Source: Desulfotomaculum sp.
Lineage (GTDB): Bacteria > Bacillota > Desulfotomaculia > Desulfotomaculales > Desulfallaceae
Assembly (NCBI GenBank): GCA_016841675.1
Contig: JAENYQ010000004.1
Span: forward strand, 1-64,000
Length of the DNA: 64,000 nt
Reading direction: 5' to 3'
The notes below the pieces were generated by a model, which worked only from the letters and a program-made list of their open reading frames with translations, made no database searches and was not told the DNA's origin. Each line of letters starts with the position of its first letter. Positions within the stretch are counted from its first letter, which is position 1. Made by a program: the position numbers and the translations under genes. Positions 1-64,000 of the stretch are shown here, one piece after another.

Positions 1-71
1 AGCCACCCCTAGTTAAATGCGCCCATACAGTGGTTGGATTCATAGCAATGACATGAAACAAGGCAAACGAA

Positions 72-256
72 AAGATTCTTCATTTCACTTCGTTTCATTT
101 AGAATGACATACGAAAAGATTGTCATTCTGGGCATCGCGAAGAATCTTAAAACCTAAGCAGGTTGCAATAAGATTCTTTATTCTACTTCGTTTCATTCGG
201 AATGACATGCATAAGGATAGCAATAACCAGCAAAATGACACAGACCTAGAATTTTT
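72..256. repeat. Composite interspersed repeat, copy A
   Basis: This AT-rich gene-free stretch holds two direct copies of a segment with core CTTCGTTTCATT (near 85-100 and 185-200) and an inverted piece (TGTCATTCTGGGCATCGCG, 121-139). The right end reads, on the minus strand, as CTGAAAAAATTCTAGGTCTG. The same order of pieces in the other orientation is found at 30275-30378, and a worn copy at 23729-23795. No reading frame is supported. It looks like a small non-coding dispersed element. Confidence 0.6.
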
Positions 257-287
257 TCAGTGATTCTCCCCAATAAGCTCCCTAATA

Positions 288-340
288 AAAAACAAAAGAA
301 CAGGTGTGGTTCAGTGAGCGAACCGCAGGCCTGTCCTTCT
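288..340 (-). terminator. Rho-independent terminator of rho
   Basis: Just downstream of the rho stop, the minus strand forms a stem (ACAGGCCTGCGGTTC pairing imperfectly with GAACCACACCTGT) followed by a T-rich run (TTCTTTTGTTTTTT). Its position and orientation fit termination of the rho transcript. Confidence 0.75.
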
Positions 341-354
341 TTATCTAGTATGTT

Positions 355-1638
355 TTAAGGTAAATCAGCTTGTAGATGCTTGCCGTTACCGCGTTTGATA
401 TTCTGATAAGCTTTGACCAGTTCAGCATTGGAACGAGTTTTTTTCAGCCTTTCCAGCATGTACTCCAGCGCTTCTGCTGAACTCATATTTGTAGTGGCTC
501 GGCGAAAGTACCAGTTGACTTCTAATTCATCCCTGGTAAGGAGCAAGTCTTCACGCCTGGTGCCGGAACGCGACACATCTACTGCGGGGAACAATCTTCG
601 TTCTGCCAATCGCCGGTCCAGGATTAATTCCATGTTACCGGTGCCCTTAAACTCCTCAAATATAACATCGTCCATGCGGCTGCCCGTGTCCACCAGAGCA
701 GTGGCCAAAATGGTGAGCGAACCGCCTTCTTCCAGGTTACGAGCGGCACCAAAAAAACGTTTGGGCTTGTGCAGAGATGCCGGGTCAACACCACCGCTCA
801 AAGTACGTCCGCTGGGAGGCACCACCAAGTTGTGCGCCCTGGCCAGGCGGGTAATGCTATCCATAAGAATTACCACGTCCCGACCGTGCTCCACTAATCG
901 TTTGGCCCGCTCCAGTACCATATCGGCCACCCGAACGTGGTTTTCCGGCGGTTCGTCAAAGGTGGAACTAATTACTGTGCCGTTAACCGACCTTTCCATA
1001 TCGGTAACCTCTTCCGGCCGCTCGTCAATCAACAGCACAATCAGGCTGATTTCAGGATGGTTGACGGAAATGCTGTTGGCAATGGCTTTAAGTAATAGTG
1101 TTTTACCAGCTTTGGGTGGAGAGACTATCAAGCCCCGCTGACCTTTGCCGATCGGCGAAATAAGGTCTATTATCCGGGCGGCCAGTTTCTCGTTATCCGT
1201 TTCCAGGGATATTCGCTCTTGGGGAAACAGAGGGGTAAATCCTTCGAAGTGCAGCCTCTTGGGAGATTCATCCGGGTTGGTACCGTTTACCTTTTCTACG
1301 CGCAGCAGTGCTGAGTAGCGTTCGCTGTCTTTGGGTTTGCGCACCTGCCCGGCTACCAGATCCCCACTTCGCAGGTCGAACCGCCTGATTTGTGAGGATG
1401 AAACGTATATATCATCGTAGCTGGGCAAAAAGTGATAAGGCCTTAAAAAACCGTAACCGTCCGGAAGGATTTCCAGCACACCGCTGGAAATCTGAAGCCC
1501 GCTCTTTTCGGCCTGGGCTCTGATTATCTCCGCGACCAGTTCCTTTTTACGCAACCGCGAATAACCAGTCAATTCCAATTCCTTGGCCATGGCATAAAGT
1601 TCAGCCAGTGTTTTGCTCTCTAGATCCGTATGGTTCAA
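355..1638 (-). CDS. rho: Transcription termination factor Rho
   Basis: Hexameric RNA-dependent ATPase that ends transcription at Rho-dependent sites in the cytoplasm. The 427 aa length is normal. A Rho_N helical domain lies at about 5-43, the cold-shock-like RNA-binding domain with GYGFLR at about 61-66, Walker A SPPKAGKT at about 173-180 and Walker B VVILMD near 255-260. The start is TTG (1638) preceded by AAAAGGGGGG; no ATG near the N-terminus fits the family as well. The gene stands alone with a strong terminator downstream. There is nothing unusual in the catalytic core. Confidence 0.97.
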
Positions 1639-1697
1639 GGGTTAACCCCCCTTTTAACAATTGATTGTATTAGATTTATTGCCATGGTCTTATGGGT

Positions 1698-2168
1698 TCA
1701 TACCTGTTTAGTGGTTCGCCGGCGTTTTTGCCTTAACTGAAGCACCTTGCGGAGTACCAAGTAGAAAATTGCATAAGCCAGGATGGCATTTATAAACGCC
1801 CCAAGCATGAATGGATAACCAAGCAGAGAAAACTTTTCCAACCAACCGACCTGGCTTTGGTAGAAGATCTCTTTCACCTGCTCAACGCTGTCAAAATCGT
1901 TGTAACCCAGCATTAGGCCACCTACGATCATGTTCAAGACATAGAAAAAAGGCACCGCCCATTTGAAAAAGGCGGCCGTCAAGGCGGCGGCAAGTCCGTT
2001 GCCGCCTGCCAGTCTGGCAATTAGATAGGCAATGGGAATACTGATTAAAGGAAGGGGCAAGAAATCCAGGGCTAGCCCAATAGCTGAACCCCGGGCGATT
2101 TTTTGGGGCGCATCAGGAATGTCAATTACACGGCTGTAATGACTTTTTAGGCGCCCTACTAGATTCAA
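1698..2168 (-). CDS. DUF2062 membrane protein
   Basis: A 156 aa integral membrane protein of the DUF2062 family, function unknown. It opens with a short cytoplasmic segment containing PQKIARGSAIGLALDF, a family hallmark, followed by about four hydrophobic helices (approximately 28-50, 58-88, 118-140) and a very basic tail (RQKRRRTTK). The start is TTG at 2168 with GGAGG ten bases upstream; an ATG between them is out of frame. It begins 15 bp after the fsa stop and is probably cotranscribed with fsa. DUF2062 is also found fused to glycosyltransferases, but nothing here points to a substrate. Confidence 0.8.
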   Translation of the reverse strand: MNLVGRLKSHYSRVIDIPDAPQKIARGSAIGLALDFLPLPLISIPIAYLIARLAGGNGLAAALTAAFFKWAVPFFYVLNMIVGGLMLGYNDFDSVEQVKEIFYQSQVGWLEKFSLLGYPFMLGAFINAILAYAIFYLVLRKVLQLRQKRRRTTKQV

Positions 2169-2183
2169 TTATGCATATCCTCC

Positions 2184-2831
2184 TTAACTCTTGGGCACTT
2201 TGGCCCAATCAGCTAAAAACTTTTCAATACCTAAGTCGGTGAGAGGGTGGTTAATCATCTGCATCAGTACTTTGTAGGGAATAGTAGCAATATGCGCACC
2301 GGCAAGGGCGGATTGGGTTACATGCAGCGGGTGCCTGATACTGGCAGATATTATTTGCGCATCTAGTTCGTGCAGATCAAGTATGGTTACGATTTCATCT
2401 ATTAGTGTCATTCCGTCTTGACCGGCATCATCTAGGCGGCCTACAAAGGGGCTTACGTATGTGGCACCGGCCAGGGCGGCCAATAGCGCCTGGTTGGCGG
2501 AAAATACCAGGGTAACATTGGTTTTAATATCCTCCCGGGATAAAACCTTTACGGCCTTAAGCCCTTCGGCGGTCATAGGTATTTTAACCACAATGTTGTC
2601 ATGGATGGCGGCCAGCACCCTGGCTTCCTCAATCATGGGACCGGACTCAATACTGACTGCTTCGGCACTAATAGGGCCATCTATAATGGTGGTGATTTCC
2701 CTGACCACTTCAACAAAGTCACGACCCTCCCGGGCTATTAAAGACGGGTTGGTAGTTACGCCGCTTATTACACCCAGTTCGGCAGCGGCCTTAATCTCCT
2801 TAACATTGGCGGTATCAATAAACAGTTTAAT
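2184..2831 (-). CDS. fsa: Fructose-6-phosphate aldolase / transaldolase-like protein, ATT start
   Basis: Small class I aldolase of the transaldolase superfamily that splits fructose 6-phosphate to dihydroxyacetone and glyceraldehyde 3-phosphate, or acts as a short transaldolase. The protein has the hallmark N-terminus [12 protein letters not shown], the TTNPSL motif (26-31) and the Schiff-base lysine in VVKIPM (K83). With the chosen ATT start (2829-2831) the product is 215 aa, the usual family length, and GGAGG lies nine bases upstream. The only in-frame upstream start is a GTG at 2861, which would put the ribosome site inside the gene and add ten residues not found in the family. Fba is encoded next upstream, so this is a sugar-phosphate block. 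Confidence 0.9.
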
Positions 2832-2907
2832 CGCTAAACACCTCCGGGAAATATAAACCACTTATTACATTATATTACAGACATTAATAAAAGTCCAACG
2901 TTTTGCC

Positions 2908-2930
2908 TTTGGTGCCAGGTGTTGCAAGTT
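2908..2930. repeat. REP-like half-site
   Basis: TTTGGTGCCAGGTGTTGCAAG plus TT. It matches the sequences flanking the REP-associated transposase at 11140 and 12165-12207 and the arms of the palindrome at 15681-15747. It sits between fsa and fba. Confidence 0.7.
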
Positions 2931-2986
2931 GCATGTTGAGAATCTTTAATTCTCAAGGAAGCAGGAGAACCTTCCCCTTGCTTCCC

Positions 2987-3841
2987 TTATGCTCGGCCGG
3001 AACTGCCGAAAACGCGTATTTTTTGTCTAATCAGTTCCACTGCTGCTTCCCGAGCCGGGCCTAGAATCTTGCGGGGGTCTATTTCGTCGGGGCTACTTGC
3101 TACTACCTGCCGACAACGGTCCACAAATGCTTCACGGATATTAGTATCGATGTTCACTTTACGTACCCCAAGACGGATAGCCTGTCGCACCGCTTCGTCC
3201 GGCACACCGGAAGAACCGTGTAATACGATGGGGATGCTTACTAGAGAACGAATTTTTTCCAACCGAGCGAAATCAAGCTTGGGCTCACCCTTATACCGGC
3301 CGTGAGCGGTGCCAATGGCAATAGCCAGGGCATCCACGTCGGTTTCTTCAACAAACCGCCGGGCTTCTTCCGGGTCGGTGAAAAAAGCGTCGGCGTCGCT
3401 CACATGAATATCGTCCTCGGTACCGCCTATTTTACCCAGTTCAGCTTCTACGGATACTCCCACCGGCCTGGCCGCCGCCACTACCTGTCTGGTCAGGGCA
3501 ATGTTGTCGTCCAGGGTCAGCTTGGAACCATCAATCATAACGGCAGAAAAACCGGACCTGATACAGCGCATCACCTGATCAAAACTGGTACCGTGGTCGA
3601 GGTGCAGCGCTACCGGTACATCCACCATGGAAGCGGCCACATTGGCCATGGCGGTGATATACTCAATACCAGCGTACTTTATGGCACCTTGGCTAGCCTG
3701 CATAATCACCGGCGACCGTTCCGCCTGTGCCGCAGCGGCAATAGCCTGCACAATCTCCATGTTATTGCAGTTGAACGCGCCAACGGCATACCCGCCGGCC
3801 TCAGCATCTTTGAGCAATGCGCTGATTGGAACCAAACCCAT
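2987..3841 (-). CDS. fba: Class II fructose-bisphosphate aldolase
   Basis: Zinc-dependent aldolase of glycolysis and gluconeogenesis (fructose 1,6-bisphosphate to DHAP + GAP). The 284 aa length is normal. Zinc and substrate residues are visible in ALHLDHG (about 80-86), the acidic GKIGGTEDD segment (about 136-144), IGTAHG (about 176-181) and VLHGSSG (about 206-212). The start is ATG with GGAGG upstream. It is separated from fsa by about 150 bp that hold a REP half-site and no clear terminator. The context suggests central carbon metabolism; tagatose-bisphosphate aldolase activity cannot be ruled out from sequence. Confidence 0.95.
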   Translation of the reverse strand: MGLVPISALLKDAEAGGYAVGAFNCNNMEIVQAIAAAAQAERSPVIMQASQGAIKYAGIEYITAMANVAASMVDVPVALHLDHGTSFDQVMRCIRSGFSAVMIDGSKLTLDDNIALTRQVVAAARPVGVSVEAELGKIGGTEDDIHVSDADAFFTDPEEARRFVEETDVDALAIAIGTAHGRYKGEPKLDFARLEKIRSLVSIPIVLHGSSGVPDEAVRQAIRLGVRKVNIDTNIREAFVDRCRQVVASSPDEIDPRKILGPAREAAVELIRQKIRVFGSSGRA

Positions 3842-3933
3842 GACCCGAATCCTCCTTGATTTGGATATCCCATTATTAAGGCGTTCGCAAACAATTATTT
3901 AGCGCAATTTTTCAAACTCCTTAATAAAACATT

Positions 3934-3957
3934 ATACACCCTTTTTACAGGGTGTAC
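3934..3957 (-). terminator. Probable terminator of the Zn-ribbon gene
   Basis: TACACCCT and AGGGTGTA pair around a short A/T loop directly after the stop of the gene at 3964; the minus strand then runs into TAATGTTTT. The hairpin is convincing, the T-run modest. Confidence 0.5.
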
Positions 3958-3963
3958 CCCTAA

Positions 3964-4647
3964 TTATTTCCGTTTCCGTTTGGTTTTTTTACCTGTCTTA
4001 TCCATGTTGGCCAGGCTGTCCAAATAACCAAATCCGTTGCGGGTAAGTTCAATGGTATCTACGTCTTTAATCACCCTAAGGTCATCTTCAGTCTCGGCAT
4101 AAATAATATTTATGCTGTCGCATTCCTTGCAGTGCAGTTCCAAACGGTCGGGGAATATGTCTACTTCAACATCCAGGTTACCGCACTGGCAGTAAAGGGA
4201 CCCCTGCTCGGCAATGTCATGCAGACAGTTCAACACCTCATACATGATTTCGGAGTTATTGAAATACTTGTCCTCGCCTTCGAATTCGTTTGCCAGGGAC
4301 TCGATACTCTCCTCCTGGGCTTCGGCCAACTCCCTGACCTCTTCCTCTGGACCCAGGTAACCTAGTTCCAGGCCGGTTTCCTGACAAAATAGGTAGTTAA
4401 CATCATCCGACCAGAACCTTCTGCTGCTAATGGAACGCATATGTTTGGACTCACAAACCACACACGGCACTTGTAGCATGTAGTCTTTGCGGTCCTTGGT
4501 ATTTATGACAAGTTTAATAAACCCGCATTTGCAGGCTATTTCCACCTTTTTACGCATTCCAAATTCAAATCTTGAAAGTTGATGATAATCTAGTTTGCCG
4601 CATTCTGGACAACGCATGGCCAGAAGCGCACCGGTTTCAATGATCAT
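3964..4647 (-). CDS. Multi-zinc-ribbon protein of unknown function
   Basis: A 227 aa soluble protein that I do not recognise as a named family. Cysteine pairs CPEC (about 14-17), CKC (about 39-41), CVVC (about 62-65), CQC and CKEC suggest three or four metal-binding knuckles. Between them is an acidic linker (EEEVRELAEAQEESIESLANEFEG is part of it, split here by composition rather than function). The C-terminus is strongly basic (KKTKRKRK). The start ATG has GGAGG eight bases upstream. It is monocistronic, ending at a hairpin. A nucleic-acid or regulatory role is conceivable but is inference only. Confidence 0.7.
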   Translation of the reverse strand: MIIETGALLAMRCPECGKLDYHQLSRFEFGMRKKVEIACKCGFIKLVINTKDRKDYMLQVPCVVCESKHMRSISSRRFWSDDVNYLFCQETGLELGYLGPEEEVRELAEAQEESIESLANEFEGEDKYFNNSEIMYEVLNCLHDIAEQGSLYCQCGNLDVEVDIFPDRLELHCKECDSINIIYAETEDDLRVIKDVDTIELTRNGFGYLDSLANMDKTGKKTKRKRK

Positions 4648-4806
4648 GGCTTACCTCCTGCCATTTTAGTGCAGCGACACAAAAGTCCTTGTACAAAAAC
4701 TGATAACAATAAAAGCAATTTTTAAAGTAATAGTATGGCTAGCTTCTAAATCCTTGCCAGTGCTTTCGTGCCATAGCTGCACACTTTCAATCATACTAAT
4801 GCCACC

Positions 4807-4898
4807 AGTTGGGGACATTCCATCGGGGACATTCCATCGGGGACATTCATCCGCAGGAGGTGTGTCCCCATTCCTTTGACGGAGGTGTGTCCCCTTTC
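4807..4898. repeat. GGGGACATTC / GTGTCCCC repeat cluster
   Basis: Inside the 420-bp gap before spo0F there are three direct copies of GGGGACATTC spaced by CATC, followed by two inverted copies ending GGAGGTGTGTCCCC. Related palindromes occur inside the Yip1 gene (near 6345-6380) and at the 3' end of hsp20 (52835-52880). The rest of the gap (4648-4806 and 4899-5067) shows no gene or clear signal. Confidence 0.7.
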
Positions 4899-5067
4899 CT
4901 TATTAACGATTGTTTTACCGAAAAGTTATAAACTAAATGTTTAGCCCAAAAGCATGCAGGGATCTATCAGTTAAATGCACTAGTTGCTGTCCGTCAAACT
5001 AAGCCCACTTCCTCTTATCGCAATTCGACACCCGTTTGACAAATCCTTTTTTAATACTGCCGGGTGG

Positions 5068-5478
5068 TTAGCCGGTCCCACTTATTGTACTGTCACTGGA
5101 ATTACCTCGGGATGGAATCAACTTCCGGGCCAGTGCACGTAATTCGTTGAGGTCAAAGGGTTTGCACAGGTAGTGTTCTACCCCCAGTTTTCTGGCCTCT
5201 TCCACGATATCCAGCTCCTCGTAGGCTGTCATTAACACCACCGACACACTCGGGTTTAGCTTCCTTATTTCATGTAGTGTTTCTATACCGCTCATACCGG
5301 GCATTTTTACATCTAGTATTATTAAATGGTATTGTTTTTCTATAAGCATATCTAAGGCTTCACTACCGTTGGAGGCCTGATCCACAACGTATCCATTTTC
5401 GAGTAACGCCTCGCTGATTAATCTGCGTACGCCTATCTGGTCGTCTACAATAAGTAAATCTCCCGAGTTAACCGTCAT
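5068..5478 (-). CDS. spo0F: Spo0F-like single-domain response regulator
   Basis: Phosphorelay intermediate that would pass phosphate from sensor kinases toward Spo0B/Spo0A at sporulation onset. The 136 aa protein is one receiver domain: acidic pocket DD in IVDDQ (about 10-14), phospho-acceptor D in IILDVKMPG (about 54-62), switch T in VLMTAYEE and conserved K in YLCKPFD (about 104-110). It lacks an output domain, as Spo0F does. The tail after residue 120 is Ser/Thr-rich and unlike the family. The start is ATG behind AAGGGGGAAGGG. CheY-like function is possible, but no chemotaxis genes are nearby. Confidence 0.85.
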   Translation of the reverse strand: MTVNSGDLLIVDDQIGVRRLISEALLENGYVVDQASNGSEALDMLIEKQYHLIILDVKMPGMSGIETLHEIRKLNPSVSVVLMTAYEELDIVEEARKLGVEHYLCKPFDLNELRALARKLIPSRGNSSDSTISGTG

Positions 5479-5588
5479 ATCCCTTCCCCCTTGCAGTCAA
5501 GAGTGCAGGACCTCCAGGACATACTTCGCCAATGGGGTTAAATTCCCTTCTACCCTTGTATTCTTATACGCCCGTTCGTATAAAAAAT

Positions 5589-6401
5589 TTAAAACTGTAG
5601 CTCTGGGATGGTAGACATAACTGATCCAAGCATGATTAACCCGATAATAAACAATATTATAAATGTCAGGATGGGGGTGAAAACGGTCAGGGCCGCTTTA
5701 CCGCTACTAATCCAATGCACCTCGCGAATACCGATTATCAGAAGCACCACGGACCAAATAAATACAGCTAGGCTCAAAATTCCGGTTATAATGTTAAACG
5801 CCGCGCTAGATTCAAAGTAAACCGCCAAAAGCTGCACCGGGATCATTAATGCCGCTGGAAGGCCGGCCAGCCCGTAAACGGTAAAAACGCTCCGGGCATC
5901 GCCCCTGCCACCATAAAATACTGCCAGCAGATGTAATAGACCAGCCATGAAAAACCACTTGACAAAACCGAAGAAAAATCCCCCTACTGCTGCCAACGGT
6001 ATTATTGAACGCAGTATATCCAATTCCGGCAGGTTGGGCAATTGCAGTCCCCGCATGTATTGCGGCGTGGTAAAAAGTCCCATCAGGGCTTCCGCCAAAT
6101 TGAGAAGCACAACGATAACCACTGCAGTCAATACAGGCGGCTGCCTGGTTAGCCCGGCAAAGGTGCGCACCGGCTCAAACAGAACTCCATAAACCAGTTC
6201 CAGGATACCTTCTTTTTTCCCAGTTTCACTTTGGTTTTCCCGGTCTCCGTCTTCCCTTGCCGCATTACAGATACTATCCCCTAAAGCCCCGGTATATACA
6301 TCATTTGGTACATCTACATTATCATTGGGAACATTATCACTCTGGACATTATCGTTGGGGAACGAGGTGTGTCCCCTATCATCTTTATCCTGGCGTTCCA
6401 A
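5589..6401 (-). CDS. Yip1-domain membrane protein with repeat-derived N-terminus
   Basis: A 270 aa membrane protein of the Yip1 family, with about five hydrophobic helices between residues 95 and 265; role unknown in bacteria. The start is TTG (6401) with GGGGAGGG seven bases before it. The first 45 residues are hydrophilic and odd: DRGHTSFPNDNV followed by DNVPNDNVDVPNDV, encoded by the palindromic GTGTCCCC repeat and short tandem copies of a GATAATGT unit. The same DRGHT...NVPN pattern appears at the C-terminus of Hsp20 (52822). It is 20 bp downstream of sppA and probably in its operon. Confidence 0.8.
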   Translation of the reverse strand: MERQDKDDRGHTSFPNDNVQSDNVPNDNVDVPNDVYTGALGDSICNAAREDGDRENQSETGKKEGILELVYGVLFEPVRTFAGLTRQPPVLTAVVIVVLLNLAEALMGLFTTPQYMRGLQLPNLPELDILRSIIPLAAVGGFFFGFVKWFFMAGLLHLLAVFYGGRGDARSVFTVYGLAGLPAALMIPVQLLAVYFESSAAFNIITGILSLAVFIWSVVLLIIGIREVHWISSGKAALTVFTPILTFIILFIIGLIMLGSVMSTIPELQF

Positions 6402-6421
6402 AACACAGCCCTCCCCGCAAG

Positions 6422-7336
6422 TTATTCGGTGACCGGTGCATACAGCAACCAGGCGGCGGGATATAATGCCGGCCCGCTAATCCCCAGGTTGACCCCGCTA
6501 AATGTCTCCCAAAAAGGGCGTCTGGGCGTCAATTCAACAACATTGGCCTCGTCACCAAGTCCAGCCATCCGGGACGCCACTCGCAGCGCATCGTAGTAAT
6601 TACCCATTTCGTCCACCAGACCGTTTTCCAATGCCTGGCTGCCTGTAAAAACTCGTCCGTCCGCCAGTTTACTGACCTGTTCCTGGTCCATCCCCCGTCC
6701 CTGGGAAACTGTGTTCACGAATTGCTGGTAGATGTCATCCACCATGCTCTGGAAAATTACCTGTTCATTGGGAGTAATGTCACGGGTGGTAGAACCCATA
6801 TCCTTATGCGGTCCACTTTTAAACACTGTGGGATCCAGTCCTACTTTTTCATATAACCCCTGCATATCCGTGGTTTCCATAATTACCCCGATGCTACCGG
6901 TGATACTGCCGGGATTGGCCACAATCCGATCGCACCGGGAAGCGATCCAGTAGCCGCCCGAGGCAGCCACATCACCCATAGAAGCCACTACCTTTTTACC
7001 GGAACCCCTCAGACGATCCACTTCCAGGGCAATTTCCTGGGAAGCAGCCGAAGTGCCGCCAGGGGTGTTCAGGCGTAACACCACCGCCTTAATAGATGGG
7101 TCTTCGGCTGCTTGGCGCAGCTGGGTCATGATGGTATCCGAACCGGCCACTGTGTTTAATAACCCGCCGGAACTTGAACCGGTCACAATCATGCCGGAAA
7201 TATTAATCACACCTACTGTGTCACCGCCGTCTCCCCGGGCGGCCATAGCGCCGCCGCGCGGTTGGTATAGCGCGGCAGCCACAAGGGATAGCACCGCCAC
7301 CCCGATGATGATACCGGCTATTAGTTTGCGTTTCAA
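6422..7336 (-). CDS. sppA: Signal peptide peptidase SppA (short form)
   Basis: Membrane-bound serine protease that degrades leftover signal peptides. The 304 aa length is the Gram-positive one-domain form. A single N-terminal membrane helix lies at about 4-26, then the S49 domain with LRLNTPGGTSAAS and the nucleophile serine in VAASGGYWIA (about 122-131); a lysine about 50 residues later (GPHKDMG) fits the Ser-Lys dyad. The start is TTG at 7336 with AGAGG close by, a weak site. It precedes the Yip1 gene by 20 bp. Confidence 0.92.
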   Translation of the reverse strand: MKRKLIAGIIIGVAVLSLVAAALYQPRGGAMAARGDGGDTVGVINISGMIVTGSSSGGLLNTVAGSDTIMTQLRQAAEDPSIKAVVLRLNTPGGTSAASQEIALEVDRLRGSGKKVVASMGDVAASGGYWIASRCDRIVANPGSITGSIGVIMETTDMQGLYEKVGLDPTVFKSGPHKDMGSTTRDITPNEQVIFQSMVDDIYQQFVNTVSQGRGMDQEQVSKLADGRVFTGSQALENGLVDEMGNYYDALRVASRMAGLGDEANVVELTPRRPFWETFSGVNLGISGPALYPAAWLLYAPVTE

Positions 7337-7410
7337 ATGCCTCTCACTGCCTTTCAGCGATTATTAATGCTTTAACGTCATACTGTTGTAACCTTTTTAG
7401 CAATAATTAC

Positions 7411-7440
7411 TAAACAAAAAGCTTTGGAATTTCCAAAGCT
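7411..7440 (-). terminator. Terminator of pyrG
   Basis: A perfect 10-bp stem (AGCTTTGGAA / TTCCAAAGCT) with a single-base loop is followed on the minus strand by TTTTTGTTTAG, 35 bp past the pyrG stop. Confidence 0.9.
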
Positions 7441-7475
7441 GAGTGTTTACGCTGACTTTTTAAATTTATATCCTG

Positions 7476-9110
<1,635 letters not shown>

Positions 9111-9227
9111 TTAAAAAATCCTTTTTCATTCTATCATGTTAGAACTGCATGTCAACACAATAAAACGTCTATTGAGTAGTCAGAATCTTAGTAGTCAGAA
9201 TTAAGAAATCCCGAGAATATGCTTCCA

Positions 9228-9398
9228 TTAATCCCAGCCGAACCAACGTGTGGCTATAACATAGCCCAGGAAGAGGCCCACTATGCCCATCACCCCCGCC
9301 AGTGTGGGCGGCGCCGGAATAGGTAGCTTTAAACGAGCAAACAGCAACCCGACAATGATTCCTGCCAGGGTAGCCAGTAACACTTCGCGCAAAAGCAA
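9228..9398 (-). CDS. Small XapX-like (DUF1427) membrane protein
   Basis: A 56 aa reading frame starting at TTG 9398 (or TTG 9392, which sits better behind AGGGGGG). The translation reads LLLREVLLATLAGIIVGLLF, then ARLKLPIPAPPTLAGVMGIV, then GLFLGYVIATRWFGWD. The pattern of two helices joined by LPIPAPPTLAG is that of the XapX/DUF1427 family, function unknown. It lies between argS and pyrG with its own ribosome site. The stretch 9084-9227 otherwise has only two short direct copies of AGTAGTCAGAAT. Confidence 0.75.
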   Translation of the reverse strand: MLLREVLLATLAGIIVGLLFARLKLPIPAPPTLAGVMGIVGLFLGYVIATRWFGWD

Positions 9399-9438
9399 TC
9401 CCCCCTAAGTTGGTTGAAATTCCATCCCCTATTCCGCT

Positions 9439-11121
9439 TTACATTTTTTCCGGTGCCCGAACTCCAAGTAAGTCAAGGGCGTTTTTCAGTACCACCCGGG
9501 TGGCCTCCACAAGCAGAAGCCGGGCATTACTCAACCCGATATCATCGGTAATTACCCGAGACCCATTATAAAAACTATGCAGCAACCCGGCCATTTCGTG
9601 CACATACCGGGCAATGCGGTGCGGGGCCAGTTGGTTGGCCGCCATGGCTACTTCCTCAGGGAAATCGGCCAGGCGGCGGGCTAGGACCAATTCCGTCTCT
9701 TCTTTAAGCAGGTCCAAGTTTACCGCTGCGTAATCCGGTTTTTCCCGCCCCTGCTCTGCCAACTGCCGGAAGATACTGCATATGCGAGCGTGGGCATACT
9801 GGACATAGTATACCGGGTTGTCGTTGGTCTGGGTACGGGCCAGGTCCAGGTCGAAGTCCAGATGGCTGTCGGCACTACGCATAATAAAGAAATAGCGGGC
9901 CGCGTCCAGCCCAACTTCATCCATCAATTCCTGCAAAGTAACAAACTGGCCGGTACGCTTGGACATGCGCACAATTTCCCCGCCGCGGAACAGCCGCACC
10001 AACTGCATTAGAATCACATGCAAGGCATCTGGTTTGTAACCCAGGGCATCCATGACCCCCTTCATCCGGGGTACGTGTCCATGGTGATCGGCCCCCCAAA
10101 TGTTAATCACCCAATTAAATCCTCGCTGAAACTTGTCCATGTGGTAAGCAATGTCGGCGGCGAAGTAAGTGGGAATGCCATTTTTACGCACGACCACCTC
10201 GTCCTTTTCCATACCAAATGCACTGGCTTTAAACCACAAGGCCCCCTCATGTTCATAAATATGGCCCCGTTCCCTAAGCCGGTTGATGGCCTCATCCACC
10301 TGGCCGCTGTCGTGCAGTGACTGCTCGGAGAACCATACATCATATTTAACGCCAAATTCGGCCAGAGCTGCTTTGATATTGCCGATTTTCTCCGCCAGGG
10401 CGTAACGGGCCAGAGTATCCAACCTGGTGCGCTGCGGGGCCTGGAGCAGGCTATCACCGTGCTGGTCAATAAAACAACGCACCGTATCGGTAACATCCTG
10501 ACCGTGATAACCGCCTTCGGGTATCTCGCCATCCCGGCCCAGTAACTGAAAAAACCGTGCCTCCAAGGATAAGGCAAAGTTCTCAATCTGGTTGCCGGCG
10601 TCATTTATATAGTACTCCCTGGTAACCTGCCAACCGGCAAAATCCAGAATAGCCGCGATGCTGTCACCCAGTGCCGCCCCCCGGGCATTACCCATATGTA
10701 AAAGTCCCGTGGGATTGGCGCTGACAAATTCCACCTGTACCTTCTGGCCTTCCCCCAGCGTTAACCTGCCGTAATCTGCCTGCTGCTCCACCGCCAGGGG
10801 AACAGCTTCCAGCACCCAGCGGGGGTCCAGGTAAAAATTAATAAATCCCGGCCCGGCCACCTCAACCCGTTCCAGCCACTGCATCTGCCGTGGTAAGTTC
10901 TCGACCAGCAGCTCGGCAATTTTTCTTGGCGCCATGCGAGCCTGTTTGGGCAACAGCATGGCCAGGTTGGCGGCAAAATCCCCGTGGTCCCGCTCCCGGG
11001 GCACCTCTACCAAAAACTCGGGCAGTTTTACCGGCGGCAGTTGTCCCGCCGCCACCGCCCCGGCCACCGAGTCCATCATCGCCCGCCTTAACCCGGCGCG
11101 CATCTTATCAACAATGTTAAT
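9439..11121 (-). CDS. argS: Arginyl-tRNA synthetase, probable ATT start
   Basis: Class I aminoacyl-tRNA synthetase that charges tRNA-Arg. An N-terminal Add-1-like domain precedes the HIGH-type motif LLHMGNARG (about 130-138) and the KMSKS-like motif VRMSKRTGQF; the C-terminus carries the DALR anticodon domain (NARLLLVEATRVVL). The family normally begins MNIVD..., and here INIVDKMRAG begins at an ATT (11119-11121) placed nine bases after GGAGG. The alternatives are a TTG at 11130, which nearly touches the Shine-Dalgarno, and an ATG 18 bases further in. The product is 560 aa. Confidence 0.95.
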   Translation of the reverse strand: MNIVDKMRAGLRRAMMDSVAGAVAAGQLPPVKLPEFLVEVPRERDHGDFAANLAMLLPKQARMAPRKIAELLVENLPRQMQWLERVEVAGPGFINFYLDPRWVLEAVPLAVEQQADYGRLTLGEGQKVQVEFVSANPTGLLHMGNARGAALGDSIAAILDFAGWQVTREYYINDAGNQIENFALSLEARFFQLLGRDGEIPEGGYHGQDVTDTVRCFIDQHGDSLLQAPQRTRLDTLARYALAEKIGNIKAALAEFGVKYDVWFSEQSLHDSGQVDEAINRLRERGHIYEHEGALWFKASAFGMEKDEVVVRKNGIPTYFAADIAYHMDKFQRGFNWVINIWGADHHGHVPRMKGVMDALGYKPDALHVILMQLVRLFRGGEIVRMSKRTGQFVTLQELMDEVGLDAARYFFIMRSADSHLDFDLDLARTQTNDNPVYYVQYAHARICSIFRQLAEQGREKPDYAAVNLDLLKEETELVLARRLADFPEEVAMAANQLAPHRIARYVHEMAGLLHSFYNGSRVITDDIGLSNARLLLVEATRVVLKNALDLLGVRAPEKM

Positions 11122-11139
11122 TGTATCCAACCTCCTCTA

Positions 11140-11176
11140 GTGCCAGGTGTTGCAAGTTCATCTTGTTGCAAGTTGA
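11140..11176 (+). repeat. REP copy left of the RAYT transposase
   Basis: TGCCAGGTGTTGCAAGTT followed by a second partial copy TGTTGCAAGTTG. It is the mirror of the double copy at 12165-12207, so the transposase gene is bracketed by inverted repeats. Confidence 0.8.
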
Positions 11177-11212
11177 GGGATAATTATGTTAAATTAGGTT
11201 ATAAAATCTAAT

Positions 11213-12184
11213 TTGGGGGTGCTCATTATGGGTCGTCCTTCCCGTAATTACCCAACACCAGATACAGTATACCATGTAATTTGTCGCGGTAATAATCGAC
11301 AGGAGATTTTTTTGGACAACCGTGATTACTTTCGATACCTTGAGTTATGGCATCGGTATAAGGCTGAAATGGATTTTGAGATTTTCGCCTATGTATTGAT
11401 GCCCAACCACGTGCACTGGTTGCTTAAAACCGGACTGACCCCCCTGTGGGAAATAATGCACCGCATGCACAGTACTTATGCGAAATGGTTTAATCACCGG
11501 CACGAACGGGTAGGACATTTGTTTCAAGACCGATATAAATCTATAATCTGTGACACAGACAGTTACTTACTGGTGTTGGCGAGGTATATTCATTTAAACC
11601 CGATTCGAGCGGGACTGGTTCGTGAAGTAAACCACTATCCCTGGAGCAGTTTTCCCGGATACTGCGGTAACGAAAACACTATTCTGAACACTTCTTTTTT
11701 ACTGAGTTATTTTAGCCCCGAAGTTAGAAAGGCCAGACAAAAATTTACCACCTTTACCCGGGAAGGCATTGATCAACAAACAGAATCTATAGAAAAACAG
11801 GATCTATATAGAAAGCCGCAAAAAGAAAAATGGCACATCATGCCATTTAACAGTAATATTGTGCAACCCAAGATTGAACCAGATAAAAACAAAACTCCGC
11901 AACTTACAATTAATCAAATTGCTGAATGGGTAACGAAAGAAACCGGAGTTACATTAATTGAATTAATTAGTAATATGCAGCAGCGCCACATAACTCAGGC
12001 AAGAAGCCTGTTTATTAGAATAGCCGTTGGGGAGGCGGGCATCAAGCGCAGTGATGTAGCCGTGTTTTTGGATAAAAACCGTTCCCTGGTAACCAGGGTG
12101 ATGGAAAAATGGGCAAGTAAAGATGTGCCTCCCCAGACTAAACAATTATTGCTAAATTTTGTCAGCAACTTGCAACAAAACTAA
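11213..12184 (+). CDS. REP-associated tyrosine transposase (Y1_Tnp/IS200-like) with DnaA-like C-domain
   Basis: Single-strand transposase family (HUH). The N-terminal domain has YHVICRGNNRQEIF (about 20-33), the metal-binding HVH in PNHVHWLL (about 63-70), and the segment RYIHLNPIRAGLV with upstream tyrosines typical of RAYTs. Residues about 225-315 (INQIAEWV ... KRSDVAVFLDKNRSLVTRVM) resemble the DnaA C-terminal helix-turn-helix, a known extension in this group. The start may be TTG/ATG near 11213-11228; MGRPSRNYP is the usual N-terminus and its ATG is at 11228. The gene appears intact. Confidence 0.92.
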   Translation: MGVLIMGRPSRNYPTPDTVYHVICRGNNRQEIFLDNRDYFRYLELWHRYKAEMDFEIFAYVLMPNHVHWLLKTGLTPLWEIMHRMHSTYAKWFNHRHERVGHLFQDRYKSIICDTDSYLLVLARYIHLNPIRAGLVREVNHYPWSSFPGYCGNENTILNTSFLLSYFSPEVRKARQKFTTFTREGIDQQTESIEKQDLYRKPQKEKWHIMPFNSNIVQPKIEPDKNKTPQLTINQIAEWVTKETGVTLIELISNMQQRHITQARSLFIRIAVGEAGIKRSDVAVFLDKNRSLVTRVMEKWASKDVPPQTKQLLLNFVSNLQQN

Positions 12185-12207
12185 CTTGCAACACCTGGCA
12201 CCAAAGG
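12165..12207 (-). repeat. REP copy right of the RAYT transposase
   Basis: Contains CAACTTGCAACAAA and then AACTTGCAACACCTGGCACC, the inverse of 11140-11176. The transposase stop codon lies between the two copies. Confidence 0.8.
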
Positions 12208-13500
12208 CTAGCGGGAGTCAATAACACGCTTGATTTTGCCCTCACTGCGGGCCAGCGAGCGGGGTTCCAGCAGGCGCACCCGGCAATTAAGCGAGAGCAC
12301 GTTGAATATTTTCTGCCGCAGCATGCCTTCCAGAGCTTCCAGGTCCCTAAACGAACCGGTGAACATTTCGTCGATCAGTTCCACCTGTACCTCCAAGACA
12401 TCAAGATAACCCTTTTTACTGACTAGGATTTGGTAGTGGGGTGACAGTCCAGCTATATTCATCAGTACAGTTTCAATCTGGGACGGGAATACGTTGACCC
12501 CGGATATGATCAGCATATCATCCGTGCGCCCGCGCACTTTGCGCATTCGAGCGGTGGTGCGCCCACAGGCACACTTGTCCTCGTTAATGACGGTTATATC
12601 CCTGGTCCGGTAACGCAGTATGGGCATCGCTTCCTTGGTCAGAGTAGTGATGACCAGTTCCCCTTCCTGACCCGGTCCCAGCGGTTCGCCCGTTGCCGGG
12701 TTGATAATCTCCACCAGGAAGTGGTCTTCGCTGATATGCATACCCGCGGCATGCTCGCATTCGCCGGAAACGCCGGGGCCCATCACCTCGCTAAGACCGT
12801 AATTGTCGGTGGCCTTCATGTTCCAGGTACGCTCCATCTCGGCGCGCATGCTCTCGGTCCAGGCTTCAGCCCCAAAAAGTCCCCTGCGAATTCCCAAGTC
12901 TGCCGGATTTATATCTATGGCCCGGGCTGCGTCAGCCAAGTGCAAGGCGTACGATGGGGTGCCCACCAGAGCGGTGGCACCGAAATCCTGCATCAGCATA
13001 ATCTGGCGACTGGTATTGCCCACCGAAGCGGGTACGATGGTGGCGCCCACCTTCTCCAGACCGTAATGCAATCCGAAGGCGCCAGTAAACAAACCGTAAC
13101 CGAAGGTAATCTGTACGACATCCTCATCGGTTATCCCGGCCATGGTGGCTATACGGGCTACCAGTTCGGACCATGTTTCCAGGTCCCGTTTGGTATAGCC
13201 CACCACAATAGGCTTACCGGTGGTACCGGAGGAGGCATGCAGCCGATTTATATTTTTTTTGGGTACAGCAAATAGCCCGTAGGGATAATTATCCCGCAGG
13301 GCGGTTTTATCTGTAAAAGGAAGCTTGGTTACGTCGTCCAGAGAACAGATGTCCTCCGGTCGTACTCCAGCCTCGTCCATGATCTTTTGATAATAGGGCA
13401 CCCGCTGATATACCCGGGTCACCGTTTCCTTTAACCTCTCCAACTGCAGGGCGAGTAGTTCATCCCTGTCCATGCTCTCATGCTTCGTGTCCCAGATCAT
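12208..13500 (-). CDS. paaK: Phenylacetate-CoA ligase
   Basis: Adenylate-forming enzyme that activates phenylacetate or a related aryl acid with CoA. The 430 aa length is normal. The AMP-binding motif is ASSGTTGKPIVVGYT (about 90-104); A-motifs GAEAWTESMR and YGLSEVMGPGVS (about 237-248) follow, and the C-terminal PaaK domain has GRTDDMLIISGVNVFPSQIE. A Cys pair (CACG) sits near residue 315. The neighbouring aminotransferase and Lrp regulator suggest amino-acid (aryl-acid) turnover, for example the indolepyruvate/aryl-CoA route, but no such oxidoreductase lies in the window. Confidence 0.92.
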   Translation of the reverse strand: MIWDTKHESMDRDELLALQLERLKETVTRVYQRVPYYQKIMDEAGVRPEDICSLDDVTKLPFTDKTALRDNYPYGLFAVPKKNINRLHASSGTTGKPIVVGYTKRDLETWSELVARIATMAGITDEDVVQITFGYGLFTGAFGLHYGLEKVGATIVPASVGNTSRQIMLMQDFGATALVGTPSYALHLADAARAIDINPADLGIRRGLFGAEAWTESMRAEMERTWNMKATDNYGLSEVMGPGVSGECEHAAGMHISEDHFLVEIINPATGEPLGPGQEGELVITTLTKEAMPILRYRTRDITVINEDKCACGRTTARMRKVRGRTDDMLIISGVNVFPSQIETVLMNIAGLSPHYQILVSKKGYLDVLEVQVELIDEMFTGSFRDLEALEGMLRQKIFNVLSLNCRVRLLEPRSLARSEGKIKRVIDSR

Positions 13501-13558
13501 GCTAACCTACACTCCTTTTTATCTGCTGCAGACATTGGTGCTGGGCTTTGATTTTATT

Positions 13559-14815
13559 CTACAAACTTTGACTTATTCCTTCTCGTTCAGGACGTTGAAT
13601 CTTAATCGGAGCGGAGATTACCCGGGAACGAACACCGCGTCTTCGCACGAACCGTCCCATGCGGCGAAAGGCTTCGCTGAGGTCATCCAGTGACGCGGCA
13701 TAGGATACCCGTACAAAACCCTCACCGGACTGTCCGAAGGCATTACCGGGAACAACTGCCACTTGTTCTTCCTTTAACAACTCCTCGGCAAAATTTTCGC
13801 AACTTAGACCGGTGACCGAAATCTGCGGAAAAGCGTAAAAAGCTCCGCCCGGCTCAAAGCAGGGCAGGCCCATGTCGCGGAAAGCCTGCACCACCACGTT
13901 GCGACGCCGGTTATAGTGCTCGACCATGCGGCGCATGCCGGGTTGACCGTTTTTAAGTGCTTCCAAAGCTGCCATTTGCCCCGTGATGGGGGCACAAAGC
14001 ATGGAATATTGGTGAATCTTGGTCATGGCGGCAATGAAGTCCGCATTGCCGGCAACATAGCCCACCCGCCAACCGGTCATGGCGTAGGCCTTACTAAATC
14101 CGTTCAACAAGAGGGTCCGTTCCTTCATGCCAGGCAACGCGGCCATGCAAGTATGCTGACCAATATAAGTAAGCCGATCGTAGATTTCATCGGAAATAAC
14201 AATTAAATCATGTGCCACCGCCACTTCGGCGATTTTCTCCAGTTCATCCCGGTCCATCACCGCACCGGTGGGGTTATTAGGGTAGCACATCAGTAGCACC
14301 TTAGTCCTGGGGGTAATGGAACGTTGCACCAGGTCTGCGGTGATGCGAAAGCTTTCTTCCATGCCGGTAGACATAAACACCGGCACCCCACCGGCAAGGA
14401 CGGCGCATGGGGCGTAGGATACATAAGAAGGCTCCGGGATTAGTACCTCATCACCGGGCTGCAGTAATGTCCGCATGCAAAGATCCAGCCCTTCGCTTAC
14501 TCCCACGGTAATTAGCAGCTGGGTACGGGGGTTGTACTTGACACGGTAGGTCTTTTCCAGGTCAGCTGCCACCGCCTCACGCAGTTCAAGGAGACCGGAA
14601 TTAGATGTATACATGGTGTAGCCCTTCTCCAGAGAATAAATACAGGCTTCCCGAACGTGCCAAGGGGTTACAAAATCGGGTTCACCAACACCCAGGGAGA
14701 TAACCCCCTTGGTTTCAGTAACCAGGTCAAAAAACCTTCTTATTCCCGAAGGCGGAATGTCTCGCACTGTGGGGTTAATTTTTTCCGACCAGTCTGTACG
14801 GATCATGGTAGTCAT
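13559..14815 (-). CDS. PLP-dependent aminotransferase, AlaT/AspC fold type I
   Basis: Transfers amino groups between an amino acid and a 2-oxo acid. The 418 aa protein has the fold-type I signature: cofactor-binding NNPTG (about 183-187), D in VISDEIYDRL, PLP lysine in NGFSKAYAMTGWRVGY (about 237-252) and C-terminal FVRVSYAAS. It overlaps the upstream Lrp-type gene by four bases (ATGA), so the two are translationally coupled, as in alaR-alaT pairs of other Firmicutes. Alanine as substrate is inferred from that pairing only. The last ~35 residues are basic and extend past the normal end. Confidence 0.9.
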   Translation of the reverse strand: MTTMIRTDWSEKINPTVRDIPPSGIRRFFDLVTETKGVISLGVGEPDFVTPWHVREACIYSLEKGYTMYTSNSGLLELREAVAADLEKTYRVKYNPRTQLLITVGVSEGLDLCMRTLLQPGDEVLIPEPSYVSYAPCAVLAGGVPVFMSTGMEESFRITADLVQRSITPRTKVLLMCYPNNPTGAVMDRDELEKIAEVAVAHDLIVISDEIYDRLTYIGQHTCMAALPGMKERTLLLNGFSKAYAMTGWRVGYVAGNADFIAAMTKIHQYSMLCAPITGQMAALEALKNGQPGMRRMVEHYNRRRNVVVQAFRDMGLPCFEPGGAFYAFPQISVTGLSCENFAEELLKEEQVAVVPGNAFGQSGEGFVRVSYAASLDDLSEAFRRMGRFVRRRGVRSRVISAPIKIQRPEREGISQSL

Positions 14816-15303
14816 GGTGAAATCATCAGCCTCCTGTCTTCCTCGCCATCTTCCATAATTACACCGTCCTGTTTATATGCTTTAAGGACGAAATGGGTAG
14901 TGGTGCTGATTACACCTTCAATGGTAGACAGCCTGGTGGATACAAAGTGAGAAATCTCCTTCATACTGCGGCCTTCAACAAAAACCGCCAGGTCGTATGT
15001 TCCGCTCATCAGGCGCATGCTGCGTACTTCCGGAAACCGGTAAATCCGTTCGGCCACACCGTCGAAACCAACATCACGCTGGGGGGTAATGCGCACTTCA
15101 ATTAGCGCACTGACTTTCTCCTCTCCCAGCTTTTCATAATTGACCAGGGTCAGGTATTTTAAAATAACTTTTTTGTCTTCCAGGCTTTTGATTACAGATT
15201 GCACTTCGGCCGCGTCAACATTCAACATAACCGAAATTTCTTTGGCGGTAAGCCTGGCGTTATCCTCTAGAAGCTCCAGTATCTGCCTGGTTAAATCGTC
15301 CAT
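14812..15303 (-). CDS. Lrp/AsnC-family transcriptional regulator
   Basis: A 163 aa regulator with an N-terminal helix-turn-helix (about 1-50: RQILELLEDNARLTAKEIS) and a C-terminal RAM/AsnC effector domain (about 65-145: SALIEVRITP ... VRSMRLMSGTYDLAVFVEG). The ATG at 15303 behind AAAGGGGTG is preferred over an upstream in-frame GTG. It would sense an amino acid and control the following aminotransferase. A T-box leader directly upstream adds a second, tRNA-based control. Confidence 0.9.
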   Translation of the reverse strand: MDDLTRQILELLEDNARLTAKEISVMLNVDAAEVQSVIKSLEDKKVILKYLTLVNYEKLGEEKVSALIEVRITPQRDVGFDGVAERIYRFPEVRSMRLMSGTYDLAVFVEGRSMKEISHFVSTRLSTIEGVISTTTHFVLKAYKQDGVIMEDGEEDRRLMISP

Positions 15304-15327
15304 TGTTTCACCCCTTTCCAAGGAATA

Positions 15328-15590
15328 ATAAAAACCCCGCCCCTGCGAAGGGACGAGGTATTTGCTCGTGGTACCACCCTAATTAACCGCTCCCTTTAAC
15401 CATCAATATGGCATACCGGGAATAAAACGGTTCTCTCAGAGCCTTTAACGGAGGCAAATCGGCATAGCTTACTGGGCGCTATAGCGCTTTTGGGCCCGCA
15501 GTTCCAGGGCGGCACGAGGCATTGTCATCCGCCAGGCTTGCACCATCCCCGGCTCGCTGCTGAACTAAATGACTCTTATTCCCCATCATT
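15328..15590 (-). promoter_or_regulatory. T-box riboswitch leader of the lrp-aminotransferase operon
   Basis: The minus strand contains the T-box core AGGGTGGTACCACG (15367-15380) that pairs with an uncharged tRNA acceptor end, immediately followed by a strong terminator stem (CCTCGTCCC...GGGGCGGGG) and TTTTTATTATT (15328-15358). Upstream, the Stem I apical region reads GCGAGCCGGGGATGGTGCAA (about 15534-15553), and the 3' side of Stem I has GGAACTGCGGG (15495-15505), where the specifier should lie. TGC (Cys) or GCG (Ala) are candidates; alanine would suit an AlaT-like enzyme, but the fold was not modelled. Confidence 0.88.
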
Positions 15591-15680
15591 ACTGTTTAAT
15601 TTAAAAAATCAAAACAATATTAGCACGGTTTTAGGGCAGGTGTCAATAATATGTAGTTAATTAGTTGTGGTAGATGTTGG

Positions 15681-15747
15681 TGGTGCCAGGTGTTGCAAGT
15701 TGAAAGATGCAAATAACGCATCTTTCAACTTGCAACACCTGGCACCA
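15681..15747. repeat. Perfect 30-bp REP palindrome
   Basis: Two 30-base arms, starting TGGTGCCAGGTGTTGCAAGT and ending GAAAGATGC, pair perfectly around a 7-base loop (AAATAAC). It carries the same core as the REPs flanking the RAYT and lies 11 bp past the ypeB stop. There is no T-run, so it is a REP pair rather than a standard terminator. Confidence 0.9.
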
Positions 15748-15757
15748 GGGTTTTTCT

Positions 15758-17125
15758 TTACAAGGTTAGAGCACCGTCTTGGTTTTGGATTAAGCGGAGC
15801 AGGTTTACCTCGCTTCCGGTCATGGCGTTGATGTAGACTAAGTAGGTGTCCTGATCCAGGGTACCCTTGAATTCCCAGGTAAGCTGCTCTTTATCGGGGC
15901 CGATAGGTATCAGGGCCAGCCTGCCTCGTTCCTCTATATGCAGTCTGTCGCCCACCATTTCCCGGGCCTGCGTCTCTGTCAACTTGGGTTGCGGCAGGTT
16001 TCGATTTTGGTGAGACATCAGGTAAGAGCGGGCATCAATTCCCACAACGTTCCCGTTATCCAGCGCTACTATAACCTTCACCAGGTCGGGGTAAATAATT
16101 ACCTCATCCTGCAGATGGGCAAAATTAAAGGTGATGGTATTGTCATTACGCTGGTAGTAACTTTCTTTCATCGGGCTGTAACCCTGTTTTTTTAGGTAGG
16201 CGGCAGCCTGCTGGCGAGCCTCATCCAGGTTTAATTCGGAACTAGCTATATTGCGCGGATTGAGCATCCAGATTAGATGCCCCCCCTTTTTGGAAACATC
16301 GGCCACAGCGGCTTCTCCAATAACCTTGCCACCGTTTCGCCGGGTCATCTCCACCCGGTATGCAGGTATGCTGCCATCCACAGAACCGGTTACCCGAGCT
16401 ATGATATCCTCGTTTTCCTCGGGAACAATATACTTCATCGCCACCGCCTTGGCCCGGGCCTGGGATATGTCGGCGCCGGTGACACCCCGAGCCTTACCCT
16501 GTTCCATGTGGTCGGAAAACGGTCCGTCATAAATCAGGGTGGGGTATTTTTGCATCTGCCGGTCAATAGTTTGAAAATTTCCGCTGGCCAGCATCCTGCC
16601 TTCACGGGCCAGTCGATAGGAGCTATTGGCAGCAAGTTCACTAAAACTGAAGCTGCCGTCGATGGTGGCTGAATGGATTTTGCCCAACTCGCTGTTCAGG
16701 CTGGAAGCTTGGTTATAAAGCTGGTTTAATGTCTCCCACTGTTCCGGGGATGTCGTTTTGCCCATAGCAACCTGTTCGGACAGCGTTCGGGTGTAATCCC
16801 CAAGCTGGGTGATAAACTTGGCCGTCCGGCCCAAAAGTGCGTCCCCAACCGGTAGTTGACCCAGGCTGTCCAGTGCCTGGTTAGACTGTTCCCAAATTTG
16901 CTCATAAAGCTTCTGGCTTTGCATGGGATCTGCAGAGACTAGGGATTTGCCAAGCATAACTTCGGCATTTTGCACATGGTCAGATAAATTATAGAATGCG
17001 CGCTGGTAGTTATTGCCAATGGCAACTCTGAGCTGGCGGTTCTCGGTATGTTGCCAGTAACCCCAGTAACCTGCCACTAAAGCCAGTACCAACAGGCCAA
17101 CAGGTAGTATCCATCTCCTGTACAA
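15758..17125 (-). CDS. ypeB: Germination protein YpeB
   Basis: Spore inner-membrane protein needed for the assembly and stability of the cortex hydrolase SleB. The protein starts with a short basic end and membrane helix (YRRWILPVGLLVLALVAGYW), then the conserved NNYQRAFYNL segment and two C-terminal PepSY-like repeats (about 230-430). The TTG at 17125 is preferred: it follows AAGGAG by a normal distance and matches the family's N-terminus; an ATG frame start 18 codons upstream has no ribosome site. The product is 455 aa. It follows sleB, the usual order. Confidence 0.93.
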   Translation of the reverse strand: MYRRWILPVGLLVLALVAGYWGYWQHTENRQLRVAIGNNYQRAFYNLSDHVQNAEVMLGKSLVSADPMQSQKLYEQIWEQSNQALDSLGQLPVGDALLGRTAKFITQLGDYTRTLSEQVAMGKTTSPEQWETLNQLYNQASSLNSELGKIHSATIDGSFSFSELAANSSYRLAREGRMLASGNFQTIDRQMQKYPTLIYDGPFSDHMEQGKARGVTGADISQARAKAVAMKYIVPEENEDIIARVTGSVDGSIPAYRVEMTRRNGGKVIGEAAVADVSKKGGHLIWMLNPRNIASSELNLDEARQQAAAYLKKQGYSPMKESYYQRNDNTITFNFAHLQDEVIIYPDLVKVIVALDNGNVVGIDARSYLMSHQNRNLPQPKLTETQAREMVGDRLHIEERGRLALIPIGPDKEQLTWEFKGTLDQDTYLVYINAMTGSEVNLLRLIQNQDGALTL

Positions 17126-17236
17126 GTAGAATCCACTCCTTGATTCCATATTGTCCGGCTGCAGCTTTGAACAGACCATACCCGCAATGCTGCAATAATT
17201 TTAACAAACTACTTTTTCAACGTCTGACACCAAGTG

Positions 17237-17971
17237 TTAGCGGGCAAAGACGTGATCGCCAATTCGGGCTATGATCTGCCTGCTCCAAATCCAGGCACTA
17301 ACCCGTTTGGAAGGGTTCCAGAAGAAGGTGGCGCCCCCGGTGGGGTCCCAACCTGCCATGGCCTGCCTGGCCGCACTAATGGCATCATTGGTGAGAGGCC
17401 GGTTTACCTGACCGTTGGCTACCGATTCAAAGGCCAGGGGCTGGTAGACTACTCCCGCCAAGGTGTTGGGAAATGCTGAACTCCTGATCCTGTTCAGAAT
17501 TACCGCCCCCACAGCTACCTTTCCCGACGTTGGCTCATCTGCGGCTTCGCCCTCGATAACCCGGGCCAGCAGCATAACATCCTGCGAAGTCCTGACCACG
17601 CCCCGGGAAACACCGGTATTACCAGCTGCCGGTGCACTGGGTTTTTGTGCCGCTGCACCACTGTAGCCAAGAGCGGCCCAGGTGGACTGGCCAACTACTC
17701 CGTCCGCCCGCAATCCGTTCTTACGCTGAAATTCACGCACCGCATTGTAAGTGGCTGAGCCATATACCCCGTCATTAAAACCGTGGTAATATCCCCACTG
17801 CCTTAACTTTTGCTGTACAGTTGACACTTCGCTGCCCCGGCTGCCCCAGTATAACGTCTTGTTCTGGGCACTGGCCACGTAATCGTGAAAAGCAAATGTG
17901 GCAATGGATATAATAAACAGTGCGCCAAGGATTAAAATTAGGCTTTTCTTTTGTTTTACCCGGCCGGCCAA
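17237..17971 (-). CDS. sleB: Spore cortex-lytic enzyme SleB
   Basis: Lytic transglycosylase that opens the spore cortex at germination. It contains an N-terminal membrane/signal segment (LILILGALFIISIATFAF), a peptidoglycan-binding domain (about 45-105: GSRGSEVSTVQQKL ... LRADGVVGQSTWAALG) and a hydrolase_2 domain with catalytic E in VIEGEAADEPTSGKVAVGAV. The TTG at 17971 is chosen since GGAGGTG lies eight bases upstream; an in-frame ATG at 17998 would place that site inside the gene. The product is 244 aa. A piece of an AACGTCTGACACC repeat overlaps the 3' end (17218-17233). Confidence 0.95.
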   Translation of the reverse strand: MAGRVKQKKSLILILGALFIISIATFAFHDYVASAQNKTLYWGSRGSEVSTVQQKLRQWGYYHGFNDGVYGSATYNAVREFQRKNGLRADGVVGQSTWAALGYSGAAAQKPSAPAAGNTGVSRGVVRTSQDVMLLARVIEGEAADEPTSGKVAVGAVILNRIRSSAFPNTLAGVVYQPLAFESVANGQVNRPLTNDAISAARQAMAGWDPTGGATFFWNPSKRVSAWIWSRQIIARIGDHVFAR

Positions 17972-18102
17972 AAAATGCACCTCCTGACTATTTTTCATAG
18001 TTTTTGAAGAAAAGAAAAAACTATGTGTTAATGTGTGATATTTTACGTTTTTAAAGCAAGGATTTAATAAACTAAAACGAGAATATTTAACAGCATGGTT
18101 TA

Positions 18103-18390
18103 ATGTCTGATTTTACAAAGGGGGTGAAAACCCTGGGCCAGCGGATAGATGTGGATAAGTTTGTACAAAACAGGCAGGGTGAAATTGAATATCTGGTAAA
18201 CACTGCTCTTAACCGGGCGGGGGACATTGTCAATCAAAAAGTGGCCGGCGGAGAGGTAAAAGCTACTATGCAGGATGTACTTCCCCTGTTACTTTACGAA
18301 GTATTGATTACCAACACCGTGGCCGTGCTGCGCCTGGTGGCGGAAATGCTGGAAGAGGAAAGGACAAACCATCACAGTATGGATCATTAA
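18103..18390 (+). CDS. Conserved-looking small protein, unknown
   Basis: A 95 aa acidic, probably all-helical soluble protein (KTLGQRIDVDKFVQNRQGEI ... VLRLVAEMLEEERTNHHSMDH). I do not recognise the family. The ATG is followed by a good reading frame, but the ribosome site upstream is weak (AACAGCATGGTTTA). It is divergent from sleB and 18 bp upstream of a 34-codon membrane ORF. A spore-related role is suggested only by position. Confidence 0.6.
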   Translation: MSDFTKGVKTLGQRIDVDKFVQNRQGEIEYLVNTALNRAGDIVNQKVAGGEVKATMQDVLPLLLYEVLITNTVAVLRLVAEMLEEERTNHHSMDH

Positions 18391-18408
18391 CCGGTGGGGG
18401 TTTTTAAT

Positions 18409-18513
18409 TTGAATACCAGTACAATTGCTTTCTTAATTTTTTTGGCTGTAGCCGGAACAGCGTCTTTTTTGTACGGCGTTTATGCCGAAAAGCGCAAAAA
18501 AGAACGCCAGTAG
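18409..18513 (+). CDS. 34 aa single-helix membrane peptide
   Basis: TTG-started frame reading MNTSTIAFLIFLAVAGTASF then LYGVYAEKRKKERQ: one membrane helix (about 6-24) and a very basic cytoplasmic end. GGTGGGGG lies nine bases before the TTG. Its last codons form the left arm of a terminator hairpin. The topology resembles tiny YtzI/CcoQ-like membrane peptides; no function can be assigned. Confidence 0.5.
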   Translation: MNTSTIAFLIFLAVAGTASFLYGVYAEKRKKERQ

Positions 18514-18537
18514 CTGGATATACCGGCGTTCTTTTTT
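18496..18537 (+). terminator. Terminator of the 18103-18513 pair
   Basis: A 13-bp stem (AAAAAAGAACGCC / GGCGTTCTTTTTT) whose left arm is the end of the 34 aa ORF, ending in a T-run. Confidence 0.85.
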
Positions 18538-18548
18538 CCACTTTTGCG

Positions 18549-18582
18549 GAGGGGTTTGGTGTTATTCCATACCAAACCCCTC
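18549..18582 (-). terminator. Hairpin downstream of the dsrN-like gene
   Basis: GAGGGGTTTGGT / ACCAAACCCCTC, a perfect 12-bp stem just past the stop at 18590. There is no good T-run, so it may be a processing or weak termination site. Confidence 0.55.
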
Positions 18583-18589
18583 TGTTTGA

Positions 18590-19987
18590 TTATCCCTGGT
18601 GGTTTAGTTTATATTTCATTCCCGCTGCCACCAAGCGCTGCGCCCAGTGGGGTGTGGCCAGGGCGTGCAGGTGGGTGTAACAGGCCAGCACGTTTTTATA
18701 AATTATCCCGTCATGCCGGCCGTCCAGGCCGTTACCCCGGGTGACCCGAAAAGCATAGTGAACTTGCTCCCGGTCCAGGTTTTCCACCCGGGAGTGATGA
18801 AATTCATGCCCCTTTACTTCTTCCCCAATGTCGAAGTAGGGGCTTTCGTTTTCCACTTGCAGTGTAATATAGCCGTGGCCCTGAGGCCTGTCCAGCATCA
18901 CCACGTCGAACGGCAGCGCACCAACCATGGGGTATTTCCGATCGCGCCAGGAAATTTGGCGTCCCAGGTACATCAAACCGCCACACTCGGCGTATACCGG
19001 CAGGCCATCTTCAATGCGACCGCGCAGATCGCGGCGCAGCGTCTGGTTAGCCGCCAACTCGGCAGCCAGAACCTCGGGAAAACCACCCCCGATATAGGCG
19101 GCATCCACATCCGGCAGGCAAGAGTCGGCCAGGGCATTCACCCGGACTATTTCTGCACCGGCAGATACCAGGGCTTCCAGGTTTTCCGGGTAGTAAAAGG
19201 TAAACGCCCGGTCCATAAACACTGCCACCCTGACCCGGGGCTCGGCCGGTACCAGGCCCGCCGGGCCGGGTGGTTCAACGGCCATTAGTGCCGCGCTGCG
19301 GGCCACTTCGATGATAGCGGGAAGATCCAGGCAGTCTCCAACTGAATTGCCGGCCTCGTCAATAGCTAACGCTAGTTCGTCACTTTCTTCAGCCGGCACC
19401 AAGCCCAGGTGCCGGTCGGGAATATCCATTTTGTGACCCTTGGGGATGACCCCCAATACCGGTATACCGCAGTAACGTTCAATGGCCGCCCTGAGGATCT
19501 GCTCATGGCGTGGCCTGGCCACCTTATTCAGGATTACTCCGGCCACACGCACCTCAGGGTCGAAGTGCTGGTAGCCGGAAACCATGGCCGCCACGCTGCG
19601 GGTCATCCTGGTAGTATCCACTACCAATATCACCGGCGCCTCAATGGCCTTGGCTATTTCAGCGGTGCTGCCGCTGCCATCCAGGTCCACACCGTCGAAG
19701 AGACCCATAGCCCCTTCCACCACGGCTATATCGGCGTCCCCGGCGCTACGCGCGAAAGAGGCGCGGATGGTTTCCCGGGTCATCAGGAAGCTGTCCAGGT
19801 TCCGGCAGGGACGCCCAGTAATCCTGGTCATCCAACTGGGGTCGATAAAGTCTGGTCCCTTCTTAAATGGTTGTACATTATAGTCGGCTTTTTTGAGTGC
19901 TGCCAGCAACCCAATGGTGGTGATGGTTTTACCCGAACGTCCGTGGGGTGCGGCAATCACCAACCGGGGTACTCCGCATTGCCTCAT
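18590..19987 (-). CDS. dsrN: Cobyrinate/siroheme amidase (CobB/CbiA family), probable DsrN
   Basis: ATP- and glutamine-dependent amidase. In sulfate reducers the DsrN member is thought to amidate siroheme for dissimilatory sulfite reductase; elsewhere the family makes cobyrinate a,c-diamide. The P-loop region is IAAPHGRSGKT (about 10-20) and the glutaminase nucleophile is in YAECGGLMYLG. The ATG at 19987 follows AAAGGCGGTG; a longer frame to 20113 has no site. The product is 465 aa. Placement beside dsrC-dsrK-dsrM and the absence of other cobalamin genes favour DsrN. Confidence 0.85.
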   Translation of the reverse strand: MRQCGVPRLVIAAPHGRSGKTITTIGLLAALKKADYNVQPFKKGPDFIDPSWMTRITGRPCRNLDSFLMTRETIRASFARSAGDADIAVVEGAMGLFDGVDLDGSGSTAEIAKAIEAPVILVVDTTRMTRSVAAMVSGYQHFDPEVRVAGVILNKVARPRHEQILRAAIERYCGIPVLGVIPKGHKMDIPDRHLGLVPAEESDELALAIDEAGNSVGDCLDLPAIIEVARSAALMAVEPPGPAGLVPAEPRVRVAVFMDRAFTFYYPENLEALVSAGAEIVRVNALADSCLPDVDAAYIGGGFPEVLAAELAANQTLRRDLRGRIEDGLPVYAECGGLMYLGRQISWRDRKYPMVGALPFDVVMLDRPQGHGYITLQVENESPYFDIGEEVKGHEFHHSRVENLDREQVHYAFRVTRGNGLDGRHDGIIYKNVLACYTHLHALATPHWAQRLVAAGMKYKLNHQG

Positions 19988-20330
19988 GGTTTCACCGCCT
20001 TTCGATGCGTTATAACGTTTTTTCCTAAAAATACTTTTGAGCGTTACTGGTATCTGGCGATCCGGTGGTATCGCTCCGGTCGCTCTTGCAATTCTACTTG
20101 TTGTGCTTGGCAAAACTGTTGGTGAACGCGCACACCAAACTACTTAACCATTACTTACGCCCTAAGCAGCCAAGAATTCGGGGCTATGACGGGCTAGACA
20201 ACGCAGTCAGGTGCACCGCTCTCTCCGGATACCACCGGACCGCCTTCATACGTTTGTTTTTTTTACACACTGATGGTCCGCGATAGCGGCATGGGCGTCT
20301 ACCTCGGTAAAGTTAGTGCCTCTGGCGGTT
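19988..20330 (-). other. dsrN leader with distant inverted repeat
   Basis: This gene-free leader of the amidase contains TCCGGTGGTATCGC (20060-20073) and GGATACCACCGGA (20227-20239), which can pair over about 160 bases. No cobalamin-box consensus is visible. It may be a structured 5' region or simply decayed sequence. Confidence 0.3.
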
Positions 20331-20388
20331 TCAAAAAATACAGGCACGGCGGTACCGACGCGTGGGCGCCGGACGCAACCTGTGCCTG
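20331..20388 (-). terminator. Probable terminator of the dsrC operon
   Basis: CAGGCAC and GTGCCTG pair around a GC-rich loop with internal complementarity, followed on the minus strand by TATTTTTTG. It lies 58 bp past the dsrC stop. Confidence 0.65.
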
Positions 20389-20445
20389 ATTTTTAAAACC
20401 CCAAAAAATAAAAATCTGCTTGCCGGAACAAACTTTTGACTACCG

Positions 20446-20763
20446 CTACACACAGCCGGTGGGTTTAGGCAACCCGGCCAGCTTGCAGGCCCCCTTGGCC
20501 GGTCCTGAAGGGAACAGGTCGTAAATATATTTCAAACTGCAACTTGTTTCCTGGCACAGCTTCCGGACCATGGGTGCAATATGGTACTGCTTGAAATAAT
20601 CCCGCAGGTAGTTAATAACCTTCCAGTGGTCTTCGTTAAGCTCACTTATTCCCTCGGAGTCAGCAAATGCCCTAGCCACGTCTTCGTTCCACAAATCGGG
20701 GTCAATCATAAACCCGTCTTCGTCCAGTTCTATATCCACGCCGTTTACGGTTAAGCAGGGCAA
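20446..20763 (-). CDS. dsrC: Dissimilatory sulfite reductase gamma / sulfur carrier DsrC
   Basis: Sulfur-carrier protein that accepts sulfite-derived sulfur from DsrAB as a trisulfide, later reduced through DsrK. The 105 aa length is normal. Family features: DGFMIDPDLWNEDVA (about 16-30), PMVRKLCQETSCSLKYIYDLFP, and the flexible C-terminal arm GACKLAGLPKPTGCV with both conserved cysteines ten residues apart. This marks a true DsrC rather than TusE. The start is TTG (20763) behind GGAGG; a nearby ATG is out of frame. It is the last gene of a ferredoxin-dsrM-dsrK-dsrC run. Confidence 0.97.
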   Translation of the reverse strand: MPCLTVNGVDIELDEDGFMIDPDLWNEDVARAFADSEGISELNEDHWKVINYLRDYFKQYHIAPMVRKLCQETSCSLKYIYDLFPSGPAKGACKLAGLPKPTGCV

Positions 20764-20801
20764 TGCATATACACCTCCACTAGCTGGTTAACCGAATGAT
20801 A

Positions 20802-22184
20802 TTACTTCCAAACCAGCGCTTTGGCCAACAGGTCGATAAGACCATGGACATGAACGCCCAGTTCGTGTTCCTCTACCATCGGGTACAGTTGGGCCTTGCA
20901 GATGGAACATGGTGCGCATAGGATACCATTACCGTCTTTGCCTACACCAGTGGCCCTTACTTGGTCGGCCTTCTTCTGGCTGAGTTGAATGCGGCGCTGG
21001 TACATTTCCGGGTCGTCAAACAGAATACCCGAACCGCCGCCGCAGCAGAAGTTATCTACGCCATGCGGGTTCATTTCCCTGAAGTCAACGGTTACGGCAT
21101 TCATAATGGTGCGCATGTTATCATTCAGTCCGCAGGCACGCACATAGTTGCACGGGTCATGCAGAGTGACGGGTTCCGGGTTATTCTCAGGGTTGAGCTT
21201 CAGCTCGCCTCTACGAATTAATTCCGCCGCCTCGTCGTGAACGTGGGTAAGGGGCCAGCGTACCGGGCGATCCGCCAGTGACGGCACATACATCTTGGCT
21301 GCCCGCCAGCCGTGACCGCATTCGCCCCAGACAATTTTCTTGGCGTTCAGTTCGTGGGCCGCGTTTAGTAACCGGTTGACGTTGCCCCGCTGGGTATAAT
21401 ACTGGTCAAATAGGAGGCCAAAGTTGCCCGCCTCGGTAACATTGCTGGGAATGCACCAGTTGGCGCCGATGTAAGTGAAAAACATGCCTGCGCCCATCAG
21501 GGTGTACGGATTCAACAGGAAGTCGGCCGAAGACGGGATATAGATAATATCGGAGTCCGGCTTGTCGACTGGAAATTCAACTTCCACACCGAATTCGTCC
21601 ATAATTTCTTCGGACATGAATTCCAGCGTGTCAACGATACCCGGCTTAGGCAGGCCGGTGTGATTGCCCACTTTTTCCATGGCGCCGCCCACTGCCGCGT
21701 GCAACTTGGGCGTGATACCCAGCCAGTGCAAGAGTTGGCGACCGATAAAGGTTACTTCGCAAGTGTCAATACCGAAGGGACACACATGGGCGCAACGGCG
21801 GCACTGGCTACACTGGTAGAAGTAAGAATACCATTGTTCAATAACATCCAGGCTAATATCCTCGGCACCCACCAGTTTACCAAACCAGCGGCCCTCCAGG
21901 GTAAAATAACGCCGGTAGATTTTGCGAATCAGTTCCGCCCGGTTGGCTGGGATATTGTTGGGGTCCCGGGTGCCCAGGTAAGTGTGACAATTTTCCGCAC
22001 ACTGACCGCACTTAACGCAAGACTCCATGGCCACCACAAAAGAGCGGAATTTTTTACGAATTTCATCCAGGTATTCTATTGCTTTTTCCGGCTTCTGCTC
22101 ATCGGGCACAGGCTCGGCAAAAATTTTGCGCATTTCATCCGGTGTAGCTCTAACCGGTTGTACCATTCCTTTATATTCTGGCAT
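20802..22184 (-). CDS. dsrK: DsrK, HdrD-like iron-sulfur subunit of DsrMK
   Basis: Catalytic cytoplasmic subunit that reduces the DsrC trisulfide with electrons from DsrM. The 460 aa protein has two [4Fe-4S] motifs (CVKCGQCAENC near 56-66 and CSQCRRCAHVC near 126-136) and the C-terminal CCG domains with DPCNYVRACG and CCGGGSGILF, which bind the special noncubane cluster as in heterodisulfide reductase. A further CAPCSIC lies near the end. It starts four bases after dsrM. Only MK, without JOP, is present, as usual in Gram-positive sulfate reducers. Confidence 0.95.
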   Translation of the reverse strand: MPEYKGMVQPVRATPDEMRKIFAEPVPDEQKPEKAIEYLDEIRKKFRSFVVAMESCVKCGQCAENCHTYLGTRDPNNIPANRAELIRKIYRRYFTLEGRWFGKLVGAEDISLDVIEQWYSYFYQCSQCRRCAHVCPFGIDTCEVTFIGRQLLHWLGITPKLHAAVGGAMEKVGNHTGLPKPGIVDTLEFMSEEIMDEFGVEVEFPVDKPDSDIIYIPSSADFLLNPYTLMGAGMFFTYIGANWCIPSNVTEAGNFGLLFDQYYTQRGNVNRLLNAAHELNAKKIVWGECGHGWRAAKMYVPSLADRPVRWPLTHVHDEAAELIRRGELKLNPENNPEPVTLHDPCNYVRACGLNDNMRTIMNAVTVDFREMNPHGVDNFCCGGGSGILFDDPEMYQRRIQLSQKKADQVRATGVGKDGNGILCAPCSICKAQLYPMVEEHELGVHVHGLIDLLAKALVWK

Positions 22185-22187
22185 AAT

Positions 22188-23012
22188 TTATACCCCCTCT
22201 TCTGCAGCGTCATCGGACGGAATACCGATGCCGGCTCTGCGGGCCGCCGCTACATCTATGTTAGGCATACCGGGGGCAGGATCCTTGTATACCCGGTTGA
22301 CGATCCAGCGCTCGGCGAACATGCCGAACAGGTGCATCAGTTTGCTGTAAGGGAAAACAATCAGCAGTATTTGCACCAACAGGTAGTGAGTAAGGAAAAA
22401 ACCGTTGTTTAACAGTTCCATATGCGTGACAGGTTGGAACAAGGCCAGCGCCACGATGTAATCGCGTACTTGTTCGTATCCAACGCCAAAGTCATGGAAC
22501 AGGCGCATGATGTTACCTACACCAACCAGCACAATCAGGTAAATCAACCACAGGTTATCACTTGGTTTGGAGACCAACTTGACCGGTGTCAGGGTCAGAC
22601 GCCTGAAAAGCAGGTACAGCAGGGCCACAAACAGCAGAATCCCGAATACCGTGCCCAGCATGTCAGACATTTCTGTACTTAGTTCCGGGCTGATACCAAG
22701 ACCCGGGATTAGAGCAAATTGTTCGCCTAAAAATCCGAAGCCCACCACGTGCCCGCCGATAATGTTCAGCAGGGCCAAGTGCATCATAATGGCACCGAAC
22801 CACAGGGCCTTATCAAACCGGAATAAGTTGCGGAACAGGAATGCCTCCGAACCTACCCTGATAGCCACTTCAGTATTTGTTTTTGGCCAGGGTGACAACG
22901 TAATATTATGAACAATCCGCGGTCCCACCCAGCGTCCCAGGCGGTAAAGAACCCCCAGGGTAAAAAGAGTTACCGTAATATACGGTAGTATTTGTCCGAT
23001 TAATAATTTCAC
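22188..23012 (-). CDS. dsrM: DsrM, membrane cytochrome b subunit
   Basis: NarI-like membrane subunit that takes electrons from menaquinol and passes them through heme b to DsrK. The 274 aa protein has about five or six membrane helices (approximately 5-22, 65-88, 112-137, 152-170, 180-235). Candidate heme histidines are in MMHLALLNIIGGHVVGF and FHDFGVG/LTHYLLVQ. The start is GTG at 23012 behind GGGAGG. Transcription runs ferredoxin-dsrM-dsrK-dsrC. Confidence 0.93.
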   Translation of the reverse strand: MKLLIGQILPYITVTLFTLGVLYRLGRWVGPRIVHNITLSPWPKTNTEVAIRVGSEAFLFRNLFRFDKALWFGAIMMHLALLNIIGGHVVGFGFLGEQFALIPGLGISPELSTEMSDMLGTVFGILLFVALLYLLFRRLTLTPVKLVSKPSDNLWLIYLIVLVGVGNIMRLFHDFGVGYEQVRDYIVALALFQPVTHMELLNNGFFLTHYLLVQILLIVFPYSKLMHLFGMFAERWIVNRVYKDPAPGMPNIDVAAARRAGIGIPSDDAAEEGV

Positions 23013-23085
23013 AAGTGCACCTCCCTTAAGAGCATAACCATTATGTGTATAGAGTGTGTTAATCAGTTAAGCAAGATCGATTCCT

Positions 23086-23280
23086 TTAGCTTTCTTCCAC
23101 GGTAATGGCGCCGGTTGGGCACACGGAAACACATGTTTCACAACCAAGACACTCTTCGGGGTTAGTTACCGCAGTTTTCCCATCCTCCATTTCCAAAATG
23201 TCAGCCGGACAGGATTCAGTGCATTCACCACAACCCTCACACTTGTCACGATCGATAGTAACCTTAAATATAGGGCTCAC
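23086..23280 (-). CDS. 2[4Fe-4S] ferredoxin heading the dsrMK operon
   Basis: A 64 aa clostridial-type ferredoxin with two clusters, CEGCGECTESCP and CLGCETCVSVCP. It could carry electrons to or from DsrMK or DsrAB. The listed start is the GTG inside AAGGAGGTGAGC. Since that GTG overlaps the Shine-Dalgarno, the true start could be an ATA at 23269-23271, eight bases downstream, giving a normal (M)FKVTIDRDKC beginning. This is uncertain. Confidence 0.93.
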   Translation of the reverse strand: MSPIFKVTIDRDKCEGCGECTESCPADILEMEDGKTAVTNPEECLGCETCVSVCPTGAITVEES

Positions 23281-23728
23281 CTCCTTAAAAAAACTTTTCT
23301 CTTTTCGTGGACAGTCCGCCCCAATTTTAAGGTTCTCCTCCCCGGGCAGAACATCCTAAAAAATATCAAAGGGTTTAAAACAGATAAATCCCCTTTAAAA
23401 TATTCGTTGTCCACGTAATTATTCCTCCCGGCTAAAGTCACAAGCCGCATATTTTTTCATGACCATAACAAACCGGTCATAAACTGTCGGGTCTTGTCCA
23501 TTACAGAGCAACACTAAAACGACCGCTGTGTTCAATGCATCCCAAAACACGACGGCTATTAGAATCAAGCATGCACCTGCTATAACAGCGACCGTTACAG
23601 CTTAATATTTACACCTGTAACAGCATACCAAGCTAAAAATAAATAAAGAACAACACGTTTGTAGATTAGCATGTCTTTGATTAGCCTGTCAACGAGCACA
23701 ATATCCCAGTGTTTTCCCTTAATTTTAG
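23281..23728. other. Gene-free region upstream of the dsrMK operon and fmdB-like gene
   Basis: This AT-rich stretch between divergent transcription units shows no convincing gene. It must hold the promoters of the ferredoxin-dsrMKC operon and the fmdB-like gene; no clear -35/-10 pair stands out. Confidence 0.4.
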
Positions 23729-23795
23729 TCATTCTAAATTAAACGAAGTGAAGCCAAGAATTTTTTAGGCAGCTTAAACAATTAGATGCTCGCCC
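23729..23795. repeat. Composite interspersed repeat, worn copy
   Basis: ATTCTAAATTAAACGAAGTG, then AAGAATTTTTTAGGCAGCTT and TTAGATGCTCGC follow the order of the element at 30285-30360, with several differences. Confidence 0.5.
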
Positions 23796-23920
23796 TTTTA
23801 CCCAACAGGTTATTATGTGTGTATTTGACGATAAATTAACCATGCTGTTATACTTAAGTTCAAGGGCGTGGATAGCCGCTCACCACCCCCGATTTAGATC
23901 AGCAAAAGGAGAAGAGCTAT

Positions 23921-24166
23921 ATGCCGATATATGAATTTAGATGCCTCAAATGCGGACATATTTTTGAAAAACTATTTATTAAAGCCAACGACGAAGTCGA
24001 GCTTCAGTGCCCCGAATGTAAATCGGACACCTTTGAGAGGGTCATCAGCAGCACCAATTATGCCATGAAATCAGGCGGGGGCACCGCCAAACCCAAGTAT
24101 GAAACCAAATCATGCAGCCCGGGCAACAGTTGTTCATCCTTTGAACTGCCGGGGCCGGACGATTAA
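23921..24166 (+). CDS. FmdB-family zinc-ribbon protein
   Basis: An 81 aa protein with the FmdB/CxxC_CxxC_SSSS pattern: MPIYEFRCLKCGHIFE, then CPECKS, and a Ser-containing linker. Its role is unknown; the name comes from a putative regulator of formamidase. The ATG follows AAAGGAG. It is 14 bp upstream of the HEAT-repeat gene and probably cotranscribed. The position between two dsr operons suggests a link with sulfite reduction, but this is inference. Confidence 0.88.
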   Translation: MPIYEFRCLKCGHIFEKLFIKANDEVELQCPECKSDTFERVISSTNYAMKSGGGTAKPKYETKSCSPGNSCSSFELPGPDD

Positions 24167-24180
24167 TCCGGAGGCTATCA

Positions 24181-25293
24181 ATGAAAGATAACAGGTATAG
24201 CATTGAAAAGGGACCGTTTGGGCGTGATGTAACGGAAAAAGCCAAGTGCCCTTTTTGCGGGTTGGCCATTGAACGGCCCAGTGAACTAGAAACCCACAGG
24301 CTGGGAGAAATGCCGGTGGGTTCATGTTCCTGCGGCTCAGTGTACGCTTATGACGTCAGCGGTCATAACCTGGGCTCGGCATTTTCCGAAGCCCTGGTGT
24401 TCAGCTGTAACATGGACTGGGACCTGGCTTGGAACCTACTGCCGGATGAAGATTATTTGGAATCACTGGTCAAGAACTATGACTCCGAAACCAACCTCAT
24501 TGTGCCTGACGGCTTTCTTAATGGTCGAAAAATACCGGGTGCGCTGTACTTTATCCGGCTGCACGATGATATGCGCGAGGCTACCGAAGAAGGAGTGCGC
24601 AAAAAACTGGAACGGGCGCGACCGGTAAAACAACTAGCTGAAAAACCGGTCGGAGAAATGGTAAAGTGTTCCATTACCAAGCACGAAGTAGCGCAGCTGG
24701 TAAATGAATATCGGCTTGAACCGTTATTAGAAATTGCGGCCATTGACAACCGCATTATTAGGGACCTGCAGCGGCTGATCTATACGGGCGATGAATTACT
24801 GCGACTTAGGGCCGCGGAAACCCTGGGCCGGGCGGCTGAGGTAATATCCAGGCGAGATTCCGGTGCAGTGGCCAAACTGCTGCACCGACTTTTTACCGCC
24901 TTGGAAGATACGGCTTCATCCAGTTGGGGCGCCGTGGACGCCGCCGGAGAGATTATCGCTGCCGTACCCAGTATTTTTTCCGGTTACATTCCAGAACTCT
25001 ACAAGTTTCTGGGAGACGAATCACTTAAACCCCGGGTACTGCGCGCCCTCGGCCGAGTCGCTGAAACACGCCCGGAACTGCTGCCCAAAAGGCCCACTTA
25101 TTTTGTACCCTTTCTACAGGATAACAACCCGGAAACCCGTGGCTACGCCGCAATGCTTTTAGGGTTGCTAAATGCCCGGGAAACCCGCGGCGACCTTGAA
25201 AAAATACGGGAAGACTCGGGTGAGCTGCAAATTTACGTGACCGGGCAATTAGTAAGAAAAACAGTGGGTGAAATAGCAGCAGAAGCCTTGTAA
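24181..25293 (+). CDS. HEAT-repeat protein of the DVU0298 type
   Basis: A 370 aa protein whose N-terminus carries CPFCGL (about 22-27) and a CSCGS pair (about 47-51), likely one zinc site, and a middle domain with FSCNMDWDLAWNLLPDEDY. Residues about 190-365 form repeated helical HEAT-type units (LLRLRAAETLGRAAEV, LKPRVLRALGRVAET, NPETRGYAAMLLGLL). From memory, similar proteins lie beside dsr genes in sulfate reducers and are named after DVU0298. The function is unknown. GGAGG lies before the ATG; it ends at a strong terminator. Confidence 0.75.
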   Translation: MKDNRYSIEKGPFGRDVTEKAKCPFCGLAIERPSELETHRLGEMPVGSCSCGSVYAYDVSGHNLGSAFSEALVFSCNMDWDLAWNLLPDEDYLESLVKNYDSETNLIVPDGFLNGRKIPGALYFIRLHDDMREATEEGVRKKLERARPVKQLAEKPVGEMVKCSITKHEVAQLVNEYRLEPLLEIAAIDNRIIRDLQRLIYTGDELLRLRAAETLGRAAEVISRRDSGAVAKLLHRLFTALEDTASSSWGAVDAAGEIIAAVPSIFSGYIPELYKFLGDESLKPRVLRALGRVAETRPELLPKRPTYFVPFLQDNNPETRGYAAMLLGLLNARETRGDLEKIREDSGELQIYVTGQLVRKTVGEIAAEAL

Positions 25294-25300
25294 CAACCTT

Positions 25301-25331
25301 GGTGTCAGAAACGTCTGACACCATTTTTTTA
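25301..25331 (+). terminator. Terminator of the HEAT gene
   Basis: GGTGTCAGA / TCTGACACC around AACG, followed by ATTTTTTTATTT. The stem also belongs to the AACGTCTGA repeat family and could serve the convergent minus-strand gene. Confidence 0.85.
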
Positions 25332-25928
25332 TTTGATGGCCTGGGAGACTGATACCAGTAAACCTGCTTTTTCCGGGTCTTTTTCTCCGGCCAATTTCAG
25401 CGCCTCACCAGACAAGCGGTGTAATTCACGGTAAACGCCGTCCAGGTCGTAGACGGGGTAGGTTTTCCCGCTTTCAAAACCCGCTTTCCAGCACGCCCGG
25501 GCTTGACCGCCCATGCGGGTGGGGATACCATAAACACGACAGGTGATCGGTCTATGGTCGTAAATAAGGCATTTGTGTTCATCCGTCAGCAGGGGGCAGC
25601 GGACCCGCGTTTGTGAAATTACCTGGTTCATTTGGGCTTGGTCGTCCCCGCACTGCTCCAAATGCTTTTGCATTTCCAGCAGATTACTATCCGCAGTTTC
25701 CCCTTGTTTTAATGCTTGTTTTTTAAACTCGTCATTTAGGGCACCAAAATGATGATTTAGATACATCGTCTCGATGGGGAAAAGACCAAACACAGCGTGA
25801 CAGCAATCAGAACATCCCACCTCGCATTTGACACAGGGTTCGTGCTCTTTTTGAACTTCATCAAATGCCCGGTCCGCTCTGGCCGCAAGTTTTTCGTATT
25901 CTTCAAAAAGGTGTTTATAGTTGGCCAT
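25329..25928 (-). CDS. YkgJ-family cysteine-cluster protein
   Basis: A 199 aa protein of the UPF0153/YkgJ family, thought to bind Fe-S or zinc. Cysteines: CVKCEVGCSDCC (about 33-44), CPLL and CLIYDHRPITCRVYG (about 120-145). The ATG at 25928 starts one base after the stop of the TPR gene (TAAtATG), with GGAGCG upstream; a longer in-frame start lies inside that gene. Coupling with the TPR gene suggests a shared role, unknown. Confidence 0.85.
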   Translation of the reverse strand: MANYKHLFEEYEKLAARADRAFDEVQKEHEPCVKCEVGCSDCCHAVFGLFPIETMYLNHHFGALNDEFKKQALKQGETADSNLLEMQKHLEQCGDDQAQMNQVISQTRVRCPLLTDEHKCLIYDHRPITCRVYGIPTRMGGQARACWKAGFESGKTYPVYDLDGVYRELHRLSGEALKLAGEKDPEKAGLLVSVSQAIK

Positions 25929-25929
25929 A

Positions 25930-26550
25930 TTAACGGTATCGCTCCAGTTCCTTAATAAATTCAGGGTGCACTGCAAAACCCAATGCTGTTGCCCGGTCCA
26001 CAAATTGAATCGCCTTATTGAAGTCTTCTTGCAAAAAGTACGCATAGGCCAGGTTATTGAGACCCAGGGGAAAATCCGGTGCTACGCTAAGCATCTTTTC
26101 ACCGGTTTCCACTGCTTTATCCAGCGCATCATTTTGAATGTAAGCATTGATCAAATTGCTCCAAGCCTGGGCAATTCCAGGGTTTAACTCAATTGCTTTC
26201 TCTAAAGCATCTACAGCCTCATCGGTTTGCACCAGTTCCAGGTAGGCAAAACCGAGGTTAGCGTAACCACGAGCATAGCGAGGTTCAATCGCCACCGCTT
26301 TTTTGTTGACTTCCACAACTTGTTCCAGGTTGCCCAGTTTAAAATAAATGTACCCTAAATTGACGCAGGCCTCGAACATACGACCGCTATTGTCGATGGC
26401 CTCTTCAAAAAATTGAATGGCTTCTTCAAATTGGCCGCTCTGCATAGCGGTGACACCCAGGTTGTACTGAGCATTGGCGCATTCTGGATTTTCGTTCAGC
26501 ATTTGTACCTGTTCTTTAATAAACTCTGTGGAACCTTGCGGTGTTTTCAT
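25930..26550 (-). CDS. Tetratricopeptide-repeat protein
   Basis: A 206 aa soluble protein made of about four or five TPR units (ANAQYNLGVTAMQSGQFEEA, VNLGYIYFKLGNLEQ, YANLGFAYLELVQTDEAV, LNNLAYAYFLQEDFNKAI). No signal peptide is seen. It probably acts as a protein-interaction scaffold. It sits downstream of dsrD, from which it is separated by a repeat cluster (26583-26681). Confidence 0.88.
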   Translation of the reverse strand: MKTPQGSTEFIKEQVQMLNENPECANAQYNLGVTAMQSGQFEEAIQFFEEAIDNSGRMFEACVNLGYIYFKLGNLEQVVEVNKKAVAIEPRYARGYANLGFAYLELVQTDEAVDALEKAIELNPGIAQAWSNLINAYIQNDALDKAVETGEKMLSVAPDFPLGLNNLAYAYFLQEDFNKAIQFVDRATALGFAVHPEFIKELERYR

Positions 26551-26582
26551 GGAATCCGCCTCTCTAAAAATAAACTAAGTGC

Positions 26583-26681
26583 TGCAAAAAAGGGGACAGG
26601 CAACTTTTTTAAAAAGCAAATGCAAAAAAGGGGACAGGCAACTTTTTTAAAAAGCAAAAAAGTAGCCTGTCCCCTTTTTTG
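26583..26681. repeat. Two tandem 38-bp repeats plus an inverted copy
   Basis: Two exact 38-base copies (26583-26620 and 26621-26658) contain AAAAAAGGGGACAGGCAAC and TTTTTTAAAAAGCAAA; they are followed by the inverted form AGTAGCCTGTCCCCTTTTTT. A related single hairpin is at 30205-30261 upstream of dsrA. It lies between dsrD and the TPR gene and could act as a terminator on either strand. Confidence 0.9.
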
Positions 26682-26739
26682 CCCGGATAAAGAAAGGTTG
26701 CCATCCAACACGGACGGCAACCTCTGGTGTTGCATGTTT

Positions 26740-26973
26740 CTATTCCGGATCCTCGGTCATGCCTCTGCCCTTCAGCCCATACATGGTGCTGCTGCCGGTT
26801 GAGAAGTAGATCATAGTTCCATCATTGATCAGAGAAGTACAAGCCTTCTTGATTTCCCTCATTTTGGCATCGGGAATAACCTTTTGCACGGCCTTCTCTA
26901 TATCTTTGAAATAGAACTTGGTTTTCTTGCTGGACTCGGCAAACTCAACGATCGCTTTCCTTAGATCTTCCAT
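26740..26973 (-). CDS. dsrD: DsrD
   Basis: A 77 aa winged-helix protein encoded after dsrAB in sulfate reducers, reported to stimulate sulfite reduction by DsrAB. Helical segments KAIVEFAESSKKTKFYFKDI and KACTSLINDGTMIYFSTGSS match the family. The ATG follows AAAGGAG. It is the third gene of dsrABD. Confidence 0.93.
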   Translation of the reverse strand: MEDLRKAIVEFAESSKKTKFYFKDIEKAVQKVIPDAKMREIKKACTSLINDGTMIYFSTGSSTMYGLKGRGMTEDPE

Positions 26974-27014
26974 GATAACATCTCCTTTATACCAGGCAAG
27001 TTACGGGAAGCTTA

Positions 27015-28202
27015 TCAGTCAATTCCACCCGCCGCTTTTGAAACCGCCCAGGCGGCATCGGTATACTTGAACTGGGTGCTGGTGCGCCATGTGTCGTAAG
27101 CCAACCGGTAGTCGTCGATTAGGTGATCGGAGAATTCCAGGTCGCACTTCTCGAAGAATTTCTCCCAGCCAATCCGCTCGGCCCAGTCGCCCAGACGCTC
27201 GTACTTGTTAGCGCCGTTAGCGTAAGCGTTGAGGATTTTCTTGACGTCGTCGACCACTTCAGGGAACCGCGGGAAGTTGTTCGGCAGCCAGGGCACAACA
27301 ACCTTGGAAAACTTGGGCATGCTGATGCGGTTGGAGATTTTGCCGCCGGCCAGGATGGTCACGCCGTCACCCTCTTTATCGGAGAGAGGCAGAGCCTGGC
27401 ACATGGTGTAGCAGTTACCGCAGAACATGCAGCGCTCGTTCTTAATTTTAACAGTCTTTTTGCCGTCCGCGGTCTTGTCGGGCGAAATAGCGCCCACCGG
27501 GCAAGCAGTGATGGCCAGAGGAATCTCACAAACCTGGCTGATTACTTCATGGTCAACAATGGGAGGCTTCCGGTGGTACCCTAAAAGAGCAATGTCAGAG
27601 CAGTGCACAGCACCGCACATGTTCAGGCAGCAGGCCATGGAAACCCTGACTTTAGCCGGCAAAGCCATGGTCTGGAACTCTTCAAACAGCTCATCCGACA
27701 CCGCCTTAACCATGGATGAAGCATCCGTGGCCGGGGTGTGGCAGTGGATGTAACCTTGGGTGTGCACGATGTTGGTAACGCCGGCGCCGGTTCCGCCAAT
27801 GGGGAACTTGTAGCTGCCGGAGACAAACTTACGGCTTTGGAGATCTTTCTTCAGAGCCTCAAGCTTTTCAGCAGTATCTACCAGAAACTCAATGTTGTTC
27901 CGGGTGGTGAAACGTACAAAGCCATCACAGTACTTGTCGGCGATGTCGCAGATTTCCCGCACGTGCTGAACGGTCATAAAGCGGGCAGCGCCGCAGCGGA
28001 CGGTGAAAACCTTGCCGCCTTTTTCAGAGTAGTGTACCAGAATGCCCGGCTCAAGAATCTCATGGTGGGTCCACTGACCATAGTTCTCCTGGACAACAGG
28101 CGGGAAGTACTGCCAAAAATGCCTGGGGCCAAGGTCAGTGAGCCGGTTTTCCTGTGGATTCTTAGGATCGTATTTGCCTAATCTTTCAATAGATAACGCC
28201 AT
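27015..28202 (-). CDS. dsrB: Dissimilatory sulfite reductase beta subunit
   Basis: Beta subunit of the siroheme Fe-S enzyme that reduces sulfite in the cytoplasm. The 395 aa length is normal. The siroheme/4Fe-4S cysteines are in [12 protein letters not shown] (about 189-200), and a ferredoxin insert has [11 protein letters not shown] (about 259-269) plus the preceding CPVGAI. The ATG lies 12 bp after dsrA with GGGGG upstream. Confidence 0.97.
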
Positions 28203-28214
28203 AACACTAACCCC

Positions 28215-29633
28215 CTATCTCTTATGTCTGGCCCGATATTCTTTGATATCCCTGTTCCAGCCGCCGGGCACATCCTCTTCCTTCCAAAGGATGTACGGGT
28301 TGGAACGGGGCTCTTTAACCATTTGCGGTGCAGCCGGCAGTTCCATAACTTCCAGGAACTTGGGCAACGTTTGCCGCTGGATTAATTCACCTAAACGCTC
28401 GCGGTTCTTGCCTTCTTCCATCCACCATTCCCAAACCTTCTCAATAAATTCCTTGATGTTATCGTAAGGCGCTTCGGCTTTCATGAAAGGTACAATCATG
28501 GTAGCCATTTGGGCGCCTTCCAGGATCGGAGCCTTGGCTCCGCAGAGGATGGTGACGCCGGTGTCGGTGCCGGGCCGCAGGGCCTTGGGCATAACGTTGA
28601 TGCAGTGCATGCAGCGGGTGCATTCGGCGTTGTCAATCTTCAGCTCGCCGTCTTCCATCCACATACATTTGGTGGGGCAAAGGTCGAGAACTTCTTTCTG
28701 GATATCAAATTTACCCCAATCTCTTCCCTTATGAGCACCGCCGTTGGGGACGACTTCTCCCGCAATGTAGGCCTTGACGGCTTCCTGGTCGATGCGGATA
28801 TCGTCTCTCCAGGTACCGATAAATGACATGTCGGAACGGGCGATGGAAGCCACGCAACCGTTGGGGCACCCGTCAAATTTGAACTTGAATTTATAGGGGA
28901 ACGCCGGGCGGTGCAGTTCGTCCTGATAATACTGAGTCAGTTCATAGGACAGCGCCTGGGTGTCAAAGCAACTCCACTCGCAGCGGGCTTTGCCGATGCA
29001 GCAGGATGGTGTACGCAAGTTGGAACCGGAACCGCCGATGTCCACTTGCATTTCATGGGTCAATTCAAAGAAAATGGGTTCCAGCTGCTCGGTGGTAGTA
29101 CCCAGCAGTACCAGGTCGCCGGTGGAACCGTGCAGGTTCATTAAACCGCTGCCCCGGTATTCCCACATATCGCACACAGTGCGCAGGAAGTGTGAATCGT
29201 AAAACTTACTACCGGGCTGGTTCACCCGGACAGTATGGAAATGGGCGATGGATGGGTATTTTTCCGGTAAGTCGGAATAACGGCCGATAACACCGCCGCC
29301 GTAACCGAACACGCCCACAATACCGCCGTGCTTCCAGTGGGTCTCGCCTTCGTCAAATGATAATTGGAGCTGGCCTAGCATGTCCTCAATAACGTCCCGT
29401 TCGATTAGCATCCGGTCGTCGGCGAGTTTTCTTCTATGCAGAGCGCCCTGTTTAGCATCGGCCACGAAACTAGGCCACGGGCCCTTTTCCAGTTCATCGA
29501 GGTCTGGAGTTTCGTGTTTAATCTTAAAGTTTTTAAGCTCTTCTTCGGTATAGTTATTCAGTTCGGCATCGCTATAAATCCTAGTCTCATCGTACTTTAG
29601 TTCTTTTTGCGGTTCTTTAGGTTCAAAAGCCAC
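28215..29633 (-). CDS. dsrA: Dissimilatory sulfite reductase alpha subunit
   Basis: Alpha subunit of DsrAB; it carries the catalytic siroheme-4Fe-4S pair together with DsrB. The 472 aa protein shows TPSCCIGKARCEWSCFD (siroheme-proximal cysteines), FKFDGCPNGCVASIARSD, and a ferredoxin domain (CPTKCMW, CTRCMHC). The start is GTG (29633) directly behind GAAGGAGG. It is the first gene of dsrABD. Confidence 0.98.
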   Translation of the reverse strand: MAFEPKEPQKELKYDETRIYSDAELNNYTEEELKNFKIKHETPDLDELEKGPWPSFVADAKQGALHRRKLADDRMLIERDVIEDMLGQLQLSFDEGETHWKHGGIVGVFGYGGGVIGRYSDLPEKYPSIAHFHTVRVNQPGSKFYDSHFLRTVCDMWEYRGSGLMNLHGSTGDLVLLGTTTEQLEPIFFELTHEMQVDIGGSGSNLRTPSCCIGKARCEWSCFDTQALSYELTQYYQDELHRPAFPYKFKFKFDGCPNGCVASIARSDMSFIGTWRDDIRIDQEAVKAYIAGEVVPNGGAHKGRDWGKFDIQKEVLDLCPTKCMWMEDGELKIDNAECTRCMHCINVMPKALRPGTDTGVTILCGAKAPILEGAQMATMIVPFMKAEAPYDNIKEFIEKVWEWWMEEGKNRERLGELIQRQTLPKFLEVMELPAAPQMVKEPRSNPYILWKEEDVPGGWNRDIKEYRARHKR

Positions 29634-30204
29634 CTCAATACCTCCTTCAGCTGAATACTGAATGTTAATACCACAAAATTATCCCTGGTGCGGTATCACG
29701 GCTAAAACTATAGCCTCGGCTCCCCCCCCTTCTGGAATAGCAGTGCAATTTTCTTTGTGATAAAAATTACACGGGTCATAATTAATGCCGGTTAGGCTGT
29801 TTGCACCCGCTTGCGCGTCCGTTCAATCCATCACAAAGACGCGAAAACCCAGCCCCAACCAACGTCCCCAAATAAACGCTTCGCGGGCCAGTTTCTAAAA
29901 CGAGTGGCATTAACGCCTTACTGGCCGTTTGCCTTAAAACAACTATTCGTTATTTTTTGCAATATTCCTTCCCGTTGGCACCTTTTTTTTAGAATTAGGA
30001 GTAAAACAGTGAGCCTCAATTGGGGGCATGTCTTAATTCTAATCAATTAACCGGCCGGTTTCCACAGGTAGTACCTGCCAAGAGCACTTAAATGTAACTA
30101 TTTGGCAAAACCGTTACCAAATAGGTTACAATAACTAGTTAACTAGTTCTTTATCTATTTTTAAAATTCCTTCCCTTGATAGCCACTTTTCCCGCTGTAA
30201 AAAC
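29634..30204. other. Long gene-free leader upstream of dsrA
   Basis: About 570 bp without a supported gene. It presumably holds the dsrABD promoter near dsrA. A short inverted element AAATGTAACTATTTGGCAAA / CCAAATAGGTTACA (about 30090-30130) and an adjoining AACTAGTTAACTAGTT run (30133-30148) stand out as possible operator-like symmetric sequences. Confidence 0.35.
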
Positions 30205-30261
30205 CAAAAAGGGGACAGGTAACTTTTTTCAAAAACCGAAAAAAGCAGCCTGTCCCCTTTT
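30205..30261. repeat. GGGGACAGG hairpin element
   Basis: AAAAAGGGGACAGG ... CTTTTTTC pairs with GAAAAAAG ... CCTGTCCCCTTTT. It is the same family as 26583-26681. Confidence 0.8.
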
Positions 30262-30274
30262 CGATAGCACTGAA

Positions 30275-30378
30275 AAAGTCTAGGTCCGTGTCATTCTGAA
30301 TGAAACGAAGTGAAATGAAGAATCTCTAAAGCCGCTTAAATACTTAGATTCTTCGCTACGCTCAGAATGACAATCTTG
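30275..30378. repeat. Composite interspersed repeat, copy B
   Basis: ACTGAAAAAGTCTAGGTCCG, TGTCATTCTGAATGAAACGA and TTCTTCGCTACGCTCAGAAT occur in order, mirroring the element at 72-256. Confidence 0.7.
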
Positions 30379-30439
30379 GCTATTTGCCATATAAATTTAC
30401 TTTTTCAGTGGCCTCCCCTTTTCTGGTATACTTTTTTTA

Positions 30440-30481
30440 ACAATAAAAAACAGCGAACCCGGGGTTTAACCCCAGGTTCGC
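30440..30481 (-). terminator. Terminator of the mrp cassette
   Basis: GCGAACC...GGTTCGC with an inner GGGGTTTAACCCC stem; the minus strand continues GTTTTTTATTGTT. It lies about 100 bp past the mrp stop. Confidence 0.85.
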
Positions 30482-30583
30482 CCTTTACGGAGCAGGTTAT
30501 GGCAAGGCCACAACATTATAATTTTTTTTATTTCCGGCAGCCCCAGAGCAAACTGATGCATTACACTGACCATCCGGTTAAGA

Positions 30584-31423
30584 TTAACCGACTTTACGGG
30601 CTGGGAGCTTAGCAATCAGTTCATCCAGGTTGCCAAACAATTCTGCTTTATACTTTTCAATTTGTCCGGCGTCACAAAGTTGGGCCAATTCCGGGTCCAG
30701 GGGTAACTTTTCTAATAAAGGCAGCCCGGCAGCCGTCAACTGGTCGGCATGGCTGTCACCGAATATTTTAATCTCCCGGCCGCAGTCCGGGCAGCGCAGA
30801 TAACTCATATTTTCCACCATGCCAATAAGAGATACTTCCATCTGCTGCACCATGTTGACAGCCTTTTTCACTACCATATTAGCCAAATCCTGCGGTGAGG
30901 TAACGATAATCACGCCATCTAAAGGCAGCGACTGCATCACTGTCAAGGGTACATCACCGGTACCCGGAGGCATGTCCACCACTAGGTAGTCCAACCGGCC
31001 CCAGGCCACGTCGGTCCAAAATTGTTTGACGGCACCGGCGATGATCGGACCCCGCCAAAGTACTGGCTGATCCTCCCGCTCCAGCAGCAGGTTTAGTGAC
31101 ATAACGGCAATGTCGGTGGACGTTTTAACCGGTAGTAAGTACTGCCCCTTATTTACCGGGCGCTCAGTGAGCCCAAACATTTTGGGAATACTGGGTCCGG
31201 TGATGTCGGCATCAAGAACGCCCACCCGGTAACCTTTACGGGCCAAGTTGACTGCCACCAGGGCAGATACAGCAGACTTACCCACCCCGCCTTTACCGCT
31301 CATAACGGCTATTACGTGTTTAATGTCATTTACATCATTTTGGGGCAATACCGATACCCCACAACTGTCGGGTGAACACCCTTCTGTTTTATCACTACAG
31401 TTGCTGCATTGTTCGTCTGACAC
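30584..31423 (-). CDS. Mrp/NBP35-type Fe-S cluster carrier ATPase
   Basis: P-loop ATPase that carries or inserts iron-sulfur clusters. The deviant Walker A GKGGVGKSAVSALVA lies at about 45-59, switch DADITGPSIPKMFG at about 70-83, and a C-terminal CPDCG pair. An extra N-terminal Cys group (CSNCSDKTEGCSPDSCG) resembles eukaryotic NBP35. GTG 31423 behind GGAGGAAGGG is chosen over an upstream ATG. The product is 279 aa. It ends a four-gene cassette. Target proteins may include Fe-S enzymes of sulfate respiration (inference). Confidence 0.92.
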   Translation of the reverse strand: MSDEQCSNCSDKTEGCSPDSCGVSVLPQNDVNDIKHVIAVMSGKGGVGKSAVSALVAVNLARKGYRVGVLDADITGPSIPKMFGLTERPVNKGQYLLPVKTSTDIAVMSLNLLLEREDQPVLWRGPIIAGAVKQFWTDVAWGRLDYLVVDMPPGTGDVPLTVMQSLPLDGVIIVTSPQDLANMVVKKAVNMVQQMEVSLIGMVENMSYLRCPDCGREIKIFGDSHADQLTAAGLPLLEKLPLDPELAQLCDAGQIEKYKAELFGNLDELIAKLPARKVG

Positions 31424-31457
31424 GTTACCCTTCCTCCTTTTTAAATGTTGCAAATCT

Positions 31458-31490
31458 GATATCAGACGTTAAAATTCAACGTCTGATATC
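31458..31490. repeat. 13-bp perfect hairpin with AACGTCTGA core
   Basis: GATATCAGACGTT / AACGTCTGATATC around AAAATTC, between the mrp gene and the ATPase gene upstream. It shares AACGTCTGA with 17218-17233 and 25301-25322. There is no T-run. Confidence 0.7.
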
Positions 31491-31514
31491 GTTTTCAACC
31501 TTTTCAAATATCAA

Positions 31515-32372
31515 CTATACACCCAATTCCTGCCGTACGCAATCCCATAGGGATTCTATATCGCCTGCTATCGTGCTGGGCAATCGGACGACAGGCTTGC
31601 CTTCCATAGCGGCAACCACTACAGCGGGATCATAACGCAGCCGGCCGGCCAGAGTCACTTTTCTGTTTTGGCAAATTTCCTCAATTTCTATTGTGTTCTC
31701 TGGATTGATATCCCACTTGTTAATACAAACAGCGGTCTGTATTTTGAAATGCTCCGTCAGATTCAACACTCTAACCAGGTCGTGTATGGAACTCAAAGTG
31801 GGCTCAACAACCACCAGGGCCAAATTAGAACCACCCAGCGCGGAAATCACCGGGCAGCCAATACCCGGCGGGCCGTCGGTAATAATAAGGTCTTTATCCT
31901 GCTCTTGAGCCAGGGCTGTAGCCCGGCGCCGCACTTCGGCCACCAGTTTACCCGAGTTTTCCTGGGCTATACCCAAGCGAGCGTGTACCATGGGGCCATA
32001 CTGGGTTTTGGATATATACCATTCACCAGCTATATTATCCACCAGTCGTATCGCCTTTTCCGGACAGGCGTGATAACAAACCAGGCATCCTTCACAGGAT
32101 ATTTCATCCACTATTCCATCTACGATAGCATCATAGCGGCATAACTCCTGACACAGTCCACAATCGGTGCATTTTTCAGTTACTATTTCAACCCTGGGCA
32201 TGCCCGGGAAAGATTCCCTGTGCAACACCTGCGGGCTAAGAATCAAGTGTAAATTAGCGGCATCCACATCACAGTCCACAAGCACGTGTTTTTCCGCCAG
32301 CACGGCAAAAGAGCCGGTTACGCTGGTTTTACCTGTTCCGCCTTTACCGCTGATTACCGTAAGCTCTTTCAC
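31515..32372 (-). CDS. MinD-like ATPase with inserted ferredoxin domain (second copy)
   Basis: A 285 aa P-loop ATPase: SGKGGTGKTSVTG (about 8-20) at the N-terminus, then two [4Fe-4S] motifs CTDCGLCQELC and CEGCLVCYHACP (about 64-103) inserted in the ATPase fold, then DGPPGIGCPV (about 169-178). Such proteins are common in anaerobes as Fe-S dependent ATPases of unknown target. It overlaps the next upstream homolog by 29 bp. The two are paralogs. Confidence 0.9.
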   Translation of the reverse strand: MKELTVISGKGGTGKTSVTGSFAVLAEKHVLVDCDVDAANLHLILSPQVLHRESFPGMPRVEIVTEKCTDCGLCQELCRYDAIVDGIVDEISCEGCLVCYHACPEKAIRLVDNIAGEWYISKTQYGPMVHARLGIAQENSGKLVAEVRRRATALAQEQDKDLIITDGPPGIGCPVISALGGSNLALVVVEPTLSSIHDLVRVLNLTEHFKIQTAVCINKWDINPENTIEIEEICQNRKVTLAGRLRYDPAVVVAAMEGKPVVRLPSTIAGDIESLWDCVRQELGV

Positions 32373-33216
32373 TCATGATCAGCCCCTCAATATCACTGTA
32401 TAAATTAAGCAGCATCTGATCCCAGCCCGCTTCCGCCCGGTTTAAGGGCACCCCCCGGGAACCGGCTTCGGCAATGGTTCTGCTGAGAGGAATTTTCATT
32501 AACAAAGGCAAGCCCTCTTGCAGGCAAAAGTTTTCAATCAATCCCCTGCTATCTCCGGCCTTATTGACTACAACGCCGCAAGGGACACCAAGGCTACTGG
32601 CCATTTGTGCGGCCAGAGACAGGTCATGCAGACCAAAAGGCGTCGGTTCGGTAACCAGGATGCAAAAATCTGCCCCCCGTACCGTCGCTACCGCAGGACA
32701 TGAAGTACCAGGGGGCGCATCCAATACATTAACGCCCCGGGAGATCTGGTTCTTCTTAACCGCATTAACCAAAGGCGGACTTAGTACGGTGCCGACCTCC
32801 AATTCGCCGCGCACAAAAACAGCTTGGCCAGCAGTGCCCCGATCTATAATACCGATTTTCTTTTGGCCCGGGCGCACGGCCTGTACCGGACAAAAGTAAC
32901 GGCACCCGCCACACCCGTGGCAAAGTTCATGGAAGATAATTACATCAGCAGAGGTTACCAGCAGGGCATTAAAAGCGCACAGTTCGGCGCATTTGCCACA
33001 CAGGGTGCACTTATCCCGCTCAATTTCAGGCACCTCAATATAAATATCTTCGCTTTCATTGCATTGTGGTTCCAAGAATATATGACCGTTGGGCTCTTCA
33101 ACGTCGCAATCCAGGTAGGCCACCTGGTGCCCGCTGTCGCGCAGCGCCAGCATGAGCCCGGTGGCAACGGTGGTTTTGCCTGTTCCGCCTTTGCCGCTAG
33201 CCACCGCGATAATCAT
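32344..33216 (-). CDS. MinD-like ATPase with inserted ferredoxin domain (first copy)
   Basis: A 290 aa paralog of the neighbouring gene. Walker A ASGKGGTGKTTVATG (about 6-20), DCDVEEPNGHIFL, clusters CTLCGKCAELC and CHGCGGCRYFCP (about 71-110), and DAPPGTSCPA. Start ATG overlaps the NifX-like stop (ATGA), showing coupling. The pair probably works as a heterodimer in cluster or electron transfer (inference). Confidence 0.9.
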   Translation of the reverse strand: MIIAVASGKGGTGKTTVATGLMLALRDSGHQVAYLDCDVEEPNGHIFLEPQCNESEDIYIEVPEIERDKCTLCGKCAELCAFNALLVTSADVIIFHELCHGCGGCRYFCPVQAVRPGQKKIGIIDRGTAGQAVFVRGELEVGTVLSPPLVNAVKKNQISRGVNVLDAPPGTSCPAVATVRGADFCILVTEPTPFGLHDLSLAAQMASSLGVPCGVVVNKAGDSRGLIENFCLQEGLPLLMKIPLSRTIAEAGSRGVPLNRAEAGWDQMLLNLYSDIEGLIMSERAYGNQR

Positions 33217-33599
33217 TTGACTGGCTTCTCCATGCTGGATATACCGTTGTGGGACCGGGCGTTGGGAACACCCAGCGGGTTGAGCGAACCTTTGCGGTAT
33301 TGTTCTATTGTCTGGGTCACTGTACCCGCAGCTCCGGTATAAACTGCCACCCGACCTGCCAACAATGCATGCATCGCCTTGGGCCCCACCCGGCCGGTTA
33401 CAACTAAATCTACGTTGTTACGCAACATTAGCCCGGCACTCTTAATCCCGGCACCTTCGGCAGCATTTACTCCATCATTTAGGATAGCTTCAGTATCCCC
33501 TGTTTTCTCGTCAAACACCACAAAATAAGCACACCGGCCAAATCGTTCATCAACGGCAGAATCTATACTTGAACCGGAAGCACTAACTGCAATTTTCAT
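33213..33599 (-). CDS. NifX/NifB-type dinitrogenase cofactor-like protein
   Basis: A 128 aa protein with the NifB/NifX ribonuclease-H-like fold (AVSASGSSIDSAVDERFGRC, about 4-23; GAGIKSAGLMLRNNVDLVVTG). Members outside nitrogenase clusters often accompany MinD-type Fe-S ATPases. It is the first gene of the cassette; ATG with GGAGGAGG upstream. No nif genes are near, so a role in nitrogen fixation is unlikely. The C-terminal 25 residues are unstructured. Confidence 0.88.
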   Translation of the reverse strand: MKIAVSASGSSIDSAVDERFGRCAYFVVFDEKTGDTEAILNDGVNAAEGAGIKSAGLMLRNNVDLVVTGRVGPKAMHALLAGRVAVYTGAAGTVTQTIEQYRKGSLNPLGVPNARSHNGISSMEKPVK

Positions 33600-33936
33600 T
33601 CAGACGCCTCCTCCTATATTAATTGTGTTCATATGTTCATTACTAATATAGGACTTTTATGAACTATTGTCAATAATAATTTGAAAAACAACTAGCTTAA
33701 ATTACAATTTACATATAAATGAAATTTTATATAGAAACATGGAAATATAAAACCCCCTTACCGGCAAGGCAGGGGGGTTAGACACCACTGGTAATAAACG
33801 TATTAATTTTCCCTTATTACTGTAGATTCTTTACAGACGAGGCTAATATCAGGCACCGCAACAGCCAAAGCACGAAGAGGCTCTCTTGTTTTAGCGATAT
33901 GATGTTGCCAAAAAAATTGCATTTGCAAACATCACC
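33600..33936. other. Gene-free region with one GC-rich hairpin
   Basis: No gene is supported. AACCCCCT / AGGGGGGTT (33751-33779) makes a hairpin without a clear transcript. Imperfect GTTCAT direct and inverted copies near 33625-33665 may be an operator of the NifX-like cassette. Confidence 0.4.
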
Positions 33937-33978
33937 CAAAAAAAGCAAAGCCCAGGAAAATTCCTGGGCTTTGCTTTT
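33937..33978 (-). terminator. Terminator of the coat-F gene
   Basis: A perfect 18-bp stem (AAAAGCAAAGCCCAGGAA / TTCCTGGGCTTTGCTTTT) with a two-base loop directly after the stop. Confidence 0.95.
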
Positions 33979-33986
33979 AAGCATGT

Positions 33987-34463
33987 TTACTGCACATTAT
34001 ACATGCCTTGGCTTTGTAAATAATTAAAGATAGCCTCGCCATGTTGCTGTTCTTCTTTTTGAATGTGATTTAATACCTGTCGGGCATTGGTATTTGTACA
34101 TTCGAAAATTGTATTATCGTATGTACTGGAAATATATTTTTCGGTAATCAGCATATCGTTACACAGCCCGATATCATTTTTGTTGGCTGTGCCCGTGCTC
34201 TGAGCAGTTGTTTGTGTGTATTGGCCTTGGTTTTGGCTCTGACTTTGTTGATTTTGTTGTAGATTAGGAACCTGACCGCTTAACAGCTGATTAACAGTAT
34301 TTAAATGCTGTTGTTCTTGTTGGGCCAGCGAATCAAATAGCTGTTTAAGTTGGGGATCCTGGGCCTGTTGAGCATAATTTTGATACTTTTGTACGCATAG
34401 TTCTTCATGTTTCTTTTGATCTTGCAGCAACATATTTTCTTTTTGAGATAGGTTAAATGCCAA
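33987..34463 (-). CDS. Spore coat protein of the CotF family
   Basis: A 158 aa ferritin-like helical coat protein (QKKHEELCVQKYQNYAQQAQ; LCNDMLITEKYISSTYDN; HIQKEEQQHGEAIFNYLQSQ) with a Gln-rich linker at about 66-92. Expected in the spore coat, expressed in the mother cell. The start is TTG 34463 behind GGAGGTG. It is monocistronic with a perfect terminator. Confidence 0.88.
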   Translation of the reverse strand: MAFNLSQKENMLLQDQKKHEELCVQKYQNYAQQAQDPQLKQLFDSLAQQEQQHLNTVNQLLSGQVPNLQQNQQSQSQNQGQYTQTTAQSTGTANKNDIGLCNDMLITEKYISSTYDNTIFECTNTNARQVLNHIQKEEQQHGEAIFNYLQSQGMYNVQ

Positions 34464-34626
34464 TTAATGCTCACCTCCTGTGATTATTGATGTTAGTATT
34501 TAACCTAGCTTATTTTTTATACTTAGCTTAAATCGGTTTGAAATGCTATGCAAGCGGTAATGCATGCTTTGACAACCATCTGCTCAATTAAGTACACTTA
34601 ACAATCAGTATCAAGGTTTATAGTGA

Positions 34627-34664
34627 AAGAACCTACAACTGATAGATAATAGTTGCAGGTTCTT
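34627..34664 (-). terminator. Terminator of rlmH
   Basis: AAGAACCTACAACT / AGTTGCAGGTTCTT (one mismatch) followed on the minus strand by TTCTTTC. Confidence 0.8.
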
Positions 34665-34676
34665 TTCATTTCGCCA

Positions 34677-35156
34677 TTACTTGTGATAAGGCTCGCCCCG
34701 GGCGATCTTAAAGTTGCGGTAAATTTGCTCCAGCAAGATTACCCGCATTAGCTGGTGGGGAAAAGTCAGCTTTGAAAAGGACAGGCGCCAATCTGCCCGC
34801 TCCAATGCTTCCTGAGGCAAGCCCAGTGAACCACCGATGATAAAGGTGATGTCGCTGCGCCCGGTTAAGGTCAATCGGTCAATTCGTTCCGAAAGTTGCT
34901 CCGATGAAACTGGTTCGCCACGCACGTCCAGCGCCACCAGGTAAGTGCCTTCCTTTAGGCGCCGGGAAATCCGACCCCATTCCACGGCCTTAATTTTTTC
35001 CTCTTCGGCCGCCAGCGCACCGGCAGTAATGCCCTCGTCTGGGATTTCAATTATTGCCAAACGGCAATAAGCGCCCAGGCGTTTAACATACTCCGCTACC
35101 GCTTCGCGCCAGTATTTTTCTTTTAATTTACCCACAGCAATAAGCGTTACCCGCAT
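34677..35156 (-). CDS. rlmH: 23S rRNA (pseudouridine1915-N3)-methyltransferase
   Basis: SPOUT methyltransferase that modifies helix 69 of 23S rRNA. RVTLIAVGKLKEKYWREAV at the N-terminus, the SAM knot FIIGGSLGLPQEAL (about 101-114) and the conserved end LEQIYRNFKIARGEPYHK are all present. ATG 35156 is chosen (GGAG nine bases upstream) over an ATG five codons earlier that abuts the ribosome site. The product is 159 aa, the family length. Confidence 0.97.
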   Translation of the reverse strand: MRVTLIAVGKLKEKYWREAVAEYVKRLGAYCRLAIIEIPDEGITAGALAAEEEKIKAVEWGRISRRLKEGTYLVALDVRGEPVSSEQLSERIDRLTLTGRSDITFIIGGSLGLPQEALERADWRLSFSKLTFPHQLMRVILLEQIYRNFKIARGEPYHK

Positions 35157-35239
35157 ACCGGCCAGCTCCATGCCTTCCTGGTATCAAATATTAGAATACT
35201 ATGCCCCGAAAGCCTGTCCCCATTGGGGCCATATTATAA

Positions 35240-35261
35240 CAAAAAGGGCGCTAAAGCGCCC
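35240..35261 (-). terminator. Terminator of murA
   Basis: GGGCGCT / AGCGCCC stem followed by TTTTTGTTATAA on the minus strand, 11 bp past the murA stop. Confidence 0.9.
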
Positions 35262-35271
35262 ATTAGTTTCA

Positions 35272-36534
35272 TTACGACCTACTAACCTCGACCCCCAGGG
35301 AGCGCAGCTTGTCTTCCAACCGGTGATAGCCTCGGTCAATATAGTGAGCGTTAGAGATTCCGGTCTGTCCCCGAGACATTAACCCGGCAATCACCAGGGC
35401 CGCACCAGCCCGCAGGTCAGTGGCCCTAACTTCGGCCCCATGCATTTCGGATACACCTTCCACTACTGCCATGCGCCCTTCTACCTTGATCCGGGCACCC
35501 ATCCTCTTAAACTCATCGGCCACCTGAAAGCGGTTTTCAAAAATATTTTCCACAATTACGCTGGTACCATTTACCATTGTAAGCATAGCCATCATTTGAG
35601 ACTGCATATCGGTGGGAAAACCGGGATAAGGAAGAGTTTTTATATCCAGAGGCTGCAGATTGCCGTTGGCATTGACCATAATGCTGTCGCCGTTTTCCAA
35701 GACTTCCACCCCGGCTTCCCGCAGCTTGGCACAAATGGGTTCCACGTGCGGCGGAATAATGTTTTCCAACACTAGTGAACCGCGGGTGGCCGCTGCTGCC
35801 ACCATAAAGGTACCGGCCTCGATACGGTCGGGAATAACGGTATAGCGCTGGCAGCCACCCAGTTCGGGCACTCCGTCAATTTTAATGATGTCGGTTCCGG
35901 CACCCCGCACTTTTGCTCCCAGGCAGTTTAAGAAATTAGCCAAGTCCACCACTTCAGGTTCTTTAGCAACATTCTCCAAAATGGTTTGTCCTATCGCCAG
36001 ACAGGCGGCCATCATCAGGTTTTCCGTAGCCCCTACACTGGGGAAATCAAGATAAATCCGGGCTCCCTGCAGCCGATTTGGTGCCCGGCCCACGGCAAAA
36101 CCGCCTTCAATTCTAATATCCGCACCCATACTGGACAGACCTTTAAAATGCAGGTCCATAGGCCTGACCCCTATATTACAGCCGCCGGGCAGCGATACCT
36201 TGGTATATCCGAACCTGGATAACAGCGGTCCCAGGAACAGGTTAGAGGCACGTAGTTTCTTCACCAGGTGGCATGGGGGGTCGGCTTTCAGACGGGATGG
36301 CGGATTAATCTGTAGTGTAGATTCGCACAGCCACGTCGCTTCAGCTCCCAAGTGCCTGATTATTTCAATCATCGCCTGCACATCGCTGATATCAGGAACG
36401 TTTTCCAACTTAACCTTATCAACAGACATTACAGACGCGCATATTACAGCCAAAGCAGCATTTTTAGCGCCGCTAATTCGTACTCGGCCCTGCAGAGGTT
36501 TGCCTCCGCTGATAATCAGTTTGTCCATTGTCAA
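35272..36534 (-). CDS. murA: UDP-N-acetylglucosamine 1-carboxyvinyltransferase
   Basis: First committed enzyme of peptidoglycan precursor synthesis. The substrate lysine is in SGAKNAALAV, the catalytic Cys in PGGCNIGVRPMDLH (about 119-132). The start is TTG 36534, seven bases after GGAGG, overlapping the previous stop as TTGA; the next ATG is two codons on. The product is 420 aa. Firmicutes often have two MurA; which paralog this is cannot be told here. Confidence 0.97.
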   Translation of the reverse strand: MTMDKLIISGGKPLQGRVRISGAKNAALAVICASVMSVDKVKLENVPDISDVQAMIEIIRHLGAEATWLCESTLQINPPSRLKADPPCHLVKKLRASNLFLGPLLSRFGYTKVSLPGGCNIGVRPMDLHFKGLSSMGADIRIEGGFAVGRAPNRLQGARIYLDFPSVGATENLMMAACLAIGQTILENVAKEPEVVDLANFLNCLGAKVRGAGTDIIKIDGVPELGGCQRYTVIPDRIEAGTFMVAAAATRGSLVLENIIPPHVEPICAKLREAGVEVLENGDSIMVNANGNLQPLDIKTLPYPGFPTDMQSQMMAMLTMVNGTSVIVENIFENRFQVADEFKRMGARIKVEGRMAVVEGVSEMHGAEVRATDLRAGAALVIAGLMSRGQTGISNAHYIDRGYHRLEDKLRSLGVEVSRS

Positions 36535-37478
36535 AGCTGATCCTCCCGTTTTGTAAACAACGGCTGTTGCAGCTCCCCGGCCAGCCATTCCCGCCACTCC
36601 CTTTCTAATCCTTCAAGGTTCAAATCCAGGGCAGTCTCCAAAGAATCATTAAAATTTGTCCCCCGGGCCAGATTTTTTATTATATTATGCAAGCCTTCTT
36701 CGCCGTAGACCGTTACGATGTATTCCACCACCGACAGGGACTGCCGATATGCCAGAGCTTGGTTGGGAAGCTTATCGAACTGCCGATCCATCTTTTTAAA
36801 GGGATACAACCCGCGGTCCCAAATTCCTTCTTGGGAACCAAATATATATCCGGTAATTTTATACTCCTGATACTGGGCCACCCCTTCGGTGAACCAGCGG
36901 GGGTAATTACCACGGGCCGCGTAATCCAGTACCAAGTGGGTTAATTCGTGTGCTATGGGGCCGGCATGCTGAAAAACCTGCCGCACCGCCTGCGGGTCAT
37001 CTTCTTTAACCCAGGCTTTCGGCGTCAGGACCCTGATTACCCCGCCCCAGTAGACCCCCATGGCATTTTCACTGGCCGGCCAGCCGAAACTAGCATTAAG
37101 CTCTTCCCGGGATGAATAAACCACAACGGGGATACGGGGGATCTTTAAGCCTGGCAAATAAGCAAAATCCTCGTACACCTGGTCATAAAATATCAGGCTG
37201 GTTTCCTGCACCAGGCGGGCACCGGACTCGTCACCCCGATAGCGCACGATAAATAAATCATCCTGCATTTGCTGCCATCCATGGGTGCTCAGCAACATCT
37301 GGACCCGGGCTATTTCCCGAAACAATCCGTAGATATAGCCTTTCACGCTGTCTGGCACCCGCACCAACAAAAAAGCACTTAGCATGAACAGCAACACCAA
37401 CGTGGCGTATAAAACGGATACCAGTCGGGGCGCTCGAGAGTCAACGGAGTGCGGGGAAAGCTGCCGCCTGGCTGACAT
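36531..37478 (-). CDS. Membrane-anchored MA-type (gluzincin) peptidase-like protein
   Basis: A 315 aa protein with one N-terminal membrane helix (about 20-40) and an extracytoplasmic domain containing the zinc motif HELTHLV (about 178-184) and a downstream WFTEGVAQYQEY, the peptidase MA-like pattern. ATG 37478 follows AAAGGTG; upstream ATG frames are less likely. It is coupled with murA (TTGA), which hints at cell-envelope work. The substrate is unknown. Confidence 0.85.
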   Translation of the reverse strand: MSARRQLSPHSVDSRAPRLVSVLYATLVLLFMLSAFLLVRVPDSVKGYIYGLFREIARVQMLLSTHGWQQMQDDLFIVRYRGDESGARLVQETSLIFYDQVYEDFAYLPGLKIPRIPVVVYSSREELNASFGWPASENAMGVYWGGVIRVLTPKAWVKEDDPQAVRQVFQHAGPIAHELTHLVLDYAARGNYPRWFTEGVAQYQEYKITGYIFGSQEGIWDRGLYPFKKMDRQFDKLPNQALAYRQSLSVVEYIVTVYGEEGLHNIIKNLARGTNFNDSLETALDLNLEGLEREWREWLAGELQQPLFTKREDQL

Positions 37479-37667
37479 AATTTCACCTTTTTCTGCAATT
37501 ATTAGCAAATTAATTATACAACTAATTGAGCAAAAAAACCCAAGTTAAAACATGGAAAAACAAGAAAGGCGCGCCTTTAATGAACTCTATTATGCGCGTC
37601 CTTTAATATTTATTAAAATTCTAATTTACCACATTCCTTCTTTATCCAATCTCACAACTGCCAACTT

Positions 37668-38288
37668 CTAATTGGGGTTGGATTTTAATTCCTTGATCAT
37701 TTGTTGTGCTTTATCCACGTCCAGCCCTTCCTTGCTCAAGCTTATAAACTTCTCCAATGCTTCAATCCCTTTTTCCACATCACGTCCATCGTCGCTGCGG
37801 TAAGCGTAAAACTGGCCCAGGTAATAATGGGCAGTTGCATTTTGTGGTTCTTTGGCCAAAACCGTTTCGATCTGTTGCACGGCATCACTATAATCCCCCA
37901 GCAGATAGTAAGTCAGCGCCAAATTCTGGCGCAGCTTAATGTCGTCCGGCGCAATCTCCAATGCTTTCAGGTAATTGTCCACCGCATCACGGCCCCTGCC
38001 TGCCTGCCAATAGAGTTCAGCCAATTGTCCCAACAACTCGGGGCTTTGGGGCTCGTCTTTTAGTTGACTTTCCAGAGCTGCAATTTGTTGATCCAGCGGA
38101 ATTTCCTGTTGGGCCTGCCCCATATCTGCAGGAGAACTGTCCGGGCTAAAAAGCCATAACACCGAAGAACCCACCAACCCCAAGGCAAGAAAAGCCGTGA
38201 GGACAATAAAAACTATTTTTTGGTTTTTTTTGCGTCTAGCCACATTGACAAAAGAGAAAGGACTGTTTTTTCCAGATTTACCGACCAT
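37668..38288 (-). CDS. Membrane-anchored TPR protein
   Basis: A 206 aa protein with one membrane helix near residues 25-46 (KIVFIVLTAFLALGLVGSSV) and three TPR units in the outer part (LLGQLAELYWQAGRGRDAVD, LRQNLALTYYLLGDYSDAV, AHYYLGQFYAYRSDDGRDV). The ATG follows GGGAGG. CcmH-type proteins share this layout, but no cytochrome-maturation genes are adjacent. Confidence 0.85.
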   Translation of the reverse strand: MVGKSGKNSPFSFVNVARRKKNQKIVFIVLTAFLALGLVGSSVLWLFSPDSSPADMGQAQQEIPLDQQIAALESQLKDEPQSPELLGQLAELYWQAGRGRDAVDNYLKALEIAPDDIKLRQNLALTYYLLGDYSDAVQQIETVLAKEPQNATAHYYLGQFYAYRSDDGRDVEKGIEALEKFISLSKEGLDVDKAQQMIKELKSNPN

Positions 38289-38491
38289 GGCAATTACCTC
38301 CCGGTCTATGAAAACGAATGAATTTACAAACTATAAACATTATACATGAAGTATAGTGTTAATTAAAACGCCATTACCTGGAACAGCCTTTAAATCTAGC
38401 ACCCACAGCACCCACCATGTGCACCGGGTGTTTAAAACATATTTTGTTAGTACTTCATACTGACTCCTGTCTGACTCTTGAGTAGTTACAA

Positions 38492-39865
38492 TCAGATAAA
38501 CAGAGACGGATTTTTATGCACACCATTAACTATAACTTCAAAATGCAGGTGCGGGCCGGTGGAATTGCCCGTAGAGCCGGCCCGTCCGACAAACTGACCA
38601 CGTTCAACGCTCTGTCCGGATTTTACCGCTGAGGATGACAGGTGAGCGTACCTGGTAACAACGCCGCCGCCGTGGTTAATATCTACACAAAGTCCATAGC
38701 CGCCCTGGTAATCGGCACTAATCACAGTCCCGGCCTCTGCCGCCACTATTGGGCTGCCATGGTTGGCTGCAATGTCAACCCCTAGATGGGAACGTCCCCA
38801 GCGACTACCAAAGGGAGATACAATACCGCCCCCGGTGGGATAGGCCAACCTGCCGCTACCGCCCCGGAAAGCTAGCAGTTTGCGGGTACCCTTGGCCACT
38901 ATCTGGTGTACCGGTTCTTCAATAATTTTTTCCTTAAATTCTTCCTTGTTTATCTCCATCCCGTTTTCCAAGGTGACCTGATACTCCACTTCCCTTTGAC
39001 CGGGCTTGCCGGACTGAACAACCTTACGTTCACCAAGGAACAGGTTATCGTCAACCTTTTCCTGGACCCGGTAAAGGATTTCTTCCTGGTGGGTGTCAGT
39101 ATAGGTAGTAATTACATCCACTAGCGGCGTGGTCCGCGAAATCTTTATTTCCTGGCCGACTTGCAGCGTATCAGGCTGCAGTTCGGGGTTGGAGAGTACC
39201 AATTCATCCACCGGCAATTGTACCGCTGAAGCGATATCCCAAAGAGTGTCGCCGTTCTTTACCTGGTAAGTCCTGACGCCTTTGCCGCCGAAACGAAAGT
39301 ATTCGACAGTCTCCTCTACGTCCATTAATTTGTCGGCAACCACCTGGGTTGGTTTAATTTCAACGTTTTGCTTAAAGTCAACATCCCATTGACCGCCATT
39401 GCTATAAACAGCCAGTAATTTGTTGATCACCTGATCACCGGTTACTTTGTCCTTTACAGAGGCAACCAGATTTCCGTCTACGTAAATACCAGTAGCCCCG
39501 AAATGGTAATCAAGCTTTTGTGCTAACTGCCGACGGATCTCGGCCCGGTTATCGGTTTGCAGTCGCCAAGCCGCGCGGTATTTAATTTCCTCGTTAATAG
39601 AAACCGGTAACTCAGAGTTCTGTTCCAGCCAAGTTATGTAATCCTGCACAATGGCTTCGGCATCGCCGCGGTCTGAAGCTACAGCGACTATTTCCTGACC
39701 CACCACTATCGCGCACCCTGCCTGGCTGAACATAGCCAGCACTGCAGCCACCGGAACAAGCAACAGCAGCACTATCTTAAGACCAGGTCGGGAGCCCAAT
39801 AATGTACGACCTAATGCCATTGAACTACTTGATTTTTTAGTTAACCAGCCAGTAACTTTACTCAA
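38492..39865 (-). CDS. M23-family endopeptidase with LysM and G5 domains
   Basis: A cell-wall endopeptidase of the spore/cell-envelope type. Domains in order: membrane anchor (about 28-50), a middle region, LysM (about 200-245: TYQVKNGDTLWDIASAVQLP), G5 (about 255-330), and a peptidase M23 domain (about 345-455) with GRSHLGVDIAA and HLHFEV zinc ligands. TTG 39865 is chosen as it follows GGGGAGTGG; a longer frame has no site. The product is 457 aa. It resembles SpoIIQ/YpeB-associated M23 proteins only in general. Confidence 0.92.
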   Translation of the reverse strand: MSKVTGWLTKKSSSSMALGRTLLGSRPGLKIVLLLLVPVAAVLAMFSQAGCAIVVGQEIVAVASDRGDAEAIVQDYITWLEQNSELPVSINEEIKYRAAWRLQTDNRAEIRRQLAQKLDYHFGATGIYVDGNLVASVKDKVTGDQVINKLLAVYSNGGQWDVDFKQNVEIKPTQVVADKLMDVEETVEYFRFGGKGVRTYQVKNGDTLWDIASAVQLPVDELVLSNPELQPDTLQVGQEIKISRTTPLVDVITTYTDTHQEEILYRVQEKVDDNLFLGERKVVQSGKPGQREVEYQVTLENGMEINKEEFKEKIIEEPVHQIVAKGTRKLLAFRGGSGRLAYPTGGGIVSPFGSRWGRSHLGVDIAANHGSPIVAAEAGTVISADYQGGYGLCVDINHGGGVVTRYAHLSSSAVKSGQSVERGQFVGRAGSTGNSTGPHLHFEVIVNGVHKNPSLFI

Positions 39866-40011
39866 TATAAAGTACCACTCCCCTGATATAAGCTGTTCTA
39901 ATATAAGCCAAACATGCAAATTATACCATAGAAAAGACCATGTCGCAAACTACCGCAAATGAACGAAAAAAGAGGGCTAACGGAATAATCCCAACACGAA
40001 AAGAAGTCAGA

Positions 40012-41361
40012 TTATCCGGCCGTAGTGCAAACTTTAAGGTATAGCGCACATTCCAGGCGTTTTTTAGCCAATTCACAGCCCAGCCCATATGGTTCCAATA
40101 AGTCACCATTAAACGCCAGGGCGTTGGCATGACAACCTCCGCTGCAGTGGAACCTGGCCCAACATTTTTGACATGCCTGTTTATTATATATATGTGCCTG
40201 GCTGAACATATTTGTGGTATCTTTTTCCACCCCGTTAAACACAGTTCCTACCTGAAATCCATGTCGGCCCACAAACTGATGGCAGGGGTACATCTCGCCG
40301 GTCGGCGCCACCGCCAGGTACTCCGTGCCTGCGCTGCACCCGGTAAGCCGCTTGGCCAGGCATGGTCCGTCATCCAAATCAACGTTGAAGTGGAAGAATT
40401 CCACCGGCCGGCCCTGACGATGCCGTTCCAACAGATACCGGGTCAATTTATCGTATTCCGCAAATATCACTGGCAAATCGCCTTCACGCAGGGCGTAATC
40501 CATCTCGGCTTCGGCAATTACCGGCTCCACCGACAGGTGGTCGAAACCCGCCTCCGCCAGGTGACGCACATCTTCGGCAAAATCCAAATTGTGGCGGGTA
40601 AAAGTACCCCGAATATAATAATCCTTTTCAAACGGCAGGCGTACGAATTCAGTACAGCGTTCCATTATCCGCCGGTAACTGCCCCCGCCGCCTGGTGTAG
40701 GCCGCATATGGTCATGCACTTGGGGCCTGCCGTCAACCGATAGTACCACTGCCAGATCGTTGTCTATAATAAATCTTTGCATTTTGGCATCGAGCAGCAT
40801 AGCATTAGTGGTCAGGGTAAACTTGATTATCTTGCATGCCTCCCCGGCCCGGGCCCGCCCGTATTCTACCAGGTCTTCCATCACCGGAACGTTCAAAAGG
40901 GGCTCCCCGCCGAAAAAGTCCACTTCCACGTGCCGCCTGCTGCCGGATGCATGCATTAAAAAATCTATGGCAGCCCGGCCCACCTCTTTTGACATCAACC
41001 CCCGGTCCCCGCCGAAATCCCCCTGGCTGGCAAAACAGTACCGGCACCTCAGGTTACAATCATGGGCCAGATGCAGACAAAGAGCCTTTACCGCTCCGTC
41101 GGCATTAGCATTATAAAAACCATGGGGCAGAGGGTCCGGTGCAAAGAGCATACCGTTGGCCTTTAAATCGGCAGCCTCCTGCAGCACTTCTTTTACCGTT
41201 TCAACCCCGTAGACCGGCAGGTATTGGGCGGCCACGTCTTCTTCATGTGCCGTCTCCAGCGCTTTGATGATATAGTAAGCCGGTTCATCAACGGCATGTA
41301 CAGCACCACTGTTGACGTCCATTACTATAAAAATGCCGTCAAAGGCAAAGGTATGAATCAA
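40012..41361 (-). CDS. scfB: SCIFF radical SAM maturase
   Basis: Radical SAM/SPASM enzyme that forms thioether bridges in the SCIFF peptide. The [4Fe-4S]-SAM motif is CNLRCRYCFA (about 102-111); the C-terminal SPASM cysteines include CSAGTEYLAVAPTGEMYPC and CQKCWARFHCSGGC. TTG 41361 gives the family beginning MIHTFAFDG and follows AGAAGGG; a longer frame to 41418 has no support. The product is 449 aa. The scfA precursor lies 135 bp upstream beyond a terminator-like hairpin. Confidence 0.95.
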   Translation of the reverse strand: MIHTFAFDGIFIVMDVNSGAVHAVDEPAYYIIKALETAHEEDVAAQYLPVYGVETVKEVLQEAADLKANGMLFAPDPLPHGFYNANADGAVKALCLHLAHDCNLRCRYCFASQGDFGGDRGLMSKEVGRAAIDFLMHASGSRRHVEVDFFGGEPLLNVPVMEDLVEYGRARAGEACKIIKFTLTTNAMLLDAKMQRFIIDNDLAVVLSVDGRPQVHDHMRPTPGGGGSYRRIMERCTEFVRLPFEKDYYIRGTFTRHNLDFAEDVRHLAEAGFDHLSVEPVIAEAEMDYALREGDLPVIFAEYDKLTRYLLERHRQGRPVEFFHFNVDLDDGPCLAKRLTGCSAGTEYLAVAPTGEMYPCHQFVGRHGFQVGTVFNGVEKDTTNMFSQAHIYNKQACQKCWARFHCSGGCHANALAFNGDLLEPYGLGCELAKKRLECALYLKVCTTAG

Positions 41362-41458
41362 TTCAACAACAACCCTTCTAAAAGAAAATGCGTAATAAAT
41401 TATGCTTGGGGAAATCATAATTGTTCATAGAAATGGCCATCTTTCAGCATGTACTAAG

Positions 41459-41494
41459 CGAAAAAAAGGCCTCATCCCTTTCGGGATCAGGCTT
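41459..41494 (-). terminator. Attenuator-like terminator between scfA and scfB
   Basis: AAGCCTGATCCC gaaa GGGATGAGGCCT followed by TTTTTTT. It directly follows the scfA stop and should make the abundant scfA message end mostly before scfB. Confidence 0.9.
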
Positions 41495-41495
41495 T

Positions 41496-41645
41496 TTAGT
41501 TTTTCTTCTTGTTGCAGGCCTGGTTGCCGACGGTCAGTGAGGTCTTGCACGCTGATTGGCATGAAGTCCGGCACTCGCCGCAACCACCGTCACGCACAGT
41601 GCTCTGCAGCGTCCGCCCGCTGATGGTTTTTATATGTTTGCCCAA
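41496..41645 (-). CDS. scfA: SCIFF ribosomal peptide precursor, five-cysteine variant
   Basis: A 49 aa peptide reading MGKHIKTISGRTLQSTVRDG, then GCGECRTSCQSACKTSLTVG, then NQACNKKKN. The SCIFF leader KHIKT and core CQSACKTSxTVGNQxC are clear. SCIFF normally has six cysteines; here the fifth is Leu (KTSL instead of KTSC). TTG 41645 lies eight bases after AAGGAGG. It is followed by a terminator and scfB. Confidence 0.93.
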   Translation of the reverse strand: MGKHIKTISGRTLQSTVRDGGCGECRTSCQSACKTSLTVGNQACNKKKN

Positions 41646-41714
41646 CCTTGTCGCCTCCTTAACTTAGTGACTGGTTAAATTATATGCCAAACCGAAAATA
41701 TTTAGCAAGCCATT

Positions 41715-42296
41715 TTAAGGAAACCTTTCGCCTGGGTCAGGGTTACTATTGGCTATCCGTAAAACCCCCTCTAAAAAAGCATGAAAACTATTTGATAGAT
41801 TTCTGTCTCGATCAATATAGTCAGCAATTCTTCTAGCACCTTGTAGTTTTTGATAATCTGGGACCAGTTTTTTTAGTTCCTCTGCCGCGTTGGTAACACC
41901 ATCGGGGTTACGGTATTTCTTTTTTCTTTGCAATCTTGCTATAGAAGGTTTATCATAAGCAGCAGCAACTGCGGTTAAATCCCCTAGAAACCATGATTCC
42001 AATTCGTTGCAAACAATGCGTACCACCGAATCTGGCCTGCCGACCCGGGCACAAATACTTGAAAGGTTATCTTTTATTCGGCAACAATCCCCACCATCCT
42101 GGTCCCGCACAATAATAAAGCGTACTCCAGGCTCTTTCCACGCGCGCAATTTACGAGTAATGGATTTTTCCAGGTCTTGTTTGCCTTCATGGGTAACTGT
42201 CATAAAATCTACTCCTTGCGGAAGCAGATCTGGCAATAACTTATCCAGTAATTCCTTCATAGAAGGCTCTTCCAACATAAAAACAATTTTACTCAT
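41715..42296 (-). CDS. DUF4276 protein, Toprim-like partner of an AAA ATPase
   Basis: A 193 aa protein of the DUF4276 family. FMLEEPSMKELL (about 6-17, acidic E) and IIVRDQDGGDCCRIKDNL (about 61-78, DxD-like) fit a Toprim-like metal site. Start ATG overlaps the ATPase stop (ATGA). Two-gene ATPase/Toprim modules such as AbiL, PARIS and OLD act against phage; this pair is similar in layout, but no activity is shown by sequence. Confidence 0.8.
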   Translation of the reverse strand: MSKIVFMLEEPSMKELLDKLLPDLLPQGVDFMTVTHEGKQDLEKSITRKLRAWKEPGVRFIIVRDQDGGDCCRIKDNLSSICARVGRPDSVVRIVCNELESWFLGDLTAVAAAYDKPSIARLQRKKKYRNPDGVTNAAEELKKLVPDYQKLQGARRIADYIDRDRNLSNSFHAFLEGVLRIANSNPDPGERFP

Positions 42297-43474
42297 CGTG
42301 GCCCGGCTCCTTCAAAAAAGCCTTGTTTCCACAATGAACCAGGCAAATCCCCTTCATCAACCAGGCTTTTTACCAATTCATTCTCAGAAGCCCTTTGAAT
42401 GATGCTGAAGCCTTCTTGCTTAGTTAACCAAAACAATTCAGATATATTTACACCGTTAACAAAATCCGGTGAATGAGTAGATATGAAAACCTGACCGCCC
42501 CTTTCACTATAGCTTCTAAATTCCTCTGCCAGTTCATATAAAAGTTCAGGATGCAACTGATTTTCCGGCTCTTCTATACAAAGTAAAGGGTGCGGATTTG
42601 GGTCATGCATTAGTAACAAATAAGCAAACATTTTTATGGTACCGTCTGAAACATAGCGGGCAATAAACGGATCCTTAAACGCCCCATCCTGAAAGCGCAA
42701 CACTATTCTTCCATCTGTAGTCTCGGCGGCCTGAACATCTGTAATGCCGGGCACTCTCTGGGCCATTTTAGCTAATATTTCCTGAAACCGTTCAAAATAG
42801 TGTTCATACATAAACTTTGCCACTAGAGGTAAATTTTCTCCAGTTGGTGATAAATGTTCACTATAGCCAGCATCTTGACTTGACCTGGCGGCTTGAATAT
42901 GAAAATCCATAACATGCCAGCCCTCAATTAAACGGCGAAAAGCAGCAATCTGAGGAAACTTCTGAAACTGCCCCAATCCTTTAATCGCTAATATATCAGG
43001 TGAATCCAATTTCTGCAGTTCACGTATTGGTTCCACATCAGGCTGTCCATATTCCATTTCATTAACAATAGCTGTTCCCGCACCTTCAGCGAAATCCAGG
43101 AAATGCCACGGCTGCCCCTTTTGACCGCGGCGGTATTTAAGAACCTCCCGCTTAACAACAGGTATTCCTCTATTATCCGTACCTATTTTTAAGTCATAAG
43201 TAACTACCGGATCCCCTGGTTTGGGGCGAAATTTAATGGCAAACTCTATTGGTCCCTTTTGACCCCTGGAAACAACTTCTTTATAGCCACCGCGCTTAGT
43301 AATGGCGGCCCTGACGTTATCAATTAGAGCATCATGTAAAAAGCCAAATACATCAAATAAAGTAGATTTTCCTGAACCATTGGCGCCTAAAAAAACTGCC
43401 ATGTTGGGTAAATCTTTAACGTTTACATCACGAAAAATTTTATAATTTTTTATCGACAGGGATTTAATTTGCAT
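42293..43474 (-). CDS. AAA15/21-type ATPase (SMC/ABC-like)
   Basis: A 393 aa ABC/SMC-type ATPase: Walker A GANGSGKST (about 31-39), signature-like YVSDGTIKMFAYLLL (about 285-299) and Walker B LLCIEEPENQLHP (about 308-320), then HSPDFVN. It belongs to the OLD/RecF-like AAA_21 group. It forms an operon with the DUF4276 gene. It probably senses or processes nucleic acid; a defence role is inferred from layout. Confidence 0.85.
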   Translation of the reverse strand: MQIKSLSIKNYKIFRDVNVKDLPNMAVFLGANGSGKSTLFDVFGFLHDALIDNVRAAITKRGGYKEVVSRGQKGPIEFAIKFRPKPGDPVVTYDLKIGTDNRGIPVVKREVLKYRRGQKGQPWHFLDFAEGAGTAIVNEMEYGQPDVEPIRELQKLDSPDILAIKGLGQFQKFPQIAAFRRLIEGWHVMDFHIQAARSSQDAGYSEHLSPTGENLPLVAKFMYEHYFERFQEILAKMAQRVPGITDVQAAETTDGRIVLRFQDGAFKDPFIARYVSDGTIKMFAYLLLMHDPNPHPLLCIEEPENQLHPELLYELAEEFRSYSERGGQVFISTHSPDFVNGVNISELFWLTKQEGFSIIQRASENELVKSLVDEGDLPGSLWKQGFFEGAGPR

Positions 43475-43583
43475 ATAAATTCCCCTTAATATCTTTATTG
43501 TATATTATTACCACAATCCAAATTTAACACTCTGACTGAGGTTAATCAATCACCACAATAGTTTAAGCAGAATAATTTGTCGT

Positions 43584-43921
<338 letters not shown>

Positions 43922-43924
43922 AGA

Positions 43925-44158
43925 TTAACTCTCCCGCTGTTCATCCTCACTTAATATTTCCAGGACCACTGACTCAATGTCGAGGTCATATGATTCTAAG
44001 GTGAAACGAAAATCCTCTGGTTTTTTTCTAGCATAGGATAGAAAATTACTTCTGTTATTTTATTTTTCTCAAAAGCAACAATAGCGTTATTTATTAAACC
44101 GTCAAATTTAATTACATTGGTGCCGCGCTGTAATTCTTCGCCAATTTGCAATCTTTTC
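43925..44158 (-). pseudogene. Frameshifted antitoxin-like fragment
   Basis: Two overlapping frames: RLQIGEELQRGTNVIKFDGL ... NNAIVAFEKNKIT, and in another frame KKPEDFRFTLESYDLDIESV ending EILSEDEQRES just before the PIN remnant. They look like the partner of that PIN toxin broken by a frameshift near 44040. No intact start or site. Confidence 0.45.
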
Positions 44159-44303
44159 TAATTCCTTTTGTCAGGGTACATCCCGGGGGATACCAACTAA
44201 CTAATTTTCATCACAAATGATTAATATTTTTTTAGCAAGTACGGTTATCATGTTTTCAAATGTTGTTTTTTAGTATATAATAGTAACTAAAAGGGTGGTG
44301 AAT

Positions 44304-45464
44304 ATGGAACAAAGCATTATTGGCGCAAACCTCCGCCGAGTGCGCGAATCAAAGGGCTTGAGTCAAGCCCAGTTAGCAGAGCTTGCTGGGCTTTCAAGAG
44401 TTGCATATCGCAATATAGAAATCGGCAGTGCAACCCCCAAAGTATCAACTTTACAAAATATTGCTGATGGCGTCGGAGTAAAACTCCAGGATTTATTAGT
44501 TCCGGTTCGCACATTAAAAAGAGTCAGGTTTCGGGCTTCAAAAAAAATGAACAGCCGAGATAGCATTATTAACGAAGTAGCAAAATGGCTTGATGATTTT
44601 AATGACCTGGAAAAATTACTAAATAATCGGGAAGATTATCGGTTTGAAGAACTTAGCAAAGAACTTTTTACTATTCCTAACGGCGATGCCAAAGCTAAAT
44701 ATGCAGCCGAAAGAGCCAGAGAAGTTTTAAAACTAAAATATAATGAACCCATCCGCGATATTGCCGGTTTGCTGGAATCAGCTGGAATCAAAGTATCTCC
44801 CATAAGTCTCGCATCAGACGGTTTCTTTGGCTTATCTGTTGCCAAGGAAGAAGGTGGCCCTGCTATTATCGTAAATATATGGGAACGAATTTCAGTTGAG
44901 CGATGGATTTTCAGCGCCGCTCATGAGTTGGGGCATTTGCTTCTCCACCTAGATACTTATGACATAGATGAAATTGCAGAAAGTGAAGATCAGGAATCCG
45001 AAGCTAACGTCTTTGCCTCCCATTTTCTGATGCCAGAAAAAGCTTTTAAATCCGAATGGCAAGATGCTTATGGATTGCCCTTTATTGGCAGAGTTTTTAA
45101 AGTGAAGCTCATTTTTCAGGTTAGCTACAAAACTGTACTGTATCGCCTTTCTCAAATTCCCGGAAAAAATTCAGGTAAATGGGTGTGGGGAAAATTTCAA
45201 AGTGATTATAGGCGAAAAACTGGTAAAACATTAAGCATCAAGGACGAACCGGAAGCTTTACATCCAGATAAATTTTTACAAGCACCGGAAGTATTACGTT
45301 CCCAGGAACCACACTCTATTTCTTCCTCACACTTTGTTGAAGACCGCCTATATAGATTGGTTCGCCATGCAATTGAAAAAGATGAAATAACCATGAGCCG
45401 TGGGGCAGAAATACTTAGACTCGATCTTGAAGACATGAGAGACGTAGTCTCTTCGTGGATATAA
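44304..45464 (+). CDS. XRE-type regulator fused to ImmA/IrrE metallopeptidase
   Basis: A 386 aa protein: N-terminal helix-turn-helix (about 10-65: LRRVRESKGLSQAQLAELAG) and an M78 peptidase domain with FSAAHELGHLLLH (HExxH, about 201-213) and EANVFASHFLMP. ATG 44304 behind AAGGGTGG is chosen. It ends three bases before the PIN gene. This two-gene layout is that of a toxin-antitoxin module in which the HTH-peptidase acts as antitoxin (COG2856). Confidence 0.9.
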   Translation: MEQSIIGANLRRVRESKGLSQAQLAELAGLSRVAYRNIEIGSATPKVSTLQNIADGVGVKLQDLLVPVRTLKRVRFRASKKMNSRDSIINEVAKWLDDFNDLEKLLNNREDYRFEELSKELFTIPNGDAKAKYAAERAREVLKLKYNEPIRDIAGLLESAGIKVSPISLASDGFFGLSVAKEEGGPAIIVNIWERISVERWIFSAAHELGHLLLHLDTYDIDEIAESEDQESEANVFASHFLMPEKAFKSEWQDAYGLPFIGRVFKVKLIFQVSYKTVLYRLSQIPGKNSGKWVWGKFQSDYRRKTGKTLSIKDEPEALHPDKFLQAPEVLRSQEPHSISSSHFVEDRLYRLVRHAIEKDEITMSRGAEILRLDLEDMRDVVSSWI

Positions 45465-45467
45465 ACG

Positions 45468-45938
45468 ATGGCCAAAAAAAAGAGGCATTTTCTAATACTG
45501 GATGCCAATATCCTCATCGATTTTTGTCAATGTGACAGGACAATTGTTAAATTAGTTTGTAACTATGTTGGCCAGGTATATTTAACGACGCCAGTTTTAA
45601 ATGAAGTTAAGCAAGTCGATGAGGGAGATTGCCAAGAACTTGGCATTATACTTGTGGAACCAGAATTAGATCAAGTTGTGTTGGCGGCAGAGAAAAAAGG
45701 CCCTTTATCATTCCAAGACAATTTATGTTTAATTCTGGCAAAGGAAAATGGATGGTCCTGCGTAACTAATGACAAACCACTAAGAAAAAGGTGTAGGGAC
45801 GAGGGTGTAACAATAATTTGGGGAGTTGAATTGATATGTATGTTAGTAGAATCCGTCGGGTTGCCTCTTGAACATGCTACCGATATTATAATGAAAATGC
45901 CGGGGATAAATATGCTATTTTTAGTGATATTCCGCTAG
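45468..45938 (+). CDS. PIN-domain ribonuclease-like toxin
   Basis: A 156 aa protein: ILDANILIDF (about 9-18, first acidic), EVKQVDEGDC, SFQDNLCLILAKENG (about 81-95) and VTNDKPLRKRC (about 99-109), the PIN acidic pattern. It probably cleaves RNA. It is coupled with the XRE-ImmA gene. The last 13 residues (from MPGINML) do not fit the family; a -1 shift near 45895 would read NAGDKYAIFSDIPLGSIT, so the end may be frameshifted. Confidence 0.8.
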   Translation: MAKKKRHFLILDANILIDFCQCDRTIVKLVCNYVGQVYLTTPVLNEVKQVDEGDCQELGIILVEPELDQVVLAAEKKGPLSFQDNLCLILAKENGWSCVTNDKPLRKRCRDEGVTIIWGVELICMLVESVGLPLEHATDIIMKMPGINMLFLVIFR

Positions 45939-46010
45939 GATCTATTACTTAACGTTCTCGTGGCTAACCTCGCTGGTCAATAAAACAGCTACTCATTGCC
46001 TGTTGTGTGG

Positions 46011-46279
46011 TTACCAAGTTAGAAAGATGAGTACAATATGCTCCGCCACGAGTACCGTGCTGAACACTCCTGCCCGCTTGACCATATCCCCCAACTCTCT
46101 TGTTGCCTGAACACTTTCTACACTATTAATGCGCTGGTAATCGCTATTTGTTAATCTGGGGGCAAAGGGATTTCTTTTTAAATAGGCCAGGGCAAATCGT
46201 TGATTATCATTAAGCTCAATCAAACTAAATTTGTTTAGCCACTCTATCGTTTCTTTATCCAGTAGTTTTATAGTGATTT
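46011..46279 (-). pseudogene. Fragment of a winged-helix ATP-binding protein
   Basis: An open frame reads IEWLNKFSLIELNDNQRFAL, AYLKRNPFAPRLTNSDYQRI and SVQATRELGDMVKRAGVFST, the C-terminal winged-helix of AlbA_2/Schlafen-type transcription proteins. There is no start and no upstream domain, so it is a remnant. The rest of 45939-46585 holds only a CAGACCAG...CTGGTCTG hairpin (46511-46543). Confidence 0.55.
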
Positions 46280-46585
46280 ATCATAATTCTTAAATACTTA
46301 TATTGCTACGCAAAGATATTACTCAACGATAGCATTAACTATTGCGTTGGTTATTGTTGTTATCTGTTCAACATTTAAGCTACCTATTCATCCAATCATT
46401 ACGTGTGGATATAAACCATGTTCTCAAACCCATAGGATAGTATGCAAGACCCGAAAGCACGGCAGTGTGGCAACTTTATCTACTCATATATGTGAATTTA
46501 GTTATGACGACAGACCAGGTTGCTCTGGGTTCAACCCTGGTCTGTGCCTTGCGAATCATTTTCAACTTTTACTAAAACTTACGCA

Positions 46586-46629
46586 GCCCAAAAAGGCCTC
46601 CGCAGGATTAAGTAAATCCTCAGAGGCCT
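46586..46629 (-). terminator. Terminator of tRNA-Gly
   Basis: AAGGCCTCTGAGGATTT / AATCCTGCGGAGGCCTT hairpin followed on the minus strand by TTTTGGGC, ten bases after the tRNA. Confidence 0.85.
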
Positions 46630-46638
46630 TGATTTTAC

Positions 46639-46713
46639 TGGAGCGGGTGAAGGGGATCGAACCCTCAACCCTCAGCTTGGGAAGCTGATGCTCTACCATT
46701 GAGCTACACCCGC
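46639..46713 (-). tRNA. tRNA-Gly(CCC)
   Basis: The minus strand folds as a complete cloverleaf: acceptor GCGGGTG/CACCCGC, D-stem GCTC/GAGC, anticodon stem TCAGC/GCTGA with loop TTCCCAA (anticodon CCC), T-arm GAGGGTTCGATCCCC and encoded CCA. It decodes GGG. It lies at the border of the accessory island, a common insertion place. Confidence 0.95.
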
Positions 46714-46889
46714 ATGTTTTGCAAAGTTAATTATAGCATGTTAGCTTTAAAAGTCAAGTTTGCCGGCAACGAGTGCAACGAATCGGCACGACGGACACCC
46801 TTGGATGTGAAAAACGGCAGGTACTCACCGGTCGACCTCGTTCTGGAGTACCACCCCGAAGATAATACCCATGTTGGGCTTATAATACC

Positions 46890-46919
46890 GTTGCATGCGC
46901 TGGCTAACACGCATGCAAC
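46890..46919. repeat. 10-bp perfect palindrome
   Basis: GTTGCATGCG / CGCATGCAAC around a ten-base loop, between the tRNA and the gvp cluster. It could be a second terminator or a protein site. Confidence 0.5.
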
Positions 46920-46928
46920 TTATTATAT

Positions 46929-46975
46929 AAAACAGTCAAACATAATGTCGGTCGTACATTTATCTTGACTGTTTT
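46929..46975 (-). terminator. Terminator of the gas-vesicle cluster
   Basis: AAAACAGTCAA / TTGACTGTTTT around a 25-base loop, starting two bases after the last gvp stop and ending GTTTTATAT on the minus strand. Confidence 0.75.
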
Positions 46976-46976
46976 T

Positions 46977-47231
46977 TCAGGTAATGATCTCGTTGGCCTT
47001 TTGCTTGTTCAGCCGCTTCCTGGCCCTGGTATTTAGCTCAGGATCATCTTCCCACCAATTGATGCCAATTTCCCTGGCCTTATCCACCGAGGCAACCAGC
47101 AACCGTATTTTAATGCTCAACAATTCCACGTCAGCCAGTGAAATCTTTATATCGCCGGCAATCACCAGCCCTTTATCCAGCACCCTTTCCAATATTTCCG
47201 CCAGGTTAGTGCTTCTGGTTGTATGTTCCAA
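46977..47231 (-). CDS. Gas-vesicle protein, GvpJ/GvpS type (GvpA family)
   Basis: An 84 aa minor shell-related protein of the GvpA family: NLAEILERVLDKGLVIAGDI and VELLSIKIRLLVASVDKARE match the two helices and beta-strands of GvpA, followed by a basic tail (RARKRLNKQK) typical of GvpJ/S. TTG start behind GGAGGGATG. It is the last gene of the cluster, 18 bp after gvpK. Confidence 0.9.
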   Translation of the reverse strand: MEHTTRSTNLAEILERVLDKGLVIAGDIKISLADVELLSIKIRLLVASVDKAREIGINWWEDDPELNTRARKRLNKQKANEIIT

Positions 47232-47249
47232 ACCGCATCCCTCCGGTCT

Positions 47250-47600
47250 TTACATTAGGTTGCCCAGTGGACCCAGGTCGATGTTCAGTTCCTCGTCTTC
47301 TAATCCGAATACCTGCTTGAGTTCTTCCAGTTTTTCTTCCAGCTTCATCAGGGTAAGCCCGACCCGTTCTATTTCTTCGTCGGTCAGAGCACCCCGCTCC
47401 ACACGGCGCAAGGCCTGTTTTTCCATTAACTTCCTCAGGAGTTCTACTATAGTTAGCACCAGTTTCGCCAGACCCTGTTCAACGTTTTCCGGGTCTGCTT
47501 TTATTTTCTGCGGCACGGAGGGCGCAGCTCTTTCCATCTCTTGCACAAATTCTTCCAAATATTCCGGTTCGCATTCAATACCGGCTTTCACCATTCTCAT
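47250..47600 (-). CDS. gvpK: Gas-vesicle protein GvpK
   Basis: A 116 aa helical accessory protein needed for vesicle formation: QGLAKLVLTIVELLRKLMEK (about 46-65) and RVGLTLMKLEEKLEELKQVF match GvpK. The ATG overlaps the preceding GvpF/L stop. Confidence 0.92.
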   Translation of the reverse strand: MRMVKAGIECEPEYLEEFVQEMERAAPSVPQKIKADPENVEQGLAKLVLTIVELLRKLMEKQALRRVERGALTDEEIERVGLTLMKLEEKLEELKQVFGLEDEELNIDLGPLGNLM

Positions 47601-48340
47601 TCACTCCCTGCCATACAGTTAATATTCGCAAAGCTGAAGGCCGGCCATGGACCGCTCAATAAAAACTTATATTTTGGTAAATTTTTCTTTAAATGTTGAT
47701 ATTCTGCCCGGAACCCGTCTACGTTCCGGCGGTCTAGCAGGTACGCCCCGCTGAACATAAGGGCGGGAGTACGCAGGATACTGCGGCAGGCTTCCTCGGA
47801 CCTGGCCGCCAGCGGATTGTGTATCAGGGCTGCAGCCTGCTCCGCTTTGCGGCGGAGTTGCATCTGTGGCGCTTTTTCCCGGTACTTGTTCAGCAAGTAT
47901 CTGTGACCTGGGGAACCGGACCCGGGTTCTTGTATTATTGAAACCCCCGATGTCTCTGATTCCCGGTACTCTTTTTGCTCCTGTTCTATGTTCCATAACA
48001 CTTTTACCCCCATCTCAACTTTACCGCGGAACCTGTGCAATTGCCGCTTGAATTCCCCACCGTAACAATTTATTAAATCAGTGATCTCTTTTTCCCCGGC
48101 CACAATTGTTCCGTACCTGACCGGCAAAACGGTGTAATGCTCCAGCAAGTATTCCATAACCGCATTGTGGGCGTAAAGGTTTTCCGACAGCAACCCGGCT
48201 TCCCATCCCCCGGCGCGGGATACCACCATCCCCAATCCGTTATCCGCCAGATTGAAAATTTCCCGACCGGCTTCGGGCAGGGTAAGAGTGAAGCTTTCGG
48301 CACTGTCAATGATCCCGTACAGGTAAAACAATTTATTCAT
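47597..48340 (-). CDS. Gas-vesicle protein GvpF/GvpL (third copy)
   Basis: A 247 aa GvpF/L-family protein: NKLFYLYGIIDS at the N-terminus, YTVLPVRYGTIV in the middle and the end LLSGPWPAFSFANINCM, the family's conserved GPWPxYxF. ATG 48340 follows GGAG and overlaps the upstream GvpA-type gene. GvpF/L proteins bind GvpA and start vesicle assembly. Confidence 0.92.
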   Translation of the reverse strand: MNKLFYLYGIIDSAESFTLTLPEAGREIFNLADNGLGMVVSRAGGWEAGLLSENLYAHNAVMEYLLEHYTVLPVRYGTIVAGEKEITDLINCYGGEFKRQLHRFRGKVEMGVKVLWNIEQEQKEYRESETSGVSIIQEPGSGSPGHRYLLNKYREKAPQMQLRRKAEQAAALIHNPLAARSEEACRSILRTPALMFSGAYLLDRRNVDGFRAEYQHLKKNLPKYKFLLSGPWPAFSFANINCMAGSE

Positions 48341-48518
48341 CCCAAATCTCCGGCATAACTTTATCCACTGAAGCCAGCACCAACTGCAAACCAAGATAAA
48401 CAAGGTCAACGTCGGCAACAGAGATAATTATTTCACCCTTGATAACAACACCTTTGTCAAGAACGTGATCCAGTATCTCCAGCAGGGTAACGTTTTTTTG
48501 TTCAGTCAGGCTCTCCAT
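48333..48518 (-). CDS. Short GvpA/J-family protein
   Basis: A 61 aa GvpA-family protein (LLEILDHVLDKGVVIKGEII, LVYLGLQLVLASVDKVMPEI), shorter than GvpA and without its hydrophobic shell end, so GvpJ/S-like. Both ends overlap neighbouring gvpF/L genes. Confidence 0.88.
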   Translation of the reverse strand: MESLTEQKNVTLLEILDHVLDKGVVIKGEIIISVADVDLVYLGLQLVLASVDKVMPEIWDE

Positions 48519-49641
48519 TTGCCCCGGCGCCCCCTAAACGATTAATTGACGTAAAATTGTAAGGCGGCCAGGGTCCGGTGAGAGCAAATTCGATGCCATT
48601 CTCCCTGTGCTTTTCACCCAATTCCGAGACCGCTTTTATAAAATCTTTTACCTTGGCTTTGTCCACCAAATAAACGGCATTTAGAATCATTTTTTCCAGC
48701 CGCCCCGTAACATCGCTGCCCAGCAGTTTATTCATTTTTGTCCTATCGGCCCAAGCATCAAGTTCAATATTGACTTCCCGGGCCAGTTTTGCAGCCCAGG
48801 CGTCCATCTCCTCGTTGATAATTCCATCCAGCTTTTTAAGCATAAAGTACGCCGCACCGGAAGCGCTTGCTTCGGACTTTTCCCTGGCCTCAATGACCCG
48901 CGTACTGGTTTTTTCCACGCGTTCACGCAGTACGCCCGGTTGACAGTATATCTTCAATCCCCATTCTTCCTTGCCTGCAACGTCGGCCAGCATCATGTGG
49001 AACTCTTCTTCCCGCTCGGAAATGATCTGGTTAGCCCGTTCATCTCCGTCAAATATGGTGCAGAATTTCATAGGAATTACAGGGTGATGATGCATAACCT
49101 GTTGAATCAGCTGTTCATGTCCGGTTACCCTGCTTTCCAGCCAGGTCGGATCCTGAACTACATCCTGCAGCGCCTCTTCGCCGTATATTTCAGCAGGTAC
49201 GGAACTTACAACGGCAATCAAACGCCCGCACTTGATGGCCCTGACGGGGCCGCCATCGGGCAGCCCGCGCAGTTCTTCCCCCGCGAAGAGTTCCACGGCT
49301 CTGGCAGGCGCAAGGCAGTAGGTGTAAGTGTATTCTATAACTCCATCTTCCCGCTGGTTCCCACACTTTTGTTCCTGTTCTACCAGTTGCTCTGCCCGGG
49401 GGCCGGTATTGCCGATGCTGGCCGGCGAACCCGAACATCTACCCGTATCGGGAGCACAGGTCTTAATTTCCTCCTGTAGTTTTTCTAACAGCAACTCGGT
49501 ATATAGATCTGTTAATACTAAACGGCAACGCTTTACGGCCTCTTCCCATGCATAATCGTTTATTTCGGCTGCCAGGAGGGATAACCGGCTGTGATGCTTA
49601 TTTTTAAGCAGCTCTTTTTGCAACCCGGGCAGGTGCTGCAC
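48502..49641 (-). CDS. Gas-vesicle GvpF/L with extra N-terminal domain (second copy)
   Basis: A 379 aa protein. Residues about 100-379 are GvpF/L (EYTYTYCLAPAR; HHPVIPMKFCTIF; end FALTGPWPPYNFTSIN). The first 100 are extra: a helical region (QHLPGLQKELLKNKHHSRLS, AWEEAVKRCRLVLTDLYTEL) and a Cys-containing linker. GTG start. It follows gvpG. Confidence 0.88.
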   Translation of the reverse strand: MQHLPGLQKELLKNKHHSRLSLLAAEINDYAWEEAVKRCRLVLTDLYTELLLEKLQEEIKTCAPDTGRCSGSPASIGNTGPRAEQLVEQEQKCGNQREDGVIEYTYTYCLAPARAVELFAGEELRGLPDGGPVRAIKCGRLIAVVSSVPAEIYGEEALQDVVQDPTWLESRVTGHEQLIQQVMHHHPVIPMKFCTIFDGDERANQIISEREEEFHMMLADVAGKEEWGLKIYCQPGVLRERVEKTSTRVIEAREKSEASASGAAYFMLKKLDGIINEEMDAWAAKLAREVNIELDAWADRTKMNKLLGSDVTGRLEKMILNAVYLVDKAKVKDFIKAVSELGEKHRENGIEFALTGPWPPYNFTSINRLGGAGANGEPD

Positions 49642-49644
49642 GGC

Positions 49645-49902
49645 TTATACCTCCTCTGCATCGGGTTCATTTCTCTCCCTGGACGCATGCAGTCGGCTCA
49701 TCAGCTTCTCCTCAACCAGGTCATATTCGGCCACGGAGATTTCACTGAGTTCCAGTCTTTCTTGGTATAGGCGAAGCTCCTTGAGTATTCTAGTCTCGTC
49801 GTAGAACTCTTCCTCAACCTGCCTGGTGATCTCCTTAAAAATGAACATTAGTGATCTGGCTGGTGCCAGTAACAAATCGTCAATGATAAACACGACAATC
49901 AC
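49645..49902 (-). CDS. gvpG: Gas-vesicle protein GvpG
   Basis: An 85 aa GvpG: DDLLLAPARSLMFIFKEI then a helical ELRLYQERLELSEISVAEYD. It is thought to assist GvpF/L during assembly. GTG start overlaps the preceding gene's stop (GTGA). Confidence 0.9.
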   Translation of the reverse strand: MIVVFIIDDLLLAPARSLMFIFKEITRQVEEEFYDETRILKELRLYQERLELSEISVAEYDLVEEKLMSRLHASRERNEPDAEEV

Positions 49903-50657
49903 TCATTCCCGGTAATCTTAATATTTACGAAACTGTACGGCGGCCAGGGACCCGTATATTTAAAATCCATCATCTCGCTGAATTGGCTGTAAATATCGTT
50001 TACGGCGCTATCAAACTCTTTTTCCCTGCTTTTTCCCACCAGGAAGGTGGCATTAATGACCATTCTTTCACTGGTCACATCTTTTAAGATAGCATCATCC
50101 GCCATCTTACACAGCGGATCGAATATCAGCCTTACGTAGTGCCGCCTCCGTTCATCAGCAATGGCCTGGACCTTTTCGCCAATTTCAAGCACTTGCCGGT
50201 AAGTATTTGCAGCGCCGCGCTGCTCGGCAATCTTCTTTTTCAGAGCTTCAATTTGACGATTGGCCACTCCCAGTTCCTGTACAAAGAACTCCTTTTTCCA
50301 TACTACCCGCAGTCCAACCTCGATCTTGTTCCTGATTCCTTCCAGGGCACTCTGCGCCTTGTCGTAAAGATTTGCAAAAATGTCCATAATTTCCTGTTTG
50401 CTTTGTACACAGGTGCCAAAACTTACGGGCAGCACGTCATAACGCTCCATGATGGTTGAAATAACTTTCTGGTGGGCCATGGCACTTTTTCGCACCGGGT
50501 CGTACTTTTTAAGCGGCGCCCGGCTCACAGCCAGGGCCAAGTCCTTGTAATGCAGCGTAAAGACTCTTTCCCTGCCGACTATACCGATGGCCCCAAAATC
50601 CTGCGGCTCCTTTTCCACAAACAGGGCGTAGAGATAATACCCTTTTCCCGCAACCAA
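49899..50657 (-). CDS. Gas-vesicle protein GvpF/GvpL (first copy)
   Basis: A 252 aa GvpF/L: GYYLYALFVEKEP, YDVLPVSFGTCVQ, a central helical part and the end YTGPWPPYSFVNIKI. TTG start, GGAAGG upstream. It follows the CDC48-like ATPase gene by 17 bp. Confidence 0.92.
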   Translation of the reverse strand: MVAGKGYYLYALFVEKEPQDFGAIGIVGRERVFTLHYKDLALAVSRAPLKKYDPVRKSAMAHQKVISTIMERYDVLPVSFGTCVQSKQEIMDIFANLYDKAQSALEGIRNKIEVGLRVVWKKEFFVQELGVANRQIEALKKKIAEQRGAANTYRQVLEIGEKVQAIADERRRHYVRLIFDPLCKMADDAILKDVTSERMVINATFLVGKSREKEFDSAVNDIYSQFSEMMDFKYTGPWPPYSFVNIKITGNE

Positions 50658-50674
50658 AAGCTACTCATCCTTCC

Positions 50675-52801
50675 TCAGACCTGCGCCCTTTGTTCGCCAG
50701 CCTCCCACAGCGCCCCTTGAAAATGCTTTCTGCAGATTATAAAATCATCCGCACCCGTATTAGCGCCTCCTGCTTCAACATATTCACGTATGGCTTGCAG
50801 TGACGCAAGGCGGCACAGGTTTTTCAAATCCGCACCTGAAAAACCAACGGTTTTAACCGCTAATTCTTCCAAATCAACATCTTCCGCCAGCGGCACGCCA
50901 TTGATATGCACTTTCAATATCTCACGGCGATCAGCTTCTCCTGGCAGTCCGACGGTCAGGATCAGGTCGAACCTGCCGGGCCGGAGCAAAGCGGGATCCA
51001 GCATGTCCATACGGTTGGTGGCCGCCAGCACCAGCACGCGGTGCAGTTCTTCAATGCCGTCCATCTCTGTAAGCAGCTGGCTTAGTATTCTTTCGCCGAC
51101 CTCGCCTCCCGAACCCCGCCGGGGAAACAGAGCGTCAATCTCATCAAAAAAAATAATACAAGGAGCAACCTGCCGCGCCCTTTTGAATAATTCTCTGAGG
51201 GCCCTTTCCGATTCCCCCACCCACTTGGAGAGTAAAGCAGGGCCCTTGATGGAAATGAAATTGGCATTAATCTCATTGGCGGCTGCCTTGGCCAGCATGG
51301 TCTTGCCTGTCCCTGGCGGACCGTGTAGTAGAACACCTCTGGGCATTTCGATTTTAGCAGCCTTAAACAACTGGTCAAATTCCACGGGCCACTCAACAGA
51401 CTCCCGCAATTGCCTCTTGGCCTCATGTAAGCCCCCGAGATCTCCCCAGCCGACACTTGGCACTTCCACCATGAACTCCCTGGTGGCGGACGGTTCTACA
51501 TCTCTGAGGGCATTCTTGAAGTCATCCATCTCAACTTCTATGCGGGCCAGGCATTTAGATGAAAAACCCCCTGACCGGTAATCCAGGTCGGGCAATAGCC
51601 TGCGCAGGGCCTGCATGGCGGCTTCCCGGCAAAGAGCCCTCAGGTCTGCGCCTACAAAGCCGTTGGTTACACCAACAATAGCGTCAAGGTCAACGTCTTT
51701 CGTTAACGGCATACCTTGGGAATGGATCTGCAATATTTCATGCCTACCTTCCCTATCGGGCACCCCAATGGTTATCTCCCGATCAAATCGGCCCGGTCTG
51801 CGTAATGCACTGTCCAGCGCATCCGGGATATTGGTGGCGCCGATAACCACCACCCGGCCCCGATCACGCAGGCCGTCCATGAGGGCCAGCAGTTGAGCCA
51901 CCACCCTCTTTTCCACCTCGCCGGTTACGTTTTGCCTTTTGGGTGCAATAGCGTCGATTTCGTCTATGAAAATTATGCTGGGTGCCCGTCTGGCAGCCGT
52001 GTTAAAAATTTCCCTCAATTTGGCTTCGCTTTCACCGTAATACTTGTCGATAATTTCCGGTCCGTTGATATGGACGAAATAAGCGTTGGATTCACCGGCC
52101 ACAGAACGGGCGATCAGCGTTTTACCGGTTCCCGGCGGGCCACATAATAAAAGGCCCTTGGGTGGGTCTATGCCCAGGCGTTCAAAAACAGCCGGGTATG
52201 TAAGCGGCAGCTCAATCATCTCTCTGATTCGCTGCAGCTCATTTTTTAATCCGCCAACGTCTTCATAGCGCACCCTGACAGCGCTGTCCTGTGCACCATC
52301 GGTCGCATCCAGAATGGTAATGCCGGTATTGCCGTCAACCAGTACCACACCACCGGGAACGGTATCAACAACCAGGCATTCCCGGTGCTTTAAGCCCAGT
52401 TGGGCAATTCTCAACTTTTCACCCTTTTTGAGAGGCAAACCCTGTATTGATTGCAGCACGTAGCCGCTGCTCACCGGCAGTTGGCCGTCCTGGAAGCGCA
52501 ATAGTACTGTTTGAGCCATTCCTACATCGGCGCCTTGTACAATAACCTGTTCACCCAAGGTGACACCAGCGTTTTCTCTGGTAATGCCGTCTATCTGTAT
52601 GATTCGATTGCCCCTGCGGTCAGCAAAAGCCGGCATTACCCTGGCCGATGCTTCTTTTTTACCGCGAATCAGAATCACTTCACCAACGCGCACAGATAAG
52701 TCCTGCATATCACGCGGGTCGATCCTGGCGATTCCCCTGCCAACGTCCCTGGTTAACGCTTCGGCAACTTTGAGCTGGATGTCTTCTTTCACCGTAACCA
52801 T
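50675..52801 (-). CDS. CDC48/VAT-like double AAA+ ATPase
   Basis: A 708 aa unfoldase with an N-domain (about 1-180: [20 protein letters not shown]) and two AAA+ rings. D1: Walker [11 protein letters not shown] (about 219-228), Walker [16 protein letters not shown]2: [11 protein letters not shown] (about 492-502), [18 protein letters not shown]48 is mainly archaeal and eukaryotic and appears in scattered bacteria. Placement inside the gvp operon suggests vesicle assembly or recycling. GvpN is separate (53367). Confidence 0.95.
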
Positions 52802-52821
52802 TCACCATCCGCCAATGTTTT

Positions 52822-53370
52822 CTACTGACCGTCATTGTTGGGGACATTCCTCGAATACCCGCTAACGGTGTGTCCCCTATCCACTTTATATAGGGTGATT
52901 TCCACAATTCCGTTTTTAAAAGCAGAAACGATGTTGTTTTCATCCACCGGCTCAGGGAGTTCCACCTGCTTTTGGTAATATCTTACACCGTCAGCTTTAA
53001 TGAACAGAGTATTATCTGCCAACTCCAGATGCAGTTGTCCTTCGTCTACACCGGGCAGTTCGGTCACCACCAGTATCCGATCGCCTTCATCAAACACATC
53101 CAAAATCGGTTCCCATGATTCGTCAAAGCCCGACTTGCCCTCACCGGCCCGGAAATTTCCGAAGGACTGAATGGTAGGGCTCCCCAAGCCGCCGACTCTG
53201 ACACTGAAGCCGTATGCGCCCTTTAACCCCCTGGCAGTGCTGAATTCCCCGGTTTTTTTACTCTCGCCGGTTCCCCGGGCGTCCAACTGCTGCACAACTT
53301 CCAGCAAATCACCAAACGTTTTGAAGATGTTCCCGATGTTAAAATCAAATGAGTGATCTTTTTTTTTCAT
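52822..53370 (-). CDS. Hsp20/alpha-crystallin chaperone with repeat-derived tail
   Basis: A 182 aa small heat-shock protein, GvpH-like by place. The alpha-crystallin domain runs about 75-165 (LDVFDEGDRILVVTELPGVD; NNIVSAFKNGIVEITLYKVD). After YKVD the last 18 residues (RGHTVSGYSRNVPNNDGQ) come from a GTGTCCCC palindrome repeat and lack the usual IxI end. Overlaps gvpN (ATGA). Confidence 0.9.
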   Translation of the reverse strand: MKKKDHSFDFNIGNIFKTFGDLLEVVQQLDARGTGESKKTGEFSTARGLKGAYGFSVRVGGLGSPTIQSFGNFRAGEGKSGFDESWEPILDVFDEGDRILVVTELPGVDEGQLHLELADNTLFIKADGVRYYQKQVELPEPVDENNIVSAFKNGIVEITLYKVDRGHTVSGYSRNVPNNDGQ

Positions 53371-54287
53371 TTTTCCGTCCCGGCACCTCCCTGAGACAGT
53401 ATCTCCGACAGCATCCGATCGGTTTGATGACGAATTCCTTTGTCCGCTGCCATCACCTCCGACATAAGAACGTCATTAACAATTCTACAAAACTTACTGT
53501 CAGCCGAAGAGACTTCCACTCCGGAACTGCGGGCTATGGTGGCAATGCGTATGGAACTGCGCACGGAAACATGGCTGTTAACTTCACATTTATTTCTAAA
53601 AGCACGAACAATGTTAACTATCAAAGATGATTTTTCATTATCCAAGCCTGACTTGGCCGCAGTAATAGTGATTTCTGTTTCACTATCAAACTGATTTATC
53701 TCCATGTTGATCATCCGATCCAGAAGAGCTACCTGGGCCCGGTGCACACCAGCATACTCCTCGGGGTTGCTGGTGAATACGGCACGGAATTCCGGGTGCA
53801 CTCTCAAGTAGTGGTCTTCCCTCTGCCACCCGGGCAGGCTCAGAGTCTTCTCCTCCAGAATGGACAACAACAAGTTGTTAACTTCCGGTCTTGAACGGGT
53901 AAACTCGTCGTATACCAGAACCGTACCATTACGGCAGGCAGCAGCAAGCACACCCTCAACCCACTGGTAATAAAGAGATTCTTCCATTTCTTGTACTGTA
54001 TGGATGTAATTGTCAACTTTAGTTTTTTTCCTGTAGCCATAATTGCCGCCCACAAGCTTACTGGATGTTATTTCATCGTTACCGTGCAGCAATACCACCG
54101 GACGACCTATTTTAGAAGCCAGGTACATGGCCATGGTCGTCTTGCCCGTGCCGGCGGGACCACTGAGGTTGACAGGAAAATCGGCATTAATGTACGTCAG
54201 TGCTCGCTCCACTAAGTCGTCAATATAAGGTGTATTTACAAACCCCTTTAGATTGAGGTTCAGTGGTGAAAAATGTTCAATTTTCAT
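53367..54287 (-). CDS. gvpN: Gas-vesicle ATPase GvpN
   Basis: A 306 aa MoxR-like AAA+ ATPase needed for vesicle enlargement. Walker A LSGPAGTGKTTMAMYL (about 41-56), Walker B VLVYDEFTRSRPEVNN (about 123-138), sensor VFTSNPEEYAG. ATG behind GAGGTG. Confidence 0.96.
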   Translation of the reverse strand: MKIEHFSPLNLNLKGFVNTPYIDDLVERALTYINADFPVNLSGPAGTGKTTMAMYLASKIGRPVVLLHGNDEITSSKLVGGNYGYRKKTKVDNYIHTVQEMEESLYYQWVEGVLAAACRNGTVLVYDEFTRSRPEVNNLLLSILEEKTLSLPGWQREDHYLRVHPEFRAVFTSNPEEYAGVHRAQVALLDRMINMEINQFDSETEITITAAKSGLDNEKSSLIVNIVRAFRNKCEVNSHVSVRSSIRIATIARSSGVEVSSADSKFCRIVNDVLMSEVMAADKGIRHQTDRMLSEILSQGGAGTEK

Positions 54288-54364
54288 GGTTACACCTCGG
54301 CAGTAACAAATTTAGCCCAAAAAAATTCCTCAGCAACTTATACTGAGTAATCATCAATAGTAAC

Positions 54365-54631
54365 TTAATCAGTATTGATACTGGTGGAATTTCTTTCTCG
54401 CATGGATTTCCTCTCGAAGGCCGTTATTTCCAGATTATCATCAATGAACACTTCGTACAGAGCCAACAGGTCATCCCTGGCCCTTTTGCGCATATATTCA
54501 ACTTCTTCGGCCACTTCGATTTGCACCTTCCAGGAGTCATCCTCACGCGATACGCCTACCACAACGCCAGGCTTTTGCAGCACATCTTTGAAAAACTGTT
54601 CCGCTGTGGCAACCACCTCAATTATCTTCAA
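54365..54631 (-). CDS. gvpO: Gas-vesicle protein GvpO
   Basis: An 88 aa GvpO-family protein: TAEQFFKDVLQKPGVVVGVS, SWKVQIEVAEEVEYMRKRAR and DLLALYEVFIDDNLEITAFE. TTG start behind GAGGGCGGC. GvpO affects vesicle formation or expression in other groups. Confidence 0.85.
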   Translation of the reverse strand: MKIIEVVATAEQFFKDVLQKPGVVVGVSREDDSWKVQIEVAEEVEYMRKRARDDLLALYEVFIDDNLEITAFERKSMRERNSTSINTD

Positions 54632-54662
54632 GCCGCCCTCACCCCATATTTAATGGTCTTTT

Positions 54663-54953
54663 TTAGTTTGAACGTATTTTGTTCAAGGCCTGCAAGGTTT
54701 TCTCCCAGCTTTTTCCGGCTTGTTCCCTGTCCCGGGAGATTTCATCCAGCAGCCTGCTTACCTCTTTGGTTCGGTTTGAGCGGGCCTCATGCAATCTATC
54801 CCACATATCCCTGGCAACTTCTTCTCTCCTGGCGGCTACCTGCCCCAGGTAATCCTGCACATAATACCGCAGTTCTTCCCGGTATTTACGCCTGTCTTCA
54901 CAATCTTTAACCAGCTTATCTCCGAGTGATTGAAAATCATTAGTTAGAGACAT
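54663..54953 (-). CDS. Coiled-coil gas-vesicle-associated protein
   Basis: A 96 aa charged, helical protein (LGDKLVKDCEDRRKYREELR ... AARREEVARDMWDRLHEARS) with a strong coiled-coil pattern. Between gvpA and gvpO. It resembles small GvpP/Q/T-type accessory proteins by form, not by clear match. ATG behind GGAGG. Confidence 0.65.
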   Translation of the reverse strand: MSLTNDFQSLGDKLVKDCEDRRKYREELRYYVQDYLGQVAARREEVARDMWDRLHEARSNRTKEVSRLLDEISRDREQAGKSWEKTLQALNKIRSN

Positions 54954-55030
54954 GTTTTATACCTCCAAAAGTGTTTCAATAAAATAGTTGCTTGAGGCAT
55001 GCTTGGCATGCCCCAAACAATTACCAGAGG

Positions 55031-55282
55031 TTAATGCGCAGCTACAGCCTCACGATGATGGTCAAATGGCTCCCGACCTTTGTGAGGAACCGTAAGACCA
55101 ACGGCTTCAGCGTACTTCAGCCATGTTTCGACGCTGGCGATTACCACCCGGGCTTCAATGGCGAGCAGCTCAATACCGACCAGGGCTACCCTTACGAAAG
55201 CATCAATAACAATACCTTTCTCCAGTATCCGATCCACCACTTCGGCCAGGCTGGAAGCATCAATATCCTTCTTAATGGCCAC
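55031..55282 (-). CDS. gvpA: Major gas-vesicle shell protein GvpA
   Basis: The 83 aa main structural protein: [52 protein letters not shown], an almost canonical GvpA. A histidine-containing tail ([18 protein letters not shown]) follows. GTG start behind GGGGG. First gene of the cluster. Confidence 0.97.
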
Positions 55283-55508
55283 CTTAATGTCCCCCTTTTA
55301 TAGTTTATTAACTTACTGAAGAATTGTTCTTCATAAGCATAATATGCAGCAGCAACAATTGTAATCACATGATTTCAGAAAAAAATTTAATGAATATCAA
55401 ATTGCTCAGCAAATTATTCACAAATGAACATCTGTTTCAGATTCGTTGGTCCAACGGGTTTCGTTATTCTAAATGCCAACTTGATATTCGTTAAAGATTT
55501 TGATGCTA
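55283..55508 (-). other. gvpA leader / promoter region
   Basis: A 226-bp AT-rich stretch before gvpA should hold the main gvp promoter. The minus strand has TTACAA then 14 bases then TATTAT near 55345-55375, a poor sigma-A match (short spacer). No terminator is seen after the twin gene, so read-through is possible. Confidence 0.3.
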
Positions 55509-55937
55509 TTACAACACGAAAGCATCAATGGAACTGATGGGAATGAACACTTGATCGCCCGCTACGAAGGGCCTTACCGGCTTCCAGGGTCCATCCTGAA
55601 TTATAACAGTCCCTACAGTTACCTGGATTAACACGCCGTCGATAATTCTAATTAATGTGCCCGGTACATAAGAGCCGTCGGCAATGTTATTGGGGAATAC
55701 AACTATGGGCGAACCAATCAACTTTTTGCCTGTGGCGTTTAGCATATCAGCATGCATTACAGTTGCCTCCCTATAATTATCAGTATTTCTCATTTGAGAT
55801 ACCACGGACGCATCGTTATCTCCCTGGTCAATAAAAATACTCCTTGAAACAGATTCTCCACGGTAATCCTGTTCATTTCTGGCGAGGTCATCCCCGCCCC
55901 TGGCATCTTCCACTCCACGGGTTAAATCGGTTGCCAT
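55509..55937 (-). CDS. Twin protein A, unknown family
   Basis: A 142 aa protein. The first ~60 residues are polar and charged (TRGVEDARGGDDLARNEQDY). The last ~80 (IGSPIVVFPNNIADGSYVPG, TLIRIIDGVLIQVTVGTVII, KPVRPFVAGDQVFIPISSID) are nearly the same as the next gene and look like a small beta barrel. No cysteines, no signal peptide. ATG behind GAAGGAG. Family unknown; next to gvpA. Confidence 0.75.
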   Translation of the reverse strand: MATDLTRGVEDARGGDDLARNEQDYRGESVSRSIFIDQGDNDASVVSQMRNTDNYREATVMHADMLNATGKKLIGSPIVVFPNNIADGSYVPGTLIRIIDGVLIQVTVGTVIIQDGPWKPVRPFVAGDQVFIPISSIDAFVL

Positions 55938-55957
55938 ATTATCACTCCTTCCTGTGA

Positions 55958-56209
55958 TTAAACGAAAGCATCAATTGACCGGATAGGAATGAACACCTGG
56001 TCTCCCGCTACAAAGGGCCTCACAGGTTTCCAGGCCCCGTCCTGAATCGTGACGGTTCCTACTGCTACCTGGATCAGCAGATCGCCGATGATTCTCACAA
56101 TGGTACCCGGCACATAAGAACCGCCGGCAATAGTGTTGGGAAAAACTACAATTGACGACCCTACTTTTTTACTAGCAAGTGTTATAATGTTGTAGCTTTC
56201 ATGACTCAT
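55958..56209 (-). CDS. Twin protein B, unknown family
   Basis: An 83 aa protein that is only the beta-rich domain of twin A (VGSSIVVFPNTIAGGSYVPG, TIVRIIGDLLIQVAVGTVTI, KPVRPFVAGDQVFIPIRSID). ATG 56209 follows GGGAGG; an upstream ATG at 56245 is less likely. 20 bp upstream of twin A. Confidence 0.75.
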   Translation of the reverse strand: MSHESYNIITLASKKVGSSIVVFPNTIAGGSYVPGTIVRIIGDLLIQVAVGTVTIQDGAWKPVRPFVAGDQVFIPIRSIDAFV

Positions 56210-56367
56210 GCCAATTAAAACCTCCCTTGGTATTTTATGGTCCATAATATGCTGGATACTCTTATTTGTTACTTGGTCAATAACTAATATTGAAATTTCT
56301 CGTCAATCATTGGTAATTATTCATATAATAATCTAACTTAATAAAGAAAACAGATGGGAGTGTAAGT

Positions 56368-57618
56368 ATGCAAAGGATAGTTCTTGACCCGGGGCACGGT
56401 GGAGAGGACCCCGGTGCTGTAAGCGGGCAATACCGTGAAAAACATTTTAACCTGCAGGTAGCCGGGGCAGCCGCCCGGTATATTAACGAACGCTATTCAG
56501 CGGCGGTACACTTAACCAGGATCACCGATATCACCGCCGGGCTTGGCGAAAGAGCAGCATACGCTAACGAACTACGGGCCAATTTATTTGTATCACTGCA
56601 CACCAACGCCGGCGGGGGAACTGGTTTTGAGAGCTATGTATATACCAGCGCCGCCAGCGGAACCCAGGTATACAGGGACCGGCTGCACGATTACGTGGCC
56701 AGGTTTTATGCACTCCACGGCATCCGTGACCGGGGCAAAAAGAAAGCTAATTTTTTGGTTTTACGTGAAACAAATATGTCAGCCGTATTACTGGAAAACC
56801 TTTTTATCGACAATAACAACGACCTGGCACTGCTGAACCGGCCTGATTTTATACAACAACTTAGTGAGTATATCAGCGAAGGTATAGCACAGACCCTTGG
56901 CCTAGATAAAAGAATTGAAGGCACCGGAATTGTTCCCGCCCGGGCGGTAACCACAACAGAACCCGACCAGGCCAGGCAGTTTTTAAAGGCCAAGAACCCT
57001 GCCGCACCGGATTATATAGATATCTACGTTAAAATGGGAGGAATTTACCGTATCAGGTGGGACGCTGTTTTCGCCCAATCCTGCAAGGAGACGGGCTTTT
57101 GGAAATTTGGCGGTCTGGTCCGGCCTGAGCAGTATAATTTTGCCGGGTTGGGATCCTTTGACGGCAACGAAGGCGCCTCTTTCAAAACGCCCGAGGATGG
57201 CATAGAAGCACAATTCCAACACTGGCACGTTTACTTCCACGGGGGCAAACTTCCCACGGGCAGGCCGGAACTTGACGCACGGCGCAATGCGGCACTTTCC
57301 ACGGGCTGGGGCGGTAAACTCAACTATGTTGAGGAGTTGGGGGGTAAGTGGGCACCTGCGCCGGATTACGGCATCAGTATAGTCCGGGATTATATGGCGC
57401 CTTTTGTAGACGGCATCTCTGCAGTTCTCCAGCCTGGACCAGTGCCGGAACCGCAACCCGAGCCCGATCCGGGTGACAACGGCGGTGGGTGGAACCCGGC
57501 TGCCGAGATAGCCCGGCTGCAAAAAGACGGATTCGTGGTTAACGACCACGCACCTGACTCATTTGTCACGTGGGGAGAATTCGCCACTGTACTCAACAGG
57601 TTAAGAGACCAATCATAG
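56368..57618 (+). CDS. N-acetylmuramoyl-L-alanine amidase with glucosaminidase-like domain
   Basis: A 416 aa cell-wall hydrolase. Amidase_3 domain at about 1-185 (IVLDPGHGGEDPGAVSG; LFVSLHTNAGGG; VLLENLFIDNNND with zinc ligands). A second domain at about 215-355 (RIRWDAVFAQSCKETGFWKF, YNFAGLGSFDG) resembles glucosaminidase/lysozyme type. Pro/Glu linker, short end motif. No signal peptide is seen. ATG behind GGGAG. Divergent from twin B. Confidence 0.9.
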   Translation: MQRIVLDPGHGGEDPGAVSGQYREKHFNLQVAGAAARYINERYSAAVHLTRITDITAGLGERAAYANELRANLFVSLHTNAGGGTGFESYVYTSAASGTQVYRDRLHDYVARFYALHGIRDRGKKKANFLVLRETNMSAVLLENLFIDNNNDLALLNRPDFIQQLSEYISEGIAQTLGLDKRIEGTGIVPARAVTTTEPDQARQFLKAKNPAAPDYIDIYVKMGGIYRIRWDAVFAQSCKETGFWKFGGLVRPEQYNFAGLGSFDGNEGASFKTPEDGIEAQFQHWHVYFHGGKLPTGRPELDARRNAALSTGWGGKLNYVEELGGKWAPAPDYGISIVRDYMAPFVDGISAVLQPGPVPEPQPEPDPGDNGGGWNPAAEIARLQKDGFVVNDHAPDSFVTWGEFATVLNRLRDQS

Positions 57619-57772
57619 TTCTTCAAAACATATTGGCCCGGGCGTATATTATGTACGCCCGGGGTTAATTATTGGGTATATTTTCCGCTTTTCATAAAAT
57701 CGGCTTATCATGGGCGCTTACTTTCACACTTTGTTGGCTGTTGAATAGGATATATCAACAACCAAGTGTTGA

Positions 57773-58423
57773 ATGGGCAGGTGGCAAAAAGAAAGGAGGG
57801 GAAAGAATAACAAAGTGACCAGGCAAGAAATTTTTTACGTGGTGTCCCTGGCCTGCCTGGGTTTATTCATATTACTGGGTATCTACATCTGGAAAGGCAG
57901 TGCTGTTACCCCCGGCGAAACTGAGTATATCGCCAGCCAGGCCGATGACCTGGCTGATCAAGGGGAGAGCAAACCGCAGCCTCAGCAGGAATCAAAAGGC
58001 AGCGGTTCAGACACGGCGGCGACAACAACAGCTAACCAGGCAACTCCAACAGCGCCCAGCGCCGTATCCAGCAGCACGCCAAAAAACACCGCTTCGACCA
58101 CGACCCTTTCGGCGGAGCAAAGTCAAGCACCAAAAGCAACACCCACGGCTAATAACAGTATTATTGTCCCGGGCTGCAAAGTTGGGGATATTATAACGCT
58201 AGGCGACGTCGAAATGGTGGTAACCAAGGCAACAAGCACGCACAAGGTTATAGACATCACCATCACGGGCAATACCTCCGGCCAGCCGCCCAAACTCGTT
58301 TTGGTAGATCAAAACCGAATTATTTATGAAATACCCGCCGATGTGGATATCAATGTGGACGTGACAGAGAAAGCAGCCATAGAAAAATCCCCGCTGTTCA
58401 ATGCCAGCCAAAACAAGAATTAA
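57773..58423 (+). CDS. Membrane-anchored protein, unknown
   Basis: A 216 aa protein: one membrane helix (FYVVSLACLGLFILLGIYIW, about 21-40), a low-complexity Ser/Thr/Ala/Gln/Pro linker (about 60-130), and a small beta-rich domain (IIVPGCKVGDIITLGDVEMV ... DITITGNTSGQPPKLVLVDQ). ATG 57773 or GTG 57815, unclear. Outer face likely. Family unknown. Confidence 0.65.
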   Translation: MGRWQKERRGKNNKVTRQEIFYVVSLACLGLFILLGIYIWKGSAVTPGETEYIASQADDLADQGESKPQPQQESKGSGSDTAATTTANQATPTAPSAVSSSTPKNTASTTTLSAEQSQAPKATPTANNSIIVPGCKVGDIITLGDVEMVVTKATSTHKVIDITITGNTSGQPPKLVLVDQNRIIYEIPADVDINVDVTEKAAIEKSPLFNASQNKN

Positions 58424-58448
58424 AGCCGGTTAAAACCGGCTTTTTCTT
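58424..58448 (+). terminator. Terminator after the anchored protein
   Basis: AGCCGGTT aa AACCGGCT followed by TTTTCTTATT. Confidence 0.9.
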
Positions 58449-58458
58449 ATTTCAACTT

Positions 58459-59568
58459 CTACACCTTGCTCAGCGCTTCGTCGAGCACCTGGCTCACGTA
58501 ATCCACCTGTTGTTCAGTAAGCCGGTTAAAAAACGGCAGCGCCAGGGTGGACGAAGCGGCCATCTCGGTGTTGGGGTAACATCCTTCACGGTAATGAAAC
58601 AGCTGCCGGTAAAAAGGCTGCAGATGGATGGGCGTAAAGTACGGCCTGCAGTCAATGCCGTTATCTTGCAGGTAATGCATTACCCGGTCCCGGTTTATCC
58701 CCTGTTCCAGGCGGATAACGTAAACAAACCAGCTCATTCGGACCCCCGGAAGAACCCGGGGTAGAATAACCCCTTTCAGTCCGCCCAGTTTGGCGTGGTA
58801 GGAACGGGCCACCGCTTCCCGCCTGTCCAGGATCTCATCTATCTTTCTCACCTGGGCCACCCCAAGGGCAGCGCTAAGTTCATCAAGGCGGTAATTATAT
58901 CCCAAGCGTTCATGGTGCAGCCATAGATTATTCATGCTTCTGCCCTGGTTGCGCATGCTCCTAAACAGGCCGGCCAATTCCCGGTTGTTAGTAGCAATTA
59001 CTCCGCCTTCACCGGTGGTTATTTGCTTGTTGGGGTAAAAAGCGAATACCCCCGCATTGCCCATAGTCCCGGCTTTTTTGCCATTGTAGAGTGAACCGAT
59101 GGCTTCACAGGCGTCTTCAATTACAGCCAGGCCGTATTTTGCGGCAATGTCCGTTAAGGCATCCATGTCAACCGGGTGGCCAAATGCGTGCACCGGCAGT
59201 ATTGCCTTTGTTTTAGCCGTAATTAACGACTCCACTTGCATTGGGTCTATGTTGAGGGTCTCGGTTTCGATATCGGCAAACACCGGCCGGGCCCGCTCGT
59301 ACAAGACACAGTTGCTGGAGGCGACAAAACTAAAGGGCGTGGTGATAACCTCGTCGCCCTCGCCTATTCCCAGGGCACTCACTGCCAGGTGCAGCCCGGC
59401 GGTGCCACTGCTTACCGCCACTGCGTCCCCAACCCCCAGGTAAGCGGCTACCATCTGCTCAAACCTCTCTACCATGGAGCCGATGCTCAAAATGCCACTG
59501 TCCAATACCCGACTGACCAGTTCATGTTCCTCTGGTCCGATATCCGGAGACGAAAGAGGTACCTTCAT
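58459..59568 (-). CDS. DegT/DnrJ/EryC1/StrS aminotransferase (sugar)
   Basis: A 369 aa PLP enzyme that aminates a keto-sugar nucleotide. PLP lysine in AFYPNKQITTGEGGVI (about 176-191), DACEAIGSLYNGKKAGTMG, conserved C-terminal fold. 87 bp after the next aminotransferase gene. Substrate unknown; with WbpE-like neighbour it fits surface-sugar synthesis. Confidence 0.92.
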   Translation of the reverse strand: MKVPLSSPDIGPEEHELVSRVLDSGILSIGSMVERFEQMVAAYLGVGDAVAVSSGTAGLHLAVSALGIGEGDEVITTPFSFVASSNCVLYERARPVFADIETETLNIDPMQVESLITAKTKAILPVHAFGHPVDMDALTDIAAKYGLAVIEDACEAIGSLYNGKKAGTMGNAGVFAFYPNKQITTGEGGVIATNNRELAGLFRSMRNQGRSMNNLWLHHERLGYNYRLDELSAALGVAQVRKIDEILDRREAVARSYHAKLGGLKGVILPRVLPGVRMSWFVYVIRLEQGINRDRVMHYLQDNGIDCRPYFTPIHLQPFYRQLFHYREGCYPNTEMAASSTLALPFFNRLTEQQVDYVSQVLDEALSKV

Positions 59569-59654
59569 TTTTTAACATCCTTCTTTGTATTTAAGTTTTT
59601 GTTACTATTCAGTAGTCAAAAATACAAAATACTTCACGATAAAAAACCGTTCTC

Positions 59655-60785
59655 TCATTCTGACTCCTGACCTCTAACTCCTGACTCCTGAGCAGCCACA
59701 TCCCGCACCAGTTGGACAATTTTTTCAATCTCTGCAGACGAAAGCCCGGGATGCAGAGGTATGGCCAGCACTTCCGCGGCAGCCCTTTCCGCCTCCGGCA
59801 AGTCGCCTGCTTTATATCCCAAGTGCTTGTAGGCCTTCTGCAGATGCAATGGAATGGGGTAGTATATGCCGCAACCAATCCCGTTTCTTTCCAAATGCGT
59901 CTTGATTATGTCTCTGCAGAGTGATCTGATTACATAGAGATGATAGGTGTGCCTGTTACCCTCCATCGCCAGGGGAATCGCCACTATATCACCAAGCAGT
60001 TGGTCATAATGGCGGGCCAGGGCGTTACGCTGTTCAATCCACCTTTCCAGGTGCTTGAACTTGACCAGTAGTACCGCCGCCTGTAGTTCATCCAGCCTGC
60101 TGTTGTAACCAATTGATTCGTGTACAAACTTACTCGGGCTGCCGTGCGCGCGCAGAATCTCAACCCGGGCCGCCAAACGTTCATCTTGGGTTACCACCAA
60201 GCCACCGTCTCCATATCCGCCAAGGTTCTTGGTGGGGAAAAAACTAAAACACCCTGCGTGTCCCAGCGAGCCCGCCCGGCGGCCTCTGTGCTCCGCGCCC
60301 ATTGCCTGGCAGGCATCTTCAATAACCACCAGGCCGTTTTTGTCTGCCAGGCTTACAACAGCGTCCATGTCCGCCATTTGGCCAAAAACATGTACCGGGA
60401 CAATAGCCCTGGTCTTTACGTTAATCATGGGCTTAATTTTTTCCGGGTCAATATTGCAGGTGCCGGGATCGATATCAACAAACACCGGAGTGGCGCCGGT
60501 ACGGGTTATAGCTCCGGCGGTGGCAAAAAAAGTAAAGGGCGAAGTGATTACCTCGTCCCCGTCCCTAATACCGCAAGCCAATAGAGACAGGAACAGGGCA
60601 TCGGAACCGCTGGCGACTCCAACGCCGTATGACGCTCCGCAGTAACCAGCAATGGTTTTTTCCAACTCCCGCACCCGGGGGCCGAGGATATATCTCCCGG
60701 AGCACAGGCTCTCCGCGACAGCAGCGTTTATATCCTCTCGCAATTCAGAGTACTGACCTCGCAAGTCGAAAAGTTCAATCAGCAT
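59655..60785 (-). CDS. DegT-family sugar aminotransferase, WbpE-like
   Basis: A 376 aa PLP enzyme: DACQAMGAEHRGRRAGSLG, PLP lysine in FFPTKNLGGYGDGG (about 180-193). With the Gfo/Idh gene it matches the WbpB-WbpE pair that makes a 3-amino sugar. The last residues (AAQESGVRGQESE) are encoded by CAGGAGTCAGGAGT-type direct repeats (59660-59700). Start overlaps the preceding stop (TAATG). Confidence 0.92.
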   Translation of the reverse strand: MLIELFDLRGQYSELREDINAAVAESLCSGRYILGPRVRELEKTIAGYCGASYGVGVASGSDALFLSLLACGIRDGDEVITSPFTFFATAGAITRTGATPVFVDIDPGTCNIDPEKIKPMINVKTRAIVPVHVFGQMADMDAVVSLADKNGLVVIEDACQAMGAEHRGRRAGSLGHAGCFSFFPTKNLGGYGDGGLVVTQDERLAARVEILRAHGSPSKFVHESIGYNSRLDELQAAVLLVKFKHLERWIEQRNALARHYDQLLGDIVAIPLAMEGNRHTYHLYVIRSLCRDIIKTHLERNGIGCGIYYPIPLHLQKAYKHLGYKAGDLPEAERAAAEVLAIPLHPGLSSAEIEKIVQLVRDVAAQESGVRGQESE

Positions 60786-61834
60786 TATTTTCCTCCGTTG
60801 ACAGGCAAGGGCATCGGGATGGGTTGACCAGTTTCGGACGACTGATAAATGCCAAGCACCAGTTCCAGCGATTTTCTGCCCTCATGGCCATCCACGGCCG
60901 GTCGGCTGCCCTTTTGCATCGCATTTATCATATCCTGCAGCACTGCCAGGTGTCCGGCGTCATTATGTTCGTCCGTGCCCGCACAAATGTACATGGCCTG
61001 ATCCTTGTCGATAAAATCACAGAAATCCCAGGCCTTTATTTTGCTGCCCTTTTCATCGCTAATTACCACCGTACCTCTTTCCCCGAATACAGCAATAGTC
61101 TCCTCAAGATTACGGGGATAGACAGTGGACGCAGCTTCAATTAAACCCAGCGCACCGCTTTTGAATCTTAGCATCGCCAGACCCACATCCTCGGCATCAA
61201 TGGACCGATAACGGGTGGTGGTTAGTGCTACTACATTATCCACTTCGCCCATTATCCACTGCAGGGCATCGACACTGTGGATTGCCTGGTTCATCAGCAC
61301 GCCCCCACCTTTATCCTTGCTCCTGCGCCAGGGGCGCCTGCTGTAATAATCATCATTACGGTTCCAGCGCACCGTAGCCACCCCATGGCTCAGTTGACCA
61401 AACTTGCCTCCACCAATGGCAAGTTTTAATATCTGCATAGCGGGCTTAAACCGGTTCTGCAGCACCACGGACAGATATACTCCCTCTTTTTCACAGGCGT
61501 TAATCAACCGGTCGGCACTCTCAAGAGACAATGCCATGGGTTTCTCCATCAAGACATGCTTTCCCCGACCCGCAGCCATAATACCCATTGCCGGGTGCAT
61601 TTCGCTGGGGGTACAGATAATAACAACATCCAGGTTTTTTTCTTTCTCCAGCATCTCTTCGTAATGAAGATAACCTCTTATACCGTAAAGGCGGGTGAAG
61701 TTTTCCAGGGCACCGGAGTCAGTATCACAGGCTGCCGCCAATTCCGCACCCGATAATTTGAGAAGCGCCCGGGCATGGTTTCTTGATGCGTGCCCACACC
61801 CAACGATACCGAATCTAATCCCGGCACCGATCAT
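60785..61834 (-). CDS. Gfo/Idh/MocA oxidoreductase, WbpB-like
   Basis: A 349 aa NAD-dependent dehydrogenase: Rossmann GIVGCGHASRNHA (about 9-21), EKPMALSLESADRL, KDKGGGVLMNQAIHSVDALQ with catalytic-type His. Probably oxidises C3 of a UDP-HexNAc. Coupled to Wzz (ATGA) and to the aminotransferase (TAATG). Confidence 0.9.
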   Translation of the reverse strand: MIGAGIRFGIVGCGHASRNHARALLKLSGAELAAACDTDSGALENFTRLYGIRGYLHYEEMLEKEKNLDVVIICTPSEMHPAMGIMAAGRGKHVLMEKPMALSLESADRLINACEKEGVYLSVVLQNRFKPAMQILKLAIGGGKFGQLSHGVATVRWNRNDDYYSRRPWRRSKDKGGGVLMNQAIHSVDALQWIMGEVDNVVALTTTRYRSIDAEDVGLAMLRFKSGALGLIEAASTVYPRNLEETIAVFGERGTVVISDEKGSKIKAWDFCDFIDKDQAMYICAGTDEHNDAGHLAVLQDMINAMQKGSRPAVDGHEGRKSLELVLGIYQSSETGQPIPMPLPVNGGK

Positions 61835-62424
61835 ATCTTGGACACCCGGTATTCCACTACCAGTACCAACAGCACCGAGATTGCCAACCCCGCAGCAGCC
61901 GAAGCGATTACAGCCAGCAAACTATTCGGCCCCGTCGGCTTTGTGGCGGGCAACGCCGGGGTCATCAGCCGCAGGTTATTCATTTTCCATACCTGTATCT
62001 CGTGTTGCTGCAGGATATGAGACAGGGAGTTGGCTATATGGGCTGCCCTTGCCGGGTTAGTGTCTTGAACCACAATCTCTAACAATTCCAAATCCTTTAC
62101 CTTGTGCACTTTTACCATTTGGCCCAGCTTCTCCGCTGTCAGCTCACCATCTAATTCTACGGCCAGTTTTTCCAGTACCGGCTTGCTGGTGGCCAGTTCA
62201 CTGTAAGTCCTGGCCAATTGCCGATACATCATCAGGCTGTTATAATCCATGTTCAATGCACCGGTTGCAGGGTCGTACTGGTTGAGCATCATAACCGCCC
62301 TGGCCTGGTACTTGACGGGTGTGAGCATGCAGGTCACCCCGGCACCCAGTACAGCAAGCATTACGGTAACCAGGACAAAAAACAGCCTTTTATTAATTAC
62401 CTCCATTAAACTCCCATATTCCAA
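61831..62424 (-). CDS. Wzz-type chain-length determinant protein
   Basis: A 197 aa inner-membrane protein with two helices (about 14-34 and 170-192) and an outer loop with MLNQYDPATGALNMDYNSLM and VVQDTNPARAAHIANSLSHI. Controls polysaccharide chain length. Lacks the kinase domain. TTG start behind GAGGTGACG. Confidence 0.88.
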   Translation of the reverse strand: MEYGSLMEVINKRLFFVLVTVMLAVLGAGVTCMLTPVKYQARAVMMLNQYDPATGALNMDYNSLMMYRQLARTYSELATSKPVLEKLAVELDGELTAEKLGQMVKVHKVKDLELLEIVVQDTNPARAAHIANSLSHILQQHEIQVWKMNNLRLMTPALPATKPTGPNSLLAVIASAAAGLAISVLLVLVVEYRVSKI

Positions 62425-62445
62425 ACTACGTCACCTCATTTAGTG

Positions 62446-62776
62446 AGTGTTCAAAAAGGAGCACGAGAGACACGAGAAATTCAAGGCGGCGAAGGCTTTG
62501 AGGAGCGGAGCGTCTAGTGCCCAACTGGGCCAATACTGCTCAAGTTAAGTGTAATCCACTAGTACATTCCCAATAGATAACACTAACAATTAATGACGGC
62601 ACTAGTTGATTGAAACGACCAGCTTTGGCACAAAAGTTATGCTAGTGTTTGATACAAACACGTAAATGCATTAAACAATTATTATGCCGCTCACTAAAAC
62701 AATCGTGAGCACCGCAAAAGCCAAGCCAACATAGAAATTCGAAGTGGATCTCGCGCGGGCTTTTCGAACATCCTTA
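62446..62776. repeat. Gene-free segment with imperfect inverted ends
   Basis: GTGTTCAAAAAGGAGCACGA at the left and GCGCGGGCTTTTCGAACATC at the right are imperfect inverses (about 26 bp, roughly 70%). Nothing else is seen in the segment. Possibly a small mobile element without a transposase. Confidence 0.35.
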
Positions 62777-63547
62777 TTAAAGTTTTTCCGCATCGGGTAC
62801 CGGCCGCACAAACCTGGCCGGCCGGCCCATGACCATGGATTCCGGCCGGGTATCCCTGGTCACCAGCGATCCTGCGGCAACAAAGCTTTCCCGGGTCACC
62901 GTGACACCCGGTAGCAACAGGGCCCCGGCGCCCACCCTGGCGTTTTCCTCAATGCACGGCCCATTCAACCGACCCACTCCATCCTTTCTCCTACCGACCC
63001 GGTTGTCGTTGGCAGTGACCACCATGGGCGCTATAAAGGCGCGGGCACCGACCACTGTGTAAGCTGTAAGGTAGGCTCCGGTTTGAACCTTTGCGTATTC
63101 CCCCACCACCACGTCGTTTTCCAAGACCGCGCCCCGGCCAATGATGACCCGGTAGCCGATGATACAGTTTTCCCGTACCGATGCCAAGTCCCCCACCATT
63201 ACCTGCATACCAAGCACGGTTCCGGCATAAAGCACCACACCGCTGCCCAGCACGCTTCCCGGGCTCATTTTCAGTGACTGCAGGTCTTGGGTCACCGGGC
63301 ACCGGCTGGTCACCGCCGGGTGGGGATGCTTGCCTATTACGCAATTGTCTCCGATACTGCAGTTTTCGCCAATCACCGTGCCGGGGTATACCGTTACATT
63401 GTTGCCGATGCACGAACCCCGTCCGACAATCACGCCCTGACCGATTACTGAAAAAAAACCAACCTGGCAGGCCTTATCCACCACGGCCTGGGGGTGTATA
63501 AAATTGGTCAAGCAATCCACCAACCCATCTGTGTTTACTCTTCTCAT
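62777..63547 (-). CDS. Left-handed beta-helix acyl/acetyltransferase
   Basis: A 256 aa hexapeptide-repeat transferase: runs such as FSVIGQGVIVGRGSCIGNNV, TVIGENCSIGDNCVIG, DVVVGEYAKVQTGAYLTAYT. End VMGRPARFVRPVPD. It would acetylate an amino-sugar (WbpD/FdtC-like), fitting the two aminotransferases. No clear ribosome site. Substrate unknown. Confidence 0.85.
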   Translation of the reverse strand: MRRVNTDGLVDCLTNFIHPQAVVDKACQVGFFSVIGQGVIVGRGSCIGNNVTVYPGTVIGENCSIGDNCVIGKHPHPAVTSRCPVTQDLQSLKMSPGSVLGSGVVLYAGTVLGMQVMVGDLASVRENCIIGYRVIIGRGAVLENDVVVGEYAKVQTGAYLTAYTVVGARAFIAPMVVTANDNRVGRRKDGVGRLNGPCIEENARVGAGALLLPGVTVTRESFVAAGSLVTRDTRPESMVMGRPARFVRPVPDAEKL

Positions 63548-63596
63548 AATATGACCCCAACCAGGCTATGGTGACGTACCACCCGGGCCGGGCGAC

Positions 63597-63631
63597 ATAA
63601 AAGAGCCACCTTTATTAAAAAGGTGGCTCTT
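63597..63631 (-). terminator. Terminator between the edge gene and the acyltransferase
   Basis: AAGAGCCACCTT / AAGGTGGCTCTT, perfect 12-bp stem, followed on the minus strand by TTATGTCGCC after TTT. Confidence 0.8.
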
Positions 63632-63665
63632 TTTATGGATTAATAATATAATATTGAATTATTAA

Positions 63666-64000
63666 CTACCTCTTTAGCATGGAAACATTGTCGAAGTCAT
63701 GGGTGCCGGAGCCGCTGTTGACCAACAGTTTAATAAGTATTCGAGCTGCGTTGGACGGGGCGGTTACCGCTTGGGAAGGCATCTGCTCCCAACCCGTCCC
63801 TTGGTGCTTGTACAGCACGTTGCCGCTGGTTAACTGCTTGCCGGCGGAATCATAGAAGAAATAGGCTATCCGGGCATGGGCCGCCGCGTTGCCCTTACGG
63901 GATTTGGCGGTGAGTACGTATTTGGCGCCCGGCTGCACCGCTACGTACTGGTAATAGTTCCAGCCGTACTTGGCGCTGCCGTACTTGTTGCCGTCGGATT
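63666..64000 (-). CDS. C-terminal part of a carbohydrate-binding-like (CBM4/9-type) protein, cut by the window edge
   Basis: The frame stays open to the window end and reads SDGNKYGSAKYGWNYYQYVA, VQPGAKYVLTAKSRKGNAAA, ARIAYFFYDSAGKQLTSGNV and ends SGTHDFDNVSMLKR. The beta-sandwich pattern with VxPGxxYxLxA and DFDNVS is that of CBM4/9 modules. The rest of the protein is outside. It is likely secreted. Confidence 0.75.
   Translation of the reverse strand, partial: SDGNKYGSAKYGWNYYQYVAVQPGAKYVLTAKSRKGNAAAHARIAYFFYDSAGKQLTSGNVLYKHQGTGWEQMPSQAVTAPSNAARILIKLLVNSGSGTHDFDNVSMLKR

Follow-up and report, generated by a model that had tools for sequence, protein, structure and literature searches.

A 64,000-nucleotide stretch of Desulfotomaculum sp. 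DNA (the window) was found to carry an scfA–scfB gene pair, which is probably a working ranthipeptide locus whose precursor has lost the fifth of six cysteines on the branch leading to the genus, at a position that would lie outside the thioether bridge. This reading is built on the sequence itself, its conservation, recurrent losses of the same Cys elsewhere and an intact enzyme. In the proposed mechanism, Leu37 would have replaced the fifth Cys in the ancestry of the window's genus, the N-terminal domain of ScfB would bind the KHIKT leader of ScfA, and the enzyme would join Cys33 to a nearby Thr via a radical-formed thioether, with Thr35 (+2) rather than Thr38 as the presumed acceptor. The fifth position would lie outside the bridge and may need merely a small or aliphatic side chain.

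Translation of scfA gave MGKHIKTISGRTLQSTVRDGGCGECRTSCQSACKTSLTVGNQACNKKKN, with five Cys at 22, 25, 29, 33 and 44. In the core, KTSL replaces the KTSC of the family, and the claim of the earlier note that the peptide has five of six Cys was borne out by the Leu37 codon CTG in the translated frame. The peptide scored 78.4 bits against TIGR03973 (cut-off 50) and 78.6 bits against PF13165 (cut-off 27). The SCIFF name refers to six cysteines in 45 residues, a count that window ScfA, with five, does not reach; the curated SCIFF models do not demand six Cys, and the fifth was missing in 13 of 207 loci found with them. Assigned by model rather than by name, window ScfA is a genuine SCIFF precursor.

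The CTG codon of Leu37 was also present in two other genomes of the genus, Peptococcaceae BRH_c8a (LADP01000024) and the Bacillota MAG Cu122P5bin5 (WQUS01000102), of which the former shares the TTG start codon of the window gene and the latter has GTG. To turn Cys TGY into Leu CTG, all three bases would have to change, and the codon is common to three genomes; a sequencing error can therefore be dismissed, and with it the TGC at this codon that had been named beforehand as an observation that would speak against the variant. Between the window and Cu122P5bin5, the scfA codons showed 16 synonymous and 4 non-synonymous differences, none of the latter in the core; by this comparison, the gene is under purifying selection. 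Twelve relatives read from the same family, but from outside the window's genus, all have KTSC, so that the change from Cys to Leu37 belongs to the genus. A second, normal scfA, the other observation named beforehand, was not found in the 99.98% complete genome; the only other SCIFF match (16.4 bits) was rejected, being out of frame within a panB-like gene. It is therefore highly improbable that scfA is a decaying or mis-assembled copy: the assembly behind the window is one draft in 162 contigs, which would allow for such a fault, but the identical codon in three genomes and the purifying selection argue against it, as do the promoter, ribosome binding site, hairpin and partner gene, all of which are intact. 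In a further genome of the genus (G012, 98% complete), neither scfA nor scfB was detected.

The scfB gene adjoins scfA directly downstream, and its product scored 580 bits against TIGR03974 (cut-off 425). Its open frame extends to an ATG at 41418; since homology to ScfB starts only near residue 20, the TTG at 41361 is the more likely start. Window ScfB proved homologous to CteB (5WGG; 445 residues, E 1.8e-144) and contained the radical SAM motif CxxxCxxC (Cys121/125/128) as well as eight Cys in the SPASM region (353, 361, 379, 416, 419, 425, 429 and 448). The coordinates of the features are collected in the table below. For the region 41455–41505, a folding energy of −19.1 kcal/mol (z −4.3) was calculated, and hairpins of like kind were found 3′ of scfA in BRH_c8a, Cu122P5bin5 and locus L009; TATAAT was present upstream of scfA in BRH_c8a and L009 as well. 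On the 5′ side of scfA, a DUF4276 protein and an AAA ATPase (window 41715–43474) form a candidate HEC-01 anti-phage pair (PADLOC, 227 and 605 bits), and at 44295–45938 a gene for an HTH/IrrE-type metallopeptidase is followed by one for a weak PIN-like domain protein, in a toxin–antitoxin-like layout.

Table. Features of the scfA–scfB locus in the window
Feature	Position	Strand	Basis
scfA, SCIFF/ranthipeptide precursor, 49 aa, TTG start, five Cys	41496..41645	-	TIGR03973 and PF13165
Leu37 codon CTG, fifth-Cys position (CteA Cys36 by alignment)	41535..41537	-	Sequence; CteA leader alignment
Cys33 (CteA Cys32), reported thioether donor	41547..41549	-	Alignment; donor role from PMC8326336
Thr35 (CteA Thr34), +2 candidate acceptor	41541..41543	-	Constant in peptides read
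Thr38 (CteA Thr37), +5 candidate acceptor	41532..41534	-	Gly in one clade
scfB, radical SAM/SPASM SCIFF maturase	40012..41361	-	TIGR03974; CteB homology; probable TTG start at 41361
Terminator-like hairpin and T tract, between scfA and scfB, just 3′ of scfA	41469..41492	-	Fold of 41455–41505
scfA ribosome binding site AAGGAGG	41654..41660	-	Sequence; kept in BRH_c8a
Sigma-70-like promoter TTGCTA-18-TATAAT, 5′ of scfA	41679..41708	-	Consensus scan, 10/12 matches

A SCIFF peptide was detected in 103 of the 113 genomes from the window's order and, above the cut-off, in 202 of a sample of 250 genomes from the whole phylum. A set of 207 loci chosen by the model or its coordinates, irrespective of variant, was tallied: 193 encode six Cys, 13 lack the fifth alone, and in one (L220) the fourth Cys is Ser; three loci with register artefacts and another whose first Cys is shifted were scored as six-Cys. 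Matches to the pattern CQTACQSAC in L147, L149 and L242 were rejected as a register artefact, the peptides having six Cys. A locus in a MAG labelled Deltaproteobacteria (L066) carries an ScfB that groups with the window's order, which suggests mis-binning or transfer.

A total of 84,980 species genomes were scanned with the pattern CQSAC-KTS-x-T, in which the codon of x was not to start with T, so that the scan was blind to Phe, Tyr, Trp, TTR-Leu and TCN-Ser. Among the 58 stretches obtained, x was Ala in 26, Ile in 18, Leu in 9, Val in 3 and Ser in 2; charged and amide residues, Gly and Pro occurred in none of the 58, although the pattern allowed them. Carriers included Moorella, Caloramator, Sarcina ventriculi, Clostridium tarantellae, Desulfovirgula, Vulcanibacillus, Coprothermobacter and others, many of the variant genomes being metagenome assemblies, and ScfB usually adjoined the variant peptide where the locus extended far enough. 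Many carriers of the fifth-Cys loss (L063, L067, L070, L085, L090, L096 and L098) belong to thermophilic genera. On a FastTree phylogeny of 217 ScfB proteins, the state of the fifth Cys changed at least 14 times, and 9 times on well-supported branches alone, a count that cannot separate loss from gain and whose details are uncertain owing to long branches. By these comparisons, the window peptide belongs to a known family in which this variant recurs in nature, and is not peculiar to this genome. No report of five-Cys SCIFF members was found in the titles, abstracts and passages of the literature consulted.

Regarding the residue that takes the thioether, two reviews (PMC8326336, PMC8172795) give Cys32–Thr37 for two in vitro studies, of Tte1186a and CteA, and a Cγ thioether Cys32–Thr34 for CteA co-expressed with CteB in E. 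coli. The statement in the earlier note, that the CteA thioether joins a Cys to the Thr five residues on, is thus in line with the in vitro reports and at odds with the co-expression result. In the alignment to the CteA leader, Cys32, Thr34 and Thr37 of CteA correspond to Cys33, Thr35 and Thr38 of the window peptide. In a separate scan for second-base changes, the +2 Thr codon was altered in 0 of 399 genomes; replacement by Ala, Pro or TCN-Ser, which falls outside the pattern scan, was covered through the peptides read directly, all of which retain the +2 Thr, three apparent exceptions being register artefacts. Gly took the place of the +5 Thr in 7 of the 399 genomes, which span 6 genera and account for a single change on the ScfB tree; three genomes of a further family have this Gly too. 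The peptides with KTSCG[VI] instead of KTSCT (L266–L272, L277–L279) form one clade, with ScfB intact where read. A constant +2 Thr and a +5 Thr that is Gly in one clade favour Cys33–Thr35, and on this comparison a bridge via Thr35 is somewhat preferred over one via Thr38. The argument is suggestive only, since it draws on a single clade in which the pathway may be drifting: a 99%-complete genome of the further family with +5 Gly (G178, L220/L280) encodes CQSASKTSCSIVNQ, in which both the donor Cys and the +5 Thr are replaced by Ser, next to an intact ScfB (760 bits). This clade may make a different product, the donor position may tolerate change, or the assembly may be in error. A Cys33–Thr38 bridge, with Leu37 inside the ring beside the acceptor in place of a non-reacting Cys, is considered rather unlikely. 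It would agree with the in vitro linkages, and Thr38 is present in the window and in every fifth-Cys variant read, even if the scan pattern required this Thr; the Gly replacements beside intact ScfB, the invariant +2 Thr and the co-expression result (PMC8172795) count against it. That C33 and T38 keep the five-residue spacing, as had been pointed out for the window, is correct and carries little weight, because the +5 Thr is replaced elsewhere and the +2 Thr never.

The fifth Cys appears dispensable: it has disappeared again and again from peptides that retain the other five Cys and both Thr, and the partner enzyme can probably build its bridge without it. The suggestion that the six-Cys pattern may not be needed for that bridge thereby gained support, with the qualification that the variant is not peculiar to the window. 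Outside a clade of two-Cys peptides, no other Cys was lost together with the fifth, so that an obligatory pair with another Cys is unlikely, and the restricted set of replacements (Ala, Ile, Leu, Val and Ser) suggests that the side chain here has to be small or aliphatic. As the fifth Cys was kept in about 93% of the unselected loci, it is nevertheless under selection for something. It might have a job in canonical SCIFFs, in redox chemistry, metal binding or a second bridge, in which case five-Cys lineages would have lost an extra function and kept the first bridge. This alternative, which the Cys at the fifth position in 193 of the 207 loci and the joint absence of several Cys and of ScfB Cys353 in the two-Cys clade would support, is given a minor share of the probability: the five-Cys lineages showed no loss of a partner Cys, and no ScfB residue stood out as co-varying with the loss in 2010 residue tests across independent pairs.

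The two-Cys peptides (L059, L067, L068, L069 and L109; Coprothermobacter and relatives, Dictyoglomota) keep the third and fourth Cys alone, in CQTACKTSAT, with an ScfB-like gene alongside. Two tested peptides scored 25–27 bits (SCIFF cut-off 50) and two tested enzymes 385–393 bits (cut-off 425), for which reason these pairs are described as ScfA/ScfB-like and were not filed as members. Four of the five loci had enzymes complete enough to align, and among 224 aligned ScfB the linker Cys353 was missing only in these four (L067, L068, L069 and L109). A linker Cys of SuiB occupies the site that is left open on the Aux I cluster of CteB (PMC6231123). As a tentative extension, the six-Cys pattern might be unneeded for SCIFF maturation altogether: the essential unit would be CQ[ST]ACKTS with a bridge from Cys4 to the +2 Thr, the fifth Cys would be merely a small hydrophobic residue, and the two-Cys peptides with Cys353-less ScfB would be the minimal working form.

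Among characterised systems, CteA/CteB (thermocellin, Clostridium thermocellum; CteB structure 5WGG/5WHY) pairs the two genes in the same way and has a like leader and type of core, the window leader aligning with crystallised CteA 1–21; CteA is described as six-Cys, whereas window ScfA has Leu at CteA position 36. Tte1186a/Tte1186 (Caldanaerobacter), the SCIFF type first studied in vitro (PMC8326336), likewise has six Cys versus five in the window. The five-Cys SCIFFs of Moorella, Caloramator, Sarcina ventriculi, Desulfovirgula, Vulcanibacillus and others share the single missing Cys, but have Ile or Ala as replacement (Leu in Desulfovirgula) and represent separate changes on the ScfB tree. 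Freyrasin (PapA/PapB) is also a radical non-alpha thioether peptide with a maturase related to window ScfB; it has, however, six Cys–Asp bridges (PMC8326336), and window ScfB stayed under the cut-off of the PapB model NF047865 (262 bits, cut-off 340). SCIFF peptides are widespread, and published work divides between Thr34 and Thr37 as the bridged residue. With their intact maturases alongside, the five-Cys, two-Cys and Thr37-to-Gly peptides offer natural substrates that could decide between the two and show what the six Cys do.
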